Program-made: the position numbers and the translations under genes
Assembly (NCBI RefSeq): GCF_013389455.1
Contig: NZ_CP058278.1
Coordinates: forward strand, 3,782,001-3,846,000
From: Flavobacterium inviolabile
GTDB lineage: Bacteria > Bacteroidota > Bacteroidia > Flavobacteriales > Flavobacteriaceae
DNA length: 64,000 nt
Direction: 5' to 3'
Shown: one piece after another, positions 1 to 64,000 of the stretch
How the letters are laid out: every line of letters starts with the position of its first letter
Numbering within the stretch: the first letter of the stretch is position 1
The notes under the pieces: generated by a model
The model's database searches: none
The model's input: only the letters and a program-made list of their open reading frames with translations
What the model was told of the DNA's origin: nothing

Positions 1-602
1 CCGATACTACTGCTTCCGTTTTAATGGCTTTTCAGCAGGCATACGCTAATGTGAGCACACTGCTTTTGCCGGAAAATGCTGGAAAAGCAGCAGCAATCCG
101 CACCGCTGTTCTGAATGCGCCAACGAATCAATATGCCTATATCGGTTATCTTGATGCCGATTTAGCCACACCCATAACGGAACTGATTAAAATGCTTGCC
201 TTTGCCGGTGAAAATCCGGAGTATCATTTTATTATGGGAAGCCGTATTAAAAAAATGGGAAGCCAGATTGTACGCTACCAGTACCGTCATTATTTCGGAC
301 GTGTTTTTGCAACAATCGTCAGCAATTTTATTTTAAAAACGCCCATTTACGATACACAGTGCGGTGCAAAAATAATCGATCGGCAGTTAGCCGTACAATT
401 ATTCGAACAGCCTTTCCTGACCCGATGGCTTTTTGATGTGGAACTGCTTTTACGGTATAAAAAAGGGAATAAAAATTTCACCAACCAGGTATATGAATAC
501 AGTTTAAATACCTGGATTGAAAAAGGAGCCAGTAAAATTACCCTGAAAGATTTATTCGGCTTTCCTTTTCAGCTGCTCAAAATTTACCAAAAATATGATT
601 AA
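1..602 (+). CDS. GT2 glycosyltransferase, dolichyl-phosphate glucose synthase-like (5' partial)
   Basis: The reading frame is open from base 3 to the window edge, so the gene starts upstream; the ATG at 24 is internal. About 199 residues are visible. They include a GKAAAIRTAV segment, a YLDADLATP metal-binding DxD motif (about 153-161 nt) and a QCGAK segment followed by WLFDVELL. This combination is typical of the dolichyl-phosphate glucose/mannose synthase branch of GT2, which loads a sugar from a nucleotide donor onto a polyprenyl phosphate at the inner membrane. The last 8 nt overlap the next gene, which encodes a GT-C-like polytopic protein, the class of enzyme that uses polyprenyl-phosphate sugars. 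The pairing suggests a donor-maker and donor-user couple. Family call is good; the exact sugar is unknown. Confidence 0.85.
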   Translation, partial: DTTASVLMAFQQAYANVSTLLLPENAGKAAAIRTAVLNAPTNQYAYIGYLDADLATPITELIKMLAFAGENPEYHFIMGSRIKKMGSQIVRYQYRHYFGRVFATIVSNFILKTPIYDTQCGAKIIDRQLAVQLFEQPFLTRWLFDVELLLRYKKGNKNFTNQVYEYSLNTWIEKGASKITLKDLFGFPFQLLKIYQKYD

Positions 603-1902
603 AAGGCTTTTAAATCTTGCTTTAAAAAATCCCGTTAGTGCTTTGATCCTGTCGGGTATTTTAATCCGTATTTTTATTATCAGCCTTTACCAGCACATTA
701 CCATATTTCCCGATTCTGAAGGGTATATCGAATTAGCCGATCTATTGGCAAACAACCAGCTTTCCGGTTATAACGGACAAAGAAGTCCGGGATATCCGTT
801 GCTTTTGGTATTGGCCGGAAATAGTTTAAGTCTTACCGTTTTACTGCAATTTATACTTGGTATTTTCAGCTGCATACTGGTTTACAGGAATGTACTGCTT
901 TTAAAGTTCAGCCCTGAGAAGTCGTTTTTTATAGCGCTGTTCCTGAACAGTATTTTACATGTGCTTTTTTATGAAACGGCAATCCTGACCGAATCCCTCA
1001 CTTTTTTCGTGATCACGCTGATTTTCTATATTTATCTGAAGTATTTTTTTGAGAATTGTTCGTTAAAAATGATGTTTTTGCTGAGCTTTTTGTTTGGCTT
1101 CCTGGTGCTGATCAAGCCTTTTTATTTTTTCCTGCCTTTTCTTTTCTATGCTTTTTCTGTACTGAAAGGTTTTACGCTCCGCCGGATCATCAACAAAAGA
1201 ATCGTTATCCTGATCTTTCCGCTGATGTGTTTCTTCGGCTGGTCCTATGTCAATAAAATCAATACCGGTTATTTTGTTCCTACAACCTTTTACGGCATAA
1301 ACATTGCACAGAACTGTGTGCATTTTGCCGAAAAAACGCCTGATAAATACAAAACAATCCGCGATATCTACGTGAAGCACCGTGAGATCGCAAAAAAAGA
1401 GAACAAAGATGTTTCGATGAGCATCTGGTATGCTTACGACGAGCTGATTGCTACGACCGGCTTATCTTTTGTTGATTTATCCTATCAGTTAAACGAATTC
1501 AGCAAAGAAGCCATTCGCGACAATCCGAAGGAATATTGCTACCAGGTACTGGTTTCCTGGGCCGATTTCTGGAAAGTAGATATGTACTGGAATTACCGCG
1601 ATTTTAAAGTTCCTTATTCCAACAAGTTTTTTATTGGCATCTGGTATATCCAAAGTACGGTATTGCAGTTCCTGAAAATTGCTTTTATACTGCTCATTCC
1701 CGTTCAGCTTTATAATTTCCTGCGCAACCGGAAAATAACACATGAACTGGTGATTACCCTGATCATTTTATGTACATCAATCCTGCAGGCAATTGTAACC
1801 TACGGAACGAATGCAAGGTTCAGCTATCCTTTTGAGTTTTTAATGGTACTGGTCGTGTTTTTGTATTTCGAGAAAAAGAAGTTTAAAATCAAAGCCGGAT
1901 AA
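595..1902 (+). CDS. GT-C fold polytopic membrane glycosyltransferase (ArnT/PMT-like)
   Basis: 435 residues with roughly ten hydrophobic segments and a long soluble stretch near residues 220-330. The first external loop contains FPDSEGY (acidic D40, E42) followed by QRSPGYPLLL, the arrangement of a catalytic acidic residue and RSPGYP motif seen in GT39/ArnT-type enzymes that use polyprenyl-phosphate-linked sugars on the periplasmic face. The start overlaps the preceding GT2 gene by 8 nt, which indicates translational coupling and supports a shared pathway: the GT2 enzyme would charge the lipid carrier and this enzyme would transfer the sugar to a glycan or lipid acceptor. Substrate and acceptor cannot be read from the sequence. 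Codon use resembles the neighbours. Confidence 0.7.
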   Translation: MIKRLLNLALKNPVSALILSGILIRIFIISLYQHITIFPDSEGYIELADLLANNQLSGYNGQRSPGYPLLLVLAGNSLSLTVLLQFILGIFSCILVYRNVLLLKFSPEKSFFIALFLNSILHVLFYETAILTESLTFFVITLIFYIYLKYFFENCSLKMMFLLSFLFGFLVLIKPFYFFLPFLFYAFSVLKGFTLRRIINKRIVILIFPLMCFFGWSYVNKINTGYFVPTTFYGINIAQNCVHFAEKTPDKYKTIRDIYVKHREIAKKENKDVSMSIWYAYDELIATTGLSFVDLSYQLNEFSKEAIRDNPKEYCYQVLVSWADFWKVDMYWNYRDFKVPYSNKFFIGIWYIQSTVLQFLKIAFILLIPVQLYNFLRNRKITHELVITLIILCTSILQAIVTYGTNARFSYPFEFLMVLVVFLYFEKKKFKIKAG

Positions 1903-2010
1903 TCCGCAATAGCGTAAAGTCTTATCGGCAGCCTGTTCTTTCCCTTTTAGTGGCCCGGATTATTAAAAAAAGTACTTTATTTGTAAAATTATCGTCCATT
2001 ACCATTCATC

Positions 2011-2895
2011 ATGCTCTCAATACTTATCCCAATATACAATTATGATATCAGCAAATTAGTTGACGCTATTGCCGGACAGGGAAAAGTCATAAATATTCCC
2101 TTCGAAATAATCGGCTGGGATGATTGTTCCAATGATGAAAACAGTACCGCTAAAAACAGTTCTTTAGCAGACAAATATTCTTGTTTCCGTTATTATAAAA
2201 ATGAGAAAAACTTAGGCCGTACGCACACCCGTAATTTACTTGCTGAAAAAGCAGAATATGACTGGCTATTGCTGCTTGATGCTGATGTATTGCCGGTTTC
2301 GGACACTTTTCTGCTAAACTATATCAATGCGATCAGTAAGTCTAACGATGTGGTTTTCGGAGGCTACCAATATGCCCGTACGCATGATGATGCCGCAACA
2401 CACCTGAGATGGAAATTCGGTACATACCGGGAGTCGCATGCTGCTATTGTCAGAAATGAACGGCCTTATCATTATATCTTTTCCGGAAACCTGATGATCC
2501 GCAAGGCTGTTTTTCGTTCGATAGCATTGCCCAATGAGAATTTTTACGGTATGGATAATTATTTCTCCTACCAGCTCTACAAACAGCAGCGAACTGTTTT
2601 TCATATTAACAATCCGATATGGCATTTAGGATTAGAAAAAAATGAGGTGTTTTTCTCGAAATCACTGGAATCCGTTAGAATACGAAAACACTATCTCCCT
2701 GATTTGGTTGGGAATGAAGATATCAATTCGTTATTGAAAAACTACCGCATGCTGAAACGTTTTTACCTCGACGGCATTGTTAAATTAGGCTTTTTGCTTA
2801 CGGAACCGCTGCTAAAAAAAATGATTTTAGGGAAGAAATCAAACCTGTTCTGTTTTGACTTATACCGTTTGGGTTATATTTGTTCTTTAAAGTGA
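2011..2895 (+). CDS. GT2 family glycosyltransferase
   Basis: 294 residues with a GT-A fold N-terminus: LSILIPIYN at residues 2-10, WDDCS at 36-40 for nucleotide binding, and LLDADV with the metal-binding D90-A-D92. A further segment around residues 150-175 (FSGNLMIRKAVF) is the usual acceptor-site region of GT2 enzymes. The C-terminus has no obvious membrane anchor. It likely transfers a sugar in assembly of a surface polysaccharide on the cytoplasmic face. It lies 108 nt after the GT-C gene and its end overlaps the longest version of the next GT2 frame, so 2011-3827 is probably one transcript. Donor and linkage are not predictable. Confidence 0.85.
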   Translation: MLSILIPIYNYDISKLVDAIAGQGKVINIPFEIIGWDDCSNDENSTAKNSSLADKYSCFRYYKNEKNLGRTHTRNLLAEKAEYDWLLLLDADVLPVSDTFLLNYINAISKSNDVVFGGYQYARTHDDAATHLRWKFGTYRESHAAIVRNERPYHYIFSGNLMIRKAVFRSIALPNENFYGMDNYFSYQLYKQQRTVFHINNPIWHLGLEKNEVFFSKSLESVRIRKHYLPDLVGNEDINSLLKNYRMLKRFYLDGIVKLGFLLTEPLLKKMILGKKSNLFCFDLYRLGYICSLK

Positions 2896-2903
2896 TTCCG
2901 GGC

Positions 2904-3827
2904 ATGGCTTTTTTTTCGATAATCATACCGCTCTATAACAAACAGGACTATATTGAAAACACCTTAAAAAGTATTTTCAATCAGACCTTTACTGATTTTG
3001 AAATCATCATTGTTAATGACGGCTCTACCGACAACAGCTATAATCTTGTCCAATCATTATCCGATAAAAGGATACGGTTGTTTTCTACTGAAAACCGCGG
3101 TGTTTCTGCAGCCAGAAACTTTGCCATGAGCAACGCTACCGGAGAATATTTTGCCTTTATGGATGCCGATGATTTCTGGTATCCGCAGCATCTGGAAAAA
3201 ATTGCCTATACCCTATCAAAATACAATCACCTGAGCGTTTTTACGACCTTACTGGAAGTGGAAACCCAAAATGGTGTTTTTCCCGGCAATTACACTCATC
3301 TTTCCGAAGCCGAAATTCAGGAAGTCGATTTATTTGAAACCAGTCTTGCCCGTACTATTCTATCGGGTTCTACAACTGTTATCCATAAAAATGTCCGTCA
3401 AAAAATAGGTCCTTTCAACGAGCAGTTGTCCAACGGTGAAGATACCGAGTACTGGATCCGCATAGGATTTAACTATAAAATAGGGGTTTACAATGCCATT
3501 ACCGCCCGGCACGTTTATGTATCCGGAAGCTTGTCCCATCATACCTTTGATATGAAAAAGCATTGTCATTTTGAGCAGTTTGCCGAAATGGAAAAAAATA
3601 ATCCGCCGGCCAAAAAAATGATCGATATCAATCGTTTTTCATTAGCCCTTCAATGCAAGATCAATCGGGACACCGAAAACTACCGCATGCTGACAAACAG
3701 CATTAACAGGGAAAGCCTGTCGGCGAAACAGCATTTGTTGCTGCGCCTTCCGCCGCAAATATTAGTTTTACTACAGCAATTCAAAGGGTTTCTGGAACGA
3801 AAGAATATCCGTTTAACGGCTTTTTGA
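2904..3827 (+). CDS. GT2 family glycosyltransferase
   Basis: 307 residues from the ATG at 2904, giving MAFFSIIIPLYNK, the normal N-terminus of this family. The frame is open from a TTG at 2880, but that would add eight atypical residues inside the previous gene. NDGSTD (N38 to D43) and FMDADD (D87, D89, D90) are the nucleotide and metal-binding motifs; SNGEDTEYW near residues 175-183 is the catalytic-base region (ED). Role: one sugar-transfer step in the surface glycan locus. The 3' end overlaps the end of the convergent ketoisomerase gene by 15 nt, so the two coding regions share their termini, with no room for a terminator between them. Confidence 0.88.
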   Translation: MAFFSIIIPLYNKQDYIENTLKSIFNQTFTDFEIIIVNDGSTDNSYNLVQSLSDKRIRLFSTENRGVSAARNFAMSNATGEYFAFMDADDFWYPQHLEKIAYTLSKYNHLSVFTTLLEVETQNGVFPGNYTHLSEAEIQEVDLFETSLARTILSGSTTVIHKNVRQKIGPFNEQLSNGEDTEYWIRIGFNYKIGVYNAITARHVYVSGSLSHHTFDMKKHCHFEQFAEMEKNNPPAKKMIDINRFSLALQCKINRDTENYRMLTNSINRESLSAKQHLLLRLPPQILVLLQQFKGFLERKNIRLTAF

Positions 3828-4223
3828 TTCCAAAAAGTCCTTGTATTCGCGTATATAATCTTCTTCGGCAAAAACATCGGAAGAAACCACCAGGCATATT
3901 GCTCCTGAAGAAAAATTTTCCAGTTCACGCCAGATACCTTCCCGGATCAGCAGGCCTTTATCCGGTCTGTTTAGCGTTACTTTTTCTTTGTGGCTGCCAT
4001 TATCCAGAACCACGTCAAAACTGCCGCTAAGCGCTATTAAAAACTCTTTTTGCTCAATATGCGAATGTCCGCCGCGATATGCCCCGCTCGGAACGTCAAA
4101 CAGATAATAGATACGCTTTACTTCAAACGGTACCGTGTTTTTCTCAATAACCGCAAGATTCCCTCTGGGGTCTGTTATTTTAGGAATATCGATAAATACT
4201 GCTATGGGTGTATTCTTATTCAT
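3813..4223 (-). CDS. fdtA: dTDP-4-keto-6-deoxyglucose 3,4-ketoisomerase (FdtA/QdtA-like cupin)
   Basis: 136 residues forming a single cupin. The segment PFEVKRIYYLFDVPSG followed by G52-H53-S54-H55 and FLIALSGSFDV matches the FdtA/QdtA/WxcM family, whose conserved histidine pair moves the keto group of dTDP-4-keto-6-deoxyglucose from C4 to C3. The product is the substrate for a 3-aminotransferase, and a DegT-type aminotransferase is encoded at 10381-11478 on the same strand, so the two steps are both present in this locus. Whether the product has the galacto (Fuc3N) or gluco (Qui3N) configuration cannot be decided by eye. Its start overlaps the end of the GT2 gene at 4216 by 8 nt, indicating coupled translation. 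Confidence 0.8.
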   Translation of the reverse strand: MNKNTPIAVFIDIPKITDPRGNLAVIEKNTVPFEVKRIYYLFDVPSGAYRGGHSHIEQKEFLIALSGSFDVVLDNGSHKEKVTLNRPDKGLLIREGIWRELENFSSGAICLVVSSDVFAEEDYIREYKDFLESKSR

Positions 4224-5061
4224 ATACTTTATCTGCTTTCGTATTAAGGAGAAATTTATAGTCTTTAATTCCTCTTAAACCTACTAAAAATTTTGATTTA
4301 ATCTGTGCTAATGGGGTATAATTTTTCCGGATCAGGAAGAACATATACTTTAGAAGATAGTAATAGGCGCCAAAACCAAACCGCTTGTAAAATCCGGCCA
4401 TTTTCGCATAGATCAGCCTGTCGGAAGCCACTTCATCACTGGAGGAATAGCTTTCATGCACAACAATGGTTTCCGGGCAGAAAAACAGTTTCAAACCACT
4501 ATAAAATGCCCGGCGAAGAAAATACAGCGTTTCGGCATCTTCAAATTTTGCTCCCAGACCAAACCACTCGTTATACACACAATTCTTTGCCTGTAGCGCC
4601 TCCCGGTTTGCCGTAACTTCAATGGACAGTATTTTATTGAGCTTCCGGCTGTTCAGTTCCTTCCCTTCTGCCGGGTATTTACTGTACAGTTTACCCTCTT
4701 TGGTCTGGGTCCGGAAACAGATAATGGAAGCTTCCGTATTGTTATTATAAGCCTGAATGATCTTTTGCTGAAAATTTTCCGGGTAAATCACATCGTCATC
4801 GGCAATCAGTACAATTTTTCCAAGCGCGTTTTGAAGTGCCAGGTTACGGCTTTTTGAAAGTCCTCTTTCAAACGAATTGATCACCCTTACATTTGGATAA
4901 TCGGAGTGTAGCAAACAGTTTTCATCCGTCTGATTAACAATCAGCAGCCGAAAACCGGTATAAGAAGCAAACGGAAACAGCTGATTTAAGAAATCCAGTG
5001 AATTGCGATTCATCGTGGCAATCAAAATTTCTAAATCTTCATTTTTAAATGCGTTCTCCAA
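4216..5061 (-). CDS. GT2-like glycosyltransferase
   Basis: 281 residues from the TTG at 5061 (MENAFKNEDLEILIATMNR). The frame also allows a TTG at 5082, but a perfect -7 element TATATTTG lies at 5087-5080 on this strand and would place transcription initiation downstream of 5082, so 5061 is preferred. LIATMNR, GLSKSRNLAL (residues 67-76) and LIADDD (D88-D90) are the nucleotide, acceptor and metal motifs of the GT-A fold. A polysaccharide glycosyltransferase is the natural call. It is followed, with 8 nt overlap, by the FdtA-like ketoisomerase, so it could transfer the 3-amino sugar; that is inference from order only. Confidence 0.75.
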   Translation of the reverse strand: MENAFKNEDLEILIATMNRNSLDFLNQLFPFASYTGFRLLIVNQTDENCLLHSDYPNVRVINSFERGLSKSRNLALQNALGKIVLIADDDVIYPENFQQKIIQAYNNNTEASIICFRTQTKEGKLYSKYPAEGKELNSRKLNKILSIEVTANREALQAKNCVYNEWFGLGAKFEDAETLYFLRRAFYSGLKLFFCPETIVVHESYSSSDEVASDRLIYAKMAGFYKRFGFGAYYYLLKYMFFLIRKNYTPLAQIKSKFLVGLRGIKDYKFLLNTKADKVYE

Positions 5062-5079
5062 TTTGTTTTTATATTTACA

Positions 5080-5087
5080 CAAATATA
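5080..5087 (-). promoter_or_regulatory. -7 element TATATTTG for the 4216-5061 gene
   Basis: A perfect match on the minus strand to the Bacteroidetes -7 consensus TAnnTTTG. No TTG lies at the usual -33 distance. Its position just upstream of the reverse-strand frame decides in favour of the start at 5061 over 5082. Confidence 0.45.
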
Positions 5088-5105
5088 AAAATTTCTACAT
5101 CGGTA

Positions 5106-6260
5106 ATGAAAATACTTTTAATTGGCGAATACAGCCGGCTTCACAATTCTTTAAAGGAAGGACTGTCTGCTTTAGGACATGACGTTACTTTAATCGGTTC
5201 CGGAGATAATTTCAAAAATTATGATGTAGATTTTTCGCTCCGCGCTCAGTTTACAACCCGTTATTGGGTAGTCCGGAAATTCAAGAATGCGGTTTACCGG
5301 TTTACCGGTTTCGACCTGGAAAAGACCGAACGGGCCATCCGCTTTTATTTTCTCCTGCCCAAACTGAAAGGTTTCGACCATATTCAGCTGATTAATTCCG
5401 ATGCACTAGAAACACATCCCAAAGCAAGTTTATGGCTGTACAAAAAGTTGTTCTCCCAAAACAGAAACAGTGTTTCCCTTTTGGTTTGTGGTGATGAAAC
5501 GGCTGTGAACGACTATTTGCTTAAAGACGAACTCCGCTATTCGGTATTAACCCCCTATCTGCAAGACCGTTCGTTACAAAAACAGTTCGCATTTTCTTTA
5601 AAATATACCCGTCCCGATTACCGGAAAGTATTCAACTGGCTGACAACTCATTGCAATAGCATAATTGTTTCCGATATGGATTATAAGATTCCGATGGAAG
5701 CAATGCAGTATTCCGTTGCTTTTATTCCGAATCCGATCAATACCGATACGCTTTTATTCCGGGAAAACGAGATCAGCGGCAAGGTGGTCATCTTTTTAGG
5801 GATCAACAGGCTCAGTTATATCAAAAAGGGCATTTCCTATTTTGAAGAGGCACTGGCCATTATCCAGCAACGATTCCCGGAACAGGTGGAACTGCTCATT
5901 ACCGAAAACGTTCCTTACAGCACCTATATCAATTCCTATAACCGCGCCCATATCGTACTGGACCAGGTGTACGGATTCGACCAGGGATATAATGCCCTGG
6001 AAGCGATGACCAAAGGAAAAGTGGTCTTTACCGGAGCCGAATCAGAGTTTACCGCCTATTTCCACCTCCATGAAAAAGTAGCGATCAATGCAACGCCTGA
6101 TGTTGACGAGCTTGTAAATGAATTAACCTGCCTGATTCAAAATCCGGAAGAGATTACCGCAATTGGAAAAAGAGCCCGTTCTTTTATTGAAAAGGAGCAC
6201 CATTATAAAATGATTGCTGAGAGGTATATTTCCGAATGGAAAAAAAAGAAAGAGAAGTAA
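5106..6260 (+). CDS. GT-B fold (GT4-like) glycosyltransferase
   Basis: 384 residues from the ATG at 5106 (MKILLIGEYSRLHNSLKEGL), the usual N-terminal strand of GT-B enzymes; an upstream non-ATG extension would read into the divergent neighbour. The N-terminal half binds the acceptor. The C-terminal half has FIPNPINTD, VIFLGINR, a GYNALEAMTKGKVVFTG segment (the family-4 E-x-x-A donor-binding helix) and a final ERYISEWKKK. It likely builds the same surface glycan as its neighbours. It is transcribed away from the GT2 gene at 4216-5061, with 44 nt between the chosen starts. Donor unknown. Confidence 0.8.
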   Translation: MKILLIGEYSRLHNSLKEGLSALGHDVTLIGSGDNFKNYDVDFSLRAQFTTRYWVVRKFKNAVYRFTGFDLEKTERAIRFYFLLPKLKGFDHIQLINSDALETHPKASLWLYKKLFSQNRNSVSLLVCGDETAVNDYLLKDELRYSVLTPYLQDRSLQKQFAFSLKYTRPDYRKVFNWLTTHCNSIIVSDMDYKIPMEAMQYSVAFIPNPINTDTLLFRENEISGKVVIFLGINRLSYIKKGISYFEEALAIIQQRFPEQVELLITENVPYSTYINSYNRAHIVLDQVYGFDQGYNALEAMTKGKVVFTGAESEFTAYFHLHEKVAINATPDVDELVNELTCLIQNPEEITAIGKRARSFIEKEHHYKMIAERYISEWKKKKEK

Positions 6261-6279
6261 ATTACTTCTCTTTCTTTCA

Positions 6280-8094
6280 TTATTTTTTCATGAATTTAAT
6301 TGTTTCATTATAACTATCACCCAGCATTTTTACCAAATACATTCCGGCAGATAAATTAGAAACATTTACGTCAAAAGTTGTTCCCTTTTGTACAGAACTG
6401 TAAACTAATTTTCCATAAATATCATAAATTTCTAAAACAATTTCCTCTTTTGTTTCTGAACTTAAACTAATTGTAAAAGAGCCGTTATTTGGATTAGGGT
6501 ATAAATTAGTTAAGTTTCCTAATCCTGTATTTACATTTTTATCAAGATTACGCTGTTTTGGATTTATTTGTGTTGGCACATTACAGATTTCATTAACAGA
6601 TTTCACTTTCAAGTCAACAAATCCTGTACTACCTGGATAATAATCGCCACTTAAAATTTCAATATTATTTCTAGAAGTAAAATCAAGTGTTGCATTACCG
6701 GTGACATAATTATCCTGCATCTTAATTTTATAAGGGGCTGTCCTTAGATTAAAATCCCATCTATCAATTATTCTATTCTTTACCTCAACCGTCCCCAAAG
6801 GTAATCCCATATCTTTTGCCATTTTTACTGCTTGGTAAGCATCTAATCTTCCTGCTCCTAATCTCCCCAAATATGGTAAGTTATCTGGAATCGTATCATT
6901 TTTAAAAGCTGTCAATTTTAAAATACTTTCAATTTCATCTGGAAAAAGACACGGATTAATCCCAAACATTAAACCAACGGTACCGGTAACCATAGGTGCA
7001 GAAAAAGAAGTTCCTCCTCCATAAGCATAAGTTGCCGTATTATTTGAATAGGCCCCTCCGGTTAATATGTTTCTACCTGGAGCTGATAAATCCACATTAA
7101 TATTATGGGTTCCGTTATAAGGAGGATATGGGTTCAAATGTACATCTTTCCAGTTTTTAGGCTCCGTTCCCGCTGTACCAATATTAAATTCATGCCCAAC
7201 AACTGTTACAGAAATAACATGATTTAATGATGCCGGATAATGATCTATATCCGGGCCAAGAGAACAGCTATGCTGTCCATTACCAGCAGCAGCAACAAGT
7301 ACAACTCCACTATTCCAAACCTGATCAATTATTAATTGCCCATATTGAGACTCTAAAGGCAGTTTATTACAGCTCCCCCAACTCATATTAATGACTCTTG
7401 CTCCACTATTTGCGATAGGGATAAGTGCTGAAAATCCCTCCCCAGATTTTATAGTTGCGTTAAATCCCATCGCTGCCATCCCGACACCATTATCTGTCGC
7501 CGCGCCGGCAATTAGTCCTACCTGCGTTCCATGTCCCATTGATAAAGCTGAAGGATTGGATCCAATTACATTAACGCTTTTTCCCAACAGATCTTCATGG
7601 CTCACGTTCATCTGTTCCGCTATACCAATAGCCACATTATTTGCCTTAGAGATGTCCCAAGCTTGGGGAGCACCAACAAAACTAAGTTCTGGCTGTGCCA
7701 TCGCAGAACTTCCAGAAACCACCATATCATTTGGAATATACAATAGTTCAATAGGCCTTATCGCTTCATGTCTGCCAAAATAACTACTGTAATCAGCTTC
7801 AATTTTTTCAATTAAAGCAGGATTGCACCCAATTACATATACAACTTTCAGTAATTCGCTATTTGCTCCTGGAAACGCCAGTTTAAAATCCGTTACTGTA
7901 TAATTGCTGAATAATTCTGTTAACGTTACATCTTTAAAGTTTAAAGAGATTTTTCCATTTTGTGCAATTACTTTAGGTACATTATTGAGATTCGGAATCT
8001 CAAGATAATAAGCCTTTATTTCTTTATCGCCTTGTGAATATAAATCTGAGGTAATAAAAAATATAACTAAAAATATTAATAAATGCTTTTTCAT
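6280..8094 (-). CDS. T9SS-secreted subtilisin-like (S8) protein with altered catalytic Asp
   Basis: 604 residues. Signal peptide MKKHLLIFLVIFFITSDLYS; prodomain-like region to about residue 140; S8 core about 145-425; C-terminal T9SS type A sorting domain (NLYPNPNNGSF, LEIYDIYGKLV, LSAGMYLVKM). The S8 histidine (G187-H188-G-T), oxyanion asparagine (A-G-N272) and catalytic serine (G-T-S363-F-S-A-P) are all present. Where the Asp of the triad should be, the strand reads VAIGIAE (E160), and the following loop seems one residue short. It may be a Glu-triad enzyme, a slow autoprocessor or a pseudoprotease. It lies 2 nt after the tail-fibre-like gene, so the two are an operon. The pair is AT-richer than the flanking glycan genes. 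Confidence 0.85.
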   Translation of the reverse strand: MKKHLLIFLVIFFITSDLYSQGDKEIKAYYLEIPNLNNVPKVIAQNGKISLNFKDVTLTELFSNYTVTDFKLAFPGANSELLKVVYVIGCNPALIEKIEADYSSYFGRHEAIRPIELLYIPNDMVVSGSSAMAQPELSFVGAPQAWDISKANNVAIGIAEQMNVSHEDLLGKSVNVIGSNPSALSMGHGTQVGLIAGAATDNGVGMAAMGFNATIKSGEGFSALIPIANSGARVINMSWGSCNKLPLESQYGQLIIDQVWNSGVVLVAAAGNGQHSCSLGPDIDHYPASLNHVISVTVVGHEFNIGTAGTEPKNWKDVHLNPYPPYNGTHNINVDLSAPGRNILTGGAYSNNTATYAYGGGTSFSAPMVTGTVGLMFGINPCLFPDEIESILKLTAFKNDTIPDNLPYLGRLGAGRLDAYQAVKMAKDMGLPLGTVEVKNRIIDRWDFNLRTAPYKIKMQDNYVTGNATLDFTSRNNIEILSGDYYPGSTGFVDLKVKSVNEICNVPTQINPKQRNLDKNVNTGLGNLTNLYPNPNNGSFTISLSSETKEEIVLEIYDIYGKLVYSSVQKGTTFDVNVSNLSAGMYLVKMLGDSYNETIKFMKK

Positions 8095-8096
8095 GA

Positions 8097-9026
8097 TTAG
8101 TCTTTCTTTAATTGACTTTTCACAGCTTGCAATTCTTTATTCATTTCAATTATATACAAAGTAAGTTCCTCTACTTTTTGCAGTAATAATTTATTCATCT
8201 CACCTAATTCTATTCCATTTTCTTCTACCTCTTTAGCAGATGGGATATCTTTTAAATGTCCTTTTTCTTTAATATGTTTTTCCACTTGTTGCAAAGTAGG
8301 TAAATTATAATCCGACTCAAAAACATAATCTGCCCAAGTAGTATATACTTTTACCCTATGTGCTCTTACGGCTCCATTAACCGATAACCTGTAAGTATCA
8401 ACACCATCAGTGAAATTACTAGACCCAATTCCTATATTAGCATCAGTTAATATATTCCCTTCAATTTTTGAGCTTCCTCTAACCACAAACTTATGTTGTG
8501 GCAAATAATCTCCAAAACCACCTATCACTACTCTCGAATTTGTCTTAGGAAAATGCATATATACATTATCATTTCCATCTTCAAAAATTTTCATTGTTTC
8601 CTGTTGCGCTTTATTCAACATAATCATCTGGGTATTCCCGCCTGTTTCAGCAATAAATCGGTACCTTCCAAAATTACCTCTATCTTCTATACCAAAATAA
8701 ACCGACGATTTAGTATCAAAATTGGATTTAGGAAAATCAAAATATTTTAATGTTCTCCATGTTGTAGATCCGTTAACCAATTGACCAAAATTCAATACAG
8801 AAGATTTATTAAATCTTTCATCTGCATTTATAAAGTTTTGTCCGTCAGGTAAATTTTGATCTGCAGTCACTGAAGTGGCTCTAACATTTCCAATCACTTC
8901 TAATTTTGATTGAGGAGAAGTAGTTCCTATTCCTACGTTTCCATTGATTGGAAAAACATTATTCTGTGCTTTCAAAACCGATACAGACAACACAGAAATC
9001 AAACTAATAAGTAAATACTTTTTCAT
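8097..9026 (-). CDS. Secreted tail-fibre-like protein with C-terminal coiled-coil chaperone-like tail
   Basis: 309 residues from the ATG at 9026 (MKKYLLISLISVLSVSVLKAQ, a clear signal peptide); the frame extends 19 codons further but without a sensible N-terminus. After the signal comes GNVGIGTTSPQSKLEV, the repeat-like opening of Bacteroidetes phage-tail-fibre-like and cell-surface proteins. The C-terminus (VEKHIKEKGHLKDIPSAKEV, then GIELGEMNKLLLQKVEELTL) is the trimeric coiled-coil end common to this group and resembles an intramolecular chaperone. It has no T9SS sorting domain, so it may stay periplasmic or outer-membrane associated. It is the first gene of an operon with the subtilisin-like gene. 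Function is not established; adhesion or a substrate/partner role for the protease are guesses. Confidence 0.65.
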   Translation of the reverse strand: MKKYLLISLISVLSVSVLKAQNNVFPINGNVGIGTTSPQSKLEVIGNVRATSVTADQNLPDGQNFINADERFNKSSVLNFGQLVNGSTTWRTLKYFDFPKSNFDTKSSVYFGIEDRGNFGRYRFIAETGGNTQMIMLNKAQQETMKIFEDGNDNVYMHFPKTNSRVVIGGFGDYLPQHKFVVRGSSKIEGNILTDANIGIGSSNFTDGVDTYRLSVNGAVRAHRVKVYTTWADYVFESDYNLPTLQQVEKHIKEKGHLKDIPSAKEVEENGIELGEMNKLLLQKVEELTLYIIEMNKELQAVKSQLKKD

Positions 9027-9107
9027 TTTTTTTATTAAGGTTAGTATCACAAATAAACTTAATATTTCAAACAAAAAGCACAAAATGAGAATATTTATAC
9101 ATTAATA

Positions 9108-10379
9108 TTAGTGTTTATTCCTAAAATAAACACCCAAAACACATAAATAAACAAAATACGTTATCGTATGCCCTATAACCACTCCTTTGATACCAAAAGC
9201 GTTGATACAGTAAATGCTGGCGATATAAAGAATCAGCAGTGAGGTAATCTCGGTAATGATAAAATCCCTGGTGAGCTTTTTTGCAAAAAACTGCATACCC
9301 AGGATAAGCGAAGCACCTTTAAAAAAGTCACCGGCCAATTGCCAGAAAAACAATTCGGAAACCGGTTTAAAATCAGCTGTAAACAGCAGAGTAATCAGAA
9401 AATCCTTTAGCCCGTAAACCAGTAACAGTCCTAAACCAAACAACGGCATAATGGTTTTATAATAGCTCCAAAACACTTTTTTCGTTTCGGTATTATCCTG
9501 TGCTTCGACCAGTTTCGGTAAGAAATACACCGATAATAAAGTCCCGATAAACATTAAATAATAGGACGATATCCGGCTTATCGCTTCCCAATATCCGGCT
9601 TCTTTGATCCCAATCGTTTCAATAACATTATTCCGTATTGCCAGATACACCAAAGGTCCGGCAAAGCCCGAAACCAATGTCATTAAAGTATAAGACGACA
9701 TTAACCGGATAACTCCGGAATCAAATGACCGGTAAGTTATATTTTTCAGAAACGCATATTCTTTATTGATGTAATAAAACGAAACGAAAAACAGTAAAGA
9801 CGGCGTGAGCACAACCGACAATAAAGCCCCGAAAGTCCGGAACTGGCTGATCAGTACTACAGATAACAGCAATCCGATCAGGTTGCCGAATATTGCGATA
9901 TAAATCACCCGTTTAAACTGCCCGAGACCATTAATGATCGAAACCAGCAATACATTTACTATATACCAGGGCAAGGCCAATGCCAGTACCTTAAAAATAG
10001 CTTTATATTGAAAACTGCTTCCAAACAAACGGGTATTCCAGTAATCTGCTCCGAAAAACAGGATTAAACTGATTGCCAATGCGGTAAACACCAAGGTTAT
10101 AAAAACCGTTGAAATGATCTTTTTCAGCGCCTCATTATCCTCTTTATTTTCGGCTACATATTTTACCGTTCCGTTTTGAAATCCAAGGGTAGCAACCGTT
10201 TCTATTGATGACAGGAAGTTCCGGAGATTCCCCACGAGCGCCATGCCGTTCGGCCCTACGAAAACAGCAATAATTTTTGAAGTAATCAGTCCTATGCCTA
10301 TTTTCAATAATACGCTGATACTGTTTAAAGAGGTTACTTTAAACAAGGTGGACTTCAATATTTCTTTGTTATACCGCAA
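9108..10379 (-). CDS. wzx: O-antigen/polysaccharide flippase (Wzx, MOP superfamily)
   Basis: 423 residues with about twelve hydrophobic segments and short polar loops, the layout of MOP-superfamily flippases. The N-terminus contains KIIAVFVGPNGMALVGNLRNF, typical of the WzxE/O-antigen translocase subgroup that moves undecaprenyl-diphosphate-linked repeat units across the inner membrane. It is 1 nt from the DegT-type aminotransferase gene, which itself overlaps the FemAB-like gene by 4 nt, so all three are one operon. The order acyltransferase, aminotransferase, flippase resembles the wecD-wecE-wzxE block of enterobacterial common antigen. A Wzy polymerase or chain-length gene is not visible in the window. 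Confidence 0.85.
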   Translation of the reverse strand: MRYNKEILKSTLFKVTSLNSISVLLKIGIGLITSKIIAVFVGPNGMALVGNLRNFLSSIETVATLGFQNGTVKYVAENKEDNEALKKIISTVFITLVFTALAISLILFFGADYWNTRLFGSSFQYKAIFKVLALALPWYIVNVLLVSIINGLGQFKRVIYIAIFGNLIGLLLSVVLISQFRTFGALLSVVLTPSLLFFVSFYYINKEYAFLKNITYRSFDSGVIRLMSSYTLMTLVSGFAGPLVYLAIRNNVIETIGIKEAGYWEAISRISSYYLMFIGTLLSVYFLPKLVEAQDNTETKKVFWSYYKTIMPLFGLGLLLVYGLKDFLITLLFTADFKPVSELFFWQLAGDFFKGASLILGMQFFAKKLTRDFIITEITSLLILYIASIYCINAFGIKGVVIGHTITYFVYLCVLGVYFRNKH

Positions 10380-10380
10380 A

Positions 10381-11478
10381 CTAATACTGGTTTAACATCT
10401 GAATAATATGTGTAATCTCCGTATCGGTCAAAGCCGAATGGAGCGGGATACTCAAAACTTCCCGGTGTATTTTTTCGGTGATCGGGAAAGACAAACCATG
10501 AAACTGCGGCAATGCTTTTTGCTGATGCGGCGGAACCGGATAGTGTATCAGCGTACCGATACCGTTTTCCTTTAAATATGCTGCCAACATATCCCGGTTT
10601 GCTGTTTGCACAACAAACAGATGAAAGGCATGATTTTCAGAACCGTCATAATAAGGCAATGCAATTTTCGGGTTGTTAATCTCCGCCAGATAGCGCTTTA
10701 CGATTTTTCTTCGTTGCTGATTTTCGGCATCAACAGCTGGTAATTTTATATTTAAAACGCCGGCCTGCAATTCATCCAAACGGCTGTTAACGCCTATAAA
10801 GTCGTTGATATATTTCACTTCCGAGCCGTAATTCCGTAAAGCGGAAATCATTTTAGCCAGGGCTTCATCATTTGTAGTAACCGCACCGGCATCGCCCAAA
10901 GCGCCCAGATTTTTCCCGGGATAAAAACTAAATCCGGCAGCATGACCGATATTACCCGCTTTTTTCCCGTTTAAAACGGCACCATGTGCCTGGGCTGCAT
11001 CTTCAATGACCAATAAGTCATGCTTTTCCGCAAGTTCCATAATCCGGTTCATATCCGCCAATTGCCCGTACAGGTGAACCGGTAAAACGGCTTTCGTTTT
11101 CGAGCTGACCGCTTTTTCCATCGCTATCGGGCTAATGTTGTATGTATCCGGATCGGGTTCTGCCAATACCGGAACCAGATCCGCCTGCAAAACAGCTAAA
11201 ATACTGGCGATATATGTATTCGCCGGTACGATAACCTCATCCCCTTTCCGGAGTTTTCCCAATTCGATATACGCTTTTAAAATAAGCGTTAAAGCATCCA
11301 GTCCGTTTCCAACGCCTATGCAGTATTTCACACCGCAGTAGGCTGCAAAACCGGTTTCAAATGTTTTCACTTCATTTCCTAAAATATACCATCCGCCTGC
11401 TAAAAAAGATTCGAATTTCTCTTTCAGAAGCGGTTCATAAGGCTGGTTTATTTTTTTGAGATCTAAAAACGGTATCAT
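10381..11478 (-). CDS. fdtB: DegT/DnrJ/EryC1 sugar aminotransferase (FdtB-like)
   Basis: 365 residues. [44 protein letters not shown] and [10 protein letters not shown] are hallmarks of the PLP-dependent sugar aminotransferases. The Schiff-base lysine is in [17 protein letters not shown] (about residue 187). With the FdtA-like ketoisomerase at 3813 this would convert dTDP-3-keto-6-deoxyhexose to dTDP-3-amino-3,6-dideoxyhexose. It overlaps the upstream FemAB-like gene by 4 nt (ATGA) and is 1 nt from the flippase gene. No RmlA or RmlB is encoded in the window, so the dTDP-4-keto precursor must come from elsewhere in the genome. The FdtB name rests on family motifs plus context. Confidence 0.82.
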
Positions 11479-12452
11479 ATTAGTACGTTGTCAAGATTAG
11501 AGAAATTGGCGGTATTCACTTTATAGAAATTCTGAACAATCGTTCTGGCTCCAAAACTTTCTTTCCAGAAGGATAAGCCCTGATTGATGTTTTTCCCCTG
11601 GTTTTCGTTGGAAATACCAAAATCAAAATAGTTTTTATTACGGAACACGCTTGTCAGCAAATAGTGGTGCAGGAAATCCAGGCTACCCGACTCATTTTTA
11701 GTTTCATTCCCCGATATATATTGCAGATGCGCAACTTCCGGTGTTTCAAATACGGTAGTTCCGGCTACAAGCTGCTCTCCGGAATACACATTAAACTGCC
11801 GGATATTCTGAGGGAATTTCGCCTGTAAACCGGTTATTTCTTCCAAAGAATGCACGGGTTTTGCGCCGTGTTTTTTTTGCAGGTTGGGTACCAGTATTTC
11901 GTTCCAGAACGATTCAAAACCGGTTGTTTCTTTTACGATCAATTGATTTTTCACCCCTTTTGCCACCCCTTCTTTCCTCCCTTTATCCAATCTGACCGGG
12001 TTGTTCATCTGTATTACCGCCATACTGTCTCTCCGAATCAGTTCGGCTTCAGTCAGAAACAATATGTATTCCAGCTCTTCCGAAGGATATGCCGTATAAA
12101 TGTGGGGCAGTATTTTTAAATAAAGCGTGGCAATCCCGTTTTCATGCAGGAATTGTAAAACCGCTTTAAAAATTTTCAGGATTTTTTCCAGTTTCAGTTT
12201 ATCGGAATAAACCAGTCCGCCATAGGTTAACCCCTGATGGGAATGCAGTACATTACCAGCAATATTAGCCGGCAAAACGGCCACAAGTTTTTCTTTTTCG
12301 AAAACCAATAAGGAATGGTCTTCAAACCGGTCCTGATGGTATTCCATAAAATCACGGTGAAAAAGAAATGTGGCATTCTTGGCCTGATTTATAAAATCAT
12401 TCCATGCAATAAAATCTTTTTTACTGTATTTTCTTATAATGTAATTTTCCAC
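11475..12452 (-). CDS. FemAB/GNAT-type acyltransferase of the amino-sugar operon
   Basis: 325 residues beginning [27 protein letters not shown]. The central region (residues about 180-310, with [35 protein letters not shown] and [12 protein letters not shown]) matches the BioF2-like acetyltransferase half of FemAB-type proteins. It is translationally coupled (4-nt overlap) to the sugar aminotransferase gene, so the best guess is N-acylation of the newly made 3-amino sugar, the step done by a left-handed beta-helix acetyltransferase (FdtC) or a GNAT (WecD) in other pathways. The acyl donor could be acetyl-CoA or an aminoacyl donor; the sequence alone does not say. Confidence 0.65.
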
Positions 12453-12587
12453 GCAAGTCCTATAAACTTTGGAAATGTACTACTTTTTTATGAATTTTTT
12501 GTTTTAGAATTCATCCATTTTACAACATATTAGTATTTTGGTATTCAAATAATTAGTATTTTTAGAACCATTTAATTGCTAATTAAA

Positions 12588-14378
12588 ATGCCGGTGATAA
12601 GACAATTACACCTTATTATCTTATTTCTTTCCTTGTTTTTACCTGATTCCGCAAAGAGTCAGGACATCAGTCTGTACCATCAATTCAACGGACGTTATGA
12701 CTTTACATTTATAGGCAATACCCTGAATCCGCAGGAGAATTCTTTTCAGACTGTTCCGGCGGTTTACACTACCTCATCGGCCAGTTTAAATTTAGCACCC
12801 GGAAATAGTATTAAAAAGGCGTATCTGTATTGGGCAGGCTGCGGTCCGGGAGATTTCAACATCAAATTAAACAATCAGCCCATCACTGCCGACCGGACAT
12901 TCAGCCATGAAAGAACCACATCGGGGATTACATTGGGCTATTTCAGTGCTTTTAAAGATGTGACCACATTGGTACAGCAGTCCGGAAACGGCGAATATAC
13001 CGTGTCCGACCTGGATGTATCGGACTATATCGCTGCCCATTTTCAGCGAAAAACAAACTTTGCCGGCTGGGCCATCATCATTGTTTATGAAAACAGCAGT
13101 CTCCCGTTAAACCAGTTAAATATTTATGACGGTATGCAGGCTGTTCCGGACATCATTAACATTACCCTTTCCAGCCTGAATGTAATTGACAATCAAAATG
13201 CCCGGATCGGGTTTTTAGCCTGGGAAGGCGATAGGGATATTGCTGTGAACGAAACCCTGCGCATTAATGGTAATGTACTGAGCAATCCGCCTTTAAATCC
13301 GGCAAACAATGCTTTTAACGGCACAAACAGTATCACCGGCAGTTCTGTGCTTTACAATATGGATCTGGACATTTATGATATTCAGGACAATATTCATGTG
13401 GGCGATACCACAGCAGCTATAGAGCTTACTTCCGGCCAGGATTTTGTAATGGTCAATGCCATCGTTACCAAATTAAACAGCCAGCTTCCCGACGCTACGG
13501 TAAGCATTGACGATATTGGCCTGACCTGTAATTCCAGAGCGGTAACCATAGATTTTACCGTTTACAACCTGGAAAGCACCAATGCGCTGCCGCAGGGAAC
13601 CAAAGTTAAGATCTATGCCAATGACAATCTGGTTGGTACTTTTGCCACCCTGCACGCTATCCCGGTAGACGGACAGGAAAGCCAGTTGGTAACCGTTCAG
13701 ATTCCCGAAACCGTTTTTTCGCCTTTCGATTTGAAAATCGTGGTAGATCCGGATGAACAGGTTATAGAAATTAACGAAGACAACAATACTTTCCACACCA
13801 GCATTACGACGATTATATCACCAAAAATCAATACTCCGGAACCTTTAAAAGTCTGCAATAAAGGTCTGGGTTCCGGTTATTTTGATTTTTCAGATTATGA
13901 AAACTTCGTCAAGACCAACCCCAATCAGACTGTCAGCTTTTATGAGAGCAGTGCCGATGCGGAGAATATCATCAATCCGATAACAAATACGTTTCATTAT
14001 TTTGTAGCCCATGCCCCTAAAGAAATCTTTGTGCGCGTTACAGATGAAAACTGCCACACCATTACTTCTTTCACGCTAAACACCTATAACTGTCCTCCTA
14101 ACGTCTATAATGCCGTATCGCCAAACGGAGACAATCTTAACGACACCTTTTTTATTGACGGGCTGCGTAATATCTTTTTGAATTTTGAGCTTTTTATCTA
14201 CAACCGATGGGGTAAATTAGTCTGGAGCGGCAATCATGCTTCCGATGACTGGAGCGGTTTTATTAAAGACGGCGTAGGACATCAACTGGCTCCGGAAGGG
14301 ACCTATTTTTATATCTTAAAACTAAACGACCCGGATTATCCCGATGCGTTAACGGGGTATTTATACCTTACGCGTTAG
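12588..14378 (+). CDS. T9SS type B secreted protein with CARDB-like domain
   Basis: 596 residues from the ATG at 12588; an in-frame TTG at 12576 is less likely. Signal peptide MPVIRQLHLIILFLSLFLPD followed by SAKSQ. Residues about 30-290 form a beta-rich domain with LYWAGCGPGDF and GWAIIIVYEN, common to large secreted Bacteroidetes and actinobacterial surface proteins. Residues about 300-415 look like a CARDB adhesion fold (KIVVDPDEQVIEINEDNN). The last 95 residues (NAVSPNGDNLNDTFFIDGL, FIYNRWGKLVW, APEGTYFYILKL) are the gliding-motility-associated type B sorting domain, so the protein is exported by T9SS. Its stop overlaps the convergent gene at 14375 by 4 nt. Ligand unknown. Confidence 0.82.
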   Translation: MPVIRQLHLIILFLSLFLPDSAKSQDISLYHQFNGRYDFTFIGNTLNPQENSFQTVPAVYTTSSASLNLAPGNSIKKAYLYWAGCGPGDFNIKLNNQPITADRTFSHERTTSGITLGYFSAFKDVTTLVQQSGNGEYTVSDLDVSDYIAAHFQRKTNFAGWAIIIVYENSSLPLNQLNIYDGMQAVPDIINITLSSLNVIDNQNARIGFLAWEGDRDIAVNETLRINGNVLSNPPLNPANNAFNGTNSITGSSVLYNMDLDIYDIQDNIHVGDTTAAIELTSGQDFVMVNAIVTKLNSQLPDATVSIDDIGLTCNSRAVTIDFTVYNLESTNALPQGTKVKIYANDNLVGTFATLHAIPVDGQESQLVTVQIPETVFSPFDLKIVVDPDEQVIEINEDNNTFHTSITTIISPKINTPEPLKVCNKGLGSGYFDFSDYENFVKTNPNQTVSFYESSADAENIINPITNTFHYFVAHAPKEIFVRVTDENCHTITSFTLNTYNCPPNVYNAVSPNGDNLNDTFFIDGLRNIFLNFELFIYNRWGKLVWSGNHASDDWSGFIKDGVGHQLAPEGTYFYILKLNDPDYPDALTGYLYLTR

Positions 14379-14986
14379 CGGTTTTCCTTGTGCTCCAGAG
14401 TGGGCAGCGACCATTGGAATTTTACAGCCATTAACCGGATAACGATAATCACAACGGAAGTGGTCAGATACAACACATCCTCTGCTACATTCCATTTTTT
14501 TAAAAGAAAGAAAACAACACCGCCAATAATACAAATGGTAGCATAAATCTCTTTTCTGAAAATTACCGGAATGTCATTGCACAGAATATCCCGGATAACA
14601 CCGCCGAAACAAGCTGTCATCGTACCCAAAGCGATACAAATAATGGGGTGAAGATGGATCGCAATCCCTTTTTCGAGTCCGATTAACGTGAAAACACCCA
14701 AACCGACCGTATCAAACAGGAATAAAGAAGTTCTTAATTTGTCCAGACTTTTCCGGAACACTAAGGCTAAAAAATACCCTAAGGTAATCATGTAAACATA
14801 GTCCAGATTTTGCATCCACCCTACAGGCGTGCGTCCAATGAGGACATCCCGCAGCGTACCGCCGCCAACAGCGGTAACAAACGCTATTATAAAAACACCA
14901 AACGGGTCCATTTTTTTATTCATTGCCGTTAAGGCTCCGGATAAAGCAAAAGCCATAGTCCCTAAAATATCAAGTAGCTGAAACAT
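14375..14986 (-). CDS. TRIC/UPF0126 family membrane protein (YicG/YadS-like)
   Basis: 203 residues with about seven hydrophobic helices in two repeats of three. GTMAFALSGALTAMNKKMDPFGV, AVGGGTLRDVLIGRTPVGW and the second-repeat GVIRDILCNDIPVIFRKEIYA are the conserved GGGxxRD and GGxxRD signatures of this family. Relatives are described as trimeric intracellular cation channels in prokaryotes or as glycine transporters (YicG). Both are integral inner-membrane roles; which applies here is not decidable by sequence. It ends 4 nt inside the convergent T9SS gene. Confidence 0.85.
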   Translation of the reverse strand: MFQLLDILGTMAFALSGALTAMNKKMDPFGVFIIAFVTAVGGGTLRDVLIGRTPVGWMQNLDYVYMITLGYFLALVFRKSLDKLRTSLFLFDTVGLGVFTLIGLEKGIAIHLHPIICIALGTMTACFGGVIRDILCNDIPVIFRKEIYATICIIGGVVFFLLKKWNVAEDVLYLTTSVVIIVIRLMAVKFQWSLPTLEHKENR

Positions 14987-15026
14987 TCTTTTCTTTTTAT
15001 TATTCTTTGATAAACACCAATACTGC

Positions 15027-15770
15027 CTACATATTGCGGGTGTAGTAGTTGTAGTCTTTTAAAATTGTCCGTATAAAATCACTGTCGTTCCCGGACTGGC
15101 TTTTTATTCCGGCAACCGATTCCACTTTTTCCCTTAATTTGTATATAATATTAAAGTCTTGCCCGCGTAAAGCCGCTTCAAAGGTTTCTTTAATAATCCG
15201 GACATCATTATCCGAAAGTTTGATTACCAACGGATATGTCGGCACATAATCGTTATCGATTTCCTGCAGGATCGTATGATTGATATTGACATTTTGCTTT
15301 AAGCTGATCACCGCTGTTCCGGCGGCCATATCGCCCAACCGCTGGTTCTTTTTAGTGGCTACAATTGCAATCAGCCCGATAAGGCCGTATCCGATACTGA
15401 ATTCTACAATACGAAAAAGCCAGCGCATTAAGTAATCGCCAAAACCAGCCTGATAGCCGTCAATCTTAATGACTTTAATTTTCAGGATCTTTTTACCGAA
15501 CGTCTGCCCTTCCATCAGGCTTTCCTGAAGTAGGGAATACAGCATTACCGGCAGTGCAAAAAGCATGATCACAGCTCCTTTCGTCCACATATCCGCATTT
15601 CTCAGAAATTCACTAATGCCCAGCCAGTAAAAAAAGATATAAAAAACGGCAATACCATACGCTATTTTAATAACCGTATCCAGAATTTGCGCAACAATCC
15701 GGTCACCCACGGAAGCAGTCCTGAAACTTATATTAACATTTTGCGTAGTAACTATTGATAATTCTGACAT
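15027..15770 (-). CDS. RDD family membrane protein
   Basis: 247 residues. The first helix carries the conserved Arg and Asp (VGDRIVAQILD, R24 and D31), followed by three more membrane helices, with FGKKILKIKVI and GDYLMRWLFR between them; QRLGDMAAGT near residue 155 closes the domain. The C-terminal 90 residues are soluble and unrecognised. RDD proteins are often found with SpoIIM, DUF4129 and MoxR genes in Bacteroidetes, exactly as here. The start codon is 27 nt from the divergent SpoIIM-like start, so the two promoters must overlap. Molecular role unknown; transport across the inner membrane has been suggested for some RDD proteins. Confidence 0.83.
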   Translation of the reverse strand: MSELSIVTTQNVNISFRTASVGDRIVAQILDTVIKIAYGIAVFYIFFYWLGISEFLRNADMWTKGAVIMLFALPVMLYSLLQESLMEGQTFGKKILKIKVIKIDGYQAGFGDYLMRWLFRIVEFSIGYGLIGLIAIVATKKNQRLGDMAAGTAVISLKQNVNINHTILQEIDNDYVPTYPLVIKLSDNDVRIIKETFEAALRGQDFNIIYKLREKVESVAGIKSQSGNDSDFIRTILKDYNYYTRNM

Positions 15771-15797
15771 ATTTTATATTTTAGCTGTTTGTGAATT

Positions 15798-16778
15798 ATG
15801 AGAGAAGTTGCGTTTATAAAACAAAATAAAGAAAAATGGCTTGAATTTGAGCAAGCAATCTTCGGTAAATCTAAAAAAAATCCGGATGAGCTGGCCAGTT
15901 TGTATATTCATTTAATGAATGACCTCTCCTATGCACAAACGTACTATCCTAAAAGCAAGACCGTTGTTTACCTGAATTACCTGGCTTCTCAGATATACCA
16001 GAAAATTTACAAGAACAAAAGAGAAGAAACGAACCGGCTGGTTTATTTCTTTAAAACCGAAGTTCCGTTACTCGTTTACGAATACCGCCGTTACCTGCTT
16101 TATGCCTTTATCCTGTTCTTTATGAGTGTGGGTATCGGAGTGCTTTCGGCTCAAAATGACGCTACTTTTGTACGACTGATACTGAGTGATGGCTATGTCA
16201 ATCAGACCCTTGAAAACATAAAAGACGGAAATCCCGTTGCGATATACAAAAGCGGCAGCAACTGGTCGACCTTTATCGGGATCACCATAAACAACCTGAT
16301 GGTGGGCATGCGCTGCTATATTTACGGGATCTTTGCCGGTATCGGTACCTTTTTTGTGCTGATCCAAAACGCCATTATGCTGGGTTCTTTCCAATACTTT
16401 TTTTATCAGGAAAAAGTATTTTGGGAAAGTGTACGCGGTATCTGGATTCACGGCGCAATGGAAATTTTTGGTATCGTGATCGAATCGGCCGCCGGTTTTA
16501 TTTTGGGTGCCAGTATTTTATTCCCGAAAACATTCTCCCGACTGAATTCTTTTAAAACCGGTTTTAAAAACAGTCTGAAAATATTCCTGAGTACGATTCC
16601 TTTTACCATCGCAGCAGGATTTCTGGAAGGTTTTATTACCCGTTATTCCATTGATATGCCCAGAGCATTGAATGTTCTGATCATTGTAGGCACGCTGGCA
16701 CTTATTTCATATTATTACCTGATCTATCCTTTTATTCTCCATAAAAAACACCATAGAAAACATGTTCCAACTTTTTAA
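15798..16778 (+). CDS. Stage II sporulation protein M (SpoIIM/DUF95) family membrane protein
   Basis: 326 residues. A soluble N-terminus (MREVAFIKQNKEKWLEFEQAI) is followed by about six membrane helices; GMRCYIYGIFAGIGTFFVLIQNAIMLGSF and IHGAMEIFGIVIESAAGFILG are the conserved DUF95 segments with the glycine and glutamate pattern of SpoIIM. In this non-sporulating group the protein is a regular member of the RDD-MoxR-DUF58 cluster, not a sporulation gene. It overlaps the next gene by 17 nt and starts the seven-gene run 15798-23274. Function within the cluster is unknown. Confidence 0.82.
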   Translation: MREVAFIKQNKEKWLEFEQAIFGKSKKNPDELASLYIHLMNDLSYAQTYYPKSKTVVYLNYLASQIYQKIYKNKREETNRLVYFFKTEVPLLVYEYRRYLLYAFILFFMSVGIGVLSAQNDATFVRLILSDGYVNQTLENIKDGNPVAIYKSGSNWSTFIGITINNLMVGMRCYIYGIFAGIGTFFVLIQNAIMLGSFQYFFYQEKVFWESVRGIWIHGAMEIFGIVIESAAGFILGASILFPKTFSRLNSFKTGFKNSLKIFLSTIPFTIAAGFLEGFITRYSIDMPRALNVLIIVGTLALISYYYLIYPFILHKKHHRKHVPTF

Positions 16779-17706
16779 ACGAAGAAATTTCAGTGAATTT
16801 GTAGGTGACACGTTTACCTTTTTTAATCTTTACGGGAAACATTATTTCAAAAACTACCTTATCATAAACGGCGGCTTACTGCTCATTTTATTAGTATTGG
16901 TTTATTTTGTGTCGCAAATTTTCTTTGAAGGATTTTTTTCCAATATAAGCACCGGATTTTCAGACAACCAGCTGGATGCCATTATCAATAACAATATCGG
17001 ATTGTTTATCGGCTCCGGAGCCTTCGCAATGATACTGATCCTGCTCATCAGCTTACTGAGCTATACTTATCCTGTAGTCTATTTAAACCTGTCTGAGAAA
17101 AACACTGCTTTTTCAACAGGGGATATTGTTAATGCCATTAAAGCCAAAACCGGTAAGGTAATAACCTTTTTCCTGGCCTCACTGGTCATCGTCTTCCCGC
17201 TTCTGGCAGTCGGGCTTGCCCTGTGTTTCGCCCTGATCTTCATTATCATCGGGGTACCGATAATCATGATTTTTATCCCGGCTTTTATCAGTTGGTATTC
17301 GTTAAGTTTTTATGATTACCTTTCAACAGACAACGGTTATTTTGAATCCCTGGGAAGAGGATGGAAAATGATGCAGCCGAAAATATGGCATGTGGTTGGC
17401 TCCACCATCATCATGTATATCATTATACAGGTCGCTATGGGAATTATCACCATGATTCCTTATGTTATGGGTGTTGCCTCGATATTTACAGATCTGGATA
17501 ATCCCAATGCCGTACCGAATCCCGAAAAATTTTCCTTTTTTATGATGATGATGGTTCTGGTAATGGTACTTTCCATTTTACTGAACTTTATTTTTCAGAA
17601 TCTGCTTCTCGTTAATCATGGCATCGTTTATTATAGCCTCCGGGAAGAATCGGAAAACAATACCCCAAAAAGTGAAATTGATTTGATTGGAACAGACCGT
17701 GAATAA
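16762..17706 (+). CDS. Polytopic membrane protein of the MoxR cluster
   Basis: 314 residues with about six long hydrophobic helices: around residues 30-52, 75-97, 128-170, 209-232 and 250-280. No catalytic motif is recognisable; the pattern resembles the membrane domain of glycerophosphodiester-phosphodiesterase-like or DUF4013-like proteins, which commonly sit beside SpoIIM homologues. The start overlaps the SpoIIM gene by 17 nt and its end overlaps the next gene by 8 nt, so it is made from the same mRNA. Its likely job is as a membrane partner of the cluster; no substrate can be proposed. Confidence 0.7.
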   Translation: MFQLFKRRNFSEFVGDTFTFFNLYGKHYFKNYLIINGGLLLILLVLVYFVSQIFFEGFFSNISTGFSDNQLDAIINNNIGLFIGSGAFAMILILLISLLSYTYPVVYLNLSEKNTAFSTGDIVNAIKAKTGKVITFFLASLVIVFPLLAVGLALCFALIFIIIGVPIIMIFIPAFISWYSLSFYDYLSTDNGYFESLGRGWKMMQPKIWHVVGSTIIMYIIIQVAMGIITMIPYVMGVASIFTDLDNPNAVPNPEKFSFFMMMMVLVMVLSILLNFIFQNLLLVNHGIVYYSLREESENNTPKSEIDLIGTDRE

Positions 17707-18448
17707 ATTCATCGCATACATATTACTTTTCTTTCTTTGCTTACCGCTTTCGGCACAACCGAAAACCGGAACGAATGCTGCTGTGGTAAAAGAAACAGCT
17801 CCGGTTCGGATCGATTCTTCGGTGACCACAATAATACCGTTTAAAAAAGATTTTAAAGAACATTACCAGGGCGACGATTTTCAGTATGAAACAATTGTAA
17901 AAGAGCCTACCGTTTGGGATAATTTTAAAGCCTGGCTGCTGCATTGGCTTGAACGCATCTTCTCCTCAGGCATAAATGGCAGAAACTTAACGGCTTTTGA
18001 GATCATTGTTAAAATCCTGGTTTTTGCAATCATTATTTTTATCGTTTACCTGATCGTTAAAACAATCCTTAACAAAGAAGGGAAATGGATTTTTGGAAAA
18101 TCATCCAAAAAGAAAATTACCACGGCCAATATCACGGAAGAAGACATTCACAATATCGATTTTCAAAAAATGATCCGCGATTCCAAGAACAAACAGGATT
18201 ATCGTCTCAGCATCCGGTACTATTACCTGTGGCTGCTAAAACGACTATCTGACAGAACGCTGATAGAATGGGACATCGAAAAAACCAATTCCGACTACCT
18301 GTATGAACTTAAAGACGAAAAGCTCCGCCAGGATTTCAAATACCTGTCGTATATCTATGACTACAGCTGGTATGGGGAATTCGAATTGAATGAAGCGGTA
18401 TTTGAAAAATCGGAAAAAGCATTCGTAAACACAATAAACTCCATCTGA
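17699..18448 (+). CDS. DUF4129 domain protein
   Basis: 249 residues from the GTG at 17699 (MNKFIAYILLFFLCLPLSAQ, a good signal peptide); a TTG at 17687 would add four residues. A periplasmic stretch is followed by one membrane helix (about residues 98-122) and a cytoplasmic DUF4129 C-terminus: DYRLSIRYYYLWLLKRLSDR, IEWDIEKTNSDYLYEL and YDYSWYGEFE. This domain is part of bacterial transglutaminase/DUF58/MoxR clusters. Start overlaps the upstream gene by 8 nt and the stop overlaps the next ATG by 1 nt. The cytoplasmic domain may contact the MoxR ATPase; that is inference. Confidence 0.78.
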   Translation: MNKFIAYILLFFLCLPLSAQPKTGTNAAVVKETAPVRIDSSVTTIIPFKKDFKEHYQGDDFQYETIVKEPTVWDNFKAWLLHWLERIFSSGINGRNLTAFEIIVKILVFAIIIFIVYLIVKTILNKEGKWIFGKSSKKKITTANITEEDIHNIDFQKMIRDSKNKQDYRLSIRYYYLWLLKRLSDRTLIEWDIEKTNSDYLYELKDEKLRQDFKYLSYIYDYSWYGEFELNEAVFEKSEKAFVNTINSI

Positions 18449-19641
18449 TGAACAGGACACTGAAAATATATATCGCATTTTTGGTACTGATTATCGCTGG
18501 AATAATCGCTTTGGATACCAACCGGTCAAAACCGATCAACTGGGCACCAACCTATGCCACTCAGGACAAAATTCCGCTGGGTTTATATGTCCTGGACCAC
18601 GAGATTAAAGATTTATTTCCCAAACAGAAGATCGAACGTTTCGGGACTTCCGTTTATGAATATTTTGACCCGAAATACAATTTTGCCGATTCCACCTATA
18701 ATGCCAAAGGAACCGTCCTGATCATTGCCGAAGGAAGTGATCTTGACCCGACTTCGACAGAGGAATTATTATATTTTGTCGATCACGGAAATACGGCTTT
18801 CCTGAGTATGAAAAGCTTTCCGGAAAAAATTGCCGACACTTTAAAATTCAGCCTGGAGAGCGATTTTGCTTTCGCAGATAAAATAAAATTCAGCCTGACC
18901 GCTAAAAATGTCAGACAGCAGTCATTTGAGTTCGACAGAGGAGCCGGCTCCGTATATTTTAATTCCATTGACACCTTAAGTACCCAGATATTAGGTTATC
19001 AGGAAACCAATGCCGTAAAAACGGTTAACTTTATCAAGGTACCTTATGGGATGGGTTATTTTTACCTGCACACGCAGCCCACTGTTTTTTCAAATTACAG
19101 TTTGCTGAAAGGCAATAATGCGGCTTATTGTGCTGCAATACTGGGAAAAATCCCCAAAACAGGAAGCCTGTACTGGCAGTCTTATAGCTATAACGACAAC
19201 AATATATCCAGCTCACCGATGCGCTACATCCTCAGTCAGCCTGCTTTAAAATGGGCCTGGTATCTTTTCCTTATCGGCATGCTGATCTTTATGATTTTTA
19301 ACGCCAAACGCCGCCAAAGAGTCATCCCGATCAAAATACCGCTGCAAAATACCACTGTAGATTTTACAAAAACAATTGGTAATTTGTATTTACAGGAAGG
19401 CAATCACCACCTGATCATTGAAAAAAAGATCATTTATTTCCTTGAAAAAGTGCGCAATGACTATATGTTGGATACTTTTGATTTAGACGAGAATTTTATA
19501 CAGCGCCTGCATCAGAAAACAGGAAAGGACAAAGCCCTGATCGAAAATGTTGTCCGATTGATCAAAAAACACAGAAATCATTTAGAAAGCTCCCAAAAGG
19601 ACGTTATCGAAATCAGTAAAGCAATAGAAAAATTAAAGTAA
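18448..19641 (+). CDS. DUF4350 domain protein
   Basis: 397 residues. N-terminal membrane helix (residues 4-22), a periplasmic DUF4350 domain with IPLGLYVLDHEIKDLFPKQKI and VLIIAEGSDLDPTSTEELLYFVDHGNTAFLS (a GATase-like Rossmann fold in relatives), a second helix at about residues 265-283 followed by basic AKRRQR, and a cytoplasmic tail of about 110 residues. Overlaps the DUF4129 gene by 1 nt and is 1 nt from the MoxR gene, so coupled. Conserved cluster member; biochemical role unknown. The topology suggests it relays a periplasmic state to the ATPase. Confidence 0.78.
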   Translation: MNRTLKIYIAFLVLIIAGIIALDTNRSKPINWAPTYATQDKIPLGLYVLDHEIKDLFPKQKIERFGTSVYEYFDPKYNFADSTYNAKGTVLIIAEGSDLDPTSTEELLYFVDHGNTAFLSMKSFPEKIADTLKFSLESDFAFADKIKFSLTAKNVRQQSFEFDRGAGSVYFNSIDTLSTQILGYQETNAVKTVNFIKVPYGMGYFYLHTQPTVFSNYSLLKGNNAAYCAAILGKIPKTGSLYWQSYSYNDNNISSSPMRYILSQPALKWAWYLFLIGMLIFMIFNAKRRQRVIPIKIPLQNTTVDFTKTIGNLYLQEGNHHLIIEKKIIYFLEKVRNDYMLDTFDLDENFIQRLHQKTGKDKALIENVVRLIKKHRNHLESSQKDVIEISKAIEKLK

Positions 19642-19642
19642 T

Positions 19643-20662
19643 ATGGATACTTTTGACAATAATCACACCGAGCAAACCGAACAAACCGAAAATGTAAATT
19701 TCGGGACACGACTGGATCTTACCGCTCTTTTAGAGAGTGTAAACAATATTAAAAAAGAATTGGGAACGGTAATTGTCGGTCAGGAAAAAATCATTGACCA
19801 GCTTTTAGCCGCGATCCTTTCCAACGGTCACGTTTTATTGGAAGGTGTTCCGGGCGTTGCCAAAACAATTACGGCAAAATTGCTTTCCAAAACGCTGGAT
19901 CTGGGTTTCAGCCGCATCCAGTTTACACCGGATTTAATGCCTTCTGATATTTTAGGAACTTCTGTTTTCGATTTGTCAAAATCGGCTTTTGAGTTTAAAA
20001 AAGGACCTGTTTTTTCAAATTTCATCCTGATTGACGAGATCAACCGTGCCCCGGCAAAAACACAGGCGGCACTTTTTGAAGTTATGGAAGAACGCCAGAT
20101 AACCATTGATGGCAAAACCTATGTCCTGGATACGCCGTTTTTGGTAATTGCAACCCAAAACCCGATTGAACAGGAAGGTACCTACCGTTTACCGGAAGCA
20201 CAGCTGGATCGTTTCCTTTTCAAAATCAATATTGATTACCCTAATCTGGACGAAGAAATTGCCATTATTCAACGGGAGAATGTATTACAGGACCGAAACA
20301 AACTGGAATCGGTTAAACAGGTGGTCATTAAAAGCGATATCCTGAATTATCAGAGCCTGGTAAAACAGATTATCATCGAACAAAACCTGATCGAATACAT
20401 TGCCAAAATCGTGATGAATTCCCGTGAAAATGCCTTTTTATATCTGGGTGCTTCTCCCCGTGCTTCCATTGCCATTTTAAACGCATCGAAAGCTTTTGCT
20501 GCGCTTCGCGGACGGGATTTCGTAACGCCGGAAGACATCAAAGAAGCCGCCATACCGGTATTACAGCATCGTGTGGTCGTTACACCGGAACGTGAAATGG
20601 AAGGTATTACCAGTACCGAAATTATCCGACAGATTGTCGATACCGTTGAAATTCCGCGATAA
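19643..20662 (+). CDS. MoxR-family AAA+ ATPase
   Basis: 339 residues. Walker A GVPGVAKT (68-75), Walker B FILIDEIN (D131, E132), sensor-1-type ATQNP followed by EQEGTYRLPEAQLDRF (arginine finger region) and the C-terminal lid with SPRASIAILNASKAFAALRGR and TPEDIKEAA. MoxR ATPases act as chaperones that insert cofactors or remodel partner proteins carrying VWA domains; the adjacent DUF58 protein is the usual partner. Located in the middle of the RDD/SpoIIM/DUF4129/DUF4350 run on the same strand. The client in this organism is not known. Confidence 0.92.
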   Translation: MDTFDNNHTEQTEQTENVNFGTRLDLTALLESVNNIKKELGTVIVGQEKIIDQLLAAILSNGHVLLEGVPGVAKTITAKLLSKTLDLGFSRIQFTPDLMPSDILGTSVFDLSKSAFEFKKGPVFSNFILIDEINRAPAKTQAALFEVMEERQITIDGKTYVLDTPFLVIATQNPIEQEGTYRLPEAQLDRFLFKINIDYPNLDEEIAIIQRENVLQDRNKLESVKQVVIKSDILNYQSLVKQIIIEQNLIEYIAKIVMNSRENAFLYLGASPRASIAILNASKAFAALRGRDFVTPEDIKEAAIPVLQHRVVVTPEREMEGITSTEIIRQIVDTVEIPR

Positions 20663-20699
20663 ACCTTAGTTTCGTTTTTTAATTTATACAGCAGCAGCC

Positions 20700-22031
20700 T
20701 TGAATTTCTTTAAAAAGTTATACCTCAACAATCTCTTTTTCTATATTCTGTTAGGAATCATAGTAAGCTTTGTGCTGGCCTATTTTTTCCCGGCCCTGTA
20801 TCGTGCCTGCTGGCTGTTCCTGCTCATACTGGCTGCTTTTACCGGTATTGACATCCTGCTGTTATTCACTGCCAGACAAAACATAAAGGCCTCACGGGAA
20901 GTTCCGGAAAAACTTTCTAACGGAGACGATAACACCATTACCATAAAACTGAGAAACGACTATTCTTTTCCCGTTTCCCTGAAAATAATTGATGAAATCC
21001 CTTTTCAGTTCCAGGTCCGCAACTTTGAAGTTAACCGAAAACTGCTAAGCAGTCAAAAAGATCAGTTTCAGTATTTTTTACATCCAACGGAACGCGGAGA
21101 ATATTTTTTCGGCAACCTGAATATCTATGTTGCCTCGCCTTTGCGATTAATCTCCCGCAGGTTTGCCTTCGATCAGCATCAGCAGGTTCCTGCTTATCCT
21201 TCGTTTATCCAGCTGCGCAAATATGATCTGATGGCTTTTTCCAACAACTTATTCCAGTATGGTGTCAAAAAAATACGCCGTATCGGGCATACGATGGAAT
21301 TTGAACAGATCAAGGAATATGTACAGGGTGATGATATCCGGACGTTAAACTGGAAAGCCACAGCCAAAAGAAATCAGCTAATGGTCAACCAGTTTCAGGA
21401 TGAAAAGTCACAGAACGTCTACATGGTGATCGATAAAGGCCGTGTGATGAAGATGCCTTTTAACGGCTTAAGCCTGCTGGATTATGCCATTAATGCCACA
21501 CTGGCTTTATCAAATGTCATCTTAAAAAAACACGACAAAGCAGGAATGCTTACTTTTTCCAAAAAGATTGAAAACCGCGTTATTGCAGAGCGCCGACAGT
21601 CGCAAATGCACCTGATTATGGAATCGCTTTACAATATCAAAACCGATTTCTTTGAAAGTGATTTCAGCCGGTTATATGTGGATATTAAGAAAAATATCAG
21701 CCAGCGAAGCCTGATTGTCCTGTATACCAATTTTGAAACACTGGATGGCTTGCACCGCCAGCTTCCATACCTTAAAGGAATTGCCAAAAGCCATTTACTG
21801 GTTGTGGTATTCTTCAACAATACCGAATTAAACGAATTAATCAATAAGAACATCACCAATGTTCAGGATGTTTACGACCAGACTATCGCTGAAAAATTTG
21901 CTTTTGAAAAGCGTCTGATTGTAAACGAACTTAAAAAATACGGTATCTATTCCGTTCTAACCCAACCGGAACACCTAACCTTAGATACCATCAATAAATA
22001 CCTGGAAATTAAATCAAGAGGAATACTATAA
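20700..22031 (+). CDS. DUF58 (VWA-like) protein, partner of MoxR
   Basis: 443 residues, TTG start at 20700 (MNFFKKLYLNNLFFYILLG); no ATG lies nearby and the resulting N-terminus is typical. Two membrane helices lie within residues 10-55. The DUF58 signature is MEFEQIKEYVQGDDIRTLNWKATAKRNQLMVNQF near residues 200-235, followed by a VWA-like fold with VYMVIDKGRVM and RSLIVLYTNFETLDG. The MIDAS metal motif is not canonical DxSxS. It follows the MoxR gene by 37 nt and is the expected VWA-type partner. Probably inner-membrane with a cytoplasmic VWA-like domain. Confidence 0.85.
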   Translation: MNFFKKLYLNNLFFYILLGIIVSFVLAYFFPALYRACWLFLLILAAFTGIDILLLFTARQNIKASREVPEKLSNGDDNTITIKLRNDYSFPVSLKIIDEIPFQFQVRNFEVNRKLLSSQKDQFQYFLHPTERGEYFFGNLNIYVASPLRLISRRFAFDQHQQVPAYPSFIQLRKYDLMAFSNNLFQYGVKKIRRIGHTMEFEQIKEYVQGDDIRTLNWKATAKRNQLMVNQFQDEKSQNVYMVIDKGRVMKMPFNGLSLLDYAINATLALSNVILKKHDKAGMLTFSKKIENRVIAERRQSQMHLIMESLYNIKTDFFESDFSRLYVDIKKNISQRSLIVLYTNFETLDGLHRQLPYLKGIAKSHLLVVVFFNNTELNELINKNITNVQDVYDQTIAEKFAFEKRLIVNELKKYGIYSVLTQPEHLTLDTINKYLEIKSRGIL

Positions 22032-22056
22032 ATAACAATTAAATTAAATCTAAACC

Positions 22057-23274
22057 ATGAAAAAAATTTTAGCAATTACATTACTGCTACTTACAAGCGC
22101 TTCAATCCATTCTCAGATACATTTTGAAAGTGGCTACATCATTAGAAAGAACAATGAAAAAGTTTCTTGCCTGATTAAAAATTTAGACTGGAGAAACAAT
22201 CCTAAAGAGATCGAATACAAATTAGGCGACAATCCGGAAATTAAAAAAGAGAATACCACTACCGTCAAAGAATTCGGATTAACCGGCCATAAAGTAAAAT
22301 TTATCAGTGCTACGGTAAAACTGGATCGTTCTTCGGAAAAATTGAATTCTTTGGGCAGAGACAGAGCACCACAGTTCAGTACCGAAAATTTATTCCTTAG
22401 AGTACTTCTTGAAGGCGATGCCAATTTATACCTTTTTGAAGATGAAAATGCTTATAAATTCTTCTATACCCATAACAATTCGGAAGTAGAACCGCTGATT
22501 TTCAAATCTTTTTTAAATACAAATTTAGAAATAGACACTAATGACCAGTACAAGCAGCAATTGTGGATGGATTTAAAATGCGAGGGTATCAGCATGAAAG
22601 ATGTGAACGTACTGAAATATGAAAAAAACAGCTTAATTTCTTTCTTTGAAAAATACAACAAATGTAAAAACCCTGCTGCTGCAGAAGCTACAAGCTTTAA
22701 AGAAGAAATTGTACGACCAAATCCTTTCCATATGTCAATCAGACTTGGTTTAAGCAATTCCATCCTTAAAACGGAAAGTATTGCCACGCAATATGGTTAT
22801 CCGAATATTGACTTTGGAAGCAAAATTTCGATCCGGATTGGGGCTGAATTTGAATATGTATTGCCATTATACCGTAACAAATGGTCCATTATAGCAGAAC
22901 CTAGTTACCAGTCGTATAAATCGGATGCTACAACAGCAGACGGAAACCATACTGTAGATTACAAATCTTTTGACATTCCGGTTGGTGTTCGTTATTATTT
23001 ATTCTTAAACGATGACTCTAAAATGTTCTTCAATGGAGTATTCAGTTATAATATCGATTTAGGATCGAAATTAAACTATACGATTTTCAGAAGACCATTG
23101 GAAGCAGACGTTAAACCGGACTATAATTTTGCCATCGGTGTAGGATACAAATTTAAAGACCGATACAGCTTTGAGCTGCGATATGCCTTAAATCGTGACT
23201 TAACCAATGAAGACCGTGTTTGGGAGAACAAATTCAACTCAACCTCTTTTATTTTAGGATATAAATTATTCTAA
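22057..23274 (+). CDS. Outer-membrane beta-barrel protein of unknown function
   Basis: 405 residues. Signal peptide MKKILAITLLLLTSASIHS. Residues 20-210 form a soluble region starting FESGYIIRKNNEKVSCLIKN, a segment frequently seen at the N-terminus of Bacteroidetes proteins of this type. Residues about 225-405 alternate polar and aromatic residues in strands (RLGLSNSILK, IRIGAEFEYVLPL, GVRYYLFLN, IGVGYKFKDRYSFELRYAL) and end in aromatic Phe, as in an eight- to ten-strand barrel. It is 25 nt after the DUF58 gene and followed by a terminator at 23291, so it may be the last gene of the MoxR transcript. I do not recognise a specific function. Confidence 0.7.
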   Translation: MKKILAITLLLLTSASIHSQIHFESGYIIRKNNEKVSCLIKNLDWRNNPKEIEYKLGDNPEIKKENTTTVKEFGLTGHKVKFISATVKLDRSSEKLNSLGRDRAPQFSTENLFLRVLLEGDANLYLFEDENAYKFFYTHNNSEVEPLIFKSFLNTNLEIDTNDQYKQQLWMDLKCEGISMKDVNVLKYEKNSLISFFEKYNKCKNPAAAEATSFKEEIVRPNPFHMSIRLGLSNSILKTESIATQYGYPNIDFGSKISIRIGAEFEYVLPLYRNKWSIIAEPSYQSYKSDATTADGNHTVDYKSFDIPVGVRYYLFLNDDSKMFFNGVFSYNIDLGSKLNYTIFRRPLEADVKPDYNFAIGVGYKFKDRYSFELRYALNRDLTNEDRVWENKFNSTSFILGYKLF

Positions 23275-23290
23275 AAAATACTATCCTATA

Positions 23291-23325
23291 AAAGATACCT
23301 GTCATTCCTCCGGGTATCTTTTTTT
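23291..23325 (+). terminator. Intrinsic terminator after the barrel-protein gene
   Basis: AAAGATACC pairs with GGTATCTTT around a loop of about 13 nt and is followed by a run of T. It ends the run of genes from 15798. Confidence 0.75.
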
Positions 23326-23438
23326 ATGAAAATCCTTACTTTACAATAACTGTATGTAAAAAAATATCATTTTGTGATTTTTTTAGTCTTAAAAATCAAA
23401 ATATAGTTAAATTTACCATCCATTTAAGTGACCAGGCA

Positions 23439-24236
23439 TTGAAACAAATAAGCAGTATTCAGAATCCTTTTATCAAGTCTTTAGTACAATTACAGGAAAA
23501 AGCAAAAGCACGAAAACAATCCGGAACCTTCCTTATTGAAGGGCAAAGAGAGATCATGCTGGCTCAGAAAGGCGGTTATGCAATACAGACAGTACTGTTT
23601 CTGCCCGACATTATCACTCCGGAAGAAATCTACCGGCTAACCCATACGGATATCGAGATTATTGAAATCTCCAGAGAGGTGTACCAAAAACTGGCCTACC
23701 GCGACACTACCGAAGGCATTATTGCTATTGCCGAATCTAAAAACCTGGCCTTATCCGCTTTAAAATTAAAAAAGAATCCGTTGATTCTTGTAGCGGAAGC
23801 GCCTGAAAAACCGGGAAATATCGGTGCTCTTTTGCGCACAGCAGATGCAGCCAATCTTGACGCCGTTATTATCGCCAATCCCAAAAGCGATCTATACAAC
23901 CCGAACATCGTTCGCTCCAGTGTGGGCTGTTTGTTTACAAGACAGATCGCTACCGGAACGACAGCAGAAGTAATTGCTTTTTTGCAGGAAAAAAATATTG
24001 CCATATATTGTGCTACCCTGCAGGATTCCACTTCCTATCATACCCAGGATTTCACCACGGCAACCGCGTTAGTTGTGGGAACAGAAGCAACCGGTCTTAC
24101 CGATAACTGGCGAAACGCCAGCAAGCAAAACATTATCATCCCGATGCAGGGAGAAATTGACTCTATGAATGTATCCGTTGCTGCTGCCATTCTCATTTTT
24201 GAGGCCAAAAGACAACGAGGATTTAATATTGAATAA
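23439..24236 (+). CDS. TrmH/SpoU-family RNA 2'-O-methyltransferase
   Basis: 265 residues, TTG start at 23439 (MKQISSIQNPFIKSLVQL). The N-terminal SpoU substrate-binding domain has SGTFLIEGQREIMLA; the SPOUT catalytic domain carries motif 1 PEKPGNIGALLRTADAA (N and R for SAM and 2'-OH activation), motif 2 VVGTEATGLTD and motif 3 SMNVSVAAAILIFEAKRQR. It forms the trefoil-knot SAM site and methylates ribose of tRNA or rRNA; the exact nucleotide is not predictable (TrmH-like versus RlmB-like). Single gene, 18 nt ahead of the serine hydrolase gene. Confidence 0.88.
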   Translation: MKQISSIQNPFIKSLVQLQEKAKARKQSGTFLIEGQREIMLAQKGGYAIQTVLFLPDIITPEEIYRLTHTDIEIIEISREVYQKLAYRDTTEGIIAIAESKNLALSALKLKKNPLILVAEAPEKPGNIGALLRTADAANLDAVIIANPKSDLYNPNIVRSSVGCLFTRQIATGTTAEVIAFLQEKNIAIYCATLQDSTSYHTQDFTTATALVVGTEATGLTDNWRNASKQNIIIPMQGEIDSMNVSVAAAILIFEAKRQRGFNIE

Positions 24237-24254
24237 AAAAATTAACCATTTACT

Positions 24255-25799
24255 ATGAATAGATTTTTCTTTTTACTGTTAACAAGCTTTTCGATTGGTG
24301 CCCAGATTACGACACCTGAAATCGACGAATTGGTAGACAAAACACTTACAACTTTCGATGTACCCGGAATTGCCGTAGCTGTAGTAAAAGACGGAAAAAT
24401 AATCCATTCTAAAGGATATGGTGTCAAATCCATCATTACCAAAGAAAAGGTAGATGAAAATACCCTTTTTGGTATTGCCTCAAACAGTAAAGCTTTTACC
24501 AGTGCCGCTTTGGCAATCCTGGTAGATGAGAAAAAACTGGACTGGGATGACAAGGTCAAAAAATACATCCCGGAATTTAAAATGTATAACGATTATGTGA
24601 CCAATGAATTCACCATTCTGGATTTGTTGACACACCGCAGCGGCTTAGGCCTTGGCGCAGGCGATTTGATGATCTGGCCGGACGGTCATAATTTTACGCC
24701 TCAGGATATCGTGAACAACATCCAGTACCTGAAGCCGGTTTCCGGTTTCCGTACAAAATACGATTACGACAACCTGTTATATGTTATTGCCGGAGAAGTC
24801 ATTGAAAAAATAAGCGGGCAAACCTGGGCGGAATTCATAGAACAACGCATCATGAAACCCCTTGCCATGAACAACAGTGTGGGTACCTGGTCCCGGTTAA
24901 AGGACACCACCAACACGATAGTTCCCCATGTGCCTATTGACGGAAAACTACAGGTGATCAAACGCTATAAAAGCCCGATACTGGACGCTGCAGGCGGAAT
25001 TTATTCCAGCGTGAACGACATGAGCAAATGGGCTATGGTACAATTGCAAAAAGGGAAATACGGTCCGAATAAAGAAAAGCAATTGTTCAGCGAAAAAGAA
25101 CACACCGAAATGTGGACACCGCAAACCATTTTACCCAATAATACCACACCTCCTTACAATACTTTATTCAAAGCCTACGGTTTGGGCTGGCAGTTAAACG
25201 ACGTAAAAGGAAAATTACAGGCTTCCCATACAGGCGGACTGGAAGGTATTGTAACCCAGGTTACCTTAATTCCGGAATTACAGCTTGGCATTATCGTATT
25301 CACGAACCAGCAATCCGGTGCAGCTTTCAATGCGATTACCAACACTATTAAAGACAGCTATCTCGGCATTCCCTATATTGACTACGTGACCAAATACAGC
25401 CATCAGAAAATGTCCAGCGAAGCCGAAGCGGATAAAGTAACCGATGAAGTATGGAGTACTGTCGTAAAAAACAAAAAAGACAAAAAGATCAAAATCGATG
25501 ATAAAAAACTCATCGGTACCTACAAAGACAACTGGCTGGGTGAAATTTCGATTGAGAAGAAAAACGGAAAACTATGTTTTATCTCCAAACGCTCTCCTCA
25601 GTTATCCGGTGAAATATTCTTTTATAAAGACAATACTTTTGCCGTAAAATGGTTTAACCGCTATTTCCATGCCGATGCTTTCATGTACCTGACTTTCGAT
25701 AAAAACGGGCAATTAAACAACATTAAGATGGATGCCATATCGCCGTTAACCGATTTCAGTTACGATTTCCAGGATCTGGACTTTAACCGTATCAAATAA
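24255..25799 (+). CDS. Class C beta-lactamase-like serine hydrolase with DUF3471 tail
   Basis: 514 residues, signal peptide MNRFFFLLLTSFSIGAQ. The serine-hydrolase core has S76-N-S-K79 (SxxK nucleophile and base), Y171-D-N173 (YxN) and HTGG in QASHTGGLEGIV (the KTG-equivalent HxG). Residues about 405-510 form the lipocalin-like DUF3471 domain seen after many periplasmic esterases and peptidases of this family. Substrates in the family range from D-amino-acid peptides to esters; no evidence here points to antibiotic hydrolysis. It is periplasmic, followed by a terminator at 25804. Confidence 0.85.
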   Translation: MNRFFFLLLTSFSIGAQITTPEIDELVDKTLTTFDVPGIAVAVVKDGKIIHSKGYGVKSIITKEKVDENTLFGIASNSKAFTSAALAILVDEKKLDWDDKVKKYIPEFKMYNDYVTNEFTILDLLTHRSGLGLGAGDLMIWPDGHNFTPQDIVNNIQYLKPVSGFRTKYDYDNLLYVIAGEVIEKISGQTWAEFIEQRIMKPLAMNNSVGTWSRLKDTTNTIVPHVPIDGKLQVIKRYKSPILDAAGGIYSSVNDMSKWAMVQLQKGKYGPNKEKQLFSEKEHTEMWTPQTILPNNTTPPYNTLFKAYGLGWQLNDVKGKLQASHTGGLEGIVTQVTLIPELQLGIIVFTNQQSGAAFNAITNTIKDSYLGIPYIDYVTKYSHQKMSSEAEADKVTDEVWSTVVKNKKDKKIKIDDKKLIGTYKDNWLGEISIEKKNGKLCFISKRSPQLSGEIFFYKDNTFAVKWFNRYFHADAFMYLTFDKNGQLNNIKMDAISPLTDFSYDFQDLDFNRIK

Positions 25800-25803
25800 C
25801 ACC

Positions 25804-25830
25804 AAAGCACTCTTTTCAGGGTGCTTTTTT
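25804..25830 (+). terminator. Intrinsic terminator after the serine hydrolase gene
   Basis: AAAGCAC pairs with GTGCTTT, followed by six T. It separates the hydrolase gene from the rel gene. Confidence 0.75.
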
Positions 25831-25927
25831 ATTCCTTCAGGCTTTAACGTATTTTATCAAACAATCGGAGTTTCCCTCTTGCAAAAGTCAATTCTTTACA
25901 TTAAATTTAGGAATTGAATGAATTGTT

Positions 25928-28147
25928 ATGACAGAGATTGATTTAGAACAAGAAAATAAAGCCATCGCCCGCGAATACAAGGAACTTCTTCGCATTAGTT
26001 ACCAAACCCTTACCGAAGAAGACAAAAAACTGATACGCAAGGCTTTTGACGTTGCTGTTGATGCCCATAAAGACCAGCGTCGCAAATCGGGAGAAGCCTA
26101 TATCTTCCACCCTATTGCCGTTGCTAAAATCGTGGCCTCCGAAATCGGTCTGGGCGCCACTTCCATTGCCGCTGCTTTAATGCATGATGTAGTTGAAGAC
26201 ACAGACATTACCGTTGCCGATATCGAAAAGATGTTCAATCCGAAAATTGCTAAAATTGTTGACGGATTAACCAAAATAGCAAAAGTAAAAACCGATCAGG
26301 AAATTTCGATGCAGGCGGAGAATTTCCGTAAGATGCTGCTGACCTTAAACGATGATGTCCGGGTAATTTTAATCAAAATTGCGGACCGTTTGCACAACAT
26401 GCAAACGATGGAAAGCATGGTCGATTACAAACAGGCCAAGATCGCTTCCGAAACCCTGTACATATACGCCCCTTTAGCGCACCGTTTAGGGCTTTACAAC
26501 ATCAAAACCCAGCTTGAGGATTTAGGACTAAAATATACCGAACCGGATGTTTACATGGATATTGTAAGCAAAATGAAGGAAACCAAAGAAGAACAGGAAG
26601 CCTATATCAAGTCCATTTCCGAGATCCTGAAAAAATCCTTGGACGAAGAAGGAATAGAATACACGATGAAAGGCCGTCCCAAATCCATTTACTCCATCCG
26701 GAGAAAAATGCTGGTTCAGGGCGTTACCTTCGATGAAGTATATGACAAATTCGCGCTGAGAATCATCTACAGATCCAAACCACAGGAAGAGAAATTCCTG
26801 GCCTGGAAAATCTATTCCATAGTGACCGATCACTACCGCCCGAGCCCGAGCCGTTTGCGCGACTGGATTTCTTCTCCCAAATCAACGGGATACGAAGCCC
26901 TGCACATTACCGTGATGGGGCCAAAAGGCCGCTGGGTGGAAATTCAGGTGCGAAGTGAACGTATGGATGAAATCGCCGAAAAAGGATATGCAGCCCATTA
27001 CAAATACAAACAGGGCGCTACGGAAGAAAACGGGTTGGACGTTTGGCTAAACCAGCTGAAAGAAGCACTCGAAAATTCCGAAACCAATGCTGTTGATTTT
27101 GTAGAAGACTTCAAACTCAACCTGTATTCCAAGGAAATATACATTTTTACGCCAAAAGGAGAAATCAAATCCCTGCCCAAAGGTGCCACTTCCCTTGACT
27201 TTGCTTTCAGCATTCACTCCGAAGTGGGCATTCACACCCGTGGTACCCGGGTTAACGGTAAATTAGTACCACTCAATCACGTATTAAACAGCGGTGACCA
27301 GGTAGAGATCATCACCTCGCCGAACCAGAAACCCAGCCCGAACTGGCTGGACTATGTGACCACATCGCGCGCCCGTAATAAAATTAAAAACGTACTCAAC
27401 GAGAGTACCAAAAAAATTGCCGAAGACGGAAAAGAATTACTAACCCGAAAATTGAGACATTTAAAGATTGCTTTAAACGAGTCCTCAATCAACGAACTGG
27501 TAAACTACTTCAAACTGCAAACCAGTCTGGATCTCTTTTACCGTGTGGGTGCCGGATTAATAGACAACCAGCAGCTCAAAGATTTTGCGGCACAAAAGAA
27601 CAATACGTTAATCAACTTTTTCAAAAACAAGATCAAGCGTTCGCCTAATGTTCCGTCTGAACAGATACACCGCAACGAGATCATCAAAAACTATGACCTT
27701 TTAGTTTTTGGAAAAGAACAGGATAAATTAGATTACAAACTGTCCACCTGCTGCAACCCTATTCCGGGTGATGATGTATTTGGCTTTATCACCATTAACG
27801 AAGGTATCAAGGTTCACCGGAAAGACTGCCCGAATGCCATCAGCCTGCAATCCAATTTTGCCTACAGGATTATTCCGGCCAAATGGATTGATTCGTCACA
27901 GGAAGAATTTAAAGCCGTGATCAAGATCACCGGTATGGACACTTTAGGACTAACCAATGAGCTGACAAAAGTTATCTCCAACCAGATGCACGTGAACATC
28001 CAGAGCATTGCGCTGAGCGGAGAAGCCGGAATATTCAACGGACAGGTTACCGTTGTGGTACAAAACAATACCATCCTGAAAAAATTAATTGACAATATTA
28101 AAAAAATAGACGGTATTGAAAAGGTAACACGCGTCCACAAAAATTAA
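25928..28147 (+). CDS. Bifunctional (p)ppGpp synthetase/hydrolase (Rel/SpoT)
   Basis: 739 residues. HD hydrolase domain with FHP (H61) and MHDVVEDTD (H86, D87); synthetase domain with GRPKSIYSIRRK, YDKFALRII, SSPKSTGYEALH and WVEIQVRSERMDEIAEKG; TGS domain starting IYIFTPKGEIKSLPKGAT; zinc-finger-like stretch with STCCNPIPGDDVFGF; C-terminal ACT domain with ITGMDTLGLTNELTKVIS. Both the hydrolase and synthetase motifs appear intact, so this is a long bifunctional Rel, the enzyme that sets the alarmone level during amino-acid starvation. Length is normal for the family. It stands alone between two terminators, 188 nt ahead of the fur-like gene. Confidence 0.95.
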   Translation: MTEIDLEQENKAIAREYKELLRISYQTLTEEDKKLIRKAFDVAVDAHKDQRRKSGEAYIFHPIAVAKIVASEIGLGATSIAAALMHDVVEDTDITVADIEKMFNPKIAKIVDGLTKIAKVKTDQEISMQAENFRKMLLTLNDDVRVILIKIADRLHNMQTMESMVDYKQAKIASETLYIYAPLAHRLGLYNIKTQLEDLGLKYTEPDVYMDIVSKMKETKEEQEAYIKSISEILKKSLDEEGIEYTMKGRPKSIYSIRRKMLVQGVTFDEVYDKFALRIIYRSKPQEEKFLAWKIYSIVTDHYRPSPSRLRDWISSPKSTGYEALHITVMGPKGRWVEIQVRSERMDEIAEKGYAAHYKYKQGATEENGLDVWLNQLKEALENSETNAVDFVEDFKLNLYSKEIYIFTPKGEIKSLPKGATSLDFAFSIHSEVGIHTRGTRVNGKLVPLNHVLNSGDQVEIITSPNQKPSPNWLDYVTTSRARNKIKNVLNESTKKIAEDGKELLTRKLRHLKIALNESSINELVNYFKLQTSLDLFYRVGAGLIDNQQLKDFAAQKNNTLINFFKNKIKRSPNVPSEQIHRNEIIKNYDLLVFGKEQDKLDYKLSTCCNPIPGDDVFGFITINEGIKVHRKDCPNAISLQSNFAYRIIPAKWIDSSQEEFKAVIKITGMDTLGLTNELTKVISNQMHVNIQSIALSGEAGIFNGQVTVVVQNNTILKKLIDNIKKIDGIEKVTRVHKN

Positions 28148-28170
28148 ACTACAAAACGATTCGTATTCTT

Positions 28171-28209
28171 AAAATAAACACCTGGATTCAACGCCAGGTG
28201 TTTATTTTT
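28171..28209 (+). terminator. Intrinsic terminator after rel
   Basis: A perfect 14-bp stem (28172-28185 with 28194-28207, core ACACCTGG/CCAGGTGT) with an 8-nt loop, followed by a T-rich tract. Confidence 0.85.
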
Positions 28210-28304
28210 ATGATTACGCCTTCCGGTTTCGTTAATAAAAAACTAAAATTTTCACCTCAGTCAACATTACTTTACGAAAACTTTAATCTCCAAAAAATAA
28301 AACT

Positions 28305-28312
28305 TATCTTTG
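28305..28312 (+). promoter_or_regulatory. -7 element TATCTTTG for the fur-like gene
   Basis: Perfect match to TAnnTTTG, 24 nt ahead of the ATG at 28336. No clear -33 TTG. Confidence 0.5.
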
Positions 28313-28335
28313 CGGGTATTTCATATTAAACCATA

Positions 28336-28785
28336 ATGGAAAATAATAAAAATCAAGAAATTGTAAAAAACGTATTCACGAAATATCTTGAAGAAAAAGG
28401 GCATCGCAAGACGCCTGAGCGTTATGCTATCTTACAGGAAATTTACGACAGTGCCGAGCATTTTGACATTGAATCGTTATACATCAAAATGAAAAATAAA
28501 AATTATCGTGTGAGCAGAGCAACGCTTTACAACACGATCGAATTATTATTGGAATGCGGTTTAGTGAGAAGACATCAGTTTGGACAAAATCAGGCACATT
28601 ACGAAAAATCGTATTTTGACAAACAGCACGATCACATCATCATGACCGATACCGGAGAAGTGATCGAATTCTGTGATCCGAGAATACAGACGATTAAAAA
28701 AACCATCGAAGAAATTTTTAATATTGAAATCCACAACCATTCTTTATACCTGTATGGTCAGAAAAAGAAACATACGGAAGAATAA
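28336..28785 (+). CDS. Fur-family transcriptional regulator
   Basis: 149 residues. The winged-helix N-terminus contains [27 protein letters not shown] and [25 protein letters not shown], the DNA-recognition helix of Fur/PerR. The metal site region reads [20 protein letters not shown] and is followed by EFCDPRIQ. The CxxC pairs that build a structural zinc site in many Fur and PerR proteins are not seen. Could be a Fur (iron) or PerR (peroxide) sensor; the sequence does not settle it. Encoded 59 nt ahead of purA on the same strand and possibly co-transcribed. Confidence 0.88.
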
Positions 28786-28844
28786 TTTTTTCACACGCAT
28801 ACGACAAATAACTATATAAACACAAAACAACAAACAACAACGGA

Positions 28845-30116
28845 ATGACTGTAGATTTGCTACTAGGATTACAGTGGGGAGACGAAGGAAAAGGAAAGAT
28901 CGTTGACGTACTCACTTCAAAATACGACATTATTGCTCGTTTTCAAGGCGGACCAAACGCCGGACACACATTAGAATTTGACGGAATTAAACACGTTTTG
29001 AGAACCATCCCTTCCGGGATTTTTCACCAGAACTCCATTAACATTATCGGAAACGGTGTTGTTATTGATCCTGTCGTTTTCCAAAAAGAACTGGAAGGTC
29101 TGGAAAAATTCAACATGGATATCAAATCCAGATTGATCATCTCCAGAAAAGCACATTTAATTTTACCAACACACCGTTTACTGGATGCTGCTTCGGAAGC
29201 CTCAAAAGGTAAGGCCAAAATCGGTTCCACACTAAAAGGGATCGGACCGACTTATATGGACAAAACCGGAAGAAACGGATTAAGAGTAGGTGATATTGAA
29301 TTGGCAGATTTCAAAGAACGTTACCGAACTTTGGCAGACAAGCACGAAGCGATGATTTCGTTCTATGATGTAGACATGCAGTACAACCTTCAGGAACTGG
29401 AAGACGAGTTCTTCGAAGCGGTTAAAGTATTACAGACACTAACTTTTGTGGACAGTGAGGAATACCTGAACAAAGCCATGAAAGAAGGAAAATCCATTTT
29501 GGCTGAAGGCGCTCAGGGATCACTTCTGGATATTGATTTCGGAACATACCCATTTGTAACTTCCTCAAATACCACTGCTGCCGGAGCCTGTACCGGATTA
29601 GGAATTGCACCTAACAAGGTAAAAGATGTTTTCGGTATTTTCAAAGCCTATACAACCCGTGTTGGTAGCGGACCTTTCCCGACAGAACTTCATGACGAAA
29701 TCGGTCAGACAATGGCCAGAGTTGGTAATGAATTCGGTTCGGTAACCGGAAGAGCACGTCGTTGCGGATGGTTAGATCTGGTAGCCTTAAAATATGCCGT
29801 TCAGGTAAACGGGGTTACCCAGTTATACATGATGAAAGGCGATGTACTTTCCGGATTTGATACCTTGAAAGTATGTACCGGATACAACTACAAAGGCGAA
29901 GTAATCGACCATTTACCTTACAACATCGAACCGGAAAACGTAACACCGGTATATGTTGAGAAAAAAGGATGGAAAGCAGATCTGACCGGAATGACTTCAT
30001 ACGAAGAATTACCATCAGAATTAAAAGAATATATTGAGTTTATAGAGAAAGAGGTTGAAGTTCCTATTAAAGTGATTTCGGTAGGACCGGACAGAACCCA
30101 GACAATTCATAAATAA
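28845..30116 (+). CDS. purA: Adenylosuccinate synthase
   Basis: 423 residues, the standard length. MTVDLLLGLQWGDEGKGKIVDVL is the GDEGKGK GTP/IMP-binding N-terminus with the catalytic Asp; NAGHTL, GIGPTYMDK, EGAQGSLLDIDFGTYPFVTSS, and TGRARRCGWLDLVA are all family signatures. It joins aspartate to IMP with GTP hydrolysis, the first step from IMP to AMP, in the cytoplasm. A terminator follows at 30123. Confidence 0.97.
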   Translation: MTVDLLLGLQWGDEGKGKIVDVLTSKYDIIARFQGGPNAGHTLEFDGIKHVLRTIPSGIFHQNSINIIGNGVVIDPVVFQKELEGLEKFNMDIKSRLIISRKAHLILPTHRLLDAASEASKGKAKIGSTLKGIGPTYMDKTGRNGLRVGDIELADFKERYRTLADKHEAMISFYDVDMQYNLQELEDEFFEAVKVLQTLTFVDSEEYLNKAMKEGKSILAEGAQGSLLDIDFGTYPFVTSSNTTAAGACTGLGIAPNKVKDVFGIFKAYTTRVGSGPFPTELHDEIGQTMARVGNEFGSVTGRARRCGWLDLVALKYAVQVNGVTQLYMMKGDVLSGFDTLKVCTGYNYKGEVIDHLPYNIEPENVTPVYVEKKGWKADLTGMTSYEELPSELKEYIEFIEKEVEVPIKVISVGPDRTQTIHK

Positions 30117-30122
30117 TCCATA

Positions 30123-30150
30123 AAAAACGCTCTCATCCGGGAGCGTTTTT
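30123..30150 (+). terminator. Intrinsic terminator after purA
   Basis: AAAAACGCTC pairs with GAGCGTTTTT around an 8-nt loop, ending in T. Confidence 0.85.
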
Positions 30151-30219
30151 ACTTTTTAACCCTTCTTTATTTATTTAATAAATTATTCTTAATTAAAAAT
30201 CCTATTCGTAGATTTTACT

Positions 30220-30227
30220 TAAATTTG
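30220..30227 (+). promoter_or_regulatory. -7 element TAAATTTG for the OstA-like gene
   Basis: Perfect TAnnTTTG, 17 nt ahead of the TTG start at 30245, leaving a leader of only about 10 nt. No -33 TTG at the expected spacing. Confidence 0.4.
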
Positions 30228-30244
30228 GCACAAAATTTTACACT

Positions 30245-31900
30245 TTGAAGCAATTATTTTTATTCCTTATAAGTTTCAGCTTTTTGTGCACAACGGTTAC
30301 TGCACAGCAAAAAAAAACCATCCAGATCATCCATACTGATTTTACCGACAGTAATCAGAATGAAATACCGGGTGCTTCAATTCTTACAGGAAATGTTCAG
30401 GTGGAACACGATGGTGTTTTGATTAACTGCAACAAACTCTACTTCTTCAAAGATCAGAATTATGCCAAAGCCTTTGGTAATGTGGTTATGAACCAGGGGG
30501 ATACCATTTATATGAACAGCCGCTATGCCGAATACAACGGCAATGAAAAGTTCGCCTATGCTTCGGGCGATGTTTCGCTGCGTTCTCCGGAATCTACCTT
30601 AACAACCGACACCTTAAATTTTGACCGGAATACCCAGCAGGCATTTTACAACTCTTACGGAACGATTATCAACAAGGAAAATACCCTGAAAAGTAAATCC
30701 GGACGTTATTATTTAAACGAAAAGAAATACCAGTTTCTTACCGCTGTTACCGTAACCAATCCGCAATGCGTCATCAAATCCAATCACCTGGACTTTTTCG
30801 ACAATTCCGGGCATGCCTATGTTTTCGGACCTTCTACGATTACCAGCAAAGAAAATGTCATCTATACCGAAAGAGGATTTTATGACACCAAAAAAGATAT
30901 TGCTACTTTAACCAAAAATTCCACGATAAAATATAACAACCGACTCATCAAAGGCGATAAGATATTTTATGACCGGAAGCGGGAATTTTCTTCTGCCACC
31001 GATAATGTCAAGATTACCGATACCATTAACAAAATGATCATCAAAGGTCATTATGCGGAAGTCTACAAAAACCAGGATTCCATGTTTATCACAAAACGGG
31101 CCATTGCATCCAGTTTTGTTGAAAACGATTCGGTTTACATTCACGCCAAAAAGCTGATGATTACCGGAAAACAGGGAGAACGAATCATTCGCGGTTTCAG
31201 CAATGCCCGTATTTACAAAACGGATATGAGCGGAAAATGCGACTCTATTCATTCCAACCAGAAAAAAGGATTAACCCAGATGATCGGAAGACCGATTCTC
31301 TGGAACAATGAAAACCAGATGACCGGTGATGTAATTCACCTTATCGGAAACAACCAAACCGAAAAACTGGATTCCCTGAAAGTATTGAATAATGCTTTTA
31401 TTGTCCAGAAAGACACCCTTGGCACCGGTTACAACCAGGTTAAAGGACAGGATCTGTTTGGCAAATTCAAAGACAACAAACTTTCCACTGTTGATTTAAT
31501 CAAAAACACGGAAAAGATATACTACATGTATAACGACAAAAACGAGCTGGAAATGATCGACAAAGGCGTAAGCAGTAAAATACACCTGGAACTCGAAGAC
31601 AACAAGATCGTTTCCATGACTTCCATTGTTAATCCGGAGAGCGAAAGCTACCCACCCGACCTTTTTCCGGAAAATGCCCGGAAATTAAGAGGATTCGTGT
31701 GGCGCGGAGACGAGCGGATAAAATCGAAAGAAGAGATCTTTCCACCGGAAGAGAATCTCATCGATGAAAAGATTCAGAAACAAAGTGCTGCCAAGGATCT
31801 GGAAAACGAAACACCGATGGAAGCCCGTAAAGAAACGCTTGAATATGGCAAACCGGTAAAAAAAGAGAACGCCAAAACAACGAAGAAGACGAAGAAATAA
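30245..31900 (+). CDS. OstA-like (LptA/LptD N-domain) protein
   Basis: 551 residues from a TTG start (MKQLFLFLISFSFLCTTVTAQ, a signal peptide). From residue about 25 the protein is a long run of beta-jellyroll OstA repeats: GASILTGNVQVEHDGVLINC, YAKAFGNVVMNQGDTIYMNS, EKFAYASGDVSLRSP, with the typical tag of a gain/loss (G-N-V) motif every 40-50 residues. This is the fold of LptA and the N-domain of LptD that carries LPS across the periplasm. The Lys-rich C-terminus (VKKENAKTTKKTKK) is unusual. Followed 49 nt later by a class III aminotransferase gene. A role in LPS or lipid transport is likely. Confidence 0.78.
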   Translation: MKQLFLFLISFSFLCTTVTAQQKKTIQIIHTDFTDSNQNEIPGASILTGNVQVEHDGVLINCNKLYFFKDQNYAKAFGNVVMNQGDTIYMNSRYAEYNGNEKFAYASGDVSLRSPESTLTTDTLNFDRNTQQAFYNSYGTIINKENTLKSKSGRYYLNEKKYQFLTAVTVTNPQCVIKSNHLDFFDNSGHAYVFGPSTITSKENVIYTERGFYDTKKDIATLTKNSTIKYNNRLIKGDKIFYDRKREFSSATDNVKITDTINKMIIKGHYAEVYKNQDSMFITKRAIASSFVENDSVYIHAKKLMITGKQGERIIRGFSNARIYKTDMSGKCDSIHSNQKKGLTQMIGRPILWNNENQMTGDVIHLIGNNQTEKLDSLKVLNNAFIVQKDTLGTGYNQVKGQDLFGKFKDNKLSTVDLIKNTEKIYYMYNDKNELEMIDKGVSSKIHLELEDNKIVSMTSIVNPESESYPPDLFPENARKLRGFVWRGDERIKSKEEIFPPEENLIDEKIQKQSAAKDLENETPMEARKETLEYGKPVKKENAKTTKKTKK

Positions 31901-31949
31901 ACCAGCAATTGCGGTTTCAAAAAATCGTAGCTGACAATGCAAGAGTATC

Positions 31950-33137
31950 ATGATTAAAGATTTCCATAAATACCAGGCACAAACCTCTCCCTATCCATTA
32001 GGAATGGAAGTGTCCCACGCCAAAGGTGCTTACATTTACGACACCAGCGGAAAAAAATATTTAGATTTCGTAGCCGGCGTTTCGGCCTGCACATTAGGAC
32101 ACCAGCATCCGCGCGTAACCAACGCCATTAAAGACCAGCTGGACAAATATGCCCACGTAATGGTTTATGGAGAATATGCACAGGATCCTGCTGTTGCTTT
32201 ATGCAAATTACTGGCAGTAAACATGCCGGAACAGCTCAACAAAACATACCTGGTTAACTCCGGAACGGAAGCCACCGAAGGCGCTTTAAAGCTGGCCCGG
32301 CGGGTAACCGGAAGAAGTCAGCTTATTTCCTGTTTTAACGCATACCACGGGAATACGATGGGCTCGATGAGCGTTATGGGATTTGAGGAACGCAAACAGG
32401 TTTTCAGACCTTTAATTCCGGACGTGGATTTCATCACCTTTAACAACGAAGAAGACCTGCAAAAAATAACCACCAAAACTGCCGGAATCATCCTGGAAAC
32501 CATTCAGGGTGGTGCCGGATTCATACAGCCTTATGACGGATTCCTGAAAAAAGTCCGCGAACGTTGTGATGAAGTTGGTGCGATGATGATACTGGACGAG
32601 ATCCAGCCCGGTTTCGGAAGAACCGGAAAACTGTTCGGCTTTCAAAACTACGATATCGTTCCGGATATTGTGGTAATGGGCAAAGGTATGGGCGGCGGAA
32701 TGCCTGTGGGCGCTTTTACAGCCAATGAAAAACACATGGACCTGCTGAGCCATGATCCTAAACTGGGACACATCACCACTTTTGGCGGGCATCCGGTAAT
32801 TGCCGCTGCCTGTCTGGCAACCTTACAGGAACTGGTGGAAACCGGCCTTATGGAACAGGCACTCGAAAAAGAAAAACTTTTCAGAAAACTACTGGTACAT
32901 CCGCTTATCAAAGAAATTCGCGGAGAGGGCTTAATGCTGGCTCCCATGACAGAAAGTCCTGAAATTACCAATAAAATTATCTTTAAATGTCAGGAAAAAG
33001 GACTGATCTTATTCTGGTTATTGTTTGAAGGCTGCGCTATTCGCATTACTCCTCCGTTAACCCTTACAAATGCTGAAATAGAAGAAGGGTGTGGCATCAT
33101 TATTGAAGCTATGAACGAAGTAATGAACGAAGGCTAG
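31950..33137 (+). CDS. Class III PLP aminotransferase (ArgD/GabT-like)
   Basis: 395 residues. VSACTLGHQHPRVTNAI, NSGTEATEGALKLARR, HGNTMGSMSVMG, DEIQPGFGRTGKLFG and VVMGKGMGGGMPVGAF with the PLP lysine in MGKG, then TFGGHPV, are class III signatures. Family members transfer amino groups between acetylornithine, ornithine, gamma-aminobutyrate or lysine and 2-oxoglutarate. No arginine-biosynthesis genes are nearby, so ArgD is not assured. The neighbours (OstA-like upstream, TPR protein downstream) give no pathway. Cytoplasmic. Confidence 0.88.
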   Translation: MIKDFHKYQAQTSPYPLGMEVSHAKGAYIYDTSGKKYLDFVAGVSACTLGHQHPRVTNAIKDQLDKYAHVMVYGEYAQDPAVALCKLLAVNMPEQLNKTYLVNSGTEATEGALKLARRVTGRSQLISCFNAYHGNTMGSMSVMGFEERKQVFRPLIPDVDFITFNNEEDLQKITTKTAGIILETIQGGAGFIQPYDGFLKKVRERCDEVGAMMILDEIQPGFGRTGKLFGFQNYDIVPDIVVMGKGMGGGMPVGAFTANEKHMDLLSHDPKLGHITTFGGHPVIAAACLATLQELVETGLMEQALEKEKLFRKLLVHPLIKEIRGEGLMLAPMTESPEITNKIIFKCQEKGLILFWLLFEGCAIRITPPLTLTNAEIEEGCGIIIEAMNEVMNEG

Positions 33138-33255
33138 AGAACACGGTAAAAAACAAATAATTGTTAATTAAATTGTTCACAACAAATAGCTTTCATTTCT
33201 AAAAAGCAAATAAACCTTTCCTAATTTTAATAAGGATAATTTAAACAAAAGGAGT

Positions 33256-34659
33256 ATGAATTTGAGTCACGAGGAAGAAGAAAATAGTTTATCCTTATCA
33301 AAGTTCGAATCAATGTTGAAAACCAACAAGGTATTCTTCTTTGACTCCGAAGAGTTTGAAGATATCATTCTTCATTATCTCGATACGGGTAAAATTAATT
33401 TAGCCAAAAAAGCCCTTAAACTAGGCTTGGAGCAGCACCCAAAATCCACCGGTTTAAAACTGGTTCAGGTAGAACTTTTAGTTTTTGACGACAAACTTGA
33501 AATAGCCGAAAAATTATTAAACGATTTGTATGCTATTGAACCGACCAACGAAGAAATCTACATTCAGAAAGCCAACATTTATTCCAAAAAAGATCAGCAC
33601 GACAAAGCCGTTGAACTTTTAAAAGTCGCCCTTAAATATACCGATGATTATGCGGATGTCTATTCGCTGATTGGTATGGAGTACCTGTTCATGGACGATC
33701 TGGAAATGGCAAAAGAGAACTTCATTAAATGTCTTGAAAACGATACAGAAGACCATTCTGCCTTATACAATGTCGTGTACTGTTTTGATTTCCTGGATCA
33801 GAACGAAGACGCTATAAATTTCTTAAACGGGTTTATTGACCGCAATCCGTACAGCGAAGTGGCATGGCACCAGCTCGGACGTCAGTATTACACCGTAAAA
33901 AATTACGAACAGGCCGTTCGTGCCTTTGATTATGCCACCCTGATTGACGATAGTTTTCTGGGTGCTTATTTAGAAAAGGCAAAAGCCCTGGAAAAATTAA
34001 AAAAATACCAGGAGGCCATCGATTGCTATAACATTACCATGGAGCTTGACGATCCTACTTCCTTTGCCCTGTTGCGCATTGGAAAATGTCACGAGCGTCT
34101 TGGCAATACCGATATTGCTTTACAGTTTTACCTGAAAACGGTACATGAAGATCCGTTACTGGATAAAGCCTGGATTGCGATCACCGATTTTTATATCCGT
34201 CAGAAAAATTTCCAGAAAGCGCTGTACTATGTTAACAAAGCTATTGGAATTGACAACGAGAACAAATTGTACTGGAAACGCTACGGGGCGATCAACAAAC
34301 AATTAAGTTTCTTTGAAGAGGCCGAATACGGCTACCGAAAAGCGGTTGAGTTTGGCGATTACCAGTTAGACACCTGGTTGTTCTGGGTAGACATCCTTCA
34401 GTTTTTAGGAGAATTTGAAAGTGCTGTACAAACCTTATTACAGGCTTCCGAATATTTCCCGGAAGAATATGAAGTAGAATACCGTCTTGCCGGATTATAC
34501 TATATGCTGCACGACGAAGCAAAAGGAAAAGTTCACCTTAGCAACGGTTTGCGCTTAAACTTCAATAACCGCACTGTATTGAAAGAACTGTTCCCGGTGG
34601 TGTGGAACACAAAAACAATACAATCTCAAATAGAGAAGTATCAGAAATTAAACGGATAA
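33256..34659 (+). CDS. Tetratricopeptide repeat protein
   Basis: 467 residues, no signal peptide. After a charged N-terminus (MNLSHEEEENSLSLSKFES) the protein is mostly TPR helices: repeats of about 34 residues with A/G at positions 8 and 20, for example EIYIQKANIYSKKDQHDKAV, DYADVYSLIGMEYLFMDDLE and SEVAWHQLGRQYYTVKNYEQ, about ten in total. It is a cytoplasmic scaffold whose partner is unknown. AAGGAG lies 2 nt from the ATG, closer than a working Shine-Dalgarno. It ends 35 nt before a hairpin that abuts aroE. Confidence 0.85.
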   Translation: MNLSHEEEENSLSLSKFESMLKTNKVFFFDSEEFEDIILHYLDTGKINLAKKALKLGLEQHPKSTGLKLVQVELLVFDDKLEIAEKLLNDLYAIEPTNEEIYIQKANIYSKKDQHDKAVELLKVALKYTDDYADVYSLIGMEYLFMDDLEMAKENFIKCLENDTEDHSALYNVVYCFDFLDQNEDAINFLNGFIDRNPYSEVAWHQLGRQYYTVKNYEQAVRAFDYATLIDDSFLGAYLEKAKALEKLKKYQEAIDCYNITMELDDPTSFALLRIGKCHERLGNTDIALQFYLKTVHEDPLLDKAWIAITDFYIRQKNFQKALYYVNKAIGIDNENKLYWKRYGAINKQLSFFEEAEYGYRKAVEFGDYQLDTWLFWVDILQFLGEFESAVQTLLQASEYFPEEYEVEYRLAGLYYMLHDEAKGKVHLSNGLRLNFNNRTVLKELFPVVWNTKTIQSQIEKYQKLNG

Positions 34660-34694
34660 TCCGGTTCCAAATACCACTTTTTCCTATTATCTTT

Positions 34695-34728
34695 ACGGTT
34701 AATTATTGTATTAATTGACCGTTTTTTT
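34695..34728 (+). terminator. Terminator-like hairpin immediately ahead of aroE
   Basis: An 11-bp stem (ACGGTTAATTA with TAATTGACCGT, one G-T pair), a 6-nt loop and seven T. It closes the TPR gene, but its T tract ends only 3 nt before the aroE ATG at 34732. Confidence 0.75.
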
Positions 34729-34731
34729 ATT

Positions 34732-35484
34732 ATGAAAAAATTAAAGAAAAGGAGATTTGGATTGCTCGGAAAGAATATCAGCTATTCTTTTTCAAAAAAA
34801 TACTTTACCGAAAAATTTTCAGTTTCCGGATTAGAGAATTGCAGTTATACCAATTTTGATGCTGAAACCATCAATGACTTCCCGGCCATCGTTTCCGGTA
34901 CAAAAAACCTGAAAGGAATGAACGTTACCATTCCTTATAAAGAAGCCGTTATTCCTTTTCTGAAAAAAACATCCAAAAATGCCACCCTTATCGGCGCTGT
35001 CAATACCATACGGTTCAACAAAAAAGGAGAAGCAAAAGGATACAATACCGATTTTTACGGTTTTAAAAAATCGCTAAAGCCCTTACTGAAAAAACACCAT
35101 AAAAAAGCATTGATCTTAGGAACCGGCGGCGCCAGTAAAGCCATTGCTTTTGCGCTGCAGAAATTAAAAATAGAATATGATTTTGTTTCCCGCAATGCAT
35201 CGGAATGCGAGTTTTCCTATTCCGAGCTGAATCAGGATGTTTTTAACGAATACCAGATTATCATCAACACCACACCACTGGGCACTTTCCCGAATATTAA
35301 GGATTGTCCGGAACTGGATTATACGCTTTTTACCGATAAGCACATCGCTTTCGATCTGGTCTACAATCCGGAAGAAACCGAATTCCTACGTCTTGCAAAA
35401 GAACAGGGTGCCAAAACCAAAAACGGTTACGACATGCTGGTCTTTCAGGCAGAAAAGGCCTGGGAAATCTGGAATAACAAATAA
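34732..35484 (+). CDS. aroE: Shikimate dehydrogenase
   Basis: 250 residues. The substrate-binding N-domain starts with RRFGLLGKNISYSFSKKYFTEKF (S-x-S motif) and has MNVTIPYKEAVI (catalytic Lys in PYK) and GAVNTI; the NADPH domain has LILGTGGASKAI and INTTPLGTFP, and NGYDMLVFQAEKAWEIW closes it. It reduces 3-dehydroshikimate in the chorismate pathway. Slightly shorter than E. coli AroE, as usual in Bacteroidetes. The coding region begins 3 nt after the T tract of a terminator-like hairpin, and its stop codon is the first part of a 36-nt perfect palindrome. Confidence 0.93.
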   Translation: MKKLKKRRFGLLGKNISYSFSKKYFTEKFSVSGLENCSYTNFDAETINDFPAIVSGTKNLKGMNVTIPYKEAVIPFLKKTSKNATLIGAVNTIRFNKKGEAKGYNTDFYGFKKSLKPLLKKHHKKALILGTGGASKAIAFALQKLKIEYDFVSRNASECEFSYSELNQDVFNEYQIIINTTPLGTFPNIKDCPELDYTLFTDKHIAFDLVYNPEETEFLRLAKEQGAKTKNGYDMLVFQAEKAWEIWNNK

Positions 35485-35517
35485 AACAAAAGGCTGTCCG
35501 GACAGCCTTTTGTTTTA
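35482..35517 (+). terminator. Perfect 36-nt palindrome, bidirectional terminator at the aroE stop
   Basis: Bases 35482-35499 are the exact inverse complement of 35500-35517, with centre CCGG. The core AAAAGGCTGTCC pairs with GGACAGCCTTTT. The aroE stop TAA is its first three bases. T tracts on both strands allow use in both directions. Confidence 0.85.
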
Positions 35518-35701
35518 TACAGCTGTCACGGTCCGGTTAACGCCTCTGCCCGGCATTCCTTTTATAGTCTCCTGATAGTCATTATCTTCCAAAAGCACGA
35601 AAAATAAGGCGTTATTCTGCTATTTAAACAGAAAAATAAGCACTTTTAGGTAACTTTCTTTTGAATTATCCACTTGCTTTTAGTATCTTTCCACTCAATT
35701 T

Positions 35702-37615
35702 ATGTTAAACTTAAGCATTTCAACAATGTTAGAAGAAAAGAATGATAACCTGCCGGAGGCAGATGGACAGGAACAAATTACAAACGAGGAAAACGTTCCT
35801 ACCGTAAATCAATCCGCAATTGAAGCGATTGAAAGTACGAATGCAGAAGAAAGCGAAGACGCTTCTATTTCTGAAGGACACGATATCCCAATGCTCAACT
35901 ATGAAGCAATGTCAATGGAAGAATTGACAGCGGAACTTGAAAAATTAGTTTCGAATGAGAAAGTAATGTCCATCAGAAATCACGTCGAAGAGATCCGTAA
36001 AGATTTTATGGCGAAATACACGCATTTTATTGATGAGAAGCGTGACGAACACAGCCATGACAACAATGGAGATGTTTCGGATTTCGATTATCACTTTCCT
36101 TTAAAGAACAAATTCGACAATATCTACAATAAATACCGGGATTTTAAAAATCAGCACTTCAAACAACTGCAAAACAATTTAAAAGGCAATCTTGATAACC
36201 GTCTTGCAATTATTGAAGAACTAAAAAGTCTGATCGACAATCCTGCCGAAAGCATTCAGGAAACTTTAAAAACAGTTAATGAACTGCGTGAGCGCTGGAA
36301 AAACGCCGGACCAATACCACGGGACAAATACAACCACGTTTGGAACAACTTCCATTTTCATATTGAGCGTTTTTACGATCACCTGCATCTGGACAGAGAA
36401 GCCCGCGATCTGGATTTCAAACACAATCTGGAGCAAAAACAGAAAATCATTGCCCGTGTTGAAGAACTGGTTAATGAAAGTGATATTTCCAAAGCATTCC
36501 GTGAATTACAATCGTTACACAAAATCTGGAAAGAGGAAATCGGACCGGTATCACGTGAGCACCGTGAAGAATTATGGAACAAGTTTAGCGACTTAACCAA
36601 ACAACTACACGACAAACGGGAAGCCTTATTAGCGAAGGCAAAAGAAAAAGAAGAAGAAAACCTGATCAGGAAAAGAGAAATTATCACTCAGATTGACGGT
36701 ATCGCTAACGAAAAGATAACAGCACACAGTGCCTGGCAGGGTCAGATTGACAAAATAGAAAGCCTGAGAGCCGCTTTCTTCCAAACCGGAAAAGTTCCGC
36801 TTGAAGTAAACGAAGACACCTGGGCGGCTTTTAAAAACGCCGTACGCAATTTTAATACTCAGAAGAACTCTTTCTACAAAGACATTAAAAAAGACCAGCA
36901 GGACAACCTGAATAAAAAACTGGCTTTAGTGGAAAAAGCGAATGCCTTGAAAGAAAATGAAGATTTCAACGCTACGACGCCAATCATGAAACAGATCCAG
37001 GAAGACTGGAAAAAAATAGGTCATGTGCCGAGAAAATATTCCGACAGCGTATGGAAAGATTTTAAAGATGCCTGCAATCATTATTTTGACCGCCTGCACG
37101 CCAAACGCAACGAAGCAAACTCCGAAGAGATTGAAGCTTTTGATAAGAAAAAAGACTATCTGGAAAGTCTGAAAGACTTCCAGCTAAGCGGTGAACACAA
37201 AACCGATCTGGACGCTATCAAATTACACATAGAGAACTGGAAAACTTTTGGAAAAGTACCGCATGCCCGCAGACATATCGAAGGCAAGTTCAACAAAATA
37301 CTGGATGCCCTGTTTGACAAATTAAGCTTATCTAAAAAAGAAGCGGAAATGGTTAAATTCAACAACCGCTTGGAGCAGCTGGCAGAAAGTGACGATTCCA
37401 GAAAATTAGAGAATGAGCAGATCTTCATTATGCGCAAGATTGATGAAGTACAAGGCGAAATTTTCCAATTGGAAAATAACATCCAGTTTATCTCGAATGC
37501 CAAAGCCGACAATCCATTTGTAAAAGAAGTTTACAAAAACATCGACCGTCACAAGGAAGAATTAAAAACCTGGAAAGACAAGCTGAAACAAATCAGAAGC
37601 CTGAAACAGGAATAA
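35702..37615 (+). CDS. DUF349 repeat coiled-coil protein
   Basis: 637 residues, acidic first 80 then long helical repeats. DUF349 units recur as LRERWKNAGPIPRDKYNHVWNNFH, LHKIWKEEIGPVSREHREELWNKF, RAAFFQTGKVPLEVNEDTWAAF, IQEDWKKIGHVPRKYSDSVWKDF and HIENWKTFGKVPHARRHIEGKFN, five or six in all, each with the W-K-x-x-G-x-V-P core. Cytoplasmic. DUF349 proteins are widespread in Bacteroidetes and of unclear function. An alternative start is the ATG at 35729 (MLEEKND). Followed by a terminator at 37621. Confidence 0.85.
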   Translation: MLNLSISTMLEEKNDNLPEADGQEQITNEENVPTVNQSAIEAIESTNAEESEDASISEGHDIPMLNYEAMSMEELTAELEKLVSNEKVMSIRNHVEEIRKDFMAKYTHFIDEKRDEHSHDNNGDVSDFDYHFPLKNKFDNIYNKYRDFKNQHFKQLQNNLKGNLDNRLAIIEELKSLIDNPAESIQETLKTVNELRERWKNAGPIPRDKYNHVWNNFHFHIERFYDHLHLDREARDLDFKHNLEQKQKIIARVEELVNESDISKAFRELQSLHKIWKEEIGPVSREHREELWNKFSDLTKQLHDKREALLAKAKEKEEENLIRKREIITQIDGIANEKITAHSAWQGQIDKIESLRAAFFQTGKVPLEVNEDTWAAFKNAVRNFNTQKNSFYKDIKKDQQDNLNKKLALVEKANALKENEDFNATTPIMKQIQEDWKKIGHVPRKYSDSVWKDFKDACNHYFDRLHAKRNEANSEEIEAFDKKKDYLESLKDFQLSGEHKTDLDAIKLHIENWKTFGKVPHARRHIEGKFNKILDALFDKLSLSKKEAEMVKFNNRLEQLAESDDSRKLENEQIFIMRKIDEVQGEIFQLENNIQFISNAKADNPFVKEVYKNIDRHKEELKTWKDKLKQIRSLKQE

Positions 37616-37620
37616 AAACG

Positions 37621-37646
37621 AAAGCCGGATTAATATCCGGCTTTTT
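37621..37646 (+). terminator. Terminator after the DUF349 gene
   Basis: AAAGCCGGAT pairs with ATCCGGCTTT around TTAA-type loop; followed by T. Confidence 0.8.
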
Positions 37647-37756
37647 TATTTCACAACCTTATTTCCCGTTCATTCCGTCCGTTTTCTGCTACGTTAGCAT
37701 TACCGTCAGCAAAACGTATAAAAACAATCGTACCAGAACCGTAAACAACCACAAAT

Positions 37757-37788
37757 AAAAAAGCCGCTTTAAAAAAGCGGCTTTTTTT
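37757..37788 (-). terminator. Terminator after typA
   Basis: A 14-bp stem AAAAAAGCCGCTTT / AAAGCGGCTTTTTT with a 3-nt loop, symmetric A and T tracts. It is placed 24 nt past the typA stop and would work in both directions. Confidence 0.8.
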
Positions 37789-37811
37789 ATGATATGACAA
37801 CTATTATTAGT

Positions 37812-39611
37812 TTAGTCTATTTTGAAACGTTTTCTATCGTTTTCATTTAAGTAAATCTTACGTAAACGGATCGATTTTGGCGTAACTTCAACATACTCAT
37901 CTTTCTGGATATACTCCAAAGCTTCTTCTAATGAGAATTTGATAGCAGGAATGATTCTTGCTTTATCATCTGCTCCTGAAGAACGTACGTTTGTTAATTT
38001 TTTCGTTTTGGTAACGTTAACAACCATATCATCACCACGGGAGTTTTCACCAATTACCTGTCCTTCATAGATATCCTCGTTAGGATCTACGAAAAACTTA
38101 CCTCTGTCCTGTAATTTATCGATAGAATAAGGAATTGCTTTTCCGTTCTCCATAGAGATCAAAGATCCGTTTGTACGTCCAGGAATCTCTCCTTTGAATG
38201 GTTGGTATTCCAGGAAACGGTGTGACATAATTGCTTCACCGGCAGTAGCTGTAAGCAATTGATTTCTCAATCCGATAATACCACGGGATGGAATATTGAA
38301 TTTAATGATCATACGCTCCCCTTTTGGCTCCATGCTTAACATTTCACCTTTACGAACCGTTACAAACTCTACCGCTCTACCGGAAACGTTTTCTGGTAAG
38401 TCGATTGTTAATTCCTCGATCGGCTCACATTTAGCACCATCAATTTCTTTAATGATTACCTGCGGCTGACCAATTTGTAATTCATATCCTTCACGACGCA
38501 TTGTTTCAATCAATACAGACAAGTGCAATACACCACGACCGAAAACTAAAAATTTATCGGCACTGTCTGTTTCATTAACACGAAGTGCTAAGTTTTTCTC
38601 TAATTCTCTGTTTAATCTGTCTTTAATGTGACGGGAAGTTACAAACTTACCTTCTTTACCAAAGAACGGAGAGTCATTAATTGTGAACAACATACTCATT
38701 GTTGGCTCATCAATTGTAATAGACGCTAAAGCTTCCGGATTTTCAAAATCAGCAACAGTATCACCAATTTCAAATCCTTCAAGACCTACGATAGCACAAA
38801 TATCTCCTGCCACTACCTGCTCTACTTTCTTTCTTCCGATTCCTTCAAAAACGTGTAATTCTTTAATTTTAGATTTGATGATCTTACCATCTCTTTTCAC
38901 TAAAGATATATTCATTCCTTCTTTTAATTCTCCTCTTTGTAAACGACCGATAGCGATACGTCCTGTAAAGTTAGAGAAATCCAAAGAAGTGATTAACATC
39001 TGTGGAGTACCTTCAGATACTTTCGGGCTTGGAACGTGCTCCAAAACCATATCCAATAAAGGCTCAATGTTTTCAGTCTGATTTCTGAAGTCGGTTGACA
39101 TCCAGTTATTCTTTGCAGAACCGTAAACTGTAGGGAAGTCTAACTGCCATTCCTCAGCTCCTAATTCAAACATCAAGTCAAATACTTTTTCATGAACTTC
39201 TTCCGGAGTACAATTCTCTTTATCAACTTTGTTAACTACCACACATGGTTTTAAACCTAAATCGATTGCTTTCTGCAATACGAAACGAGTTTGCGGCATT
39301 GGTCCTTCAAAAGCATCCACCAATAACAACACACCATCCGCCATATTTAATACACGTTCTACCTCACCACCAAAATCCGCGTGGCCTGGAGTATCGATAA
39401 TATTAATTTTGGTTCCTTTATAGGTAACGGATACGTTTTTAGAAGTGATGGTAATTCCTCTTTCACGTTCTAAATCGTTGTTGTCAAGAATTAAATCTCC
39501 TGTGTTCTCGTTTTCACGGAACAACTGACAGTGATACATAATTTTGTCAACCAATGTTGTTTTACCGTGGTCAACGTGAGCGATAATTGCAATGTTTCTA
39601 ATAGAAGTCAT
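37812..39611 (-). CDS. typA: Translational GTPase TypA/BipA
   Basis: 599 residues. G1 [15 protein letters not shown]2 region [12 protein letters not shown]3 [21 protein letters not shown]4 NKVDKENC, followed by beta-barrel domain II ([18 protein letters not shown]), EF-G-like domains III and V ([15 protein letters not shown]) and the TypA-specific C-terminus ([32 protein letters not shown]). It is a ribosome-associated GTPase active in stress and low temperature. Length is standard. Stands alone between its own terminator and the rpsT gene. Confidence 0.96.
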
Positions 39612-39710
39612 AAATAATTTTTGTGGGTGCGAAATTACAATTTATTTTTTATATAAACACACTAATTTTTAAGCAGTTAGCAAAAAATAACAAAATGATA
39701 ACAACAAAAA

Positions 39711-39732
39711 AAGCCCTCATGAAAGAGAGCTT
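39711..39732 (-). terminator. Terminator after rpsT
   Basis: On the minus strand AAGCTCTC pairs with GAGGGCTT (one wobble) around TTTCAT, followed by seven T. Confidence 0.75.
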
Positions 39733-39756
39733 AGTTATATTTCTGTCTAAACAACC

Positions 39757-40011
39757 TTATGCTAATTTAGCAACGTGCTTAGTTAATTTTGATTTTAAGT
39801 TAGAAGCTTTATTATCATGGATAATATTCTTCTTAGCTAATTTATCAATCATTGATACTACAGCAGACAACTTAGCAGAAGCCTCTGATTTATCAGTTGC
39901 AAGACGCAAAGCTTTGATTGCGTTACGAGTTGTTTTATGTTGGTATCTATTTAATACTCTTTTCTTTTCGTTGCTTCTGATTCTTTTTAAAGCTGACTTA
40001 TGATTTGCCAT
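39757..40011 (-). CDS. rpsT: 30S ribosomal protein S20
   Basis: 84 residues: MANHKSALKRIRSNEKKRVLN and the following helical basic sequence (TTRNAIKALRLATDKSEA, HDNKASNLKSKLTKHVAKLA) are characteristic of S20. It binds 16S rRNA early in 30S assembly. Located directly downstream of the tRNA-Glu array on the same strand, so transcription from the tRNA promoter could run into it. Confidence 0.95.
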   Translation of the reverse strand: MANHKSALKRIRSNEKKRVLNRYQHKTTRNAIKALRLATDKSEASAKLSAVVSMIDKLAKKNIIHDNKASNLKSKLTKHVAKLA

Positions 40012-40053
40012 TTTCTTAAATTGATTTAAGTCTTTTTACATTTCTTTTTTTCG

Positions 40054-40125
40054 TAGTCCGTAGGGGAATCGAACCCCTGTTACCAGGATGAAAACCTGGC
40101 GTCCTAACCCCTAGACGAACGGACC
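40054..40125 (-). tRNA. tRNA-Glu (TTC), copy 3 of the array in transcription order
   Basis: The reverse strand folds as a tRNA: acceptor GGTCCGT with ACGGACT, anticodon stem CCAGG/CCTGG with loop TTTTCAT (anticodon TTC) and T arm AGGGGTTCGATTCCCCT. The G1-T72 pair and discriminator A are as in other Bacteroidetes tRNA-Glu. Identical to the other two copies; no encoded CCA. Confidence 0.95.
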
Positions 40126-40168
40126 ATTTTGTTTCAATAAATTTCGTATTAACCGCGTAATACTTTCG

Positions 40169-40240
40169 TAGTCCGTAGGGGAATCGAACCCCTGTTACCA
40201 GGATGAAAACCTGGCGTCCTAACCCCTAGACGAACGGACC
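40169..40240 (-). tRNA. tRNA-Glu (TTC), middle copy
   Basis: Identical 72-nt sequence to its two neighbours, separated from them by 43 and 44 nt. Anticodon TTC in the loop TTTTCAT. Confidence 0.95.
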
Positions 40241-40284
40241 GTAATCTCAATAAAAACCGTATTAATCGCTTAATACTTTTTTTG

Positions 40285-40356
40285 TAGTCCGTAGGGGAAT
40301 CGAACCCCTGTTACCAGGATGAAAACCTGGCGTCCTAACCCCTAGACGAACGGACC
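40285..40356 (-). tRNA. tRNA-Glu (TTC), promoter-proximal copy
   Basis: Same sequence again. It lies directly downstream (minus strand) of a strong promoter at 40407-40378, so it is the first gene of the array. Confidence 0.95.
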
Positions 40357-40377
40357 TTTATTGCTTTATTGCGGATG

Positions 40378-40407
40378 CAAAAGTACAACATTTTTCCAAT
40401 CTCGCAA
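40378..40407 (-). promoter_or_regulatory. Promoter of the tRNA-Glu array
   Basis: TTG (40407-40405), 19 nt, TACTTTTG (40385-40378): full Bacteroidetes promoter on the minus strand. The first tRNA begins 21 nt further on, giving a short 5' leader. Confidence 0.75.
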
Positions 40408-40447
40408 GAACAACTTTATTTTTTTTTACTTTTTTTTCACTTTTTTT

Positions 40448-41926
40448 CTAATAGGCCTTGGCAAACAGCACTCTACCTTTTGAAGGAGAACCTGTAAAAA
40501 CACAAATTCCTTCCTCTTCTTTACGATCTAACGCGATACAACGTATTGTTGCCTTCGTAAGTTCTTTAATGCGTTCTTCGGTAGCAGCTGTCCCATCCCA
40601 GTGTGCAGACACGAATCCGCCCTTGTTTTCAAGAACCTCTTTAAACTCCTCAAAACTGTTCACTTCCGTGATATGCGTATCTCTGTAATTCAGGGAACGG
40701 GTAAACATTTCCTCCTGGATTGTCTCCAACAGGTTCTGTAAATACCCGGCAATACCTTCTTTAGAAACCACCTCTTTTGTTAAAGTATCCCGTCTTGCCA
40801 CTTCGTAAGTTCCGTTTTCCAGATCATTCGGACCAATAGCAATACGCACCGGCACTCCTTTCAATTCGTACTCATTGAATTTCCATCCCGGTTTATGCGT
40901 CGTTCTGTCGTCATATTTAACCGAAATCTTCAATTTGCGCAATTGCTTCACCAGATCATTAACCTGGGCGGAAATCGCCTCTAATTGCTCATCGGTTCTA
41001 TGTATAGGCACAATCACCACCTGGATAGGCGCTAAATTTGGCGGTAAAACCAATCCGTTATCATCGGAATGCGTCATTACCAAAGCCCCCATTAAACGGG
41101 TCGAAACCCCCCATGAAGTACCCCAAACGTGCTCCAGCTTTCCTTCGGCATTTGAAAACTTAACATCAAAAGCTTTAGCAAAATTCTGCCCTAAGAAATG
41201 GGAAGTTCCTGCTTGTAACGCTTTTCCATCCTGCATTAAAGCTTCAATACAATAGGTTTCTTCTGCTCCTGCAAAACGTTCTGTTTCCGTCTTCACTCCT
41301 TTCACAACCGGAATGGCCATAAAGTTCTCTACAAAATCAGCATACACATCCATCATCTGTACTGATTCTGCCAGTGCTTCCTGTTTGGTAGCATGAGCGG
41401 TATGCCCTTCCTGCCATAAAAACTCTGCCGTACGCAAAAACAAACGGGTTCTCATTTCCCAACGCACCACATTTGCCCATTGGTTTATCAATAACGGCAA
41501 GTCACGGTACGATTGCACCCAACCTTTATAAGTACTCCAGATAATAGCTTCACTGGTAGGACGAACAATTAATTCCTCTTCCAGTTTTGCATTCGGATCT
41601 ACTATTAATTTTCCTTTATTCTCAGGATCGTTAGTCAGCCTGTAATGGGTTACTATCGCGCATTCTTTCGCAAATCCTTCTGCATTTTTCTCTTCTGCTT
41701 CAAACATGCTCTTCGGAACAAACAAGGGGAAATAAGCATTCTGGTGTCCAGTCTCTTTAAACATTCTGTCTAATTCTGCTTGCATTTTTTCCCATATAGC
41801 ATAACCGTAGGGCTTAATAACCATACACCCTCTAACACCGGAGTTCTCCGCTAAATCTGCTTTGACAACCAGTTCGTTATACCATTTCGAATAATCTTCC
41901 GATCGTTTTGTTAAGTTCTTACTCAT
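40448..41926 (-). CDS. proS: Prolyl-tRNA synthetase (ProS type 3, archaeal/eukaryotic-like)
   Basis: 492 residues, with the short ProS form lacking the editing insertion of the E. coli enzyme. Class II motifs: [79 protein letters not shown] (motif 2), and [24 protein letters not shown] (motif 3). The anticodon-binding domain and C-terminal zinc-type region ([32 protein letters not shown]) follow. It charges tRNA-Pro in the cytoplasm. A strong promoter lies at 42007-41980. Confidence 0.95.
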
Positions 41927-41979
41927 TTTTATCAGTTTGGCACAAATATTGTTTAACTTATTTTAACTAAATAGTTTGG

Positions 41980-42007
41980 CAAAACTAACTATTTTTGTGT
42001 TGTCCAA
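41980..42007 (-). promoter_or_regulatory. Promoter of proS
   Basis: On the minus strand TTG (42007-42005), 17 nt, TAGTTTTG (41987-41980), about 54 nt ahead of the proS ATG. It overlaps a plus-strand TATTTTTG at 41990-41997 that would serve the divergent lipoprotein gene. Confidence 0.7.
41990..41997 (+). promoter_or_regulatory. -7 element TATTTTTG for the lipoprotein gene
   Basis: Perfect TAnnTTTG, 30 nt ahead of the ATG at 42028, in the spacer of the divergent proS promoter. No -33 TTG at the expected distance. Confidence 0.45.
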
Positions 42008-42027
42008 CAATAAAAATACCTAGAGAT

Positions 42028-43113
42028 ATGAAAACTTATTACCTATCCAACAGAAAAATATCCATTTACGCAGTAATTGGATTAGTCGGACTTTTGGCTT
42101 CGTCCTGTGGCTCCTATCAAAACTCGTCTTATTATGACAATGACGGGGTTTACGGTTCAGAACGACCAAGAAGAGAATACAACAACAGATACAGTGAGCA
42201 AAACATGGCTCAGTCGACCAATTACAAAGATTATTTCAGTGACCTTCAAAAAGACGCTAATAACGGTATTTTTACAGATGTGGACAGCTATACATCACAA
42301 GGTCAGGACTCTGTTTCCAATTACAATAATAACAACAATCAGAATCAATATGCCAATACAACCGGGTATGCCGGCTGGGGCGAAAATTCAAGCAATATAA
42401 CCGTTAACGTTTACAACAACGATCCCTGGTACTGGAACAGAGGTTACTGGAATTCCTGGTATACTCCTTACTATGGCGGTTACTACGGCTCCGGATGGGG
42501 CTGGGGTGTTGGTTTAGGATGGGGATGGAATTCCTGGTACGGTCCAAACTGGGGCTGGGGATGGAACTCCTGGTATGGCCCGGGATGGGGTTGGAACAAC
42601 TATTACTACGGAAACGGATGGTATAACGGTTACTACCGAAATGACAGAGTATACAATGCCGGTCCGAGAGGCGGTTCTGCTTACTATAACGGAAGATACA
42701 ACAACGGTACCTATGGCACCCGAAATTATTCATCCAGCAGAAATGTAGACTTTAACAATACCCGTAATTACAATAGCGGTACCCGAAACTATAACAGTGG
42801 CACCCGTAACTATAACAATACCGGAACCAGAGATTACAACTCCGGCGGAACCCGTAATTACAACAATAGTGGCACAAGAGATTATAACACCAATTCCGGC
42901 ACCCGAAACTATAACAACAGTAACAGTTCCGGAACCCGTAACTACAACTATAACAACTCCAGCAATAACAGCGGAACGCGTAACAACAACTATTCCGCTC
43001 CATCGAGAAGCTACAATTCCGGAGGAAGTTTCGGAGGCTCCAGAGGTGGCGGAAGCTACGGCGGTGGCGGTGGTGGAACCCGATCCGGAGGCGGCGGAGG
43101 CGGCAGACGTTAA
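42028..43113 (+). CDS. Low-complexity Gly/Tyr/Asn/Trp-rich lipoprotein
   Basis: 361 residues from the ATG at 42028; the frame opens 11 codons earlier with no better start. A signal helix ends at a lipobox LASSC (C27). Residues about 110-200 are very rich in Trp, Gly and Tyr (WGWGVGLGWGWNSWYGPNWG-type text), residues about 215-320 are imperfect repeats of GTRNYN with Asn/Ser spacers, and the last 35 are Gly-rich, ending GGGGGGRR. No catalytic domain. Likely anchored in the outer membrane as an adhesive or matrix-like surface protein; function unknown. The unit is divergent from proS and 31 nt ahead of a FadL-type porin gene. Relatives are often misnamed after the neighbouring proS. Confidence 0.7.
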   Translation: MKTYYLSNRKISIYAVIGLVGLLASSCGSYQNSSYYDNDGVYGSERPRREYNNRYSEQNMAQSTNYKDYFSDLQKDANNGIFTDVDSYTSQGQDSVSNYNNNNNQNQYANTTGYAGWGENSSNITVNVYNNDPWYWNRGYWNSWYTPYYGGYYGSGWGWGVGLGWGWNSWYGPNWGWGWNSWYGPGWGWNNYYYGNGWYNGYYRNDRVYNAGPRGGSAYYNGRYNNGTYGTRNYSSSRNVDFNNTRNYNSGTRNYNSGTRNYNNTGTRDYNSGGTRNYNNSGTRDYNTNSGTRNYNNSNSSGTRNYNYNNSSNNSGTRNNNYSAPSRSYNSGGSFGGSRGGGSYGGGGGGTRSGGGGGGRR

Positions 43114-43144
43114 TAATCCCTATAAGCTATAAAGTCAAAATCCC

Positions 43145-44671
43145 ATGAAAAAACATATAGTAACAGCTATTGTTGCCTTATCGGCAACAATAGCATCAGC
43201 ACAAGAGCTAGCTCCTGCAGACGGATTGCGCTATGCGATTGACAATCTAAACGGTACAGCACGATTCCGCGCGATGAGCGGTGCTTTCGGAGCTGTTGGA
43301 GGTGATCTCTCTGCGATTCACGTAAATCCTGCCGGTGGCGCCATATTCAATTACAATACCGCTACCGTTACCCTGAGCAGCTACAACACTAAAAACAATG
43401 CCCGTTATTTTGGCACGAATACTTCCGATAACAAAAGTACCCTGGACCTGAATCAGGCAGGTGGCATTTTTGTATTCGACAACCATAACCCGAACAGCGG
43501 ATGGAACAAATTTACCTTTGCCATTAATTATGACAATGCCAATAATTTTGACAATGCCATCACTTTCAGAGGTACCGGAAACCGTTCTATAGACCAGTAT
43601 TTCCTGAATCAGGCTAACGGACTGCCCGTAGGCGTTATCGACAACAACTATCGTTACGACCAGCTGTCTTTCCAGGATCAGCAGGCATTATTAGCATACC
43701 AGACGTATATTATCGACACCAGTACGCTTCCGCTTGATCCTAACAACCCGAATTATATTTCGGGCGTGCCTAACACCGGCAGCTATGCCCATACCAATTA
43801 TGTTTCCACAAACGGCTACAACGGTAAACTGGCTTTCAACTTTGCAACGTCTTATAACGACAAACTTTATCTGGGGATTAACCTGAATGCTCATTTTACC
43901 GATTATACCAAAAATTCAACGGTTTACGAATCAAACAACGGCCCTGTTAATACCGATCCGGGAAGAGCCACAGTACGCCAGATCCAGTTTAACAACGACA
44001 TGCACACTTACGGAAGCGGATTCTCTTTCAATTTGGGTGCCATTGCAAAAGTAACCGACGAATTACGTTTAGGAGTATCTTACGAATCGCCTACCTGGTA
44101 CCGTTTGACCGATGAATTAGCGCAAAGTATTTCCACGAATTACACGACAAACAATTCCGGAACAAACACAGCGGGATATGCATCGCTAAACCCGAACATC
44201 ATTAACGTTTACCCGACCTATACTTTACAGACTCCTGGTAAATTCACCGGAAGTTTAGCGTATATCTTTGGCAAAACCGGATTGATCAGTTTTGATTACG
44301 GCATAAAAGATTACAGCAATATTGCTTTCAAACCGAACAACTCCTATAACAGTTCTTTAAACGATATTTATTCCAATACACTTCGCAGTGCACAGGAATT
44401 CCGGGTGGGTGCAGAATATAAAATCAAACAGGTAAGCCTTCGCGGCGGGTATCGTTTTGAACAAAGCCCATACAAAGACGAACAGGTTATCGGCGACTTA
44501 AAAAGTTATTCCGGCGGTATCGGTTATAACTTCGGCTCTGCCCGTTTAGACCTTTCCTATACGCATACCCAAAGAGATATGGATGTTTCCTTACTTTCCA
44601 GCATGACCGATTCTGCAAGAGTGAACAGTAAAATAAACAACATCAGTCTTTCTTATACCATAGGTTTTTAA
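43145..44671 (+). CDS. OmpP1/FadL/TodX-family outer-membrane transporter
   Basis: 508 residues, signal peptide MKKHIVTAIVALSATIASAQ. The start of the mature protein (APADGLRYAIDNLNGTARFRAMSGAFGAVGGDLSAIHVNPAG) is the FadL/OmpP1 hatch-domain signature. The remainder alternates as a 14-strand beta-barrel: IAKVTDELRLGVSYESPTWY, GKFTGSLAYIFGKTGLISFDY, RVGAEYKIKQVSLRGGYRFE and a terminal aromatic strand ending LSYTIGF. Such proteins import hydrophobic molecules. Encoded 31 nt after the lipoprotein gene, and followed by a terminator at 44695. Confidence 0.88.
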   Translation: MKKHIVTAIVALSATIASAQELAPADGLRYAIDNLNGTARFRAMSGAFGAVGGDLSAIHVNPAGGAIFNYNTATVTLSSYNTKNNARYFGTNTSDNKSTLDLNQAGGIFVFDNHNPNSGWNKFTFAINYDNANNFDNAITFRGTGNRSIDQYFLNQANGLPVGVIDNNYRYDQLSFQDQQALLAYQTYIIDTSTLPLDPNNPNYISGVPNTGSYAHTNYVSTNGYNGKLAFNFATSYNDKLYLGINLNAHFTDYTKNSTVYESNNGPVNTDPGRATVRQIQFNNDMHTYGSGFSFNLGAIAKVTDELRLGVSYESPTWYRLTDELAQSISTNYTTNNSGTNTAGYASLNPNIINVYPTYTLQTPGKFTGSLAYIFGKTGLISFDYGIKDYSNIAFKPNNSYNSSLNDIYSNTLRSAQEFRVGAEYKIKQVSLRGGYRFEQSPYKDEQVIGDLKSYSGGIGYNFGSARLDLSYTHTQRDMDVSLLSSMTDSARVNSKINNISLSYTIGF

Positions 44672-44694
44672 AAATAAACCCTGAAAAATACCCG

Positions 44695-44718
44695 AAAGCC
44701 GCTCACAAAGCGGCTTTT
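44695..44718 (+). terminator. Terminator after the FadL-like gene
   Basis: AAAGCCGCT pairs with AGCGGCTTT around CACAA, followed by T. Confidence 0.8.
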
Positions 44719-44797
44719 TCATTGAATAATACGCTTAGAACCAAACGAAATCTTCATAAATTTTATAAAACGATGATGCTTCTAATTATAAAAAGCG

Positions 44798-44805
44798 TAA
44801 TTTTG
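44798..44805 (+). promoter_or_regulatory. -7 element TAATTTTG for rimO
   Basis: Perfect TAnnTTTG, 21 nt ahead of the ATG at 44826. No clear -33 element. Confidence 0.45.
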
Positions 44806-44825
44806 CACTCCAATTTTACAATTAT

Positions 44826-46142
44826 ATGAGAACCAAGTCTTTAAAGAAAAACAAAATCAATGTAATCACTTTAGGATGTTCAAAAAATGTATACGACAGT
44901 GAAGTTCTGATGGGGCAGTTAAAAGCCAGCGGAAAAGAGGTCGAGCATGAAGCACCTAAAAATGATGAAGGGAACATTATTGTAATCAACACCTGTGGAT
45001 TTATCAATAATGCAAAAGAAGAATCCATCAATACGATTTTGGAATACGTTGACAAAAAAGAACAAGGTATTGTAGACAAAGTTTTTGTTACCGGATGTTT
45101 GTCAGAACGTTACCGTCCGGATCTGGAAAAAGAAATCCCGGATGTGGACCGTTATTTCGGAACAACCGAATTGCCCTTATTATTAAAAGCTTTAGGAGCC
45201 GATTATAAACACGAATTATTAGGAGAACGTTTAACCACTACTCCGAAGAATTTCGCCTATTTGAAAATTGCCGAAGGTTGTGACCGTCCCTGCAGTTTCT
45301 GTGCGATTCCTATCATGAGAGGAAAACACGTTTCCCAGCCAATTGAAAAACTGGTAAAAGAAGCCGAAGGTCTGGCTGCCAAAGGCGTAAAAGAACTGAT
45401 CCTGATCGCTCAGGATTTAACCTATTACGGTCTGGATCTATACAAAAAAAGAAACCTTGCCGAATTACTGGAAAACCTGATTAAAGTAGAAGGTATCGAA
45501 TGGATCCGTCTGCATTATGCATTCCCGACAGGTTTCCCGATGGATGTTCTGGATCTGATGAAAAAAGAGCCGAAAATCTGTAATTATATCGACATTCCGT
45601 TACAGCATATTTCCGATAACATTTTAAAATCGATGCGTCGTGGTACCACTTATGAGAAAACGACCAGACTTTTAAAAGACTTCCGCGAAGCCGTTCCGGG
45701 AATGGCTATCCGTACCACACTGATTGTGGGATATCCAGGCGAAACGGAAGAAGACTTCCAGATCCTGAAAAACTGGGTAGAAGAAATGCGTTTTGAGCGT
45801 TTGGGCTGTTTTGCTTATTCGCATGAAGAAAACACCCATGCTTACCTGCTGGAAGACGATGTTCCGGAAGAAGTAAAACAACAGCGTGCTGCCGAGATCA
45901 TGGACATTCAGGCGCAGATTTCATGGGATTTGAACCAGGAAAAAATCGGACAGACTTTCCGTTGTATCATCGACAGAAAAGAAGGCGGTTATTTCATTGG
46001 CCGTACCGAATTTGACAGCCCGGATGTTGACAACGAAGTTTTAATTGACGCCACACAGTTCTATTTAAAAACCGGTGATTTTGCAACTATAAAAATCATT
46101 GATGCTACCGAGTTTGACCTATACGGAGAACCGGTACAATAA
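44826..46142 (+). CDS. rimO: Ribosomal protein S12 methylthiotransferase
   Basis: 438 residues. N-terminal MTTase cluster cysteines C18, C57 and C91; radical SAM CX3CX2C C152/C156/C159 in EGCDRPCSFCAIPIMRGKHVS; TRAM-type C-terminus from about residue 370 (IGQTFRCIIDRKEGGYFIGR, PDVDNEV). All six cysteines are intact, and the protein matches RimO rather than MiaB. It adds a methylthio group to an aspartate of ribosomal protein S12. Cytoplasmic, iron-sulfur dependent. A strong terminator follows. Confidence 0.92.
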   Translation: MRTKSLKKNKINVITLGCSKNVYDSEVLMGQLKASGKEVEHEAPKNDEGNIIVINTCGFINNAKEESINTILEYVDKKEQGIVDKVFVTGCLSERYRPDLEKEIPDVDRYFGTTELPLLLKALGADYKHELLGERLTTTPKNFAYLKIAEGCDRPCSFCAIPIMRGKHVSQPIEKLVKEAEGLAAKGVKELILIAQDLTYYGLDLYKKRNLAELLENLIKVEGIEWIRLHYAFPTGFPMDVLDLMKKEPKICNYIDIPLQHISDNILKSMRRGTTYEKTTRLLKDFREAVPGMAIRTTLIVGYPGETEEDFQILKNWVEEMRFERLGCFAYSHEENTHAYLLEDDVPEEVKQQRAAEIMDIQAQISWDLNQEKIGQTFRCIIDRKEGGYFIGRTEFDSPDVDNEVLIDATQFYLKTGDFATIKIIDATEFDLYGEPVQ

Positions 46143-46160
46143 GATCTCACAATAAATAAA

Positions 46161-46193
46161 AACCGCCTGTAAAATTTACAGGCGGTTTTTTTA
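46161..46193 (+). terminator. Terminator after rimO
   Basis: AAACCGCCTGTAAA is followed almost at once by TTTACAGGCGGTTT and T; the inner A-T pairs open to give a workable loop. Confidence 0.85.
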
Positions 46194-46251
46194 TAACCTC
46201 AACTCAAAATATAATTATCAGGAACTGCCGGCATCCGGCGGTTCAAAAAAG

Positions 46252-46288
46252 AAAACAGTTTAAAGTAACTAACCCCTTAAACTGTTTT
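46252..46288 (-). terminator. Terminator after the DUF1573 gene
   Basis: A perfect 12-bp stem (AAAACAGTTTAA with TTAAACTGTTTT) and a 13-nt loop; the minus strand continues CTTTTTT. Located 27 nt past the DUF1573 stop. Confidence 0.65.
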
Positions 46289-46314
46289 ACAACATTAAAT
46301 CTAATAATTATGAA

Positions 46315-46719
46315 CTAGATAACAGTTCCTTTAAATACCAACACTTTTGGTGCCTCTTCAGCATTTGTAGTAACTGTTACTGTTTTTGTAAATACTCCTT
46401 TAGCAGCAGCATTGAAAGTAGCTGTAATTTTAGCTGTTTCATTTGGAGCTACCGGAGATTTTGTATAATCTGTAGCTGTACATCCGCAAGAAGCTTTTAC
46501 ATTTGTGATGATTACAGCTGTTTTTCCTGTGTTTTTAAATTCGAAATCAATTTTTACTGGTTTCCCCTGAGGAATTTCACCCAATTCAACTGTTTCTGCT
46601 TTCCATTGTACCGGAGAACCAACAATTGTTTTTACCGTTTCAGCCGTTTTAACCGGGTTAACAGAAAAAGACATTAAACCTAATGTTAAAGCCAAAATTG
46701 AAAGTTTGATAATTTTCAT
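46315..46719 (-). CDS. Secreted DUF1573 protein
   Basis: 134 residues, signal peptide MKIIKLSILALTLGLMSFS. The mature part has one Ig-like DUF1573 domain: LGEIPQGKPVKIDFEFKNTGKTAVIITNVKASCGCTATDYTKSPVAPNETAKITATF, with the conserved CGCT pair. These proteins are periplasmic or surface-associated in Bacteroidetes; function unknown. Single gene, flanked by hairpins and by a perfect -7 element (46772-46765). Confidence 0.85.
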   Translation of the reverse strand: MKIIKLSILALTLGLMSFSVNPVKTAETVKTIVGSPVQWKAETVELGEIPQGKPVKIDFEFKNTGKTAVIITNVKASCGCTATDYTKSPVAPNETAKITATFNAAAKGVFTKTVTVTTNAEEAPKVLVFKGTVI

Positions 46720-46764
46720 AATTTTTTATTTTATATGGTTATTTATAGTTTTGATTACCTGATT

Positions 46765-46772
46765 CAAATGTA
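46765..46772 (-). promoter_or_regulatory. -7 element TACATTTG for the DUF1573 gene
   Basis: Perfect TAnnTTTG on the minus strand, 45 nt ahead of the ATG at 46719. No -33 TTG. Confidence 0.45.
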
Positions 46773-46889
46773 TTTCAGTCTTTTTAAATCAGCTGTTAAC
46801 CGTTTTCAAATGTTTGTTAACGACTTGTTAACAGCGCGAAAAAAGTTTTTTTTTCAGTAATATTACACTTCTAAAATCTATTGTATATT

Positions 46890-48149
46890 TTGAAAATAAA
46901 CCGGTTAAACAGTATCATCATCCTCGGACTCATTGCTATAGTAGGTATTATTATAGCACAATTGCTTTGGACGAAAGAAGCTTTTAATTTAGAAGAGAAA
47001 AAGTTTACCCAAAAAGTACACATCGCCCTTTTAGAAGTAGCCAAAAAACTATATGAAGGGAAAAATCACGAATTACCGGCCAGCAGCCCCATTAATAAAG
47101 TATCCAACGATTATTATATTGTTAATGTCGATAACGACTTTGAACCGGAAATTCTGGAATATTATTTAAAAACCGTTTTTAAGAAATTCAATATCGCCAC
47201 CGACTTTGAATATGCAATGTACAATTGCGAAAGCGATGAAATGGTCTACGGGAATTATGTTGCCCTTTCCGATACTTCAAAAAAAGAAAGCTCCGTTTAT
47301 TTTCCGAAGCACAAAAATCTGGTCTATTATTTTGCCATCCGCTTCCCGAATGAAACCTCCTACCTGTTCAGTTCGTTAAAATTCTGGTTCATGCTCTCTT
47401 TTGTCCTGATCATTATTTTAGTGGTCTACGTCTACTCTATCTTTACCTTATTACAGCAAAAGAAATATTCCGAATTGCAGCGTGATTTTATCAACAACAT
47501 GACCCATGAGTTTAAAACACCGTTGTCGTCCATCCTGATTGCTTCCAATTACCTGAGCAAACAGGAACCGATACTACAGGATGAAAAACTGGAAAAATAT
47601 GCGACCATTATTATCGATCAGAGCAAAAAGCTCAACCATCATATCGAGAAAATATTAAATATCGCCAAATCGGACGACACGCCTTTAAAGCTGAATAAGA
47701 AACCTATTGCGGTTGCCGCGATCCTGTCTGACGTGATTGAAAACACCCGACTGCGCTATCCGGATGTTCGCATAATCGTGAATAACCCGGAAACAGCACT
47801 TGTTATTTATGGCGATGAATTCCATTTCACCAACATTGTTTACAACCTGATCGACAATGCCGTTAAATACTGTGAAGGCACTCCTGAAATCATCATTTCC
47901 ATTACCAAAGAAGCGCAAAAGATCCGGTTGGAATTTGCCGATAACGGGATTGGGATCTCTCAAAAGAATATTTCCTTTATATTTGATAAGTTCTACAGAA
48001 TTCCGAGTAAAAAAAGCAATGAAGTAACCGGTTTTGGTCTGGGTTTGTATTATGTCAAAAAAATATGTAAACTGCACCACTGGAAAATCACAGCCAAAAG
48101 CAACCTCGAAAAAGGAACTGTCATAACCTTATTAATACCTGAAAATTAA
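46890..48149 (+). CDS. Sensor histidine kinase (OmpR-type partner)
   Basis: 419 residues from the TTG at 46890 (MKINRLNSIIILGLIAIVG); a TTG at 46881 adds three residues. Two membrane helices (about residues 8-26 and 166-188) enclose a periplasmic sensor of 140 residues without a recognised fold. HisKA box FINNMTHEFKTPLSS (phospho-accepting H206), N box NIVYNLIDNAVKYC, G1 FADNGIGIS, F box FIFDKFYRI and G2 GFGLGLYYV are complete. Overlaps the response regulator gene by 1 nt. Stimulus unknown. Confidence 0.88.
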   Translation: MKINRLNSIIILGLIAIVGIIIAQLLWTKEAFNLEEKKFTQKVHIALLEVAKKLYEGKNHELPASSPINKVSNDYYIVNVDNDFEPEILEYYLKTVFKKFNIATDFEYAMYNCESDEMVYGNYVALSDTSKKESSVYFPKHKNLVYYFAIRFPNETSYLFSSLKFWFMLSFVLIIILVVYVYSIFTLLQQKKYSELQRDFINNMTHEFKTPLSSILIASNYLSKQEPILQDEKLEKYATIIIDQSKKLNHHIEKILNIAKSDDTPLKLNKKPIAVAAILSDVIENTRLRYPDVRIIVNNPETALVIYGDEFHFTNIVYNLIDNAVKYCEGTPEIIISITKEAQKIRLEFADNGIGISQKNISFIFDKFYRIPSKKSNEVTGFGLGLYYVKKICKLHHWKITAKSNLEKGTVITLLIPEN

Positions 48150-48838
48150 TGTCGAAATTCAAAATTCTTTATGCCGAAGACGATGAAACGCTTGCTTTCT
48201 TAACCAAAGACAATCTGGAGTTAAACGATTATGCCGTAACCCATTGTCACAACGGAGAGCATTGTCTGGAAGCTTTCAGGAGCGGATCTTTCGACATCTG
48301 TATTTTAGATATTATGATGCCGAAAATTGACGGTTTTGAACTGGCTGTGGAAATCCGGAAAATCGACCACCACATCCCGATTATCTTCCTTTCCGCCAAA
48401 ACACTAAAAGAAGACCGCATCAAAGGACTTCGCCTGGGCGCTGATGATTATCTGGTAAAACCTTTCAGTATTGAAGAGCTATTGTTAAAAATTGAAGTGT
48501 TCCTCAAACGTTCACAAAAGAAAAGCATACCCGAAAAAGAACGCTATACCGTTGGCGGTTTTGAATTTGATGCCGACAACTATTCGCTGGTAAAAGCCGA
48601 TAAAAAAACGGTTTTAACGCAACGCGAAGCCGAACTGCTTAAACTATTCCTGGACAACAAAAACACCGTTTTAAAAAGAGAGCAGATCTTAACATCGCTC
48701 TGGGGAAATGACGACTATTTTATGGGCAGAAGCCTGGATGTTTTTATCTCCCGCCTGCGAAAAATACTATCGGAAGAAAAAGAAATCGGAATTGAGAACC
48801 TGCACGGCATCGGTTTTAAATTTACCGTTAAGGAATAA
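48149..48838 (+). CDS. OmpR-family response regulator
   Basis: 229 residues. Receiver domain with acidic pair EDD (10-12), phospho-acceptor D54 in CILDIMMPK, and K104 in YLVKPFS; winged-helix output domain with LTQREAELLKLFLDNKNTVLKREQIL and DVFISRLRKIL. It is the cognate regulator of the overlapping kinase gene. Targets unknown. It ends 16 nt from the convergent T9SS gene with no terminator between. Confidence 0.93.
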   Translation: MSKFKILYAEDDETLAFLTKDNLELNDYAVTHCHNGEHCLEAFRSGSFDICILDIMMPKIDGFELAVEIRKIDHHIPIIFLSAKTLKEDRIKGLRLGADDYLVKPFSIEELLLKIEVFLKRSQKKSIPEKERYTVGGFEFDADNYSLVKADKKTVLTQREAELLKLFLDNKNTVLKREQILTSLWGNDDYFMGRSLDVFISRLRKILSEEKEIGIENLHGIGFKFTVKE

Positions 48839-48854
48839 ACCGGTCTTTTGCTTC

Positions 48855-50198
48855 TTACCGCTTTAACGAAAAATGCCCGCTCACTTCTTCGATAATATTG
48901 TTATCGTTGTATTGCGCTACAAACCAATAGTCGTTTTCCGGCAGCGCTTTGCCGTTATGGGTACCGTCCCAGCCTTTCCCGTCCGGAGCAATATGCGTTA
49001 TGAATGTTCCCTTTTGATCAAAAATCTGGATGATGACCTCTTTTTTCCCTGATAACGAAGGAATATTCCAGACATCGTTATAACCGTCACCATTGGGCGT
49101 AAAATAAAGCGGATAATCCAACAGCAAAAGCCGTTTTACAGCCGTGCGGCAGCCAGAATTGTCTTTTACCCTTACAATATACCCGCCGCCGCTCACATTT
49201 TCAAAAAGATTACTTTCCTGATAACCGCTGTTGCCCAATTGGTATTGATAAACACTTTCCCGCAGCATGACAATTTGAACAGTAAACAGATTTACTCCCG
49301 TTATTCTTGTCCTGATCCGGGCAATAACCGGTTCATAAGCCGTTTCCAGTACAATTGTATCGTTAACAGCCCTGCAACCCGATTCGAAATTCAGCACCTC
49401 AACACGATACATCCCCGGGCGGTCTGCTGCAACAGTTCTTCCCGCGGCTGCCGGAATGACAGTTCCGTTATAAAACCATTTAAAGGCATGCGCTTCTTCC
49501 GGCAAACCGGAATCAAGAAGAACCGTCCTGACGGTATTATCGTTATTATCAATACAGATAAAAGGATTTGAAACACTCCATATAACCTGCGGTGTTGCGC
49601 CTATGATCACTTCTGCCGTTAATTTCCCGGTAGAACAGCCCTGAATGCTGAACCCTTCAATAAAATAGATCCCGGAAAGGCTCACAACGGTATTTTCCAG
49701 AACAGTGGTACCGTCTGTATCATAGAAAACATATTCCAAACCCGGAGTTGCCGTGTTTAAGGCATCTCTCAGTTCCACCGAATGACAATCGTATAACGGA
49801 ATATCGATCAGTTCCAGTTCAGGGATTTCCGGAGCTTTACTGATCGTTACCGGAAACAGCCCGGAAACCGAACCGTCCATTTTCCTGACGATTACGCTGT
49901 ATATTCCCGGCAAAAGATTCGGAAAGATATTATCCGGTGAATAGCTCAGTCCGCCGTCTATGGAATATTCCAAAGCAATGGTTGCGATGATTATGCTTCC
50001 GGTCTGCCATTCACAGCTGGGCTGCACGACCACTATTTCCAAAGGTTCCCTGTCTGTTCCTCTGCTGACATTCCGGTTGTGTTCCCACAACGGATAAACA
50101 CTCAATATGTTTGCTTTCATACTACTAAAACAAGGCAGTAACCAAACAAAAAATAACCCGATCAGGGTTTTACGGCTGATAATGAATAAAAATGGCAT
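48855..50198 (-). CDS. T9SS type B secreted protein
   Basis: 447 residues. Signal-type N-terminus (FLFIISRKTLIGLFFVWLLPCF). Middle region contains two or three Ig-like or SprB-like repeats with cysteine pairs: SVELRDALNTATPG, PFICIDNNDNTVRTVLLDSG and CRAVNDTIVLETAY. The last 85 residues (LYFTPNGDGYNDVWNIPSL, IQIFDQKGTFITHI, LPENDYWFVAQY) are the gliding-motility-associated type B sorting domain, so it is exported by T9SS and placed on the surface. It is transcribed away from the TPR-kinase gene; its own -7 element TAATTTTG lies at 50272-50265. Binding target unknown. Confidence 0.82.
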   Translation of the reverse strand: MPFLFIISRKTLIGLFFVWLLPCFSSMKANILSVYPLWEHNRNVSRGTDREPLEIVVVQPSCEWQTGSIIIATIALEYSIDGGLSYSPDNIFPNLLPGIYSVIVRKMDGSVSGLFPVTISKAPEIPELELIDIPLYDCHSVELRDALNTATPGLEYVFYDTDGTTVLENTVVSLSGIYFIEGFSIQGCSTGKLTAEVIIGATPQVIWSVSNPFICIDNNDNTVRTVLLDSGLPEEAHAFKWFYNGTVIPAAAGRTVAADRPGMYRVEVLNFESGCRAVNDTIVLETAYEPVIARIRTRITGVNLFTVQIVMLRESVYQYQLGNSGYQESNLFENVSGGGYIVRVKDNSGCRTAVKRLLLLDYPLYFTPNGDGYNDVWNIPSLSGKKEVIIQIFDQKGTFITHIAPDGKGWDGTHNGKALPENDYWFVAQYNDNNIIEEVSGHFSLKR

Positions 50199-50264
50199 AT
50201 ACTAACGTTTTATACCATACAAAATGAAACATTTTTTCAATACACACCTAAAAAACTACCTACT

Positions 50265-50272
50265 CAAAATTA
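50265..50272 (-). promoter_or_regulatory. -7 element TAATTTTG for the divergent T9SS gene
   Basis: Perfect TAnnTTTG on the minus strand, 66 nt ahead of the ATG at 50198 and 65 nt from the direct repeats that lie before the kinase gene. Confidence 0.45.
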
Positions 50273-50336
50273 CACAACTGCTAAAAAAAGTTGCAGCACT
50301 CCTTTTCAAAAGCCCGTTTTACAGCACTTTTCCCAA

Positions 50337-50401
50337 ATCCTAAGTCAAAACGATCAAATTCTAATTCACATCTGCTCAGGTCGCAACTTATTTTATATTT
50401 G
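50337..50401 (+). promoter_or_regulatory. Predicted LytTR operator and promoter of the TPR-kinase gene
   Basis: Two 11-bp direct repeats, ATCCTAAGTCA (50337-50347) and ATTCTAATTCA (50358-50368), with a 21-bp period, then 25 nt and a perfect -7 TATATTTG (50394-50401). No -33 TTG is present, which fits an activator-dependent promoter. The same layout occurs at 53217-53281. LytTR regulators bind paired direct repeats two helical turns apart. Confidence 0.6.
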
Positions 50402-50419
50402 CATATAAAGATTCTCAAA

Positions 50420-52450
50420 ATGCATTACACCCCAGCTAAAGCAACCCAAAAGCCATTTTTACGAATCGCCGTTGCCGCGTTTTTGCTACTGAACGTGCTG
50501 TCTTCCGGATTTGCCCAGGAAAATACGATTCCGGAACTGAAATCCGGTTTAAAAACGGTCAAAACGGACACTGCCAAAGTCACTATTCTCAATAAAATAG
50601 CCCATATATTCCGGGAAAGCAACTCCGACTCCACGCTTTTTTACGCTAAAAAAGCCGCGGCACTGGCGCAAAAAAACGGCGATCATTACGGTCTGGCCAT
50701 CGCCTGTATTAATATTGGCAATGCTAACATTATCAGCAGTAATTATGCCGAGGCACTGAAAAATTTTGAACAGGCCAAAGCACTTTTTACCGACCTGTTA
50801 ACCCATCCGGCGGCAACGGCCGTAACCCAAAACCAGATTAGGAACGGTCTGGCAAGATCCTACGGCAGCTGCGGCATTGTCTATTCCGAACAGAACGACT
50901 ATTCCAATGCCTTACAGCATTATTTTAAGGCTTTAAAAATGTATCAGGAAACCGGGGAGAAAAAAAGCATTTCCAAAGTGTACAACAACATCGGGATTAT
51001 CTATAAGGTCCTGGAAGAAAACAACAAGGCACTCACCTATTTATCGAAAGCCTATGCGCTGCAAACGGAAATGGGAGAAGAATCGGCTCCCGTAACCTTA
51101 ATGAATATCGGAACGATTTATTTCAAACAGAAAAAAGACAAGCAGGCTTTACAGTATTACAATACCGCCATGTCCCTTTTTGAAAAAACAAACAACAACA
51201 GAGGGAAAGCATTATTGTTCAACAACCTGGGAGAATTCTACTGCAGCCATCAATCGTATGCTAAAGCGCTGGATTTTTACAACAAAGCCATGGTTTTGTA
51301 TACGGAACTGGACAATAAAATGGGAACAGCTTCCGTACAATACAACATCGGGACACTTTATCTGGAACAAAAAGACCTTTCAAAAGCATTATCCTACACC
51401 TCAGCATCGTTAATGACCGCCCGAGAAATCAACATGCTGGCACAGGTAAAGTCCTCCGAAAAACAGCTGAGTGATATTTATGCTTTACAGCAGGATTACA
51501 AAAATGCTTTATCGCATTATAAAGAATATGTTGCTGCCAAAGACAGTATTGACAATAAAGAAAACACCAAAAAATTACTCCGCGTAGAGCTGAATGCCGA
51601 GTTTCAGAAAAAAGAGGCTTTGCAAAAAATTGAAATGGAGAAAAAGGAAGCCGTATTAGTGGAACAAAACAAAAGCCATAAATTGTTTACGCTGTTCTCC
51701 GTGATTGGTACCTTATTGCTGTTGGGGCTGATTTTCGTTACCTACAACAGACTGCAGATCAAACGCCGTTTAACCCTGCAAAAAGAAGTAGCCGAATACG
51801 AACAAAAAGCACTGCACCTTCAAATGAACCCGCATTTTGTTTTTAACTGTCTCGGTTCCATATCCAGCTTTATTGTTCAGAACGGAACGGATTCTGCCAT
51901 AAAATATTTATCCAAATTTTCCAAGCTAATGCGCCTCACCCTGGAATATTCCAAAGGTTCCCTGATCCCGATCGACAAAGAGATTGACAGCCTTCAGAAT
52001 TACCTGGAACTGGAACAATTGCGCTTTAATAAAAAATTTGATTTTGCCATTACAACAAGTCCGCTCATCGAGGACGATATGGCTTTACCGCCTTTATTGA
52101 TCCAGCCGTTTGTCGAAAATGCCATTCTTCACGGCCTGGTGCCCAAACAGGGAAGCGGTAAAATTGAGATCAGTTTCAATGTAGAAAACAACCAGTTGGT
52201 CTGCAGCATTACCGATGACGGAATCGGTATTTCCAAATCGAAAGCCATGAAGGAAAATTCCGTGACCGCACACAAATCGATGGCTTTGGAGATCACCAAG
52301 AAAAGACTGGAAATGATGGAAGCCACAACATCACAGTCGGCACACGTAAGTATTTCCGACTTCCTGGATGAGAACAAAGAACCTTACGGGACCAGGGTGG
52401 TTATTTACCTGCCCATTCAATACACTTCAGACACTAAAATCAGAATCTAA
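50420..52450 (+). CDS. TPR-containing LytS-type sensor histidine kinase
   Basis: 676 residues from the ATG at 50420, which gives a signal peptide (FLRIAVAAFLLLNVLSSGFA); the longer frame begins upstream of the promoter. Residues about 60-380 are TPR repeats (for example RNGLARSYGSCGIVYSEQND, ALLFNNLGEFYCSHQSYAKA), one membrane helix at about 422-441, a coiled-coil linker, then the HisKA_7TM-less LytS-type kinase: LQMNPHFVFN (H472) with the HATPase motifs ENAILHGLV and DDGIGIS. The periplasmic TPR domain likely senses a protein or peptide. Overlaps the LytTR regulator gene by 1 nt. Confidence 0.88.
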   Translation: MHYTPAKATQKPFLRIAVAAFLLLNVLSSGFAQENTIPELKSGLKTVKTDTAKVTILNKIAHIFRESNSDSTLFYAKKAAALAQKNGDHYGLAIACINIGNANIISSNYAEALKNFEQAKALFTDLLTHPAATAVTQNQIRNGLARSYGSCGIVYSEQNDYSNALQHYFKALKMYQETGEKKSISKVYNNIGIIYKVLEENNKALTYLSKAYALQTEMGEESAPVTLMNIGTIYFKQKKDKQALQYYNTAMSLFEKTNNNRGKALLFNNLGEFYCSHQSYAKALDFYNKAMVLYTELDNKMGTASVQYNIGTLYLEQKDLSKALSYTSASLMTAREINMLAQVKSSEKQLSDIYALQQDYKNALSHYKEYVAAKDSIDNKENTKKLLRVELNAEFQKKEALQKIEMEKKEAVLVEQNKSHKLFTLFSVIGTLLLLGLIFVTYNRLQIKRRLTLQKEVAEYEQKALHLQMNPHFVFNCLGSISSFIVQNGTDSAIKYLSKFSKLMRLTLEYSKGSLIPIDKEIDSLQNYLELEQLRFNKKFDFAITTSPLIEDDMALPPLLIQPFVENAILHGLVPKQGSGKIEISFNVENNQLVCSITDDGIGISKSKAMKENSVTAHKSMALEITKKRLEMMEATTSQSAHVSISDFLDENKEPYGTRVVIYLPIQYTSDTKIRI

Positions 52451-53211
52451 TGATAACAGCACTATTAATCGACGACGACAAACATTTACGAAAAGGCATG
52501 AAAAGCCTTTTGAACCGCTATGCTTCCGAAATTACTATAATCGGGGAAGCCGAAAGCGTAAAAACAGGCATTATCGCACTCGAAAAATACAAACCACAGG
52601 TTGTTTTCCTTGATATCCATCTGTCGGACGGTACCGGGTTTGACATCCTGGAACAGGTTGCCAAAACCAATGAAAAAACCACCTCCCATATTGTTTTTAT
52701 TACCGCTCATGAGCAATATGCCTTAAAGGCTTTTAAATTCAGCGCGCTGGATTTCCTGCTAAAACCGGTTGATCCCGAAGAGCTTCAAAAAGCCGTGTTA
52801 AAGGTAAAAGACGCTATGGAGAAAAATACGTCTTTTGCCCATATTGATCTACTGCTGGAGAATATCCGCAAAAAAGTAGACAATTTTAAACGAATCGCGC
52901 TTTCGACCTCTACCGGCATTCATCTTTTCGACATCAGCGATATTATCCGCTGTGAAGCCCAGGACAATTATACCAAGTTTTATATCAAAGACCATAAAAC
53001 GCTGCTCATTTCCAAAACACTGAAAGAGTATGAAGAACTGCTCACCCAGCATGGCTTTGAGCGCATTCATCAGTCGCATTTAATCAACCTTGCCTATCTG
53101 AAATCGTATATCAAAAATGACGGCGGCTATGTGATCATGTCCGACAACAGCAACCTGCCTATTGCACAACGCAAAAAAGAAAGGCTCCAGGAACTGATTA
53201 AATCATTCTAA
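52450..53211 (+). CDS. LytTR-family response regulator
   Basis: 253 residues. Receiver: LLIDDDKHLRKG with the acidic triad and phospho-acceptor D55 in VVFLDIHLSDG. LytTR DNA-binding domain from about residue 148: IALSTSTGIHLFDISDIIRCEAQDNYTKFYI, KTLKEYEELLTQHGFERIHQSHLIN, IAQRKKERLQEL. It is the partner of the overlapping TPR-kinase. A direct-repeat pair of the expected geometry lies in front of the kinase gene and right after this gene, so it probably controls both and itself. Confidence 0.93.
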   Translation: MITALLIDDDKHLRKGMKSLLNRYASEITIIGEAESVKTGIIALEKYKPQVVFLDIHLSDGTGFDILEQVAKTNEKTTSHIVFITAHEQYALKAFKFSALDFLLKPVDPEELQKAVLKVKDAMEKNTSFAHIDLLLENIRKKVDNFKRIALSTSTGIHLFDISDIIRCEAQDNYTKFYIKDHKTLLISKTLKEYEELLTQHGFERIHQSHLINLAYLKSYIKNDGGYVIMSDNSNLPIAQRKKERLQELIKSF

Positions 53212-53281
53212 ATCAAATTCTAAGTCATAATCGTCGAATTCTTAATCATCCAAAATGAAACTGTAATAGCTCCTAATTTTG
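53205..53281 (+). promoter_or_regulatory. Predicted LytTR operator and promoter of the leucine-rich-repeat gene
   Basis: Repeats ATTCTAAGTCA (53217-53227) and ATTCTTAATCA (53238-53248), 21-bp period, then 25 nt and a perfect -7 TAATTTTG (53274-53281). A third partial copy ATTCTAAATCA (53205-53215) overlaps the end of the LytTR gene. The geometry is the same, base for base, as before the kinase gene. Confidence 0.6.
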
Positions 53282-53307
53282 AGAAACAAACCAACCCCAA
53301 TACATTT

Positions 53308-55569
53308 ATGAAAAAAACTTTACTCTTTCTATTGCTATACTCCGGTATCGCATCTGCCCAGATTGTAACCATTCCGGATGCTAATTTTAAAAATAAGCTG
53401 ATCGCATCGGGAATAGATACAAATAACGACGGGAATATCCAGCTAACGGAAGCTCAGGCCGTAACGAACTTAAATGTGACCAATGCGAACATTGCTTCTC
53501 TTACCGGTATCGCAGCATTCACCAATTTACAGACACTTAGCTGTTCTGCCAATAACCTGACAACCCTAGACATCAGCAGCTTAGCAAATCTGGTTAACCT
53601 GATTTGTTTTGACAACAATATTACAGCGATCACTGCGGTAGCTTCTCCTAATCTTAAAACGCTGTCCTGTTATAACAATGCCTTAACCAGTATTGATCTT
53701 TCGCTGTTTGTAAATTTAGAATTCCTGTCCATCAAACACAATCAGCTAACCGTTTTAAATACAACCGGCCTGACGGCACTGCGCCATCTGGATGCCGGCT
53801 TTAACAACATGACCACCATTACCGTTGCAGACAAGCCCAACCTGGTTACGCTTTATTTAGGTTATAATCAGCTGACTTCTGTTACCCTGACAAACCTTCC
53901 GCACGCTTATAAAATCAATGTTCAGGACAACCAGCTTACTTCCCTGGATCTGTCATCCTGCGCTTATGAGCCTTACCTGAATAATGTTTCGAATGCTTCG
54001 GTATATGATATTGGCTGTAATAATAATTTAGGGTTAATCTATATCAATTTAAAGAACGGCTTCCCGAATCCGCAAGTAGAACTGATGTCTTCCAATTTAG
54101 CCGATCTGCCGCAATATATCTGTACGGACGAAAACGACACTATTATTGCAAACAATACCTGGTACAATACCGATTCACAGTTTTCAACCTATTGTAATTT
54201 TACACCGGGCGGCAATTACAACACCATCACCGGAACATTAACATACGATGCCAATAATAATGGCTGTGATGCTAACGACGGCCTGTTCCAGAATATCAAA
54301 GTAAGTATTAATGACGGAACAACTTCCGGAGCTACTTTTAGCAATAGCAGCGGTAATTATACTTTTTATGTAACACAACCGAATCTGACACTGACACCTC
54401 AGTTTGATTCTCCTTATTTTACCGTTTCTCCTGCTGCAACAGCAACAGTAAACTTCCCGGTTAACAACAATTCCACTCAAACACAGGATTTCTGCATTAC
54501 TGCCAATGGGGTACATCCGGACCTGGAAATCGTACTCAGCCCGGATAACGATGCCCGACCGGGATTTGACGCCTATTACAACCTGGTTTACAGAAATAAA
54601 GGAACCGAAATAGCATCCGGCACCATCAACCTGGCTTTTGACGATACTCTTATGGATTTTATGTACAGCAACCAGGCCGCCACACCAGCAACCGGTTCGC
54701 TATCCTGGAATTACACCAACCTGTTACCATTTGAAACACGCATTATAAAAATAGGATTTACCATTAATACTCCTACTGCCACGCCACCGGTTAACAGCGG
54801 TGATAGCCTTCCTTTTACAGTAACAATCAATCCGGTTACAGCCGATGATACTCCGGCAGACAATACTTTTGTATTGAACCAGCTGGTCGTGAATTCTTTT
54901 GATCCGAATGACAAAACCTGTCTGGAAGGCAATCGTATTGCCCTTACAAAAGTGGGCGATTACCTGCACTATAACATTCGTTTTGAAAATACCGGTTCTG
55001 CTTCCGCTATTAATGTAGTGGTAAAAGACATGATCGATTTAGACAAGTTGGATATTAATTCTTTACAGGTACTGTACAACTCCCATCCGGTTAACACACA
55101 AATCAGAGGCAATAAGGTAGAATTCATTTTTGAGAACATCAACCTTTCTTCTGCCAATCTGTATCCGGAAGGAGCACATGGAAATATCCTTTTCAAGATA
55201 AGATCCAAAAACAACCTGGTTATAGGGGATGTGATTACCAATGAAGCCGCTATCTATTTTGACTACAACCACCCTATCAACACGGATGAAGCCCGAACAG
55301 TGGTTGAAAATCTTTTAGGAGGTCAGGATTTCACTATCGATAAAAGCATCAGTATTTTTCCAAATCCTGCCAGCGATATCCTGAATATCAAAGCAGACAA
55401 CACTATTAAATCCATCCTATTGTATGACCTGCAGGGAAGACTTTTAATGACCAGTCTTCACAATGCAACAGAAACGTATTTAAACATCACTGATAAATCT
55501 TCCGGAATATACCTCATTAAAGTTATCTCCGAATCCGGAAGCAAAATCGAAAAAATTGTGAAGCAATAA
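53308..55569 (+). CDS. T9SS type A secreted leucine-rich-repeat protein
   Basis: 753 residues, signal peptide MKKTLLFLLLYSGIASAQ. Residues about 45-255 contain leucine-rich repeats of about 20-21 residues (LSCSANNLTTLDISSLANL, LSCYNNALTSIDLS, LYLGYNQLTSVTL). Residues about 300-390 look like an SdrD/CNA-B-type fold, and about 395-660 a DUF7619-type repeat region (DPNDKTCLEGNRIALTKVGDYLHYNIRFENTG). The C-terminus (SIFPNPASDILNIKADN, ILLYDLQGRLLMT, SSGIYLIKV) is the type A sorting domain. Placed on the surface by T9SS; likely a ligand-binding or adhesin role. Its promoter matches the kinase promoter, so it is the predicted main target. Confidence 0.85.
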   Translation: MKKTLLFLLLYSGIASAQIVTIPDANFKNKLIASGIDTNNDGNIQLTEAQAVTNLNVTNANIASLTGIAAFTNLQTLSCSANNLTTLDISSLANLVNLICFDNNITAITAVASPNLKTLSCYNNALTSIDLSLFVNLEFLSIKHNQLTVLNTTGLTALRHLDAGFNNMTTITVADKPNLVTLYLGYNQLTSVTLTNLPHAYKINVQDNQLTSLDLSSCAYEPYLNNVSNASVYDIGCNNNLGLIYINLKNGFPNPQVELMSSNLADLPQYICTDENDTIIANNTWYNTDSQFSTYCNFTPGGNYNTITGTLTYDANNNGCDANDGLFQNIKVSINDGTTSGATFSNSSGNYTFYVTQPNLTLTPQFDSPYFTVSPAATATVNFPVNNNSTQTQDFCITANGVHPDLEIVLSPDNDARPGFDAYYNLVYRNKGTEIASGTINLAFDDTLMDFMYSNQAATPATGSLSWNYTNLLPFETRIIKIGFTINTPTATPPVNSGDSLPFTVTINPVTADDTPADNTFVLNQLVVNSFDPNDKTCLEGNRIALTKVGDYLHYNIRFENTGSASAINVVVKDMIDLDKLDINSLQVLYNSHPVNTQIRGNKVEFIFENINLSSANLYPEGAHGNILFKIRSKNNLVIGDVITNEAAIYFDYNHPINTDEARTVVENLLGGQDFTIDKSISIFPNPASDILNIKADNTIKSILLYDLQGRLLMTSLHNATETYLNITDKSSGIYLIKVISESGSKIEKIVKQ

Positions 55570-55600
55570 AGTGTGTTAATTACGGTTAATTAAGTGTGAC

Positions 55601-55631
55601 AAAAGCGCCAATCCTGAGGATTGGCGCTTTT
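55601..55631 (+). terminator. Bidirectional terminator between the LRR and radical SAM genes
   Basis: A perfect 14-bp stem AAAAGCGCCAATCC / GGATTGGCGCTTTT with loop TGA. Serves both convergent genes. Confidence 0.85.
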
Positions 55632-55632
55632 A

Positions 55633-57831
55633 TTATAGGACCAGTAGTCCGAAGTCCCGAAGCGTATTGATTGGCTTGGAGTACCAGAAGAGTTCGAAAT
55701 CTTCCTTATCCGAGTTTTCATAATCACTTTTCACTTCGTTAAACGTAAATACTTTGGTATTCGCTACCGAAATTTTAGGCAGCAGCTCTTTGAGCCAGTC
55801 GGCTTCTTCTTTATTTACCTGTATTGTAAAGCTTTCTTTTTTATCGTGAAAAGTCAGGCTTGCCATTTCAAACTGTCGTCCTTTTTTGTTTTTTGTAAAA
55901 TAGGAAACTGCCGGCTTCCCTCCTGTCCATACAATCTTGGCGCTGGATTTTACGGTAAAGTTATCCTCATCCTGCAATGCATTGTAGATATAATCGTGGG
56001 GAACTTTCGTTCGCGGTATTTTAAATTCAAACCAGTCCTGCAACGGGTAATCAAAACAAATCCCATGCATATAATTGAACAGGGATTTTTTCAGTCCGAA
56101 ACTAAACCGGTCGTGATCGGTGCCGGTTGTATCGATATGTACAATATCGTTATTGGCAAAAGAACCGATGGTATCCGTTTCTTTCTGTACGCCAAATTTT
56201 TCAGGATACATTCCAACCGGGCTATGGGCCGTCATTGCAAACTGATGCCAGAATCCGGATTGCAGGATTCCCAATTCAAACAATTGGCGCACCATTTCCA
56301 GGCTGTCTATTGTTTCCTGCGCTGTTTGCGTCGGGAAACCATACATCAGGTAAGCATGTACCATGATACCGGCTTCGGTAAAATTGCGGTTCACTCTTGC
56401 CACCTGCGCTACGGTTACTCCTTTCTGGATCAGTTCCAGCAAACGGTCCGAAGCAACTTCCAGTCCGCCGGAAACGGCAATACAGCCGGAAGCTTTTAGC
56501 AGCAGGCAAAGGTCTTTGGTAAAACTTTTTTCAAACCGGATATTCGTCCACCAGGTAACTGCCAGTTTTCGTTTCAGGATTTCCAGGGCTACCGCTCGCA
56601 TTAATGCCGGCGGTGCGGCTTCGTCTACAAAGTGAAACCCGTTCTGTCCTGTTTGCGCCATCAGTTCCTCCATTCTGTCAACCAGCATTTTGGCGGCAAT
56701 TGGTTCGTAAACCTTTATATAGTCTAATGATATGTCACAGAAAGTACATTTCCCCCAGTAGCAGCCGTGCGCCATCGTCAGCTTATTCCAGCGTCCGTCA
56801 CTCCACATACGGTGCATCGGGTTCACGATTTCAATAACCGAAATGTATTTATCAAGCAGTAAATCGCTGTAATCCGGTGTTCCTACTTCGGATTGTTTAT
56901 AATCCCGGCAGGCAGGATTATTGATATAGGTTACTTCCCCTTCCGATAAGACAAACGTCCGTTTCAGGGCTTCTTTCGGCAATTTGCCTTCCACATAAGC
57001 GATCATGTTTTCCACCGGCGCTTCTCCGTCATCCAATGTTATAAAGTCAAAGAATTCCATCACCCGCGTATCTGTAAGGGAGCGCAATTCCGTATTGGGA
57101 AAACCGCCGCCCATGGCGACCTTGATTTCCGGATGGTGCTTTTTGATCCATTGTGCGCAACGAAAAGCGCTGTACAGATTTCCGGGAAACGGCACAGAGA
57201 AAGCCACTATTTCCGGCTGAATCTCCTGTAGTCTTTCCTCCAGAAGCTGTAAGGTGATCTGATCGATATAGGTGTATTCCTGCTGAAGCGTGGCATGCAG
57301 TTCGTCAAAAGAATTGGCGGAACGGCCTAAGCGTTCAGCATAACGGCTAAAGCCAAAATGCGGATCGATACATTCCACTATCAAATCTGAAATATCTTCC
57401 AGATAGAGCGTTGCCAGGTGCTTCCCTTTGTCCTGTGTTCCCATCGTACCAAAAGCCCAGTCCAGTTCTTCCAGCTGTGCAAAGCGGGACGCTTCCGGAA
57501 GGAAATCTTCCTGGCAGATCAAATGGGATAAAGTTGGATTTTTCCCTTGCAGGAATAAGATAACCGGATCAATCGTCTTGATATATTCGTCCTGTAGAGC
57601 AATAATACGCTGACTGTTTTCAGAATATTGCTGGGCTTTGCCTTCAATTTCGACAAACAGGCGGATAAGTCCTTCTTTGGAAAACAATTTCAGGATCACT
57701 TCGATACCCAAATCCGCCTGGAAAGAGGAGATATTTTTGGTATTCAGAAAACCTTTCACATAAGCCGTTCCCGGATAGGGTGTGTTGAGCTGTGTAAAAG
57801 GCGGTGTGATTAGGAAAATTGTTGTCGGCAT
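55633..57831 (-). CDS. B12-binding-type radical SAM protein
   Basis: 732 residues. An N-terminal region resembles a cobalamin-binding Rossmann domain: PEIVAFSVPFPGNLYSAFRC, VAMGGGFPN at about residues 207-246, without a clear DxHxxG cobalamin-ligand motif. The radical SAM barrel begins at MAHGCYWGKCTFCDIS, in which the cysteines are C357, C362, C365 (CX4CX2C rather than CX3CX2C), then VDEAAPP, GGLEVASDRLLELIQKGVT and MYGFPTQT. The last 170 residues are a separate domain. The protein family is widespread in Bacteroidetes and lacks a firm substrate. Single gene with its own promoter. Confidence 0.75.
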   Translation of the reverse strand: MPTTIFLITPPFTQLNTPYPGTAYVKGFLNTKNISSFQADLGIEVILKLFSKEGLIRLFVEIEGKAQQYSENSQRIIALQDEYIKTIDPVILFLQGKNPTLSHLICQEDFLPEASRFAQLEELDWAFGTMGTQDKGKHLATLYLEDISDLIVECIDPHFGFSRYAERLGRSANSFDELHATLQQEYTYIDQITLQLLEERLQEIQPEIVAFSVPFPGNLYSAFRCAQWIKKHHPEIKVAMGGGFPNTELRSLTDTRVMEFFDFITLDDGEAPVENMIAYVEGKLPKEALKRTFVLSEGEVTYINNPACRDYKQSEVGTPDYSDLLLDKYISVIEIVNPMHRMWSDGRWNKLTMAHGCYWGKCTFCDISLDYIKVYEPIAAKMLVDRMEELMAQTGQNGFHFVDEAAPPALMRAVALEILKRKLAVTWWTNIRFEKSFTKDLCLLLKASGCIAVSGGLEVASDRLLELIQKGVTVAQVARVNRNFTEAGIMVHAYLMYGFPTQTAQETIDSLEMVRQLFELGILQSGFWHQFAMTAHSPVGMYPEKFGVQKETDTIGSFANNDIVHIDTTGTDHDRFSFGLKKSLFNYMHGICFDYPLQDWFEFKIPRTKVPHDYIYNALQDEDNFTVKSSAKIVWTGGKPAVSYFTKNKKGRQFEMASLTFHDKKESFTIQVNKEEADWLKELLPKISVANTKVFTFNEVKSDYENSDKEDFELFWYSKPINTLRDFGLLVL

Positions 57832-57855
57832 CTTTACGTTACTTCATTGAGACTG

Positions 57856-57863
57856 CAAAAGTA
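57856..57863 (-). promoter_or_regulatory. -7 element TACTTTTG for the radical SAM gene
   Basis: Perfect TAnnTTTG on the minus strand, 24 nt ahead of the ATG at 57831. No -33 TTG. Confidence 0.45.
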
Positions 57864-57913
57864 TCACATTTTTAAAAATAAATCAGCTTTATCAACGATA
57901 CATCAGCGGCTGC

Positions 57914-58870
57914 TTATAATGCCACCGTTTCTATAGCGTTTAGTTTGTCGACATACAAAACCGTTTCCTGATTTTCATGATCGCCGGAAAACATTGACAG
58001 GAATTTCGCGCCATAGACGATCTCCTTAAAAGTATAAGATGTCCGTTTAACAACCGTAGTACTGAACATATCGTCGAAAACCTTGATAAAAACCAGTATT
58101 TCACCCTGTTGTTTTTCAAAGTCTTCCTTACTAAAAGCCGCCAGCGGACTGCTCTCCGTGATAGGGTGCACCAGAGTCCAGCTCAGCGTCAGCATATTGA
58201 TCTTATCCAGTTCCAAATCCAGCGTAAAGAATTTATTTACTTTCTTTCCGTCTTCTTCAAAATTCAGCCCTAACGTAACTTTTGCTTCCGCTTCCATCAG
58301 GTTGGTATTTTTATAAGGTGTTAGCCGGATCATTAAGGCTTTGGAGTCTTTATAGGGAGCAATTACCGCAATATCCGAAAAACGGACCAGTGCTTTCGGC
58401 TTACTGAATCTTCCGTAAAACAAGCCGGTCGCTATGGCAAAGCTCAGCAATCCGAACAGCGCTTCCACGGAAGCGACAAAACTGGAGGCAAATCCGGTCG
58501 GACTGATGTGTCCGTAGCCCACAGTCGTAAAAGTCTGTGCACTGAAAAAGAATGCCTGACCGAATTGATTGAGCGGTGTGACGGCATTGATACCCTGCAG
58601 GTGTTCCACCCCGATGCCATAGTAAATACAGGCAAAAAGAAAATTAACCGCCAGGTAAAAGGCAAAAATGATAAACATGAATTTCCAGCGCTTCACTTCG
58701 ATCATTGCATGGTACCAGCTTATTTTTTCCGCCCGTCCGATACCGACTTTCCTCACATTCGCATTTCCGTTTTTATTTACAAAACGCCCGGCATAACCGG
58801 AGGCATTCACTCCAAAGCCGGTGTTCTCATCCGCTTTAGCCCTGGAATTTATTTTCTTTAGAAAAGCCAT
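57914..58870 (-). CDS. Inward-rectifier-type potassium channel (KirBac)
   Basis: 318 residues. N-terminal slide helix with ISWYHAMIEVKRWKFMF; TM1 about residues 62-83; pore helix and selectivity filter TTVGYGH (T116 to H121); TM2 about 128-152; then the cytoplasmic Kir beta-sandwich (ALVRFSDIAVIAPYKDSKALMIRLTPYKNT, LTLSWTLVHPITESSPL). The filter keeps TVGYG. It conducts K+ across the inner membrane, gated by lipid and ligand at the cytoplasmic domain. Single gene. Confidence 0.9.
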   Translation of the reverse strand: MAFLKKINSRAKADENTGFGVNASGYAGRFVNKNGNANVRKVGIGRAEKISWYHAMIEVKRWKFMFIIFAFYLAVNFLFACIYYGIGVEHLQGINAVTPLNQFGQAFFFSAQTFTTVGYGHISPTGFASSFVASVEALFGLLSFAIATGLFYGRFSKPKALVRFSDIAVIAPYKDSKALMIRLTPYKNTNLMEAEAKVTLGLNFEEDGKKVNKFFTLDLELDKINMLTLSWTLVHPITESSPLAAFSKEDFEKQQGEILVFIKVFDDMFSTTVVKRTSYTFKEIVYGAKFLSMFSGDHENQETVLYVDKLNAIETVAL

Positions 58871-58967
58871 AAGGTATATTTTAAGTAAAGCTAAAAAAAA
58901 TCCGATTTCAAAATATTTTAAAAGACATGATATTTTTTTTATACATTTAATGTAAACACCTCTAAAT

Positions 58968-59285
58968 ATGAAAAATATTACATTGTCTGTTCAACCATTT
59001 GGAAATTCAAAATACAGATTAGGAATCAAATTAGACGATTCAAGAACCTATTTTGTCAAAAGACATAGAGAAGTGATTCTAAAAATTGAAGACCAAACAA
59101 TTAACACAAAAACTACTTGTGGTCCTCCTTTAAACAAAGGTTTTGACTTGAGTGAAACTGCAATTCATCAGTGGATTATAGATAATTCATTTCATAAATA
59201 CATCCCCAGAAAGCCAACTAAATTAATTTTTAAATTAGATATCAATAATGGTTTAATTACTCTAACTTATCTAAATAAAGAATAA
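58968..59285 (+). CDS. Hypothetical protein, orphan small gene
   Basis: 105 residues (MKNITLSVQPFGNSKYRLGI). No signal peptide, membrane helix or known motif; predicted to be mostly beta strands with a basic middle (VKRHREVILKIE, FHKYIPRKPTK). It is AT-richer than its neighbours and stands alone between the Kir gene and carB. The stop codon abuts the T tract of the carB terminator. I do not recognise it. Possibly recently acquired. Confidence 0.55.
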   Translation: MKNITLSVQPFGNSKYRLGIKLDDSRTYFVKRHREVILKIEDQTINTKTTCGPPLNKGFDLSETAIHQWIIDNSFHKYIPRKPTKLIFKLDINNGLITLTYLNKE

Positions 59286-59309
59286 AAAAAGTCCCGATAA
59301 ATCGGGACT
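59284..59309 (-). terminator. Terminator after carB
   Basis: AGTCCCGAT/ATCGGGACT with a 2-nt apparent loop that can open wider; seven T follow on the minus strand. It overlaps the end of the convergent small gene. Confidence 0.8.
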
Positions 59310-59330
59310 CTTCAAATATATATTGTCGTA

Positions 59331-62183
59331 TTATTTACTTAAATACATTTTTCTTCTGGAGTACAATTCGTAGAACTGATCGTCTTTCAGGTCATCGATA
59401 AACAAGATGCTTTCTCCTGTGGATTTCATTTCCGGTCCTAAAGCTTTGTTTACATTTTTGAATTTGCTGAAAGAGAATACCGGCTGCTTGATGGCATATC
59501 CTTTTAACTGCGGGTTAAAGGTAAAGTCGGTTACTTTCTTTTCACCCAGCATTACTTTTGTCGCATAATTTACATACGGCTCCCCATACGCTTTAGCGAT
59601 AAAAGGAACGGTACGGGACGCTCTCGGGTTTGCTTCAATGATGTATACGGTATCGTCTTTAATAGCGAACTGTATGTTGATCAGACCTACTGTTTTTAGT
59701 GCCAGGGCAATTTTGTGGGTATGGTCTTTGATTTGCTGCATCACAAACTCTCCTAAGTTAAAAGGCGGCAATGTCGCATTACTGTCTCCCGAGTGGATTC
59801 CGCATGGCTCGATATGCTCCATGATTCCGATGATGTACACGTTTTCTCCGTCGCAGATAGCATCTGCTTCCGCTTCAATAGCTCCGTCAAGATAATGGTC
59901 TAACAACAGTTTATTATTTGGAATTTTGCGTAGTAAATCCACCACGTGCTCTTCCAGTTCTTCTTTGTTGATAACGATCTTCATTCCTTGTCCTCCCAAT
60001 ACGTAAGATGGTCTTACCAATAACGGGAAGTCTAATTTATCGGCTAATTTTGATGCTTCGTCTGCACTTTCTGCTACTCCAAATTGCGGGAAAGGAATTT
60101 TTAATTCTTCCAGTAATTCCGAGAAACGTCCTCTGTCCTCAGCCAGATCCAGTGCATCAAAACTGGTTCCGATTATTTTTACGCCGTATTTAGACAGTTT
60201 TTCAGCCAATTTCAAGGCTGTCTGCCCGCCTAACTGTACGATCACTCCTTCCGGTTTTTCATGGCGGATAATGTCGTAGATATGTTCCCAGAAAACCGGT
60301 TCGAAGTACAGTTTATCGGCCGTATCAAAATCGGTTGAAACCGTTTCAGGATTACAGTTAATCATGATGGTTTCATAACCGCATTCTGCTGCTGCCAATA
60401 CACCGTGTACACAGGAATAATCGAATTCGATCCCCTGTCCGATGCGGTTTGGTCCCGAGCCCAGTACAATTACTTTCTTTTTGTCGGTTACAATACTTTC
60501 ATTGTCTACATAACGGGTTCCGTCTGCTTTTTCAATTTCTGCCTCAAATGTAGAGTAGTAATACGGTGTTTTTGCCTTAAACTCGGCCGCACAGGTATCT
60601 ACCAGTTTGTACACACGTTTTACGCCCAAATCCTCACGAAGTCTGTAAATCTGACTTTCCAGACAGCCTAACATGTGTGCGATCTGTCTGTCGGCAAATC
60701 CTTTTTGTTTTGCTTCCAGCAACAGTTCTTTGGATAAGGTATCGATATTGTATTTTGAAATTTCTTTTTCTAAAGCATACAGTTCTTCATATTGTTTTAA
60801 GAACCACATGTCAATTTTGGTAATCTCATGAATTCTGCTCAATGGAATTCCCATTGCAATCGCATCATAAATTACGAATACACGATCCCAGCTGGCGTGC
60901 GTCAGCTTATCAATGATCTGGTCGTAATTGGTATATCCTTTTCCGTCTGCACCCAATCCGTTGCGTTTGATCTCCAACGATTGTGTTGCTTTGTGCAATG
61001 CTTCCTGGAAAGAACGCCCGATTCCCATTACTTCCCCTACGGATTTCATCTGCAATCCTAAGGTTCTGTCGGCTCCTTCAAATTTATCAAAGTTCCAACG
61101 CGGTATTTTTACAATTACATAATCTAATGTAGGCTCAAATAAGGCCGATGTTGATTTTGTAATCTGATTTTCCAATTCATCCAATGAATATCCCAATGCC
61201 AGCTTGGTTGCAATTTTAGCGATCGGATAACCGGTTGCTTTTGAAGCCAATGCCGAAGAACGGGACACACGCGGGTTAATTTCAATGGCAACGATATCTT
61301 CCTTTTCATCCGGAGAAACGGCAAACTGCACATTACATCCTCCTGCAAAGTTTCCGATGCTGCGCATCATCAAAATTGCCATGTCACGCATTCTCTGGAA
61401 CGTTCTGTCTGATAAGGTCATTGCCGGAGCAACGGTAATACTGTCGCCGGTGTGGATACCCATCGGGTCCATATTTTCGATCGTACAGATAATTACGACG
61501 TTGTCGTTTTTATCCCGTAACAATTCCAATTCATATTCTTTCCATCCCAAAAGTGCTTTATCAATCAACACTTCGTGGATAGGTGACGCTTCCAGTCCTC
61601 TTGTCAGCAAATCGTCGAAATCCTCTTTTTTATGTACAAAAGCGGCTCCGGTTCCTCCTAAGGTAAAGGACGGACGGATTACCAGCGGAAAGCCGAATTC
61701 CTGAGCAATTTCTTTTCCTTTAAGGAATGAGTTTGCTGTTTTTGCCGGCGCTACCGGAATTTCAATTTTTTCTAAAAGCTGTTTGAACTGCTCTCTGTCC
61801 TCTGTAACATTAATGGCATTGACATCAACACCAATCAATTTTACATTAAAATCCTGCCAAATTCCTTTTTCGTCTGCTTCCAGACATAAGTTCAACGCTG
61901 TCTGTCCACCCATAGTCGGTAAAACAGCATCGATCTGCGGATGCGCTTTAAGGATTTCTATTATTGATTTTGTAGTTAGTGGTTTTAAATAAATATGGTC
62001 CGCCATGGAAGGATCCGTCATGATCGTTGCCGGATTTGAGTTAATCAAAATAACTTCAATTCCCTCTTCACGAAGCGATCGCGCCGATTGTGATCCGGAA
62101 TAGTCAAACTCGCAGGCCTGACCGATAACGATAGGTCCTGAACCAATAATTAAAACCGATTTTATTGAATTGTCTTTAGGCAT
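59331..62183 (-). CDS. carB: Carbamoyl-phosphate synthase large subunit, short form
   Basis: 950 residues, about 120 shorter than the E. coli enzyme. Both ATP-grasp halves are intact: first GSGPIVIGQACEFDYSG, RPSFTLGGTGA, EINPRVSRSSALASKATGYPIA; second LGSGPNRIGQGIEFDYSCVH, RPSYVLGGQGM and EANPRASRTVPFIAKAYG. The protein ends (SRRKMYLSK) where the C-terminal MGS-like allosteric domain would begin. It makes carbamoyl phosphate from bicarbonate, ammonia and two ATP for pyrimidines and arginine. No carA in the window. Followed by a strong terminator. Confidence 0.95.
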   Translation of the reverse strand: MPKDNSIKSVLIIGSGPIVIGQACEFDYSGSQSARSLREEGIEVILINSNPATIMTDPSMADHIYLKPLTTKSIIEILKAHPQIDAVLPTMGGQTALNLCLEADEKGIWQDFNVKLIGVDVNAINVTEDREQFKQLLEKIEIPVAPAKTANSFLKGKEIAQEFGFPLVIRPSFTLGGTGAAFVHKKEDFDDLLTRGLEASPIHEVLIDKALLGWKEYELELLRDKNDNVVIICTIENMDPMGIHTGDSITVAPAMTLSDRTFQRMRDMAILMMRSIGNFAGGCNVQFAVSPDEKEDIVAIEINPRVSRSSALASKATGYPIAKIATKLALGYSLDELENQITKSTSALFEPTLDYVIVKIPRWNFDKFEGADRTLGLQMKSVGEVMGIGRSFQEALHKATQSLEIKRNGLGADGKGYTNYDQIIDKLTHASWDRVFVIYDAIAMGIPLSRIHEITKIDMWFLKQYEELYALEKEISKYNIDTLSKELLLEAKQKGFADRQIAHMLGCLESQIYRLREDLGVKRVYKLVDTCAAEFKAKTPYYYSTFEAEIEKADGTRYVDNESIVTDKKKVIVLGSGPNRIGQGIEFDYSCVHGVLAAAECGYETIMINCNPETVSTDFDTADKLYFEPVFWEHIYDIIRHEKPEGVIVQLGGQTALKLAEKLSKYGVKIIGTSFDALDLAEDRGRFSELLEELKIPFPQFGVAESADEASKLADKLDFPLLVRPSYVLGGQGMKIVINKEELEEHVVDLLRKIPNNKLLLDHYLDGAIEAEADAICDGENVYIIGIMEHIEPCGIHSGDSNATLPPFNLGEFVMQQIKDHTHKIALALKTVGLINIQFAIKDDTVYIIEANPRASRTVPFIAKAYGEPYVNYATKVMLGEKKVTDFTFNPQLKGYAIKQPVFSFSKFKNVNKALGPEMKSTGESILFIDDLKDDQFYELYSRRKMYLSK

Positions 62184-62233
62184 TGTGTTGTGTTGTATGT
62201 AGTTGTATTTATTTTTAACGAAAAGATATAAAA

Positions 62234-62264
62234 AAAGGCGTTACCATGAATTAGTAACACCTTT
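62234..62264 (-). terminator. Terminator after rpmH
   Basis: On the minus strand AAAGGTGTTAC pairs with GTAACGCCTTT (one mismatch), followed by a T tract. Confidence 0.7.
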
Positions 62265-62285
62265 ATTAACGATTTTAATAAATCA

Positions 62286-62447
62286 TTATTTTTTATGTCT
62301 TGGCTCAGAAGAAACCGTTAACTTATGTCTTCCTTTAGCTCTTCTACGCGCTAATACTTTTCTTCCGTTAGCAGAAGCCATTCTTTCCATGAAACCGTGT
62401 TTGTTTCTTCTTTTTCTTTTTGATGGTTGAAACGTTCTCTTACTCAT
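62286..62447 (-). CDS. rpmH: 50S ribosomal protein L34
   Basis: 53 residues read from the ATG at 62447: [19 protein letters not shown], then [20 protein letters not shown] and a short acidic-basic end EPRHKK. This is the full L34 pattern, slightly longer at the C-terminus than in E. coli. A structural protein of the 50S subunit. It lies 103 nt upstream of carB in the same direction with a terminator between. The promoter is at 62551-62522. Confidence 0.95.
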
Positions 62448-62521
62448 TGCTTTTTATCTTTAAATCGTGTTTTTAAAATAACAGGTCAGCTTTGAAAATT
62501 CTGTCGCTTCAAAACCGAGTG

Positions 62522-62551
62522 CAAATATACAAAGACTTTTATTTCTGACAA
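62522..62551 (-). promoter_or_regulatory. Promoter of rpmH
   Basis: On the minus strand TTG (62551-62549), 19 nt, TATATTTG (62529-62522). The leader before the rpmH ATG is about 70 nt. Confidence 0.75.
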
Positions 62552-62676
62552 GTGCTTTTAAAAAAATATTTTAAATTCCTTTTGATAATATTATCTTTTA
62601 AGCAATTCTGCCTGCTATATCAAGGTTTTTTAACCTTCTTTGAACAAACTTATTTCGCCTGCTCATTTCATTTTAT

Positions 62677-62684
62677 TACATTTG
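62677..62684 (+). promoter_or_regulatory. -7 element TACATTTG for the gene at 62707
   Basis: Perfect TAnnTTTG, 22 nt ahead of the ATG at 62707. No -33 TTG. Confidence 0.45.
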
Positions 62685-62706
62685 CAAACCTAAATACAAA
62701 AATACT

Positions 62707-63222
62707 ATGTTTCACAGAAATATCAAACTAATCTTAGCTGCATTAATCATTGCATTAGGAATCTGGCAATTCACCGAAAACAATATTGGAAACGGTATCT
62801 TTTTAATACTTTTTTCCTCCATCTTTATTTTACTATATTTCAAAAACGAATTCATATTATTAGCCTTTTTAAAACTTAGAAAACAGGATTTTCCAGGAGC
62901 ACAAAAATGGCTTTCCTATATTAAAAACCCGGAAACTGCTTTAATTAAAAAACAACAGGGGTATTACAATTATTTACACGGATTAATGGTTTCGCAGACA
63001 AATTTATCGGCGGCTGAAAAGTATTTCAAAAAAGCGATTGAATTAGGTTTAAACATGGATCAGGATTTAGCTTTAGCGAAATTAAACCTTGCCGGAATTG
63101 CAATGACCAGAAGACGAAAACTGGAAGCAACCAATCTTCTTAACGAGGCTAAAAAACTGGACAAACAGAACATGCTGAAAGACCAGATTAAAATGATGAA
63201 AGATCAGATGAAAAAAATGTAA
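62707..63222 (+). CDS. Small membrane protein with TPR-like repeats
   Basis: 171 residues. Two short helices (residues 7-20 and 27-45, LILAALIIALGIWQF and FLILFSSIFILLYF) are followed by a cytoplasmic TPR-like region with YYNYLHGLMVSQTNLSAAEKYFKKAIELGL and DLALAKLNLAGIAMTRRRKLEATNLL. C-terminus is Met/Lys/Asp-rich (MKDQMKKM). Such proteins are common next to rpmH in Flavobacteriaceae; function unknown. Followed by a terminator. Confidence 0.75.
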   Translation: MFHRNIKLILAALIIALGIWQFTENNIGNGIFLILFSSIFILLYFKNEFILLAFLKLRKQDFPGAQKWLSYIKNPETALIKKQQGYYNYLHGLMVSQTNLSAAEKYFKKAIELGLNMDQDLALAKLNLAGIAMTRRRKLEATNLLNEAKKLDKQNMLKDQIKMMKDQMKKM

Positions 63223-63246
63223 TAACATTTTGATTATCAAAAATAT

Positions 63247-63272
63247 AAAACGCCTTTTCGGGCGTTTTTTTT
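63247..63272 (+). terminator. Terminator after the TPR membrane protein gene
   Basis: AAAACGCC pairs with GGCGTTTT around TTTTCG, followed by T. Confidence 0.8.
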
Positions 63273-63371
63273 ATGCCCGGCACGCAACCAAACGGTTTTA
63301 GGAACATCTTATAGTCAGATACGTTTATTTACGGCAAAAAATGCCTAACTTTACTACTTAAAGCGTTGGTT

Positions 63372-64000
63372 ATGAATAAATTTTACGTAACAAACATAGC
63401 TTTACTTCTTCTATCTTCTACAGTTCCTGCTCAAGATAACGGCACTATTTTGTTTTCGTATACCCTGCACAAAAACATCCGGCTGTATTCTAAAAAATCT
63501 GATTTAGCCTATACCAAAGGTGATATTGACCGGGGTACTTTTCTTTTTGATTCTCTGGTTAAGAACCAATTAACCGGAACAACATTCGACAATTTCAGCT
63601 TTAAGCGCCTCAAAAAAAGCCGCCTGTACTTAAACAGCATTAAAAAACCTGTATTCCTGATTACGTATGCATCGTGGTGTGTTCCGTCTAAAGGAGAAAT
63701 TCCGGCCTTAAACAAACTGGCACAGCGATACGGAAAAGACATCCAGTTTATTGTGCTGTACTGGGACCGTAAAAACAATATTAAGAAGATTGCCAAAAAA
63801 TTCAACAGCCGCATTGAAGTGTGCTATGCCCACGAAACCTATAACAAGGATGCTTACCTGGTATCTACCCTGAAACATACTTTAGGTTTTCCTACATCTT
63901 ATTTTCTGGATGAGAATTTAAAAGTAGTCAATATCAAGCGCGGCGGTGCCATCCTTACCGAAAAAGCAACCTTTACCAAAGCGCTTGATTTAAACTACAG
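63372..64000 (+). CDS. Thioredoxin-fold TlpA-like protein, monothiol variant (3' partial)
   Basis: At least 209 residues, cut by the window end. Signal peptide MNKFYVTNIALLLLSSTVPA. A middle thioredoxin fold follows: PVFLITYASWCVPSKGEIPALN, where the family CXXC reads C103-V-P-S106, then cis-proline in GFPTSYFLDENL. It is periplasmic and resembles TlpA/ResA-type disulfide reductases, but with a single active-site cysteine. The C-terminal end lies outside the window. Coding was read directly from the ATG at 63372. Confidence 0.75.
   Translation, partial: MNKFYVTNIALLLLSSTVPAQDNGTILFSYTLHKNIRLYSKKSDLAYTKGDIDRGTFLFDSLVKNQLTGTTFDNFSFKRLKKSRLYLNSIKKPVFLITYASWCVPSKGEIPALNKLAQRYGKDIQFIVLYWDRKNNIKKIAKKFNSRIEVCYAHETYNKDAYLVSTLKHTLGFPTSYFLDENLKVVNIKRGGAILTEKATFTKALDLNY

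Follow-up and report, generated by a model that had tools for sequence, protein, structure and literature searches.

To our knowledge, an operator or target has been assigned for few LytTR two-component pairs of the Bacteroidota. In the AgrC/AgrA system of Staphylococcus aureus, which includes a quorum-sensing kinase, the AgrA half-site differs from the one described here, where the kinase carries TPR repeats and the target is a T9SS substrate. Published LytTR operators are made up of 9-bp repeats mostly separated by 12-bp spacers, giving a period of 21 bp, one example from a LytTR regulatory system being ACATCTTAT-12 bp-ACCTCTTAT (PMC6193735). In HdrRM and BrsRM of S. mutans and their relatives, direct repeats, again mostly with a 21-bp period, stand just upstream of the promoter of the system's own operon, and positive autoregulation has been shown for HdrR (PMC6193735). 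For the 'LRS-like' operons of Bacteroides thetaiotaomicron and B. ovatus, which belong to the same phylum as the species examined here, predicted repeats TCCGGTATTCA-11 bp-ACCGGAAATCA with a period of 22 bp are likewise found before a -7 box, TATCTTTG (PMC6193735 Table 3). Two-component control tied to T9SS has been described for PorX/PorY/SigP of Porphyromonas gingivalis, which acts on genes for the secretion machinery via an ECF sigma factor (PMC4800418), whereas the sites described below are predicted LytTR direct repeats associated with cargo genes.

The window, a 64,000-nucleotide stretch of the Flavobacterium inviolabile genome (contig NZ_CP058278.1), carries three consecutive plus-strand genes of interest. 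The first (50420..52450; 676 aa from the ATG at 50420) encodes a sensor kinase in which Pfam identified TPR repeats and LytS-type His_kinase/HATPase_c domains, and the second (52450..53211; 253 aa) encodes a response regulator, the presumed operator-binding protein, with a LytTR DNA-binding domain after its receiver domain, as LytTR-family response regulators have. The third, the predicted target (53308..55569; 753 aa), encodes a secreted leucine-rich-repeat (LRR) protein with a T9SS C-terminal sorting domain (Por_Secre_tail, 50.1 bits in Pfam) and the only DUF7619 match found in a search of the genome. This kinase and receiver-LytTR pair differs from the HdrRM/BrsRM type as described, in which a LytTR protein is combined with a membrane inhibitor; the regulator's partner is, according to Pfam, a TPR histidine kinase. 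It also differs from the Bacteroides 'LRS-like' operons, for which a membrane-bound regulator, an NfeD/DUF2154 partner and a -33 element are listed (PMC6193735). The LytTR fold of the regulator matched that of DNA-bound AgrA in a structural alignment (regulator residues 144-246 to AgrA 138-238), and at the sequence level phmmer and profile searches gave no alignment between the LytTR domain and AgrA.

An earlier note on this DNA had described two copies of an 11-bp repeat before both the kinase gene and the LRR gene. These were read in the sequence at 50337-50347 (ATCCTAAGTCA) and 50358-50368 (ATTCTAATTCA), and at 53217-53227 (ATTCTAAGTCA) and 53238-53248 (ATTCTTAATCA), with the claimed start-to-start distance of 21 bp in each pair. 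The positions were thus correct, but the half-site boundary was not, as the conserved half-site, RAATTCTAA followed by nTCAAA, begins two bases further 5', and the operators were therefore placed at 50335..50366 and 53215..53246 on the plus strand. The operator of the kinase-regulator operon, with half-sites at 50335-50343 (AAATCCTAA) and 50356-50364 (AAATTCTAA), 21 bp apart, had the highest matrix score in the window (32.8). The second operator, located between the regulator stop codon and the LRR gene, has half-sites at 53215-53223 (AAATTCTAA) and 53236-53244 (GAATTCTTA) and scored 22.1. By eye, AATTCTAAT shares 6 of 9 positions with a single published repeat, ACCTCTTAT, and the Bacteroides half-site resembles that of the window in its 3' part (AnTCA) but differs in its 5' half. 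Compared with the HdrRM/BrsRM type as described, the half-sites are AT-rich and the apparent targets are T9SS cargo genes. A third copy of the repeat, ATTCTAAATCA (53205-53215), overlaps the regulator stop codon 12 bp before the second operator; it is off the 21-bp register and was left out of the operator.

From the sequence, period, promoter phase and conservation of the repeats, and their co-occurrence with both the regulator and T9SS genes, we infer that the encoded regulator binds both pairs, dependent on its phosphorylation, and activates transcription. It is very probable on these grounds that both repeat pairs are operators of the LytTR regulator encoded between them, which would activate its own operon and the LRR gene.

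AT-rich intergenic DNA could also produce such repeats by chance or by mutation (tandem duplication), with no function attached, and stray matches do occur, as illustrated by a match at 2533 and by the repeat array in genome G529. The match at 2533 (minus strand, score 20.8) lies antisense within a glycosyltransferase-like ORF and was taken as chance, implying roughly one chance score above the matrix threshold of 12 per 128 kb of window-type DNA. However, allowing up to three mismatches, the spaced pattern matched twice in the window; in 100 shuffles the mean was 0.03 and no single shuffle reached two matches. In the whole genome, there were four matches compared with none for the reversed pattern. 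The two described sites have one mismatch each; the other two, with three mismatches, were rejected as their operator-matrix scores were -0.9 and -1.6, leaving no third convincing operator in this genome. A looser pattern (two mismatches) was set aside, as it gave 131 matches against 106 in the reversed control. With the register also conserved within the genus and beyond it, the probability of a functionless origin is close to nil, and by these sequence comparisons the repeats are a conserved operator, not a product of chance.

Orthologous loci were compared using 120 loci including the window, and, as loci are related to one another, the counts below do not represent independent events. One locus (L138), with no kinase on its stretch, was dropped, and 17 duplicate regulator sequences (identical ones, or a locus present in both of two collections) were collapsed, reducing 119 loci to 102, of which five had no readable kinase upstream region, leaving 97. 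The best 80 of 104 relatives were taken for the named collection, and its set of copies may therefore be incomplete. The earlier note had named loss of the repeats alongside retained genes as the outcome that would count against it; at the kinase loci, the operator, its 21-bp period and its distance to the -7 box are all conserved. In a motif-free test, 43 of the 97 regions before the kinase showed a 21-bp repeat period, with five for the next best period and a mean of 1.1 for dinucleotide shuffles. Matrix scores exceeded the threshold of 12 in 93 of 97 loci, using a matrix trained on the same upstream regions that it scores, whereas 995 mononucleotide-shuffled regions scored at most 9.9 and only one of 97 reversed sequences passed. 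In 52 sequences, the half-sites carried 1.42 and 1.35 bits of information per base and the flanks 0.20 and 0.26. The own-operon operator is thus conserved with the two-component operon in these 93 loci, and it also precedes four kinase homologues in other genera.

Conservation of the LRR-gene operator is not universal, as the matrix detected it in 37 of 102 loci and it is missing in 65. It was found in none of 40 loci whose first half-site is TAAT; among 52 loci of the window's type it is absent from 18, three of these 18 looking like weak versions. Where it is lacking, the median distance from the regulator to the LRR gene behind it is 21-32 bp, and the two are probably cotranscribed.

The predicted promoters of the window have -7 boxes TATATTTG (50394..50401) and TAATTTTG (53274..53281), both on the plus strand, each 26 bp past the final repeat base, as claimed, and 38 bp downstream of the first base of the second half-site. 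By eye, neither has a TTG in the -33 region, whereas a -35 element lies 4-11 bp after the repeats in the S. mutans systems described (PMC6193735). A -7 box at fixed phase was found in 91 of the 93 kinase loci bearing the operator, with a TAnnTTT[GA] box at 38/39 bp in 80, and at 59/60 bp in 11 with a third half-site-like element, which occurs only as one more 21-bp step. For LRR-gene operators, taking the first box gave a distance of 38/39 bp at 35 of the 37 loci, and asking for the fixed offset found a box in 36 of 37. TTG was not enriched at -33 in kinase promoters (23/91, background 0.246) or in LRR promoters (3/36, background 0.219).

Repressor sites more often overlap the -7 box. Here, the operator is found upstream of that box with constant helical phasing, in place of a -33 element, and is extended only by a further 21-bp step, as would be expected for an activator that contacts polymerase. 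These features argue against the regulator binding the operators to repress both promoters, which is unlikely, though LytTR regulators can repress, PlnD being an example (PMC2714321), and location beside its own operon says nothing about the sign of control. Activation, the direction of control judged from promoter geometry only, would involve a phosphorylated regulator dimer on two half-sites on the same helix face, RAATTCTAA-N12-RAATTCTAA, 21 bp apart. With the promoter-proximal half-site 38-39 bp before the -7 box, the regulator could recruit RNA polymerase to these -33-less promoters. The first operator would then provide positive autoregulation of the TPR-kinase/regulator operon, and the second would drive the adjacent gene for the T9SS-secreted LRR protein. 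Where relatives have additional sites, further T9SS-secreted surface proteins may be under the control of this regulator as well. One Bacteroidota LytTR pair would thereby gain a base-level operator, a promoter rule (fixed -7 distance without a -33 TTG) and, as its predicted regulon, a set of T9SS-secreted surface proteins, making it testable what such TPR kinases control.

The earlier note had proposed a search for the spaced motif in this genome and in relatives. In 398 genomes of the genus, a strict pattern derived from the kinase-regulator-LRR cassette found 77 sites compared with two in the reversed control. Cassettes account for 39 sites, 31 before the kinase and eight between the regulator and the LRR gene (14 assigned from coordinates, the rest by homology). 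A further 30 stand before 29 scanned proteins, 24 of which are T9SS substrates with a C-terminal sorting domain, and eight without a usable downstream ORF were left unscanned (L219, L223, three in L291, L262, L267 and L299). A -7 box at 38-40 or 59 bp was lacking at 15 of 38 non-cassette strict sites, including those of seven of the 24 T9SS targets, compared with one of 25 cassette strict sites examined in the same way. In 299 genomes of the family, the pattern gave eight sites against one in the control, and four of the eight precede kinase homologues of 40-43% identity.

A different LytTR protein of the same cell might bind the repeats, with the encoded regulator acting only elsewhere. The genome of the window has 18 scored matches to the regulator, itself included, though some may rest on the receiver domain alone, and G100 (89% complete) carries four strict sites at three promoters, while neither an orthologous kinase nor a regulator was found in it, suggesting that another regulator may read the motif or that the assembly has a gap. 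However, the sites lie on either side of the regulator gene and are retained together with it, and a regulator orthologue (at least 71% identity) is present in 14 of 15 genomes with extra T9SS targets. Any strict site was found in 15 of 35 genomes with the regulator and in three of 115 without (p 1e-8), a co-occurrence partly built in because most such sites sit in the cassette itself. Sites outside the cassette were therefore used, and those before T9SS genes occurred in five of 35 genomes with the orthologue and one of 115 without (p 0.003). The regulator was absent from all five genomes in which the only strict sites are non-cassette and non-T9SS (G028, G039, G491, G529 and G615). In addition, the paralogue pair in the window's own genome (40% identity) has no such operator (matrix scores -5.4 and -11.9), and the operator type changes in the clade in which the contact-region residues of the regulator change. 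Binding by another LytTR protein is accordingly quite improbable, and the regulator encoded between the operators is the preferred candidate.

That clade has a different operator, AATAATAA, in which the core TTCTAA is replaced by TAATAA, and its regulators differ at positions close to where LytTR domains are known to contact DNA (241 R to S, 172 D to V/I/A/G, and 176 K mostly to Q/E). AgrA contacts DNA through H169, N201 and R233 (PMC11424843); 241 was matched to R233 and 175-176 to H169 from the ends of the structural alignment and the motif FERIHQS/FFRCHNS, not from a residue-by-residue alignment. In a quick tree, the second operator type forms a 44-row clade (SH-aLRT 100) with essentially one origin, so that the residue differences count as one event, and covariation of operator and regulator was rejected as independent evidence. 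In all 15 multi-copy genomes whose promoters could be read, exactly one copy is of the AATAATAA type. It is somewhat favoured that the cassette was duplicated in Flavobacterium and that the copies were insulated by the paired change of regulator residues and operator core, giving two, sometimes three, parallel kinase-regulator-LRR systems per cell without cross-talk, with the system of the window just outside the switched clade. If so, the genus as a whole would offer a natural example of a LytTR specificity code. Occurring both in orthologues and in paralogues of the same cell, the two operator types provide a ready-made data set for the LytTR DNA-recognition code. A wider regulon for the second type was not supported in 150 genomes, where a strict AATAATAA pattern gave 10 sites against three in the control, eight of the 10 being kinase promoters. 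Within the switched clade, L081 and L132 have second-type residues but a TACT second half-site, and in G522 the second-type copy combines a TAAT half-site with a TACT one.

The TPR/LytS-type histidine kinase gene (50420-52450) and the receiver-LytTR regulator gene (52450-53211) are flanked by operator sites at 50335-50366 and 53215-53246, the second of which precedes the gene for a secreted protein with leucine-rich repeats (LRR), DUF7619 and a T9SS sorting domain (53308-55569). All four repeat copies described in the earlier note were confirmed in the sequence, together with the 21-bp spacing and the 26 bp to both -7 boxes. The conserved half-site extends two bases further upstream than the repeat given there, each operator consisting of two direct copies of RAATTCTAA, 21 bp start to start. 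With up to three mismatches, the spaced pattern had two matches in the window (0.03 expected) and four in the whole 3.9 Mb genome (none in the reversed control), of which the two cassette sites were the best by far. A third repeat copy, ATTCTAAATCA, was seen at 53205-53215, 12 bp upstream of the second operator, where it overlaps the regulator stop codon and is off the 21-bp register. A CHU_C-type T9SS protein gene (48855-50198, minus strand) points away from the kinase operon, with which it has the upstream region in common.

The comparison used 39 orthologous loci found in 150 genomes of the genus, together with loci of the best 80 of 104 named relatives. Among these 80, the closest are Flavobacterium records, and the nearest by regulator is F. 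noncentrifugens (88% identity). A kinase match was found upstream of the regulator in 119 of 120 loci, window included, a few being truncated at contig ends, and 102 of the regulators were distinct. The three genes remain neighbours: in 101 of the 102 distinct loci an LRR-like stretch begins no more than 3 kb downstream of the regulator gene, the single exception (L154) lying near a contig end. In a test that assumes no motif, pairs of 10-base words differing at one position at most were tallied upstream of the kinase for each spacing between 11 and 60; spacing 21 was found in 43 of 97 regions and the runner-up spacing in 5 regions (dinucleotide-shuffle mean, 1.1). Downstream of the regulator, spacing 21 was again top (12/102), followed by its double, 42 (9/102). 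A 32-bp operator matrix exceeded its threshold in 93 of the 97 kinase upstream regions, which were also its training set, and in 37 of the 102 regulator-LRR intervals, so that the repeats are conserved along with the coding genes; 0 of 995 mononucleotide-shuffled regions and 1 of 97 reversed sequences scored as high. By eye, three of the four sub-threshold kinase promoters have TTTCTC/TTTACTC-like pairs 21 bp apart; the other one, L054, has an AATTCT pair that is shifted. Information content was 1.42 and 1.35 bits per base in the half-sites vs 0.20 and 0.26 in the flanks. Judged by this sequence conservation, the two sites in the window are a genuine operator pair of the LytTR type.

Of the 93 kinase promoters with an operator, 91 have a -7 box, TAnnTTT[GA], at a fixed place, either 38/39 bp (80 promoters) or 59/60 bp (11 promoters) past the first base of the second half-site. 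In the 11 (L038, L079, L084, L086, L087, L090, L092, L105, L126, L132 and L137), the added 21 bp contain a third element that agrees with the second half-site in 6-8 of its 9 bases, giving three half-site-like elements in 21-bp steps, of which the promoter-proximal one retains the usual distance; a further such array lies at L221:1014-1064. In LRR promoters, the box is at 38/39 bp in 35 or 36 of 37, depending on counting. TTG at -33 was not enriched in kinase promoters (23/91 vs a background of 0.246 per 13 bases) or LRR promoters (3/36 vs 0.219). As the operator-to-box distance is fixed and TTG is at background, the operator occupies the place that a -33 element would take, a position suggesting activator geometry.

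A search of 398 genus genomes with a strict 30-base pattern built from the cassette operators gave 77 sites, spread over 47 genomes, and 2 in the reversed control; the 150-genome subset gave 27 and 1, respectively. These 77 comprise 31 before the kinase, 8 between the regulator and LRR genes and 38 elsewhere, 30 of which precede 29 scannable proteins. Of the 29, 24 score over cut-off for a T9SS sorting domain, either Por_Secre_tail or CHU_C, and 12 have DUF7619; the window's genome has 77 Por_Secre_tail matches above cut-off, and its LRR protein is the sole DUF7619 match. At a background of 2-5%, estimated from those 77 genes in one genome, the binomial probability of the T9SS share is <1e-26, though the targets are not independent because several are paralogues within one genome (5 of 24 in G522, 3 in G605). 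The five others are FtsZ, an MFS transporter, a tRNA_anti-like protein and, by eye, two lipoprotein-like proteins. The -7 box was found at 38-40 or 59 bp in 17 of the 24 T9SS targets and was absent there in 7. The genome of the nearest relative (G605) carries three further operator-bearing LRR-DUF7619 genes (L264:500-5447, L266). The predicted regulon in relatives is wider than the regulator's own operon and the LRR gene proposed in the earlier note. In two genomes, a galactose-binding-like T9SS protein near the cassette has its own operator (L260:8113, L216:636). Across 299 family genomes there were 8 strict sites (1 in the control), 4 preceding kinase homologues of 40-43% identity. In G176, from another genus of the family, a strict site lies ahead of a different histidine-kinase gene (L234).

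The 24 T9SS targets are spread over 15 genomes, 14 of which encode a regulator of at least 71% identity. The exception is G100 (89% complete), in which no orthologue of the kinase or of the regulator was found; its four strict sites (L220, L221, L222) precede LRR, T9SS and lipoprotein-like genes. Non-cassette sites before T9SS genes occur in 5 of the 35 genomes (of 150) with a regulator orthologue vs 1 of the 115 without (p 0.003). No regulator above 42% identity was found in G028, G039, G491, G529 or G615, whose only strict sites are neither cassette nor T9SS sites, and the operator was absent at both places from the 40% identical paralogue pair in the window's genome. In G028, which has no regulator orthologue, a perfect operator and -7 box (L219, G028:C59, 998, minus strand) lie upstream of a citrate-synthase-like ORF with no kinase behind, and this looks like the remnant of a lost cassette. 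The earlier proposal that the LytTR regulator encoded between the two sites binds both appears, from these comparisons, to be right in substance.

Direct repeats with this kind of spacing are bound by LytTR regulators. Published examples are HdrR, whose 9-bp repeats, separated by 12-bp spacers, lie ahead of the operon that encodes it, and predicted Bacteroides operators (PMC6193735), as well as AgrA (PMC4227749). Fish plasma is reported to induce 17 tandem LRR genes in the F. psychrophilum transcriptome (PMC9723704); the term LytTR is absent from the text of that paper. Two other Flavobacterium papers name LytTR proteins in passages that give no operators (PMC10057207, PMC10197871), and among the open-access papers listed in searches none describes this operator or regulon in its title or the start of its abstract.

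At least two kinase promoters could be read in fifteen multi-copy genomes, namely 12 from a first set of 13, in which one had a cut promoter, and G522, G571 and G618. All 15 carry exactly one copy with the residues and operator (core TAATAA) of the second type plus one or two first-type copies (core TTCTAA), counting copies present in assemblies and among the best 80 of 104 named relatives; the first-type assignment rests on a sub-threshold site in two of the genomes (L152 and L054), and the second-type operator in G522 is mixed. Three cassette copies were found in G145, G522 and G618. One second-type copy per genome is the pattern to be expected had the operators served to insulate duplicated systems from one another, and it rests on a single evolutionary switch. 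Tandem cassettes ~7 kb apart were found at L313 (G618), L314 (G522) and L137/L152, one cassette being of the second type and the other combining a first-type operator that is degenerate (TTCTC/TACTC) with a T176 regulator, perhaps representing a third specificity.
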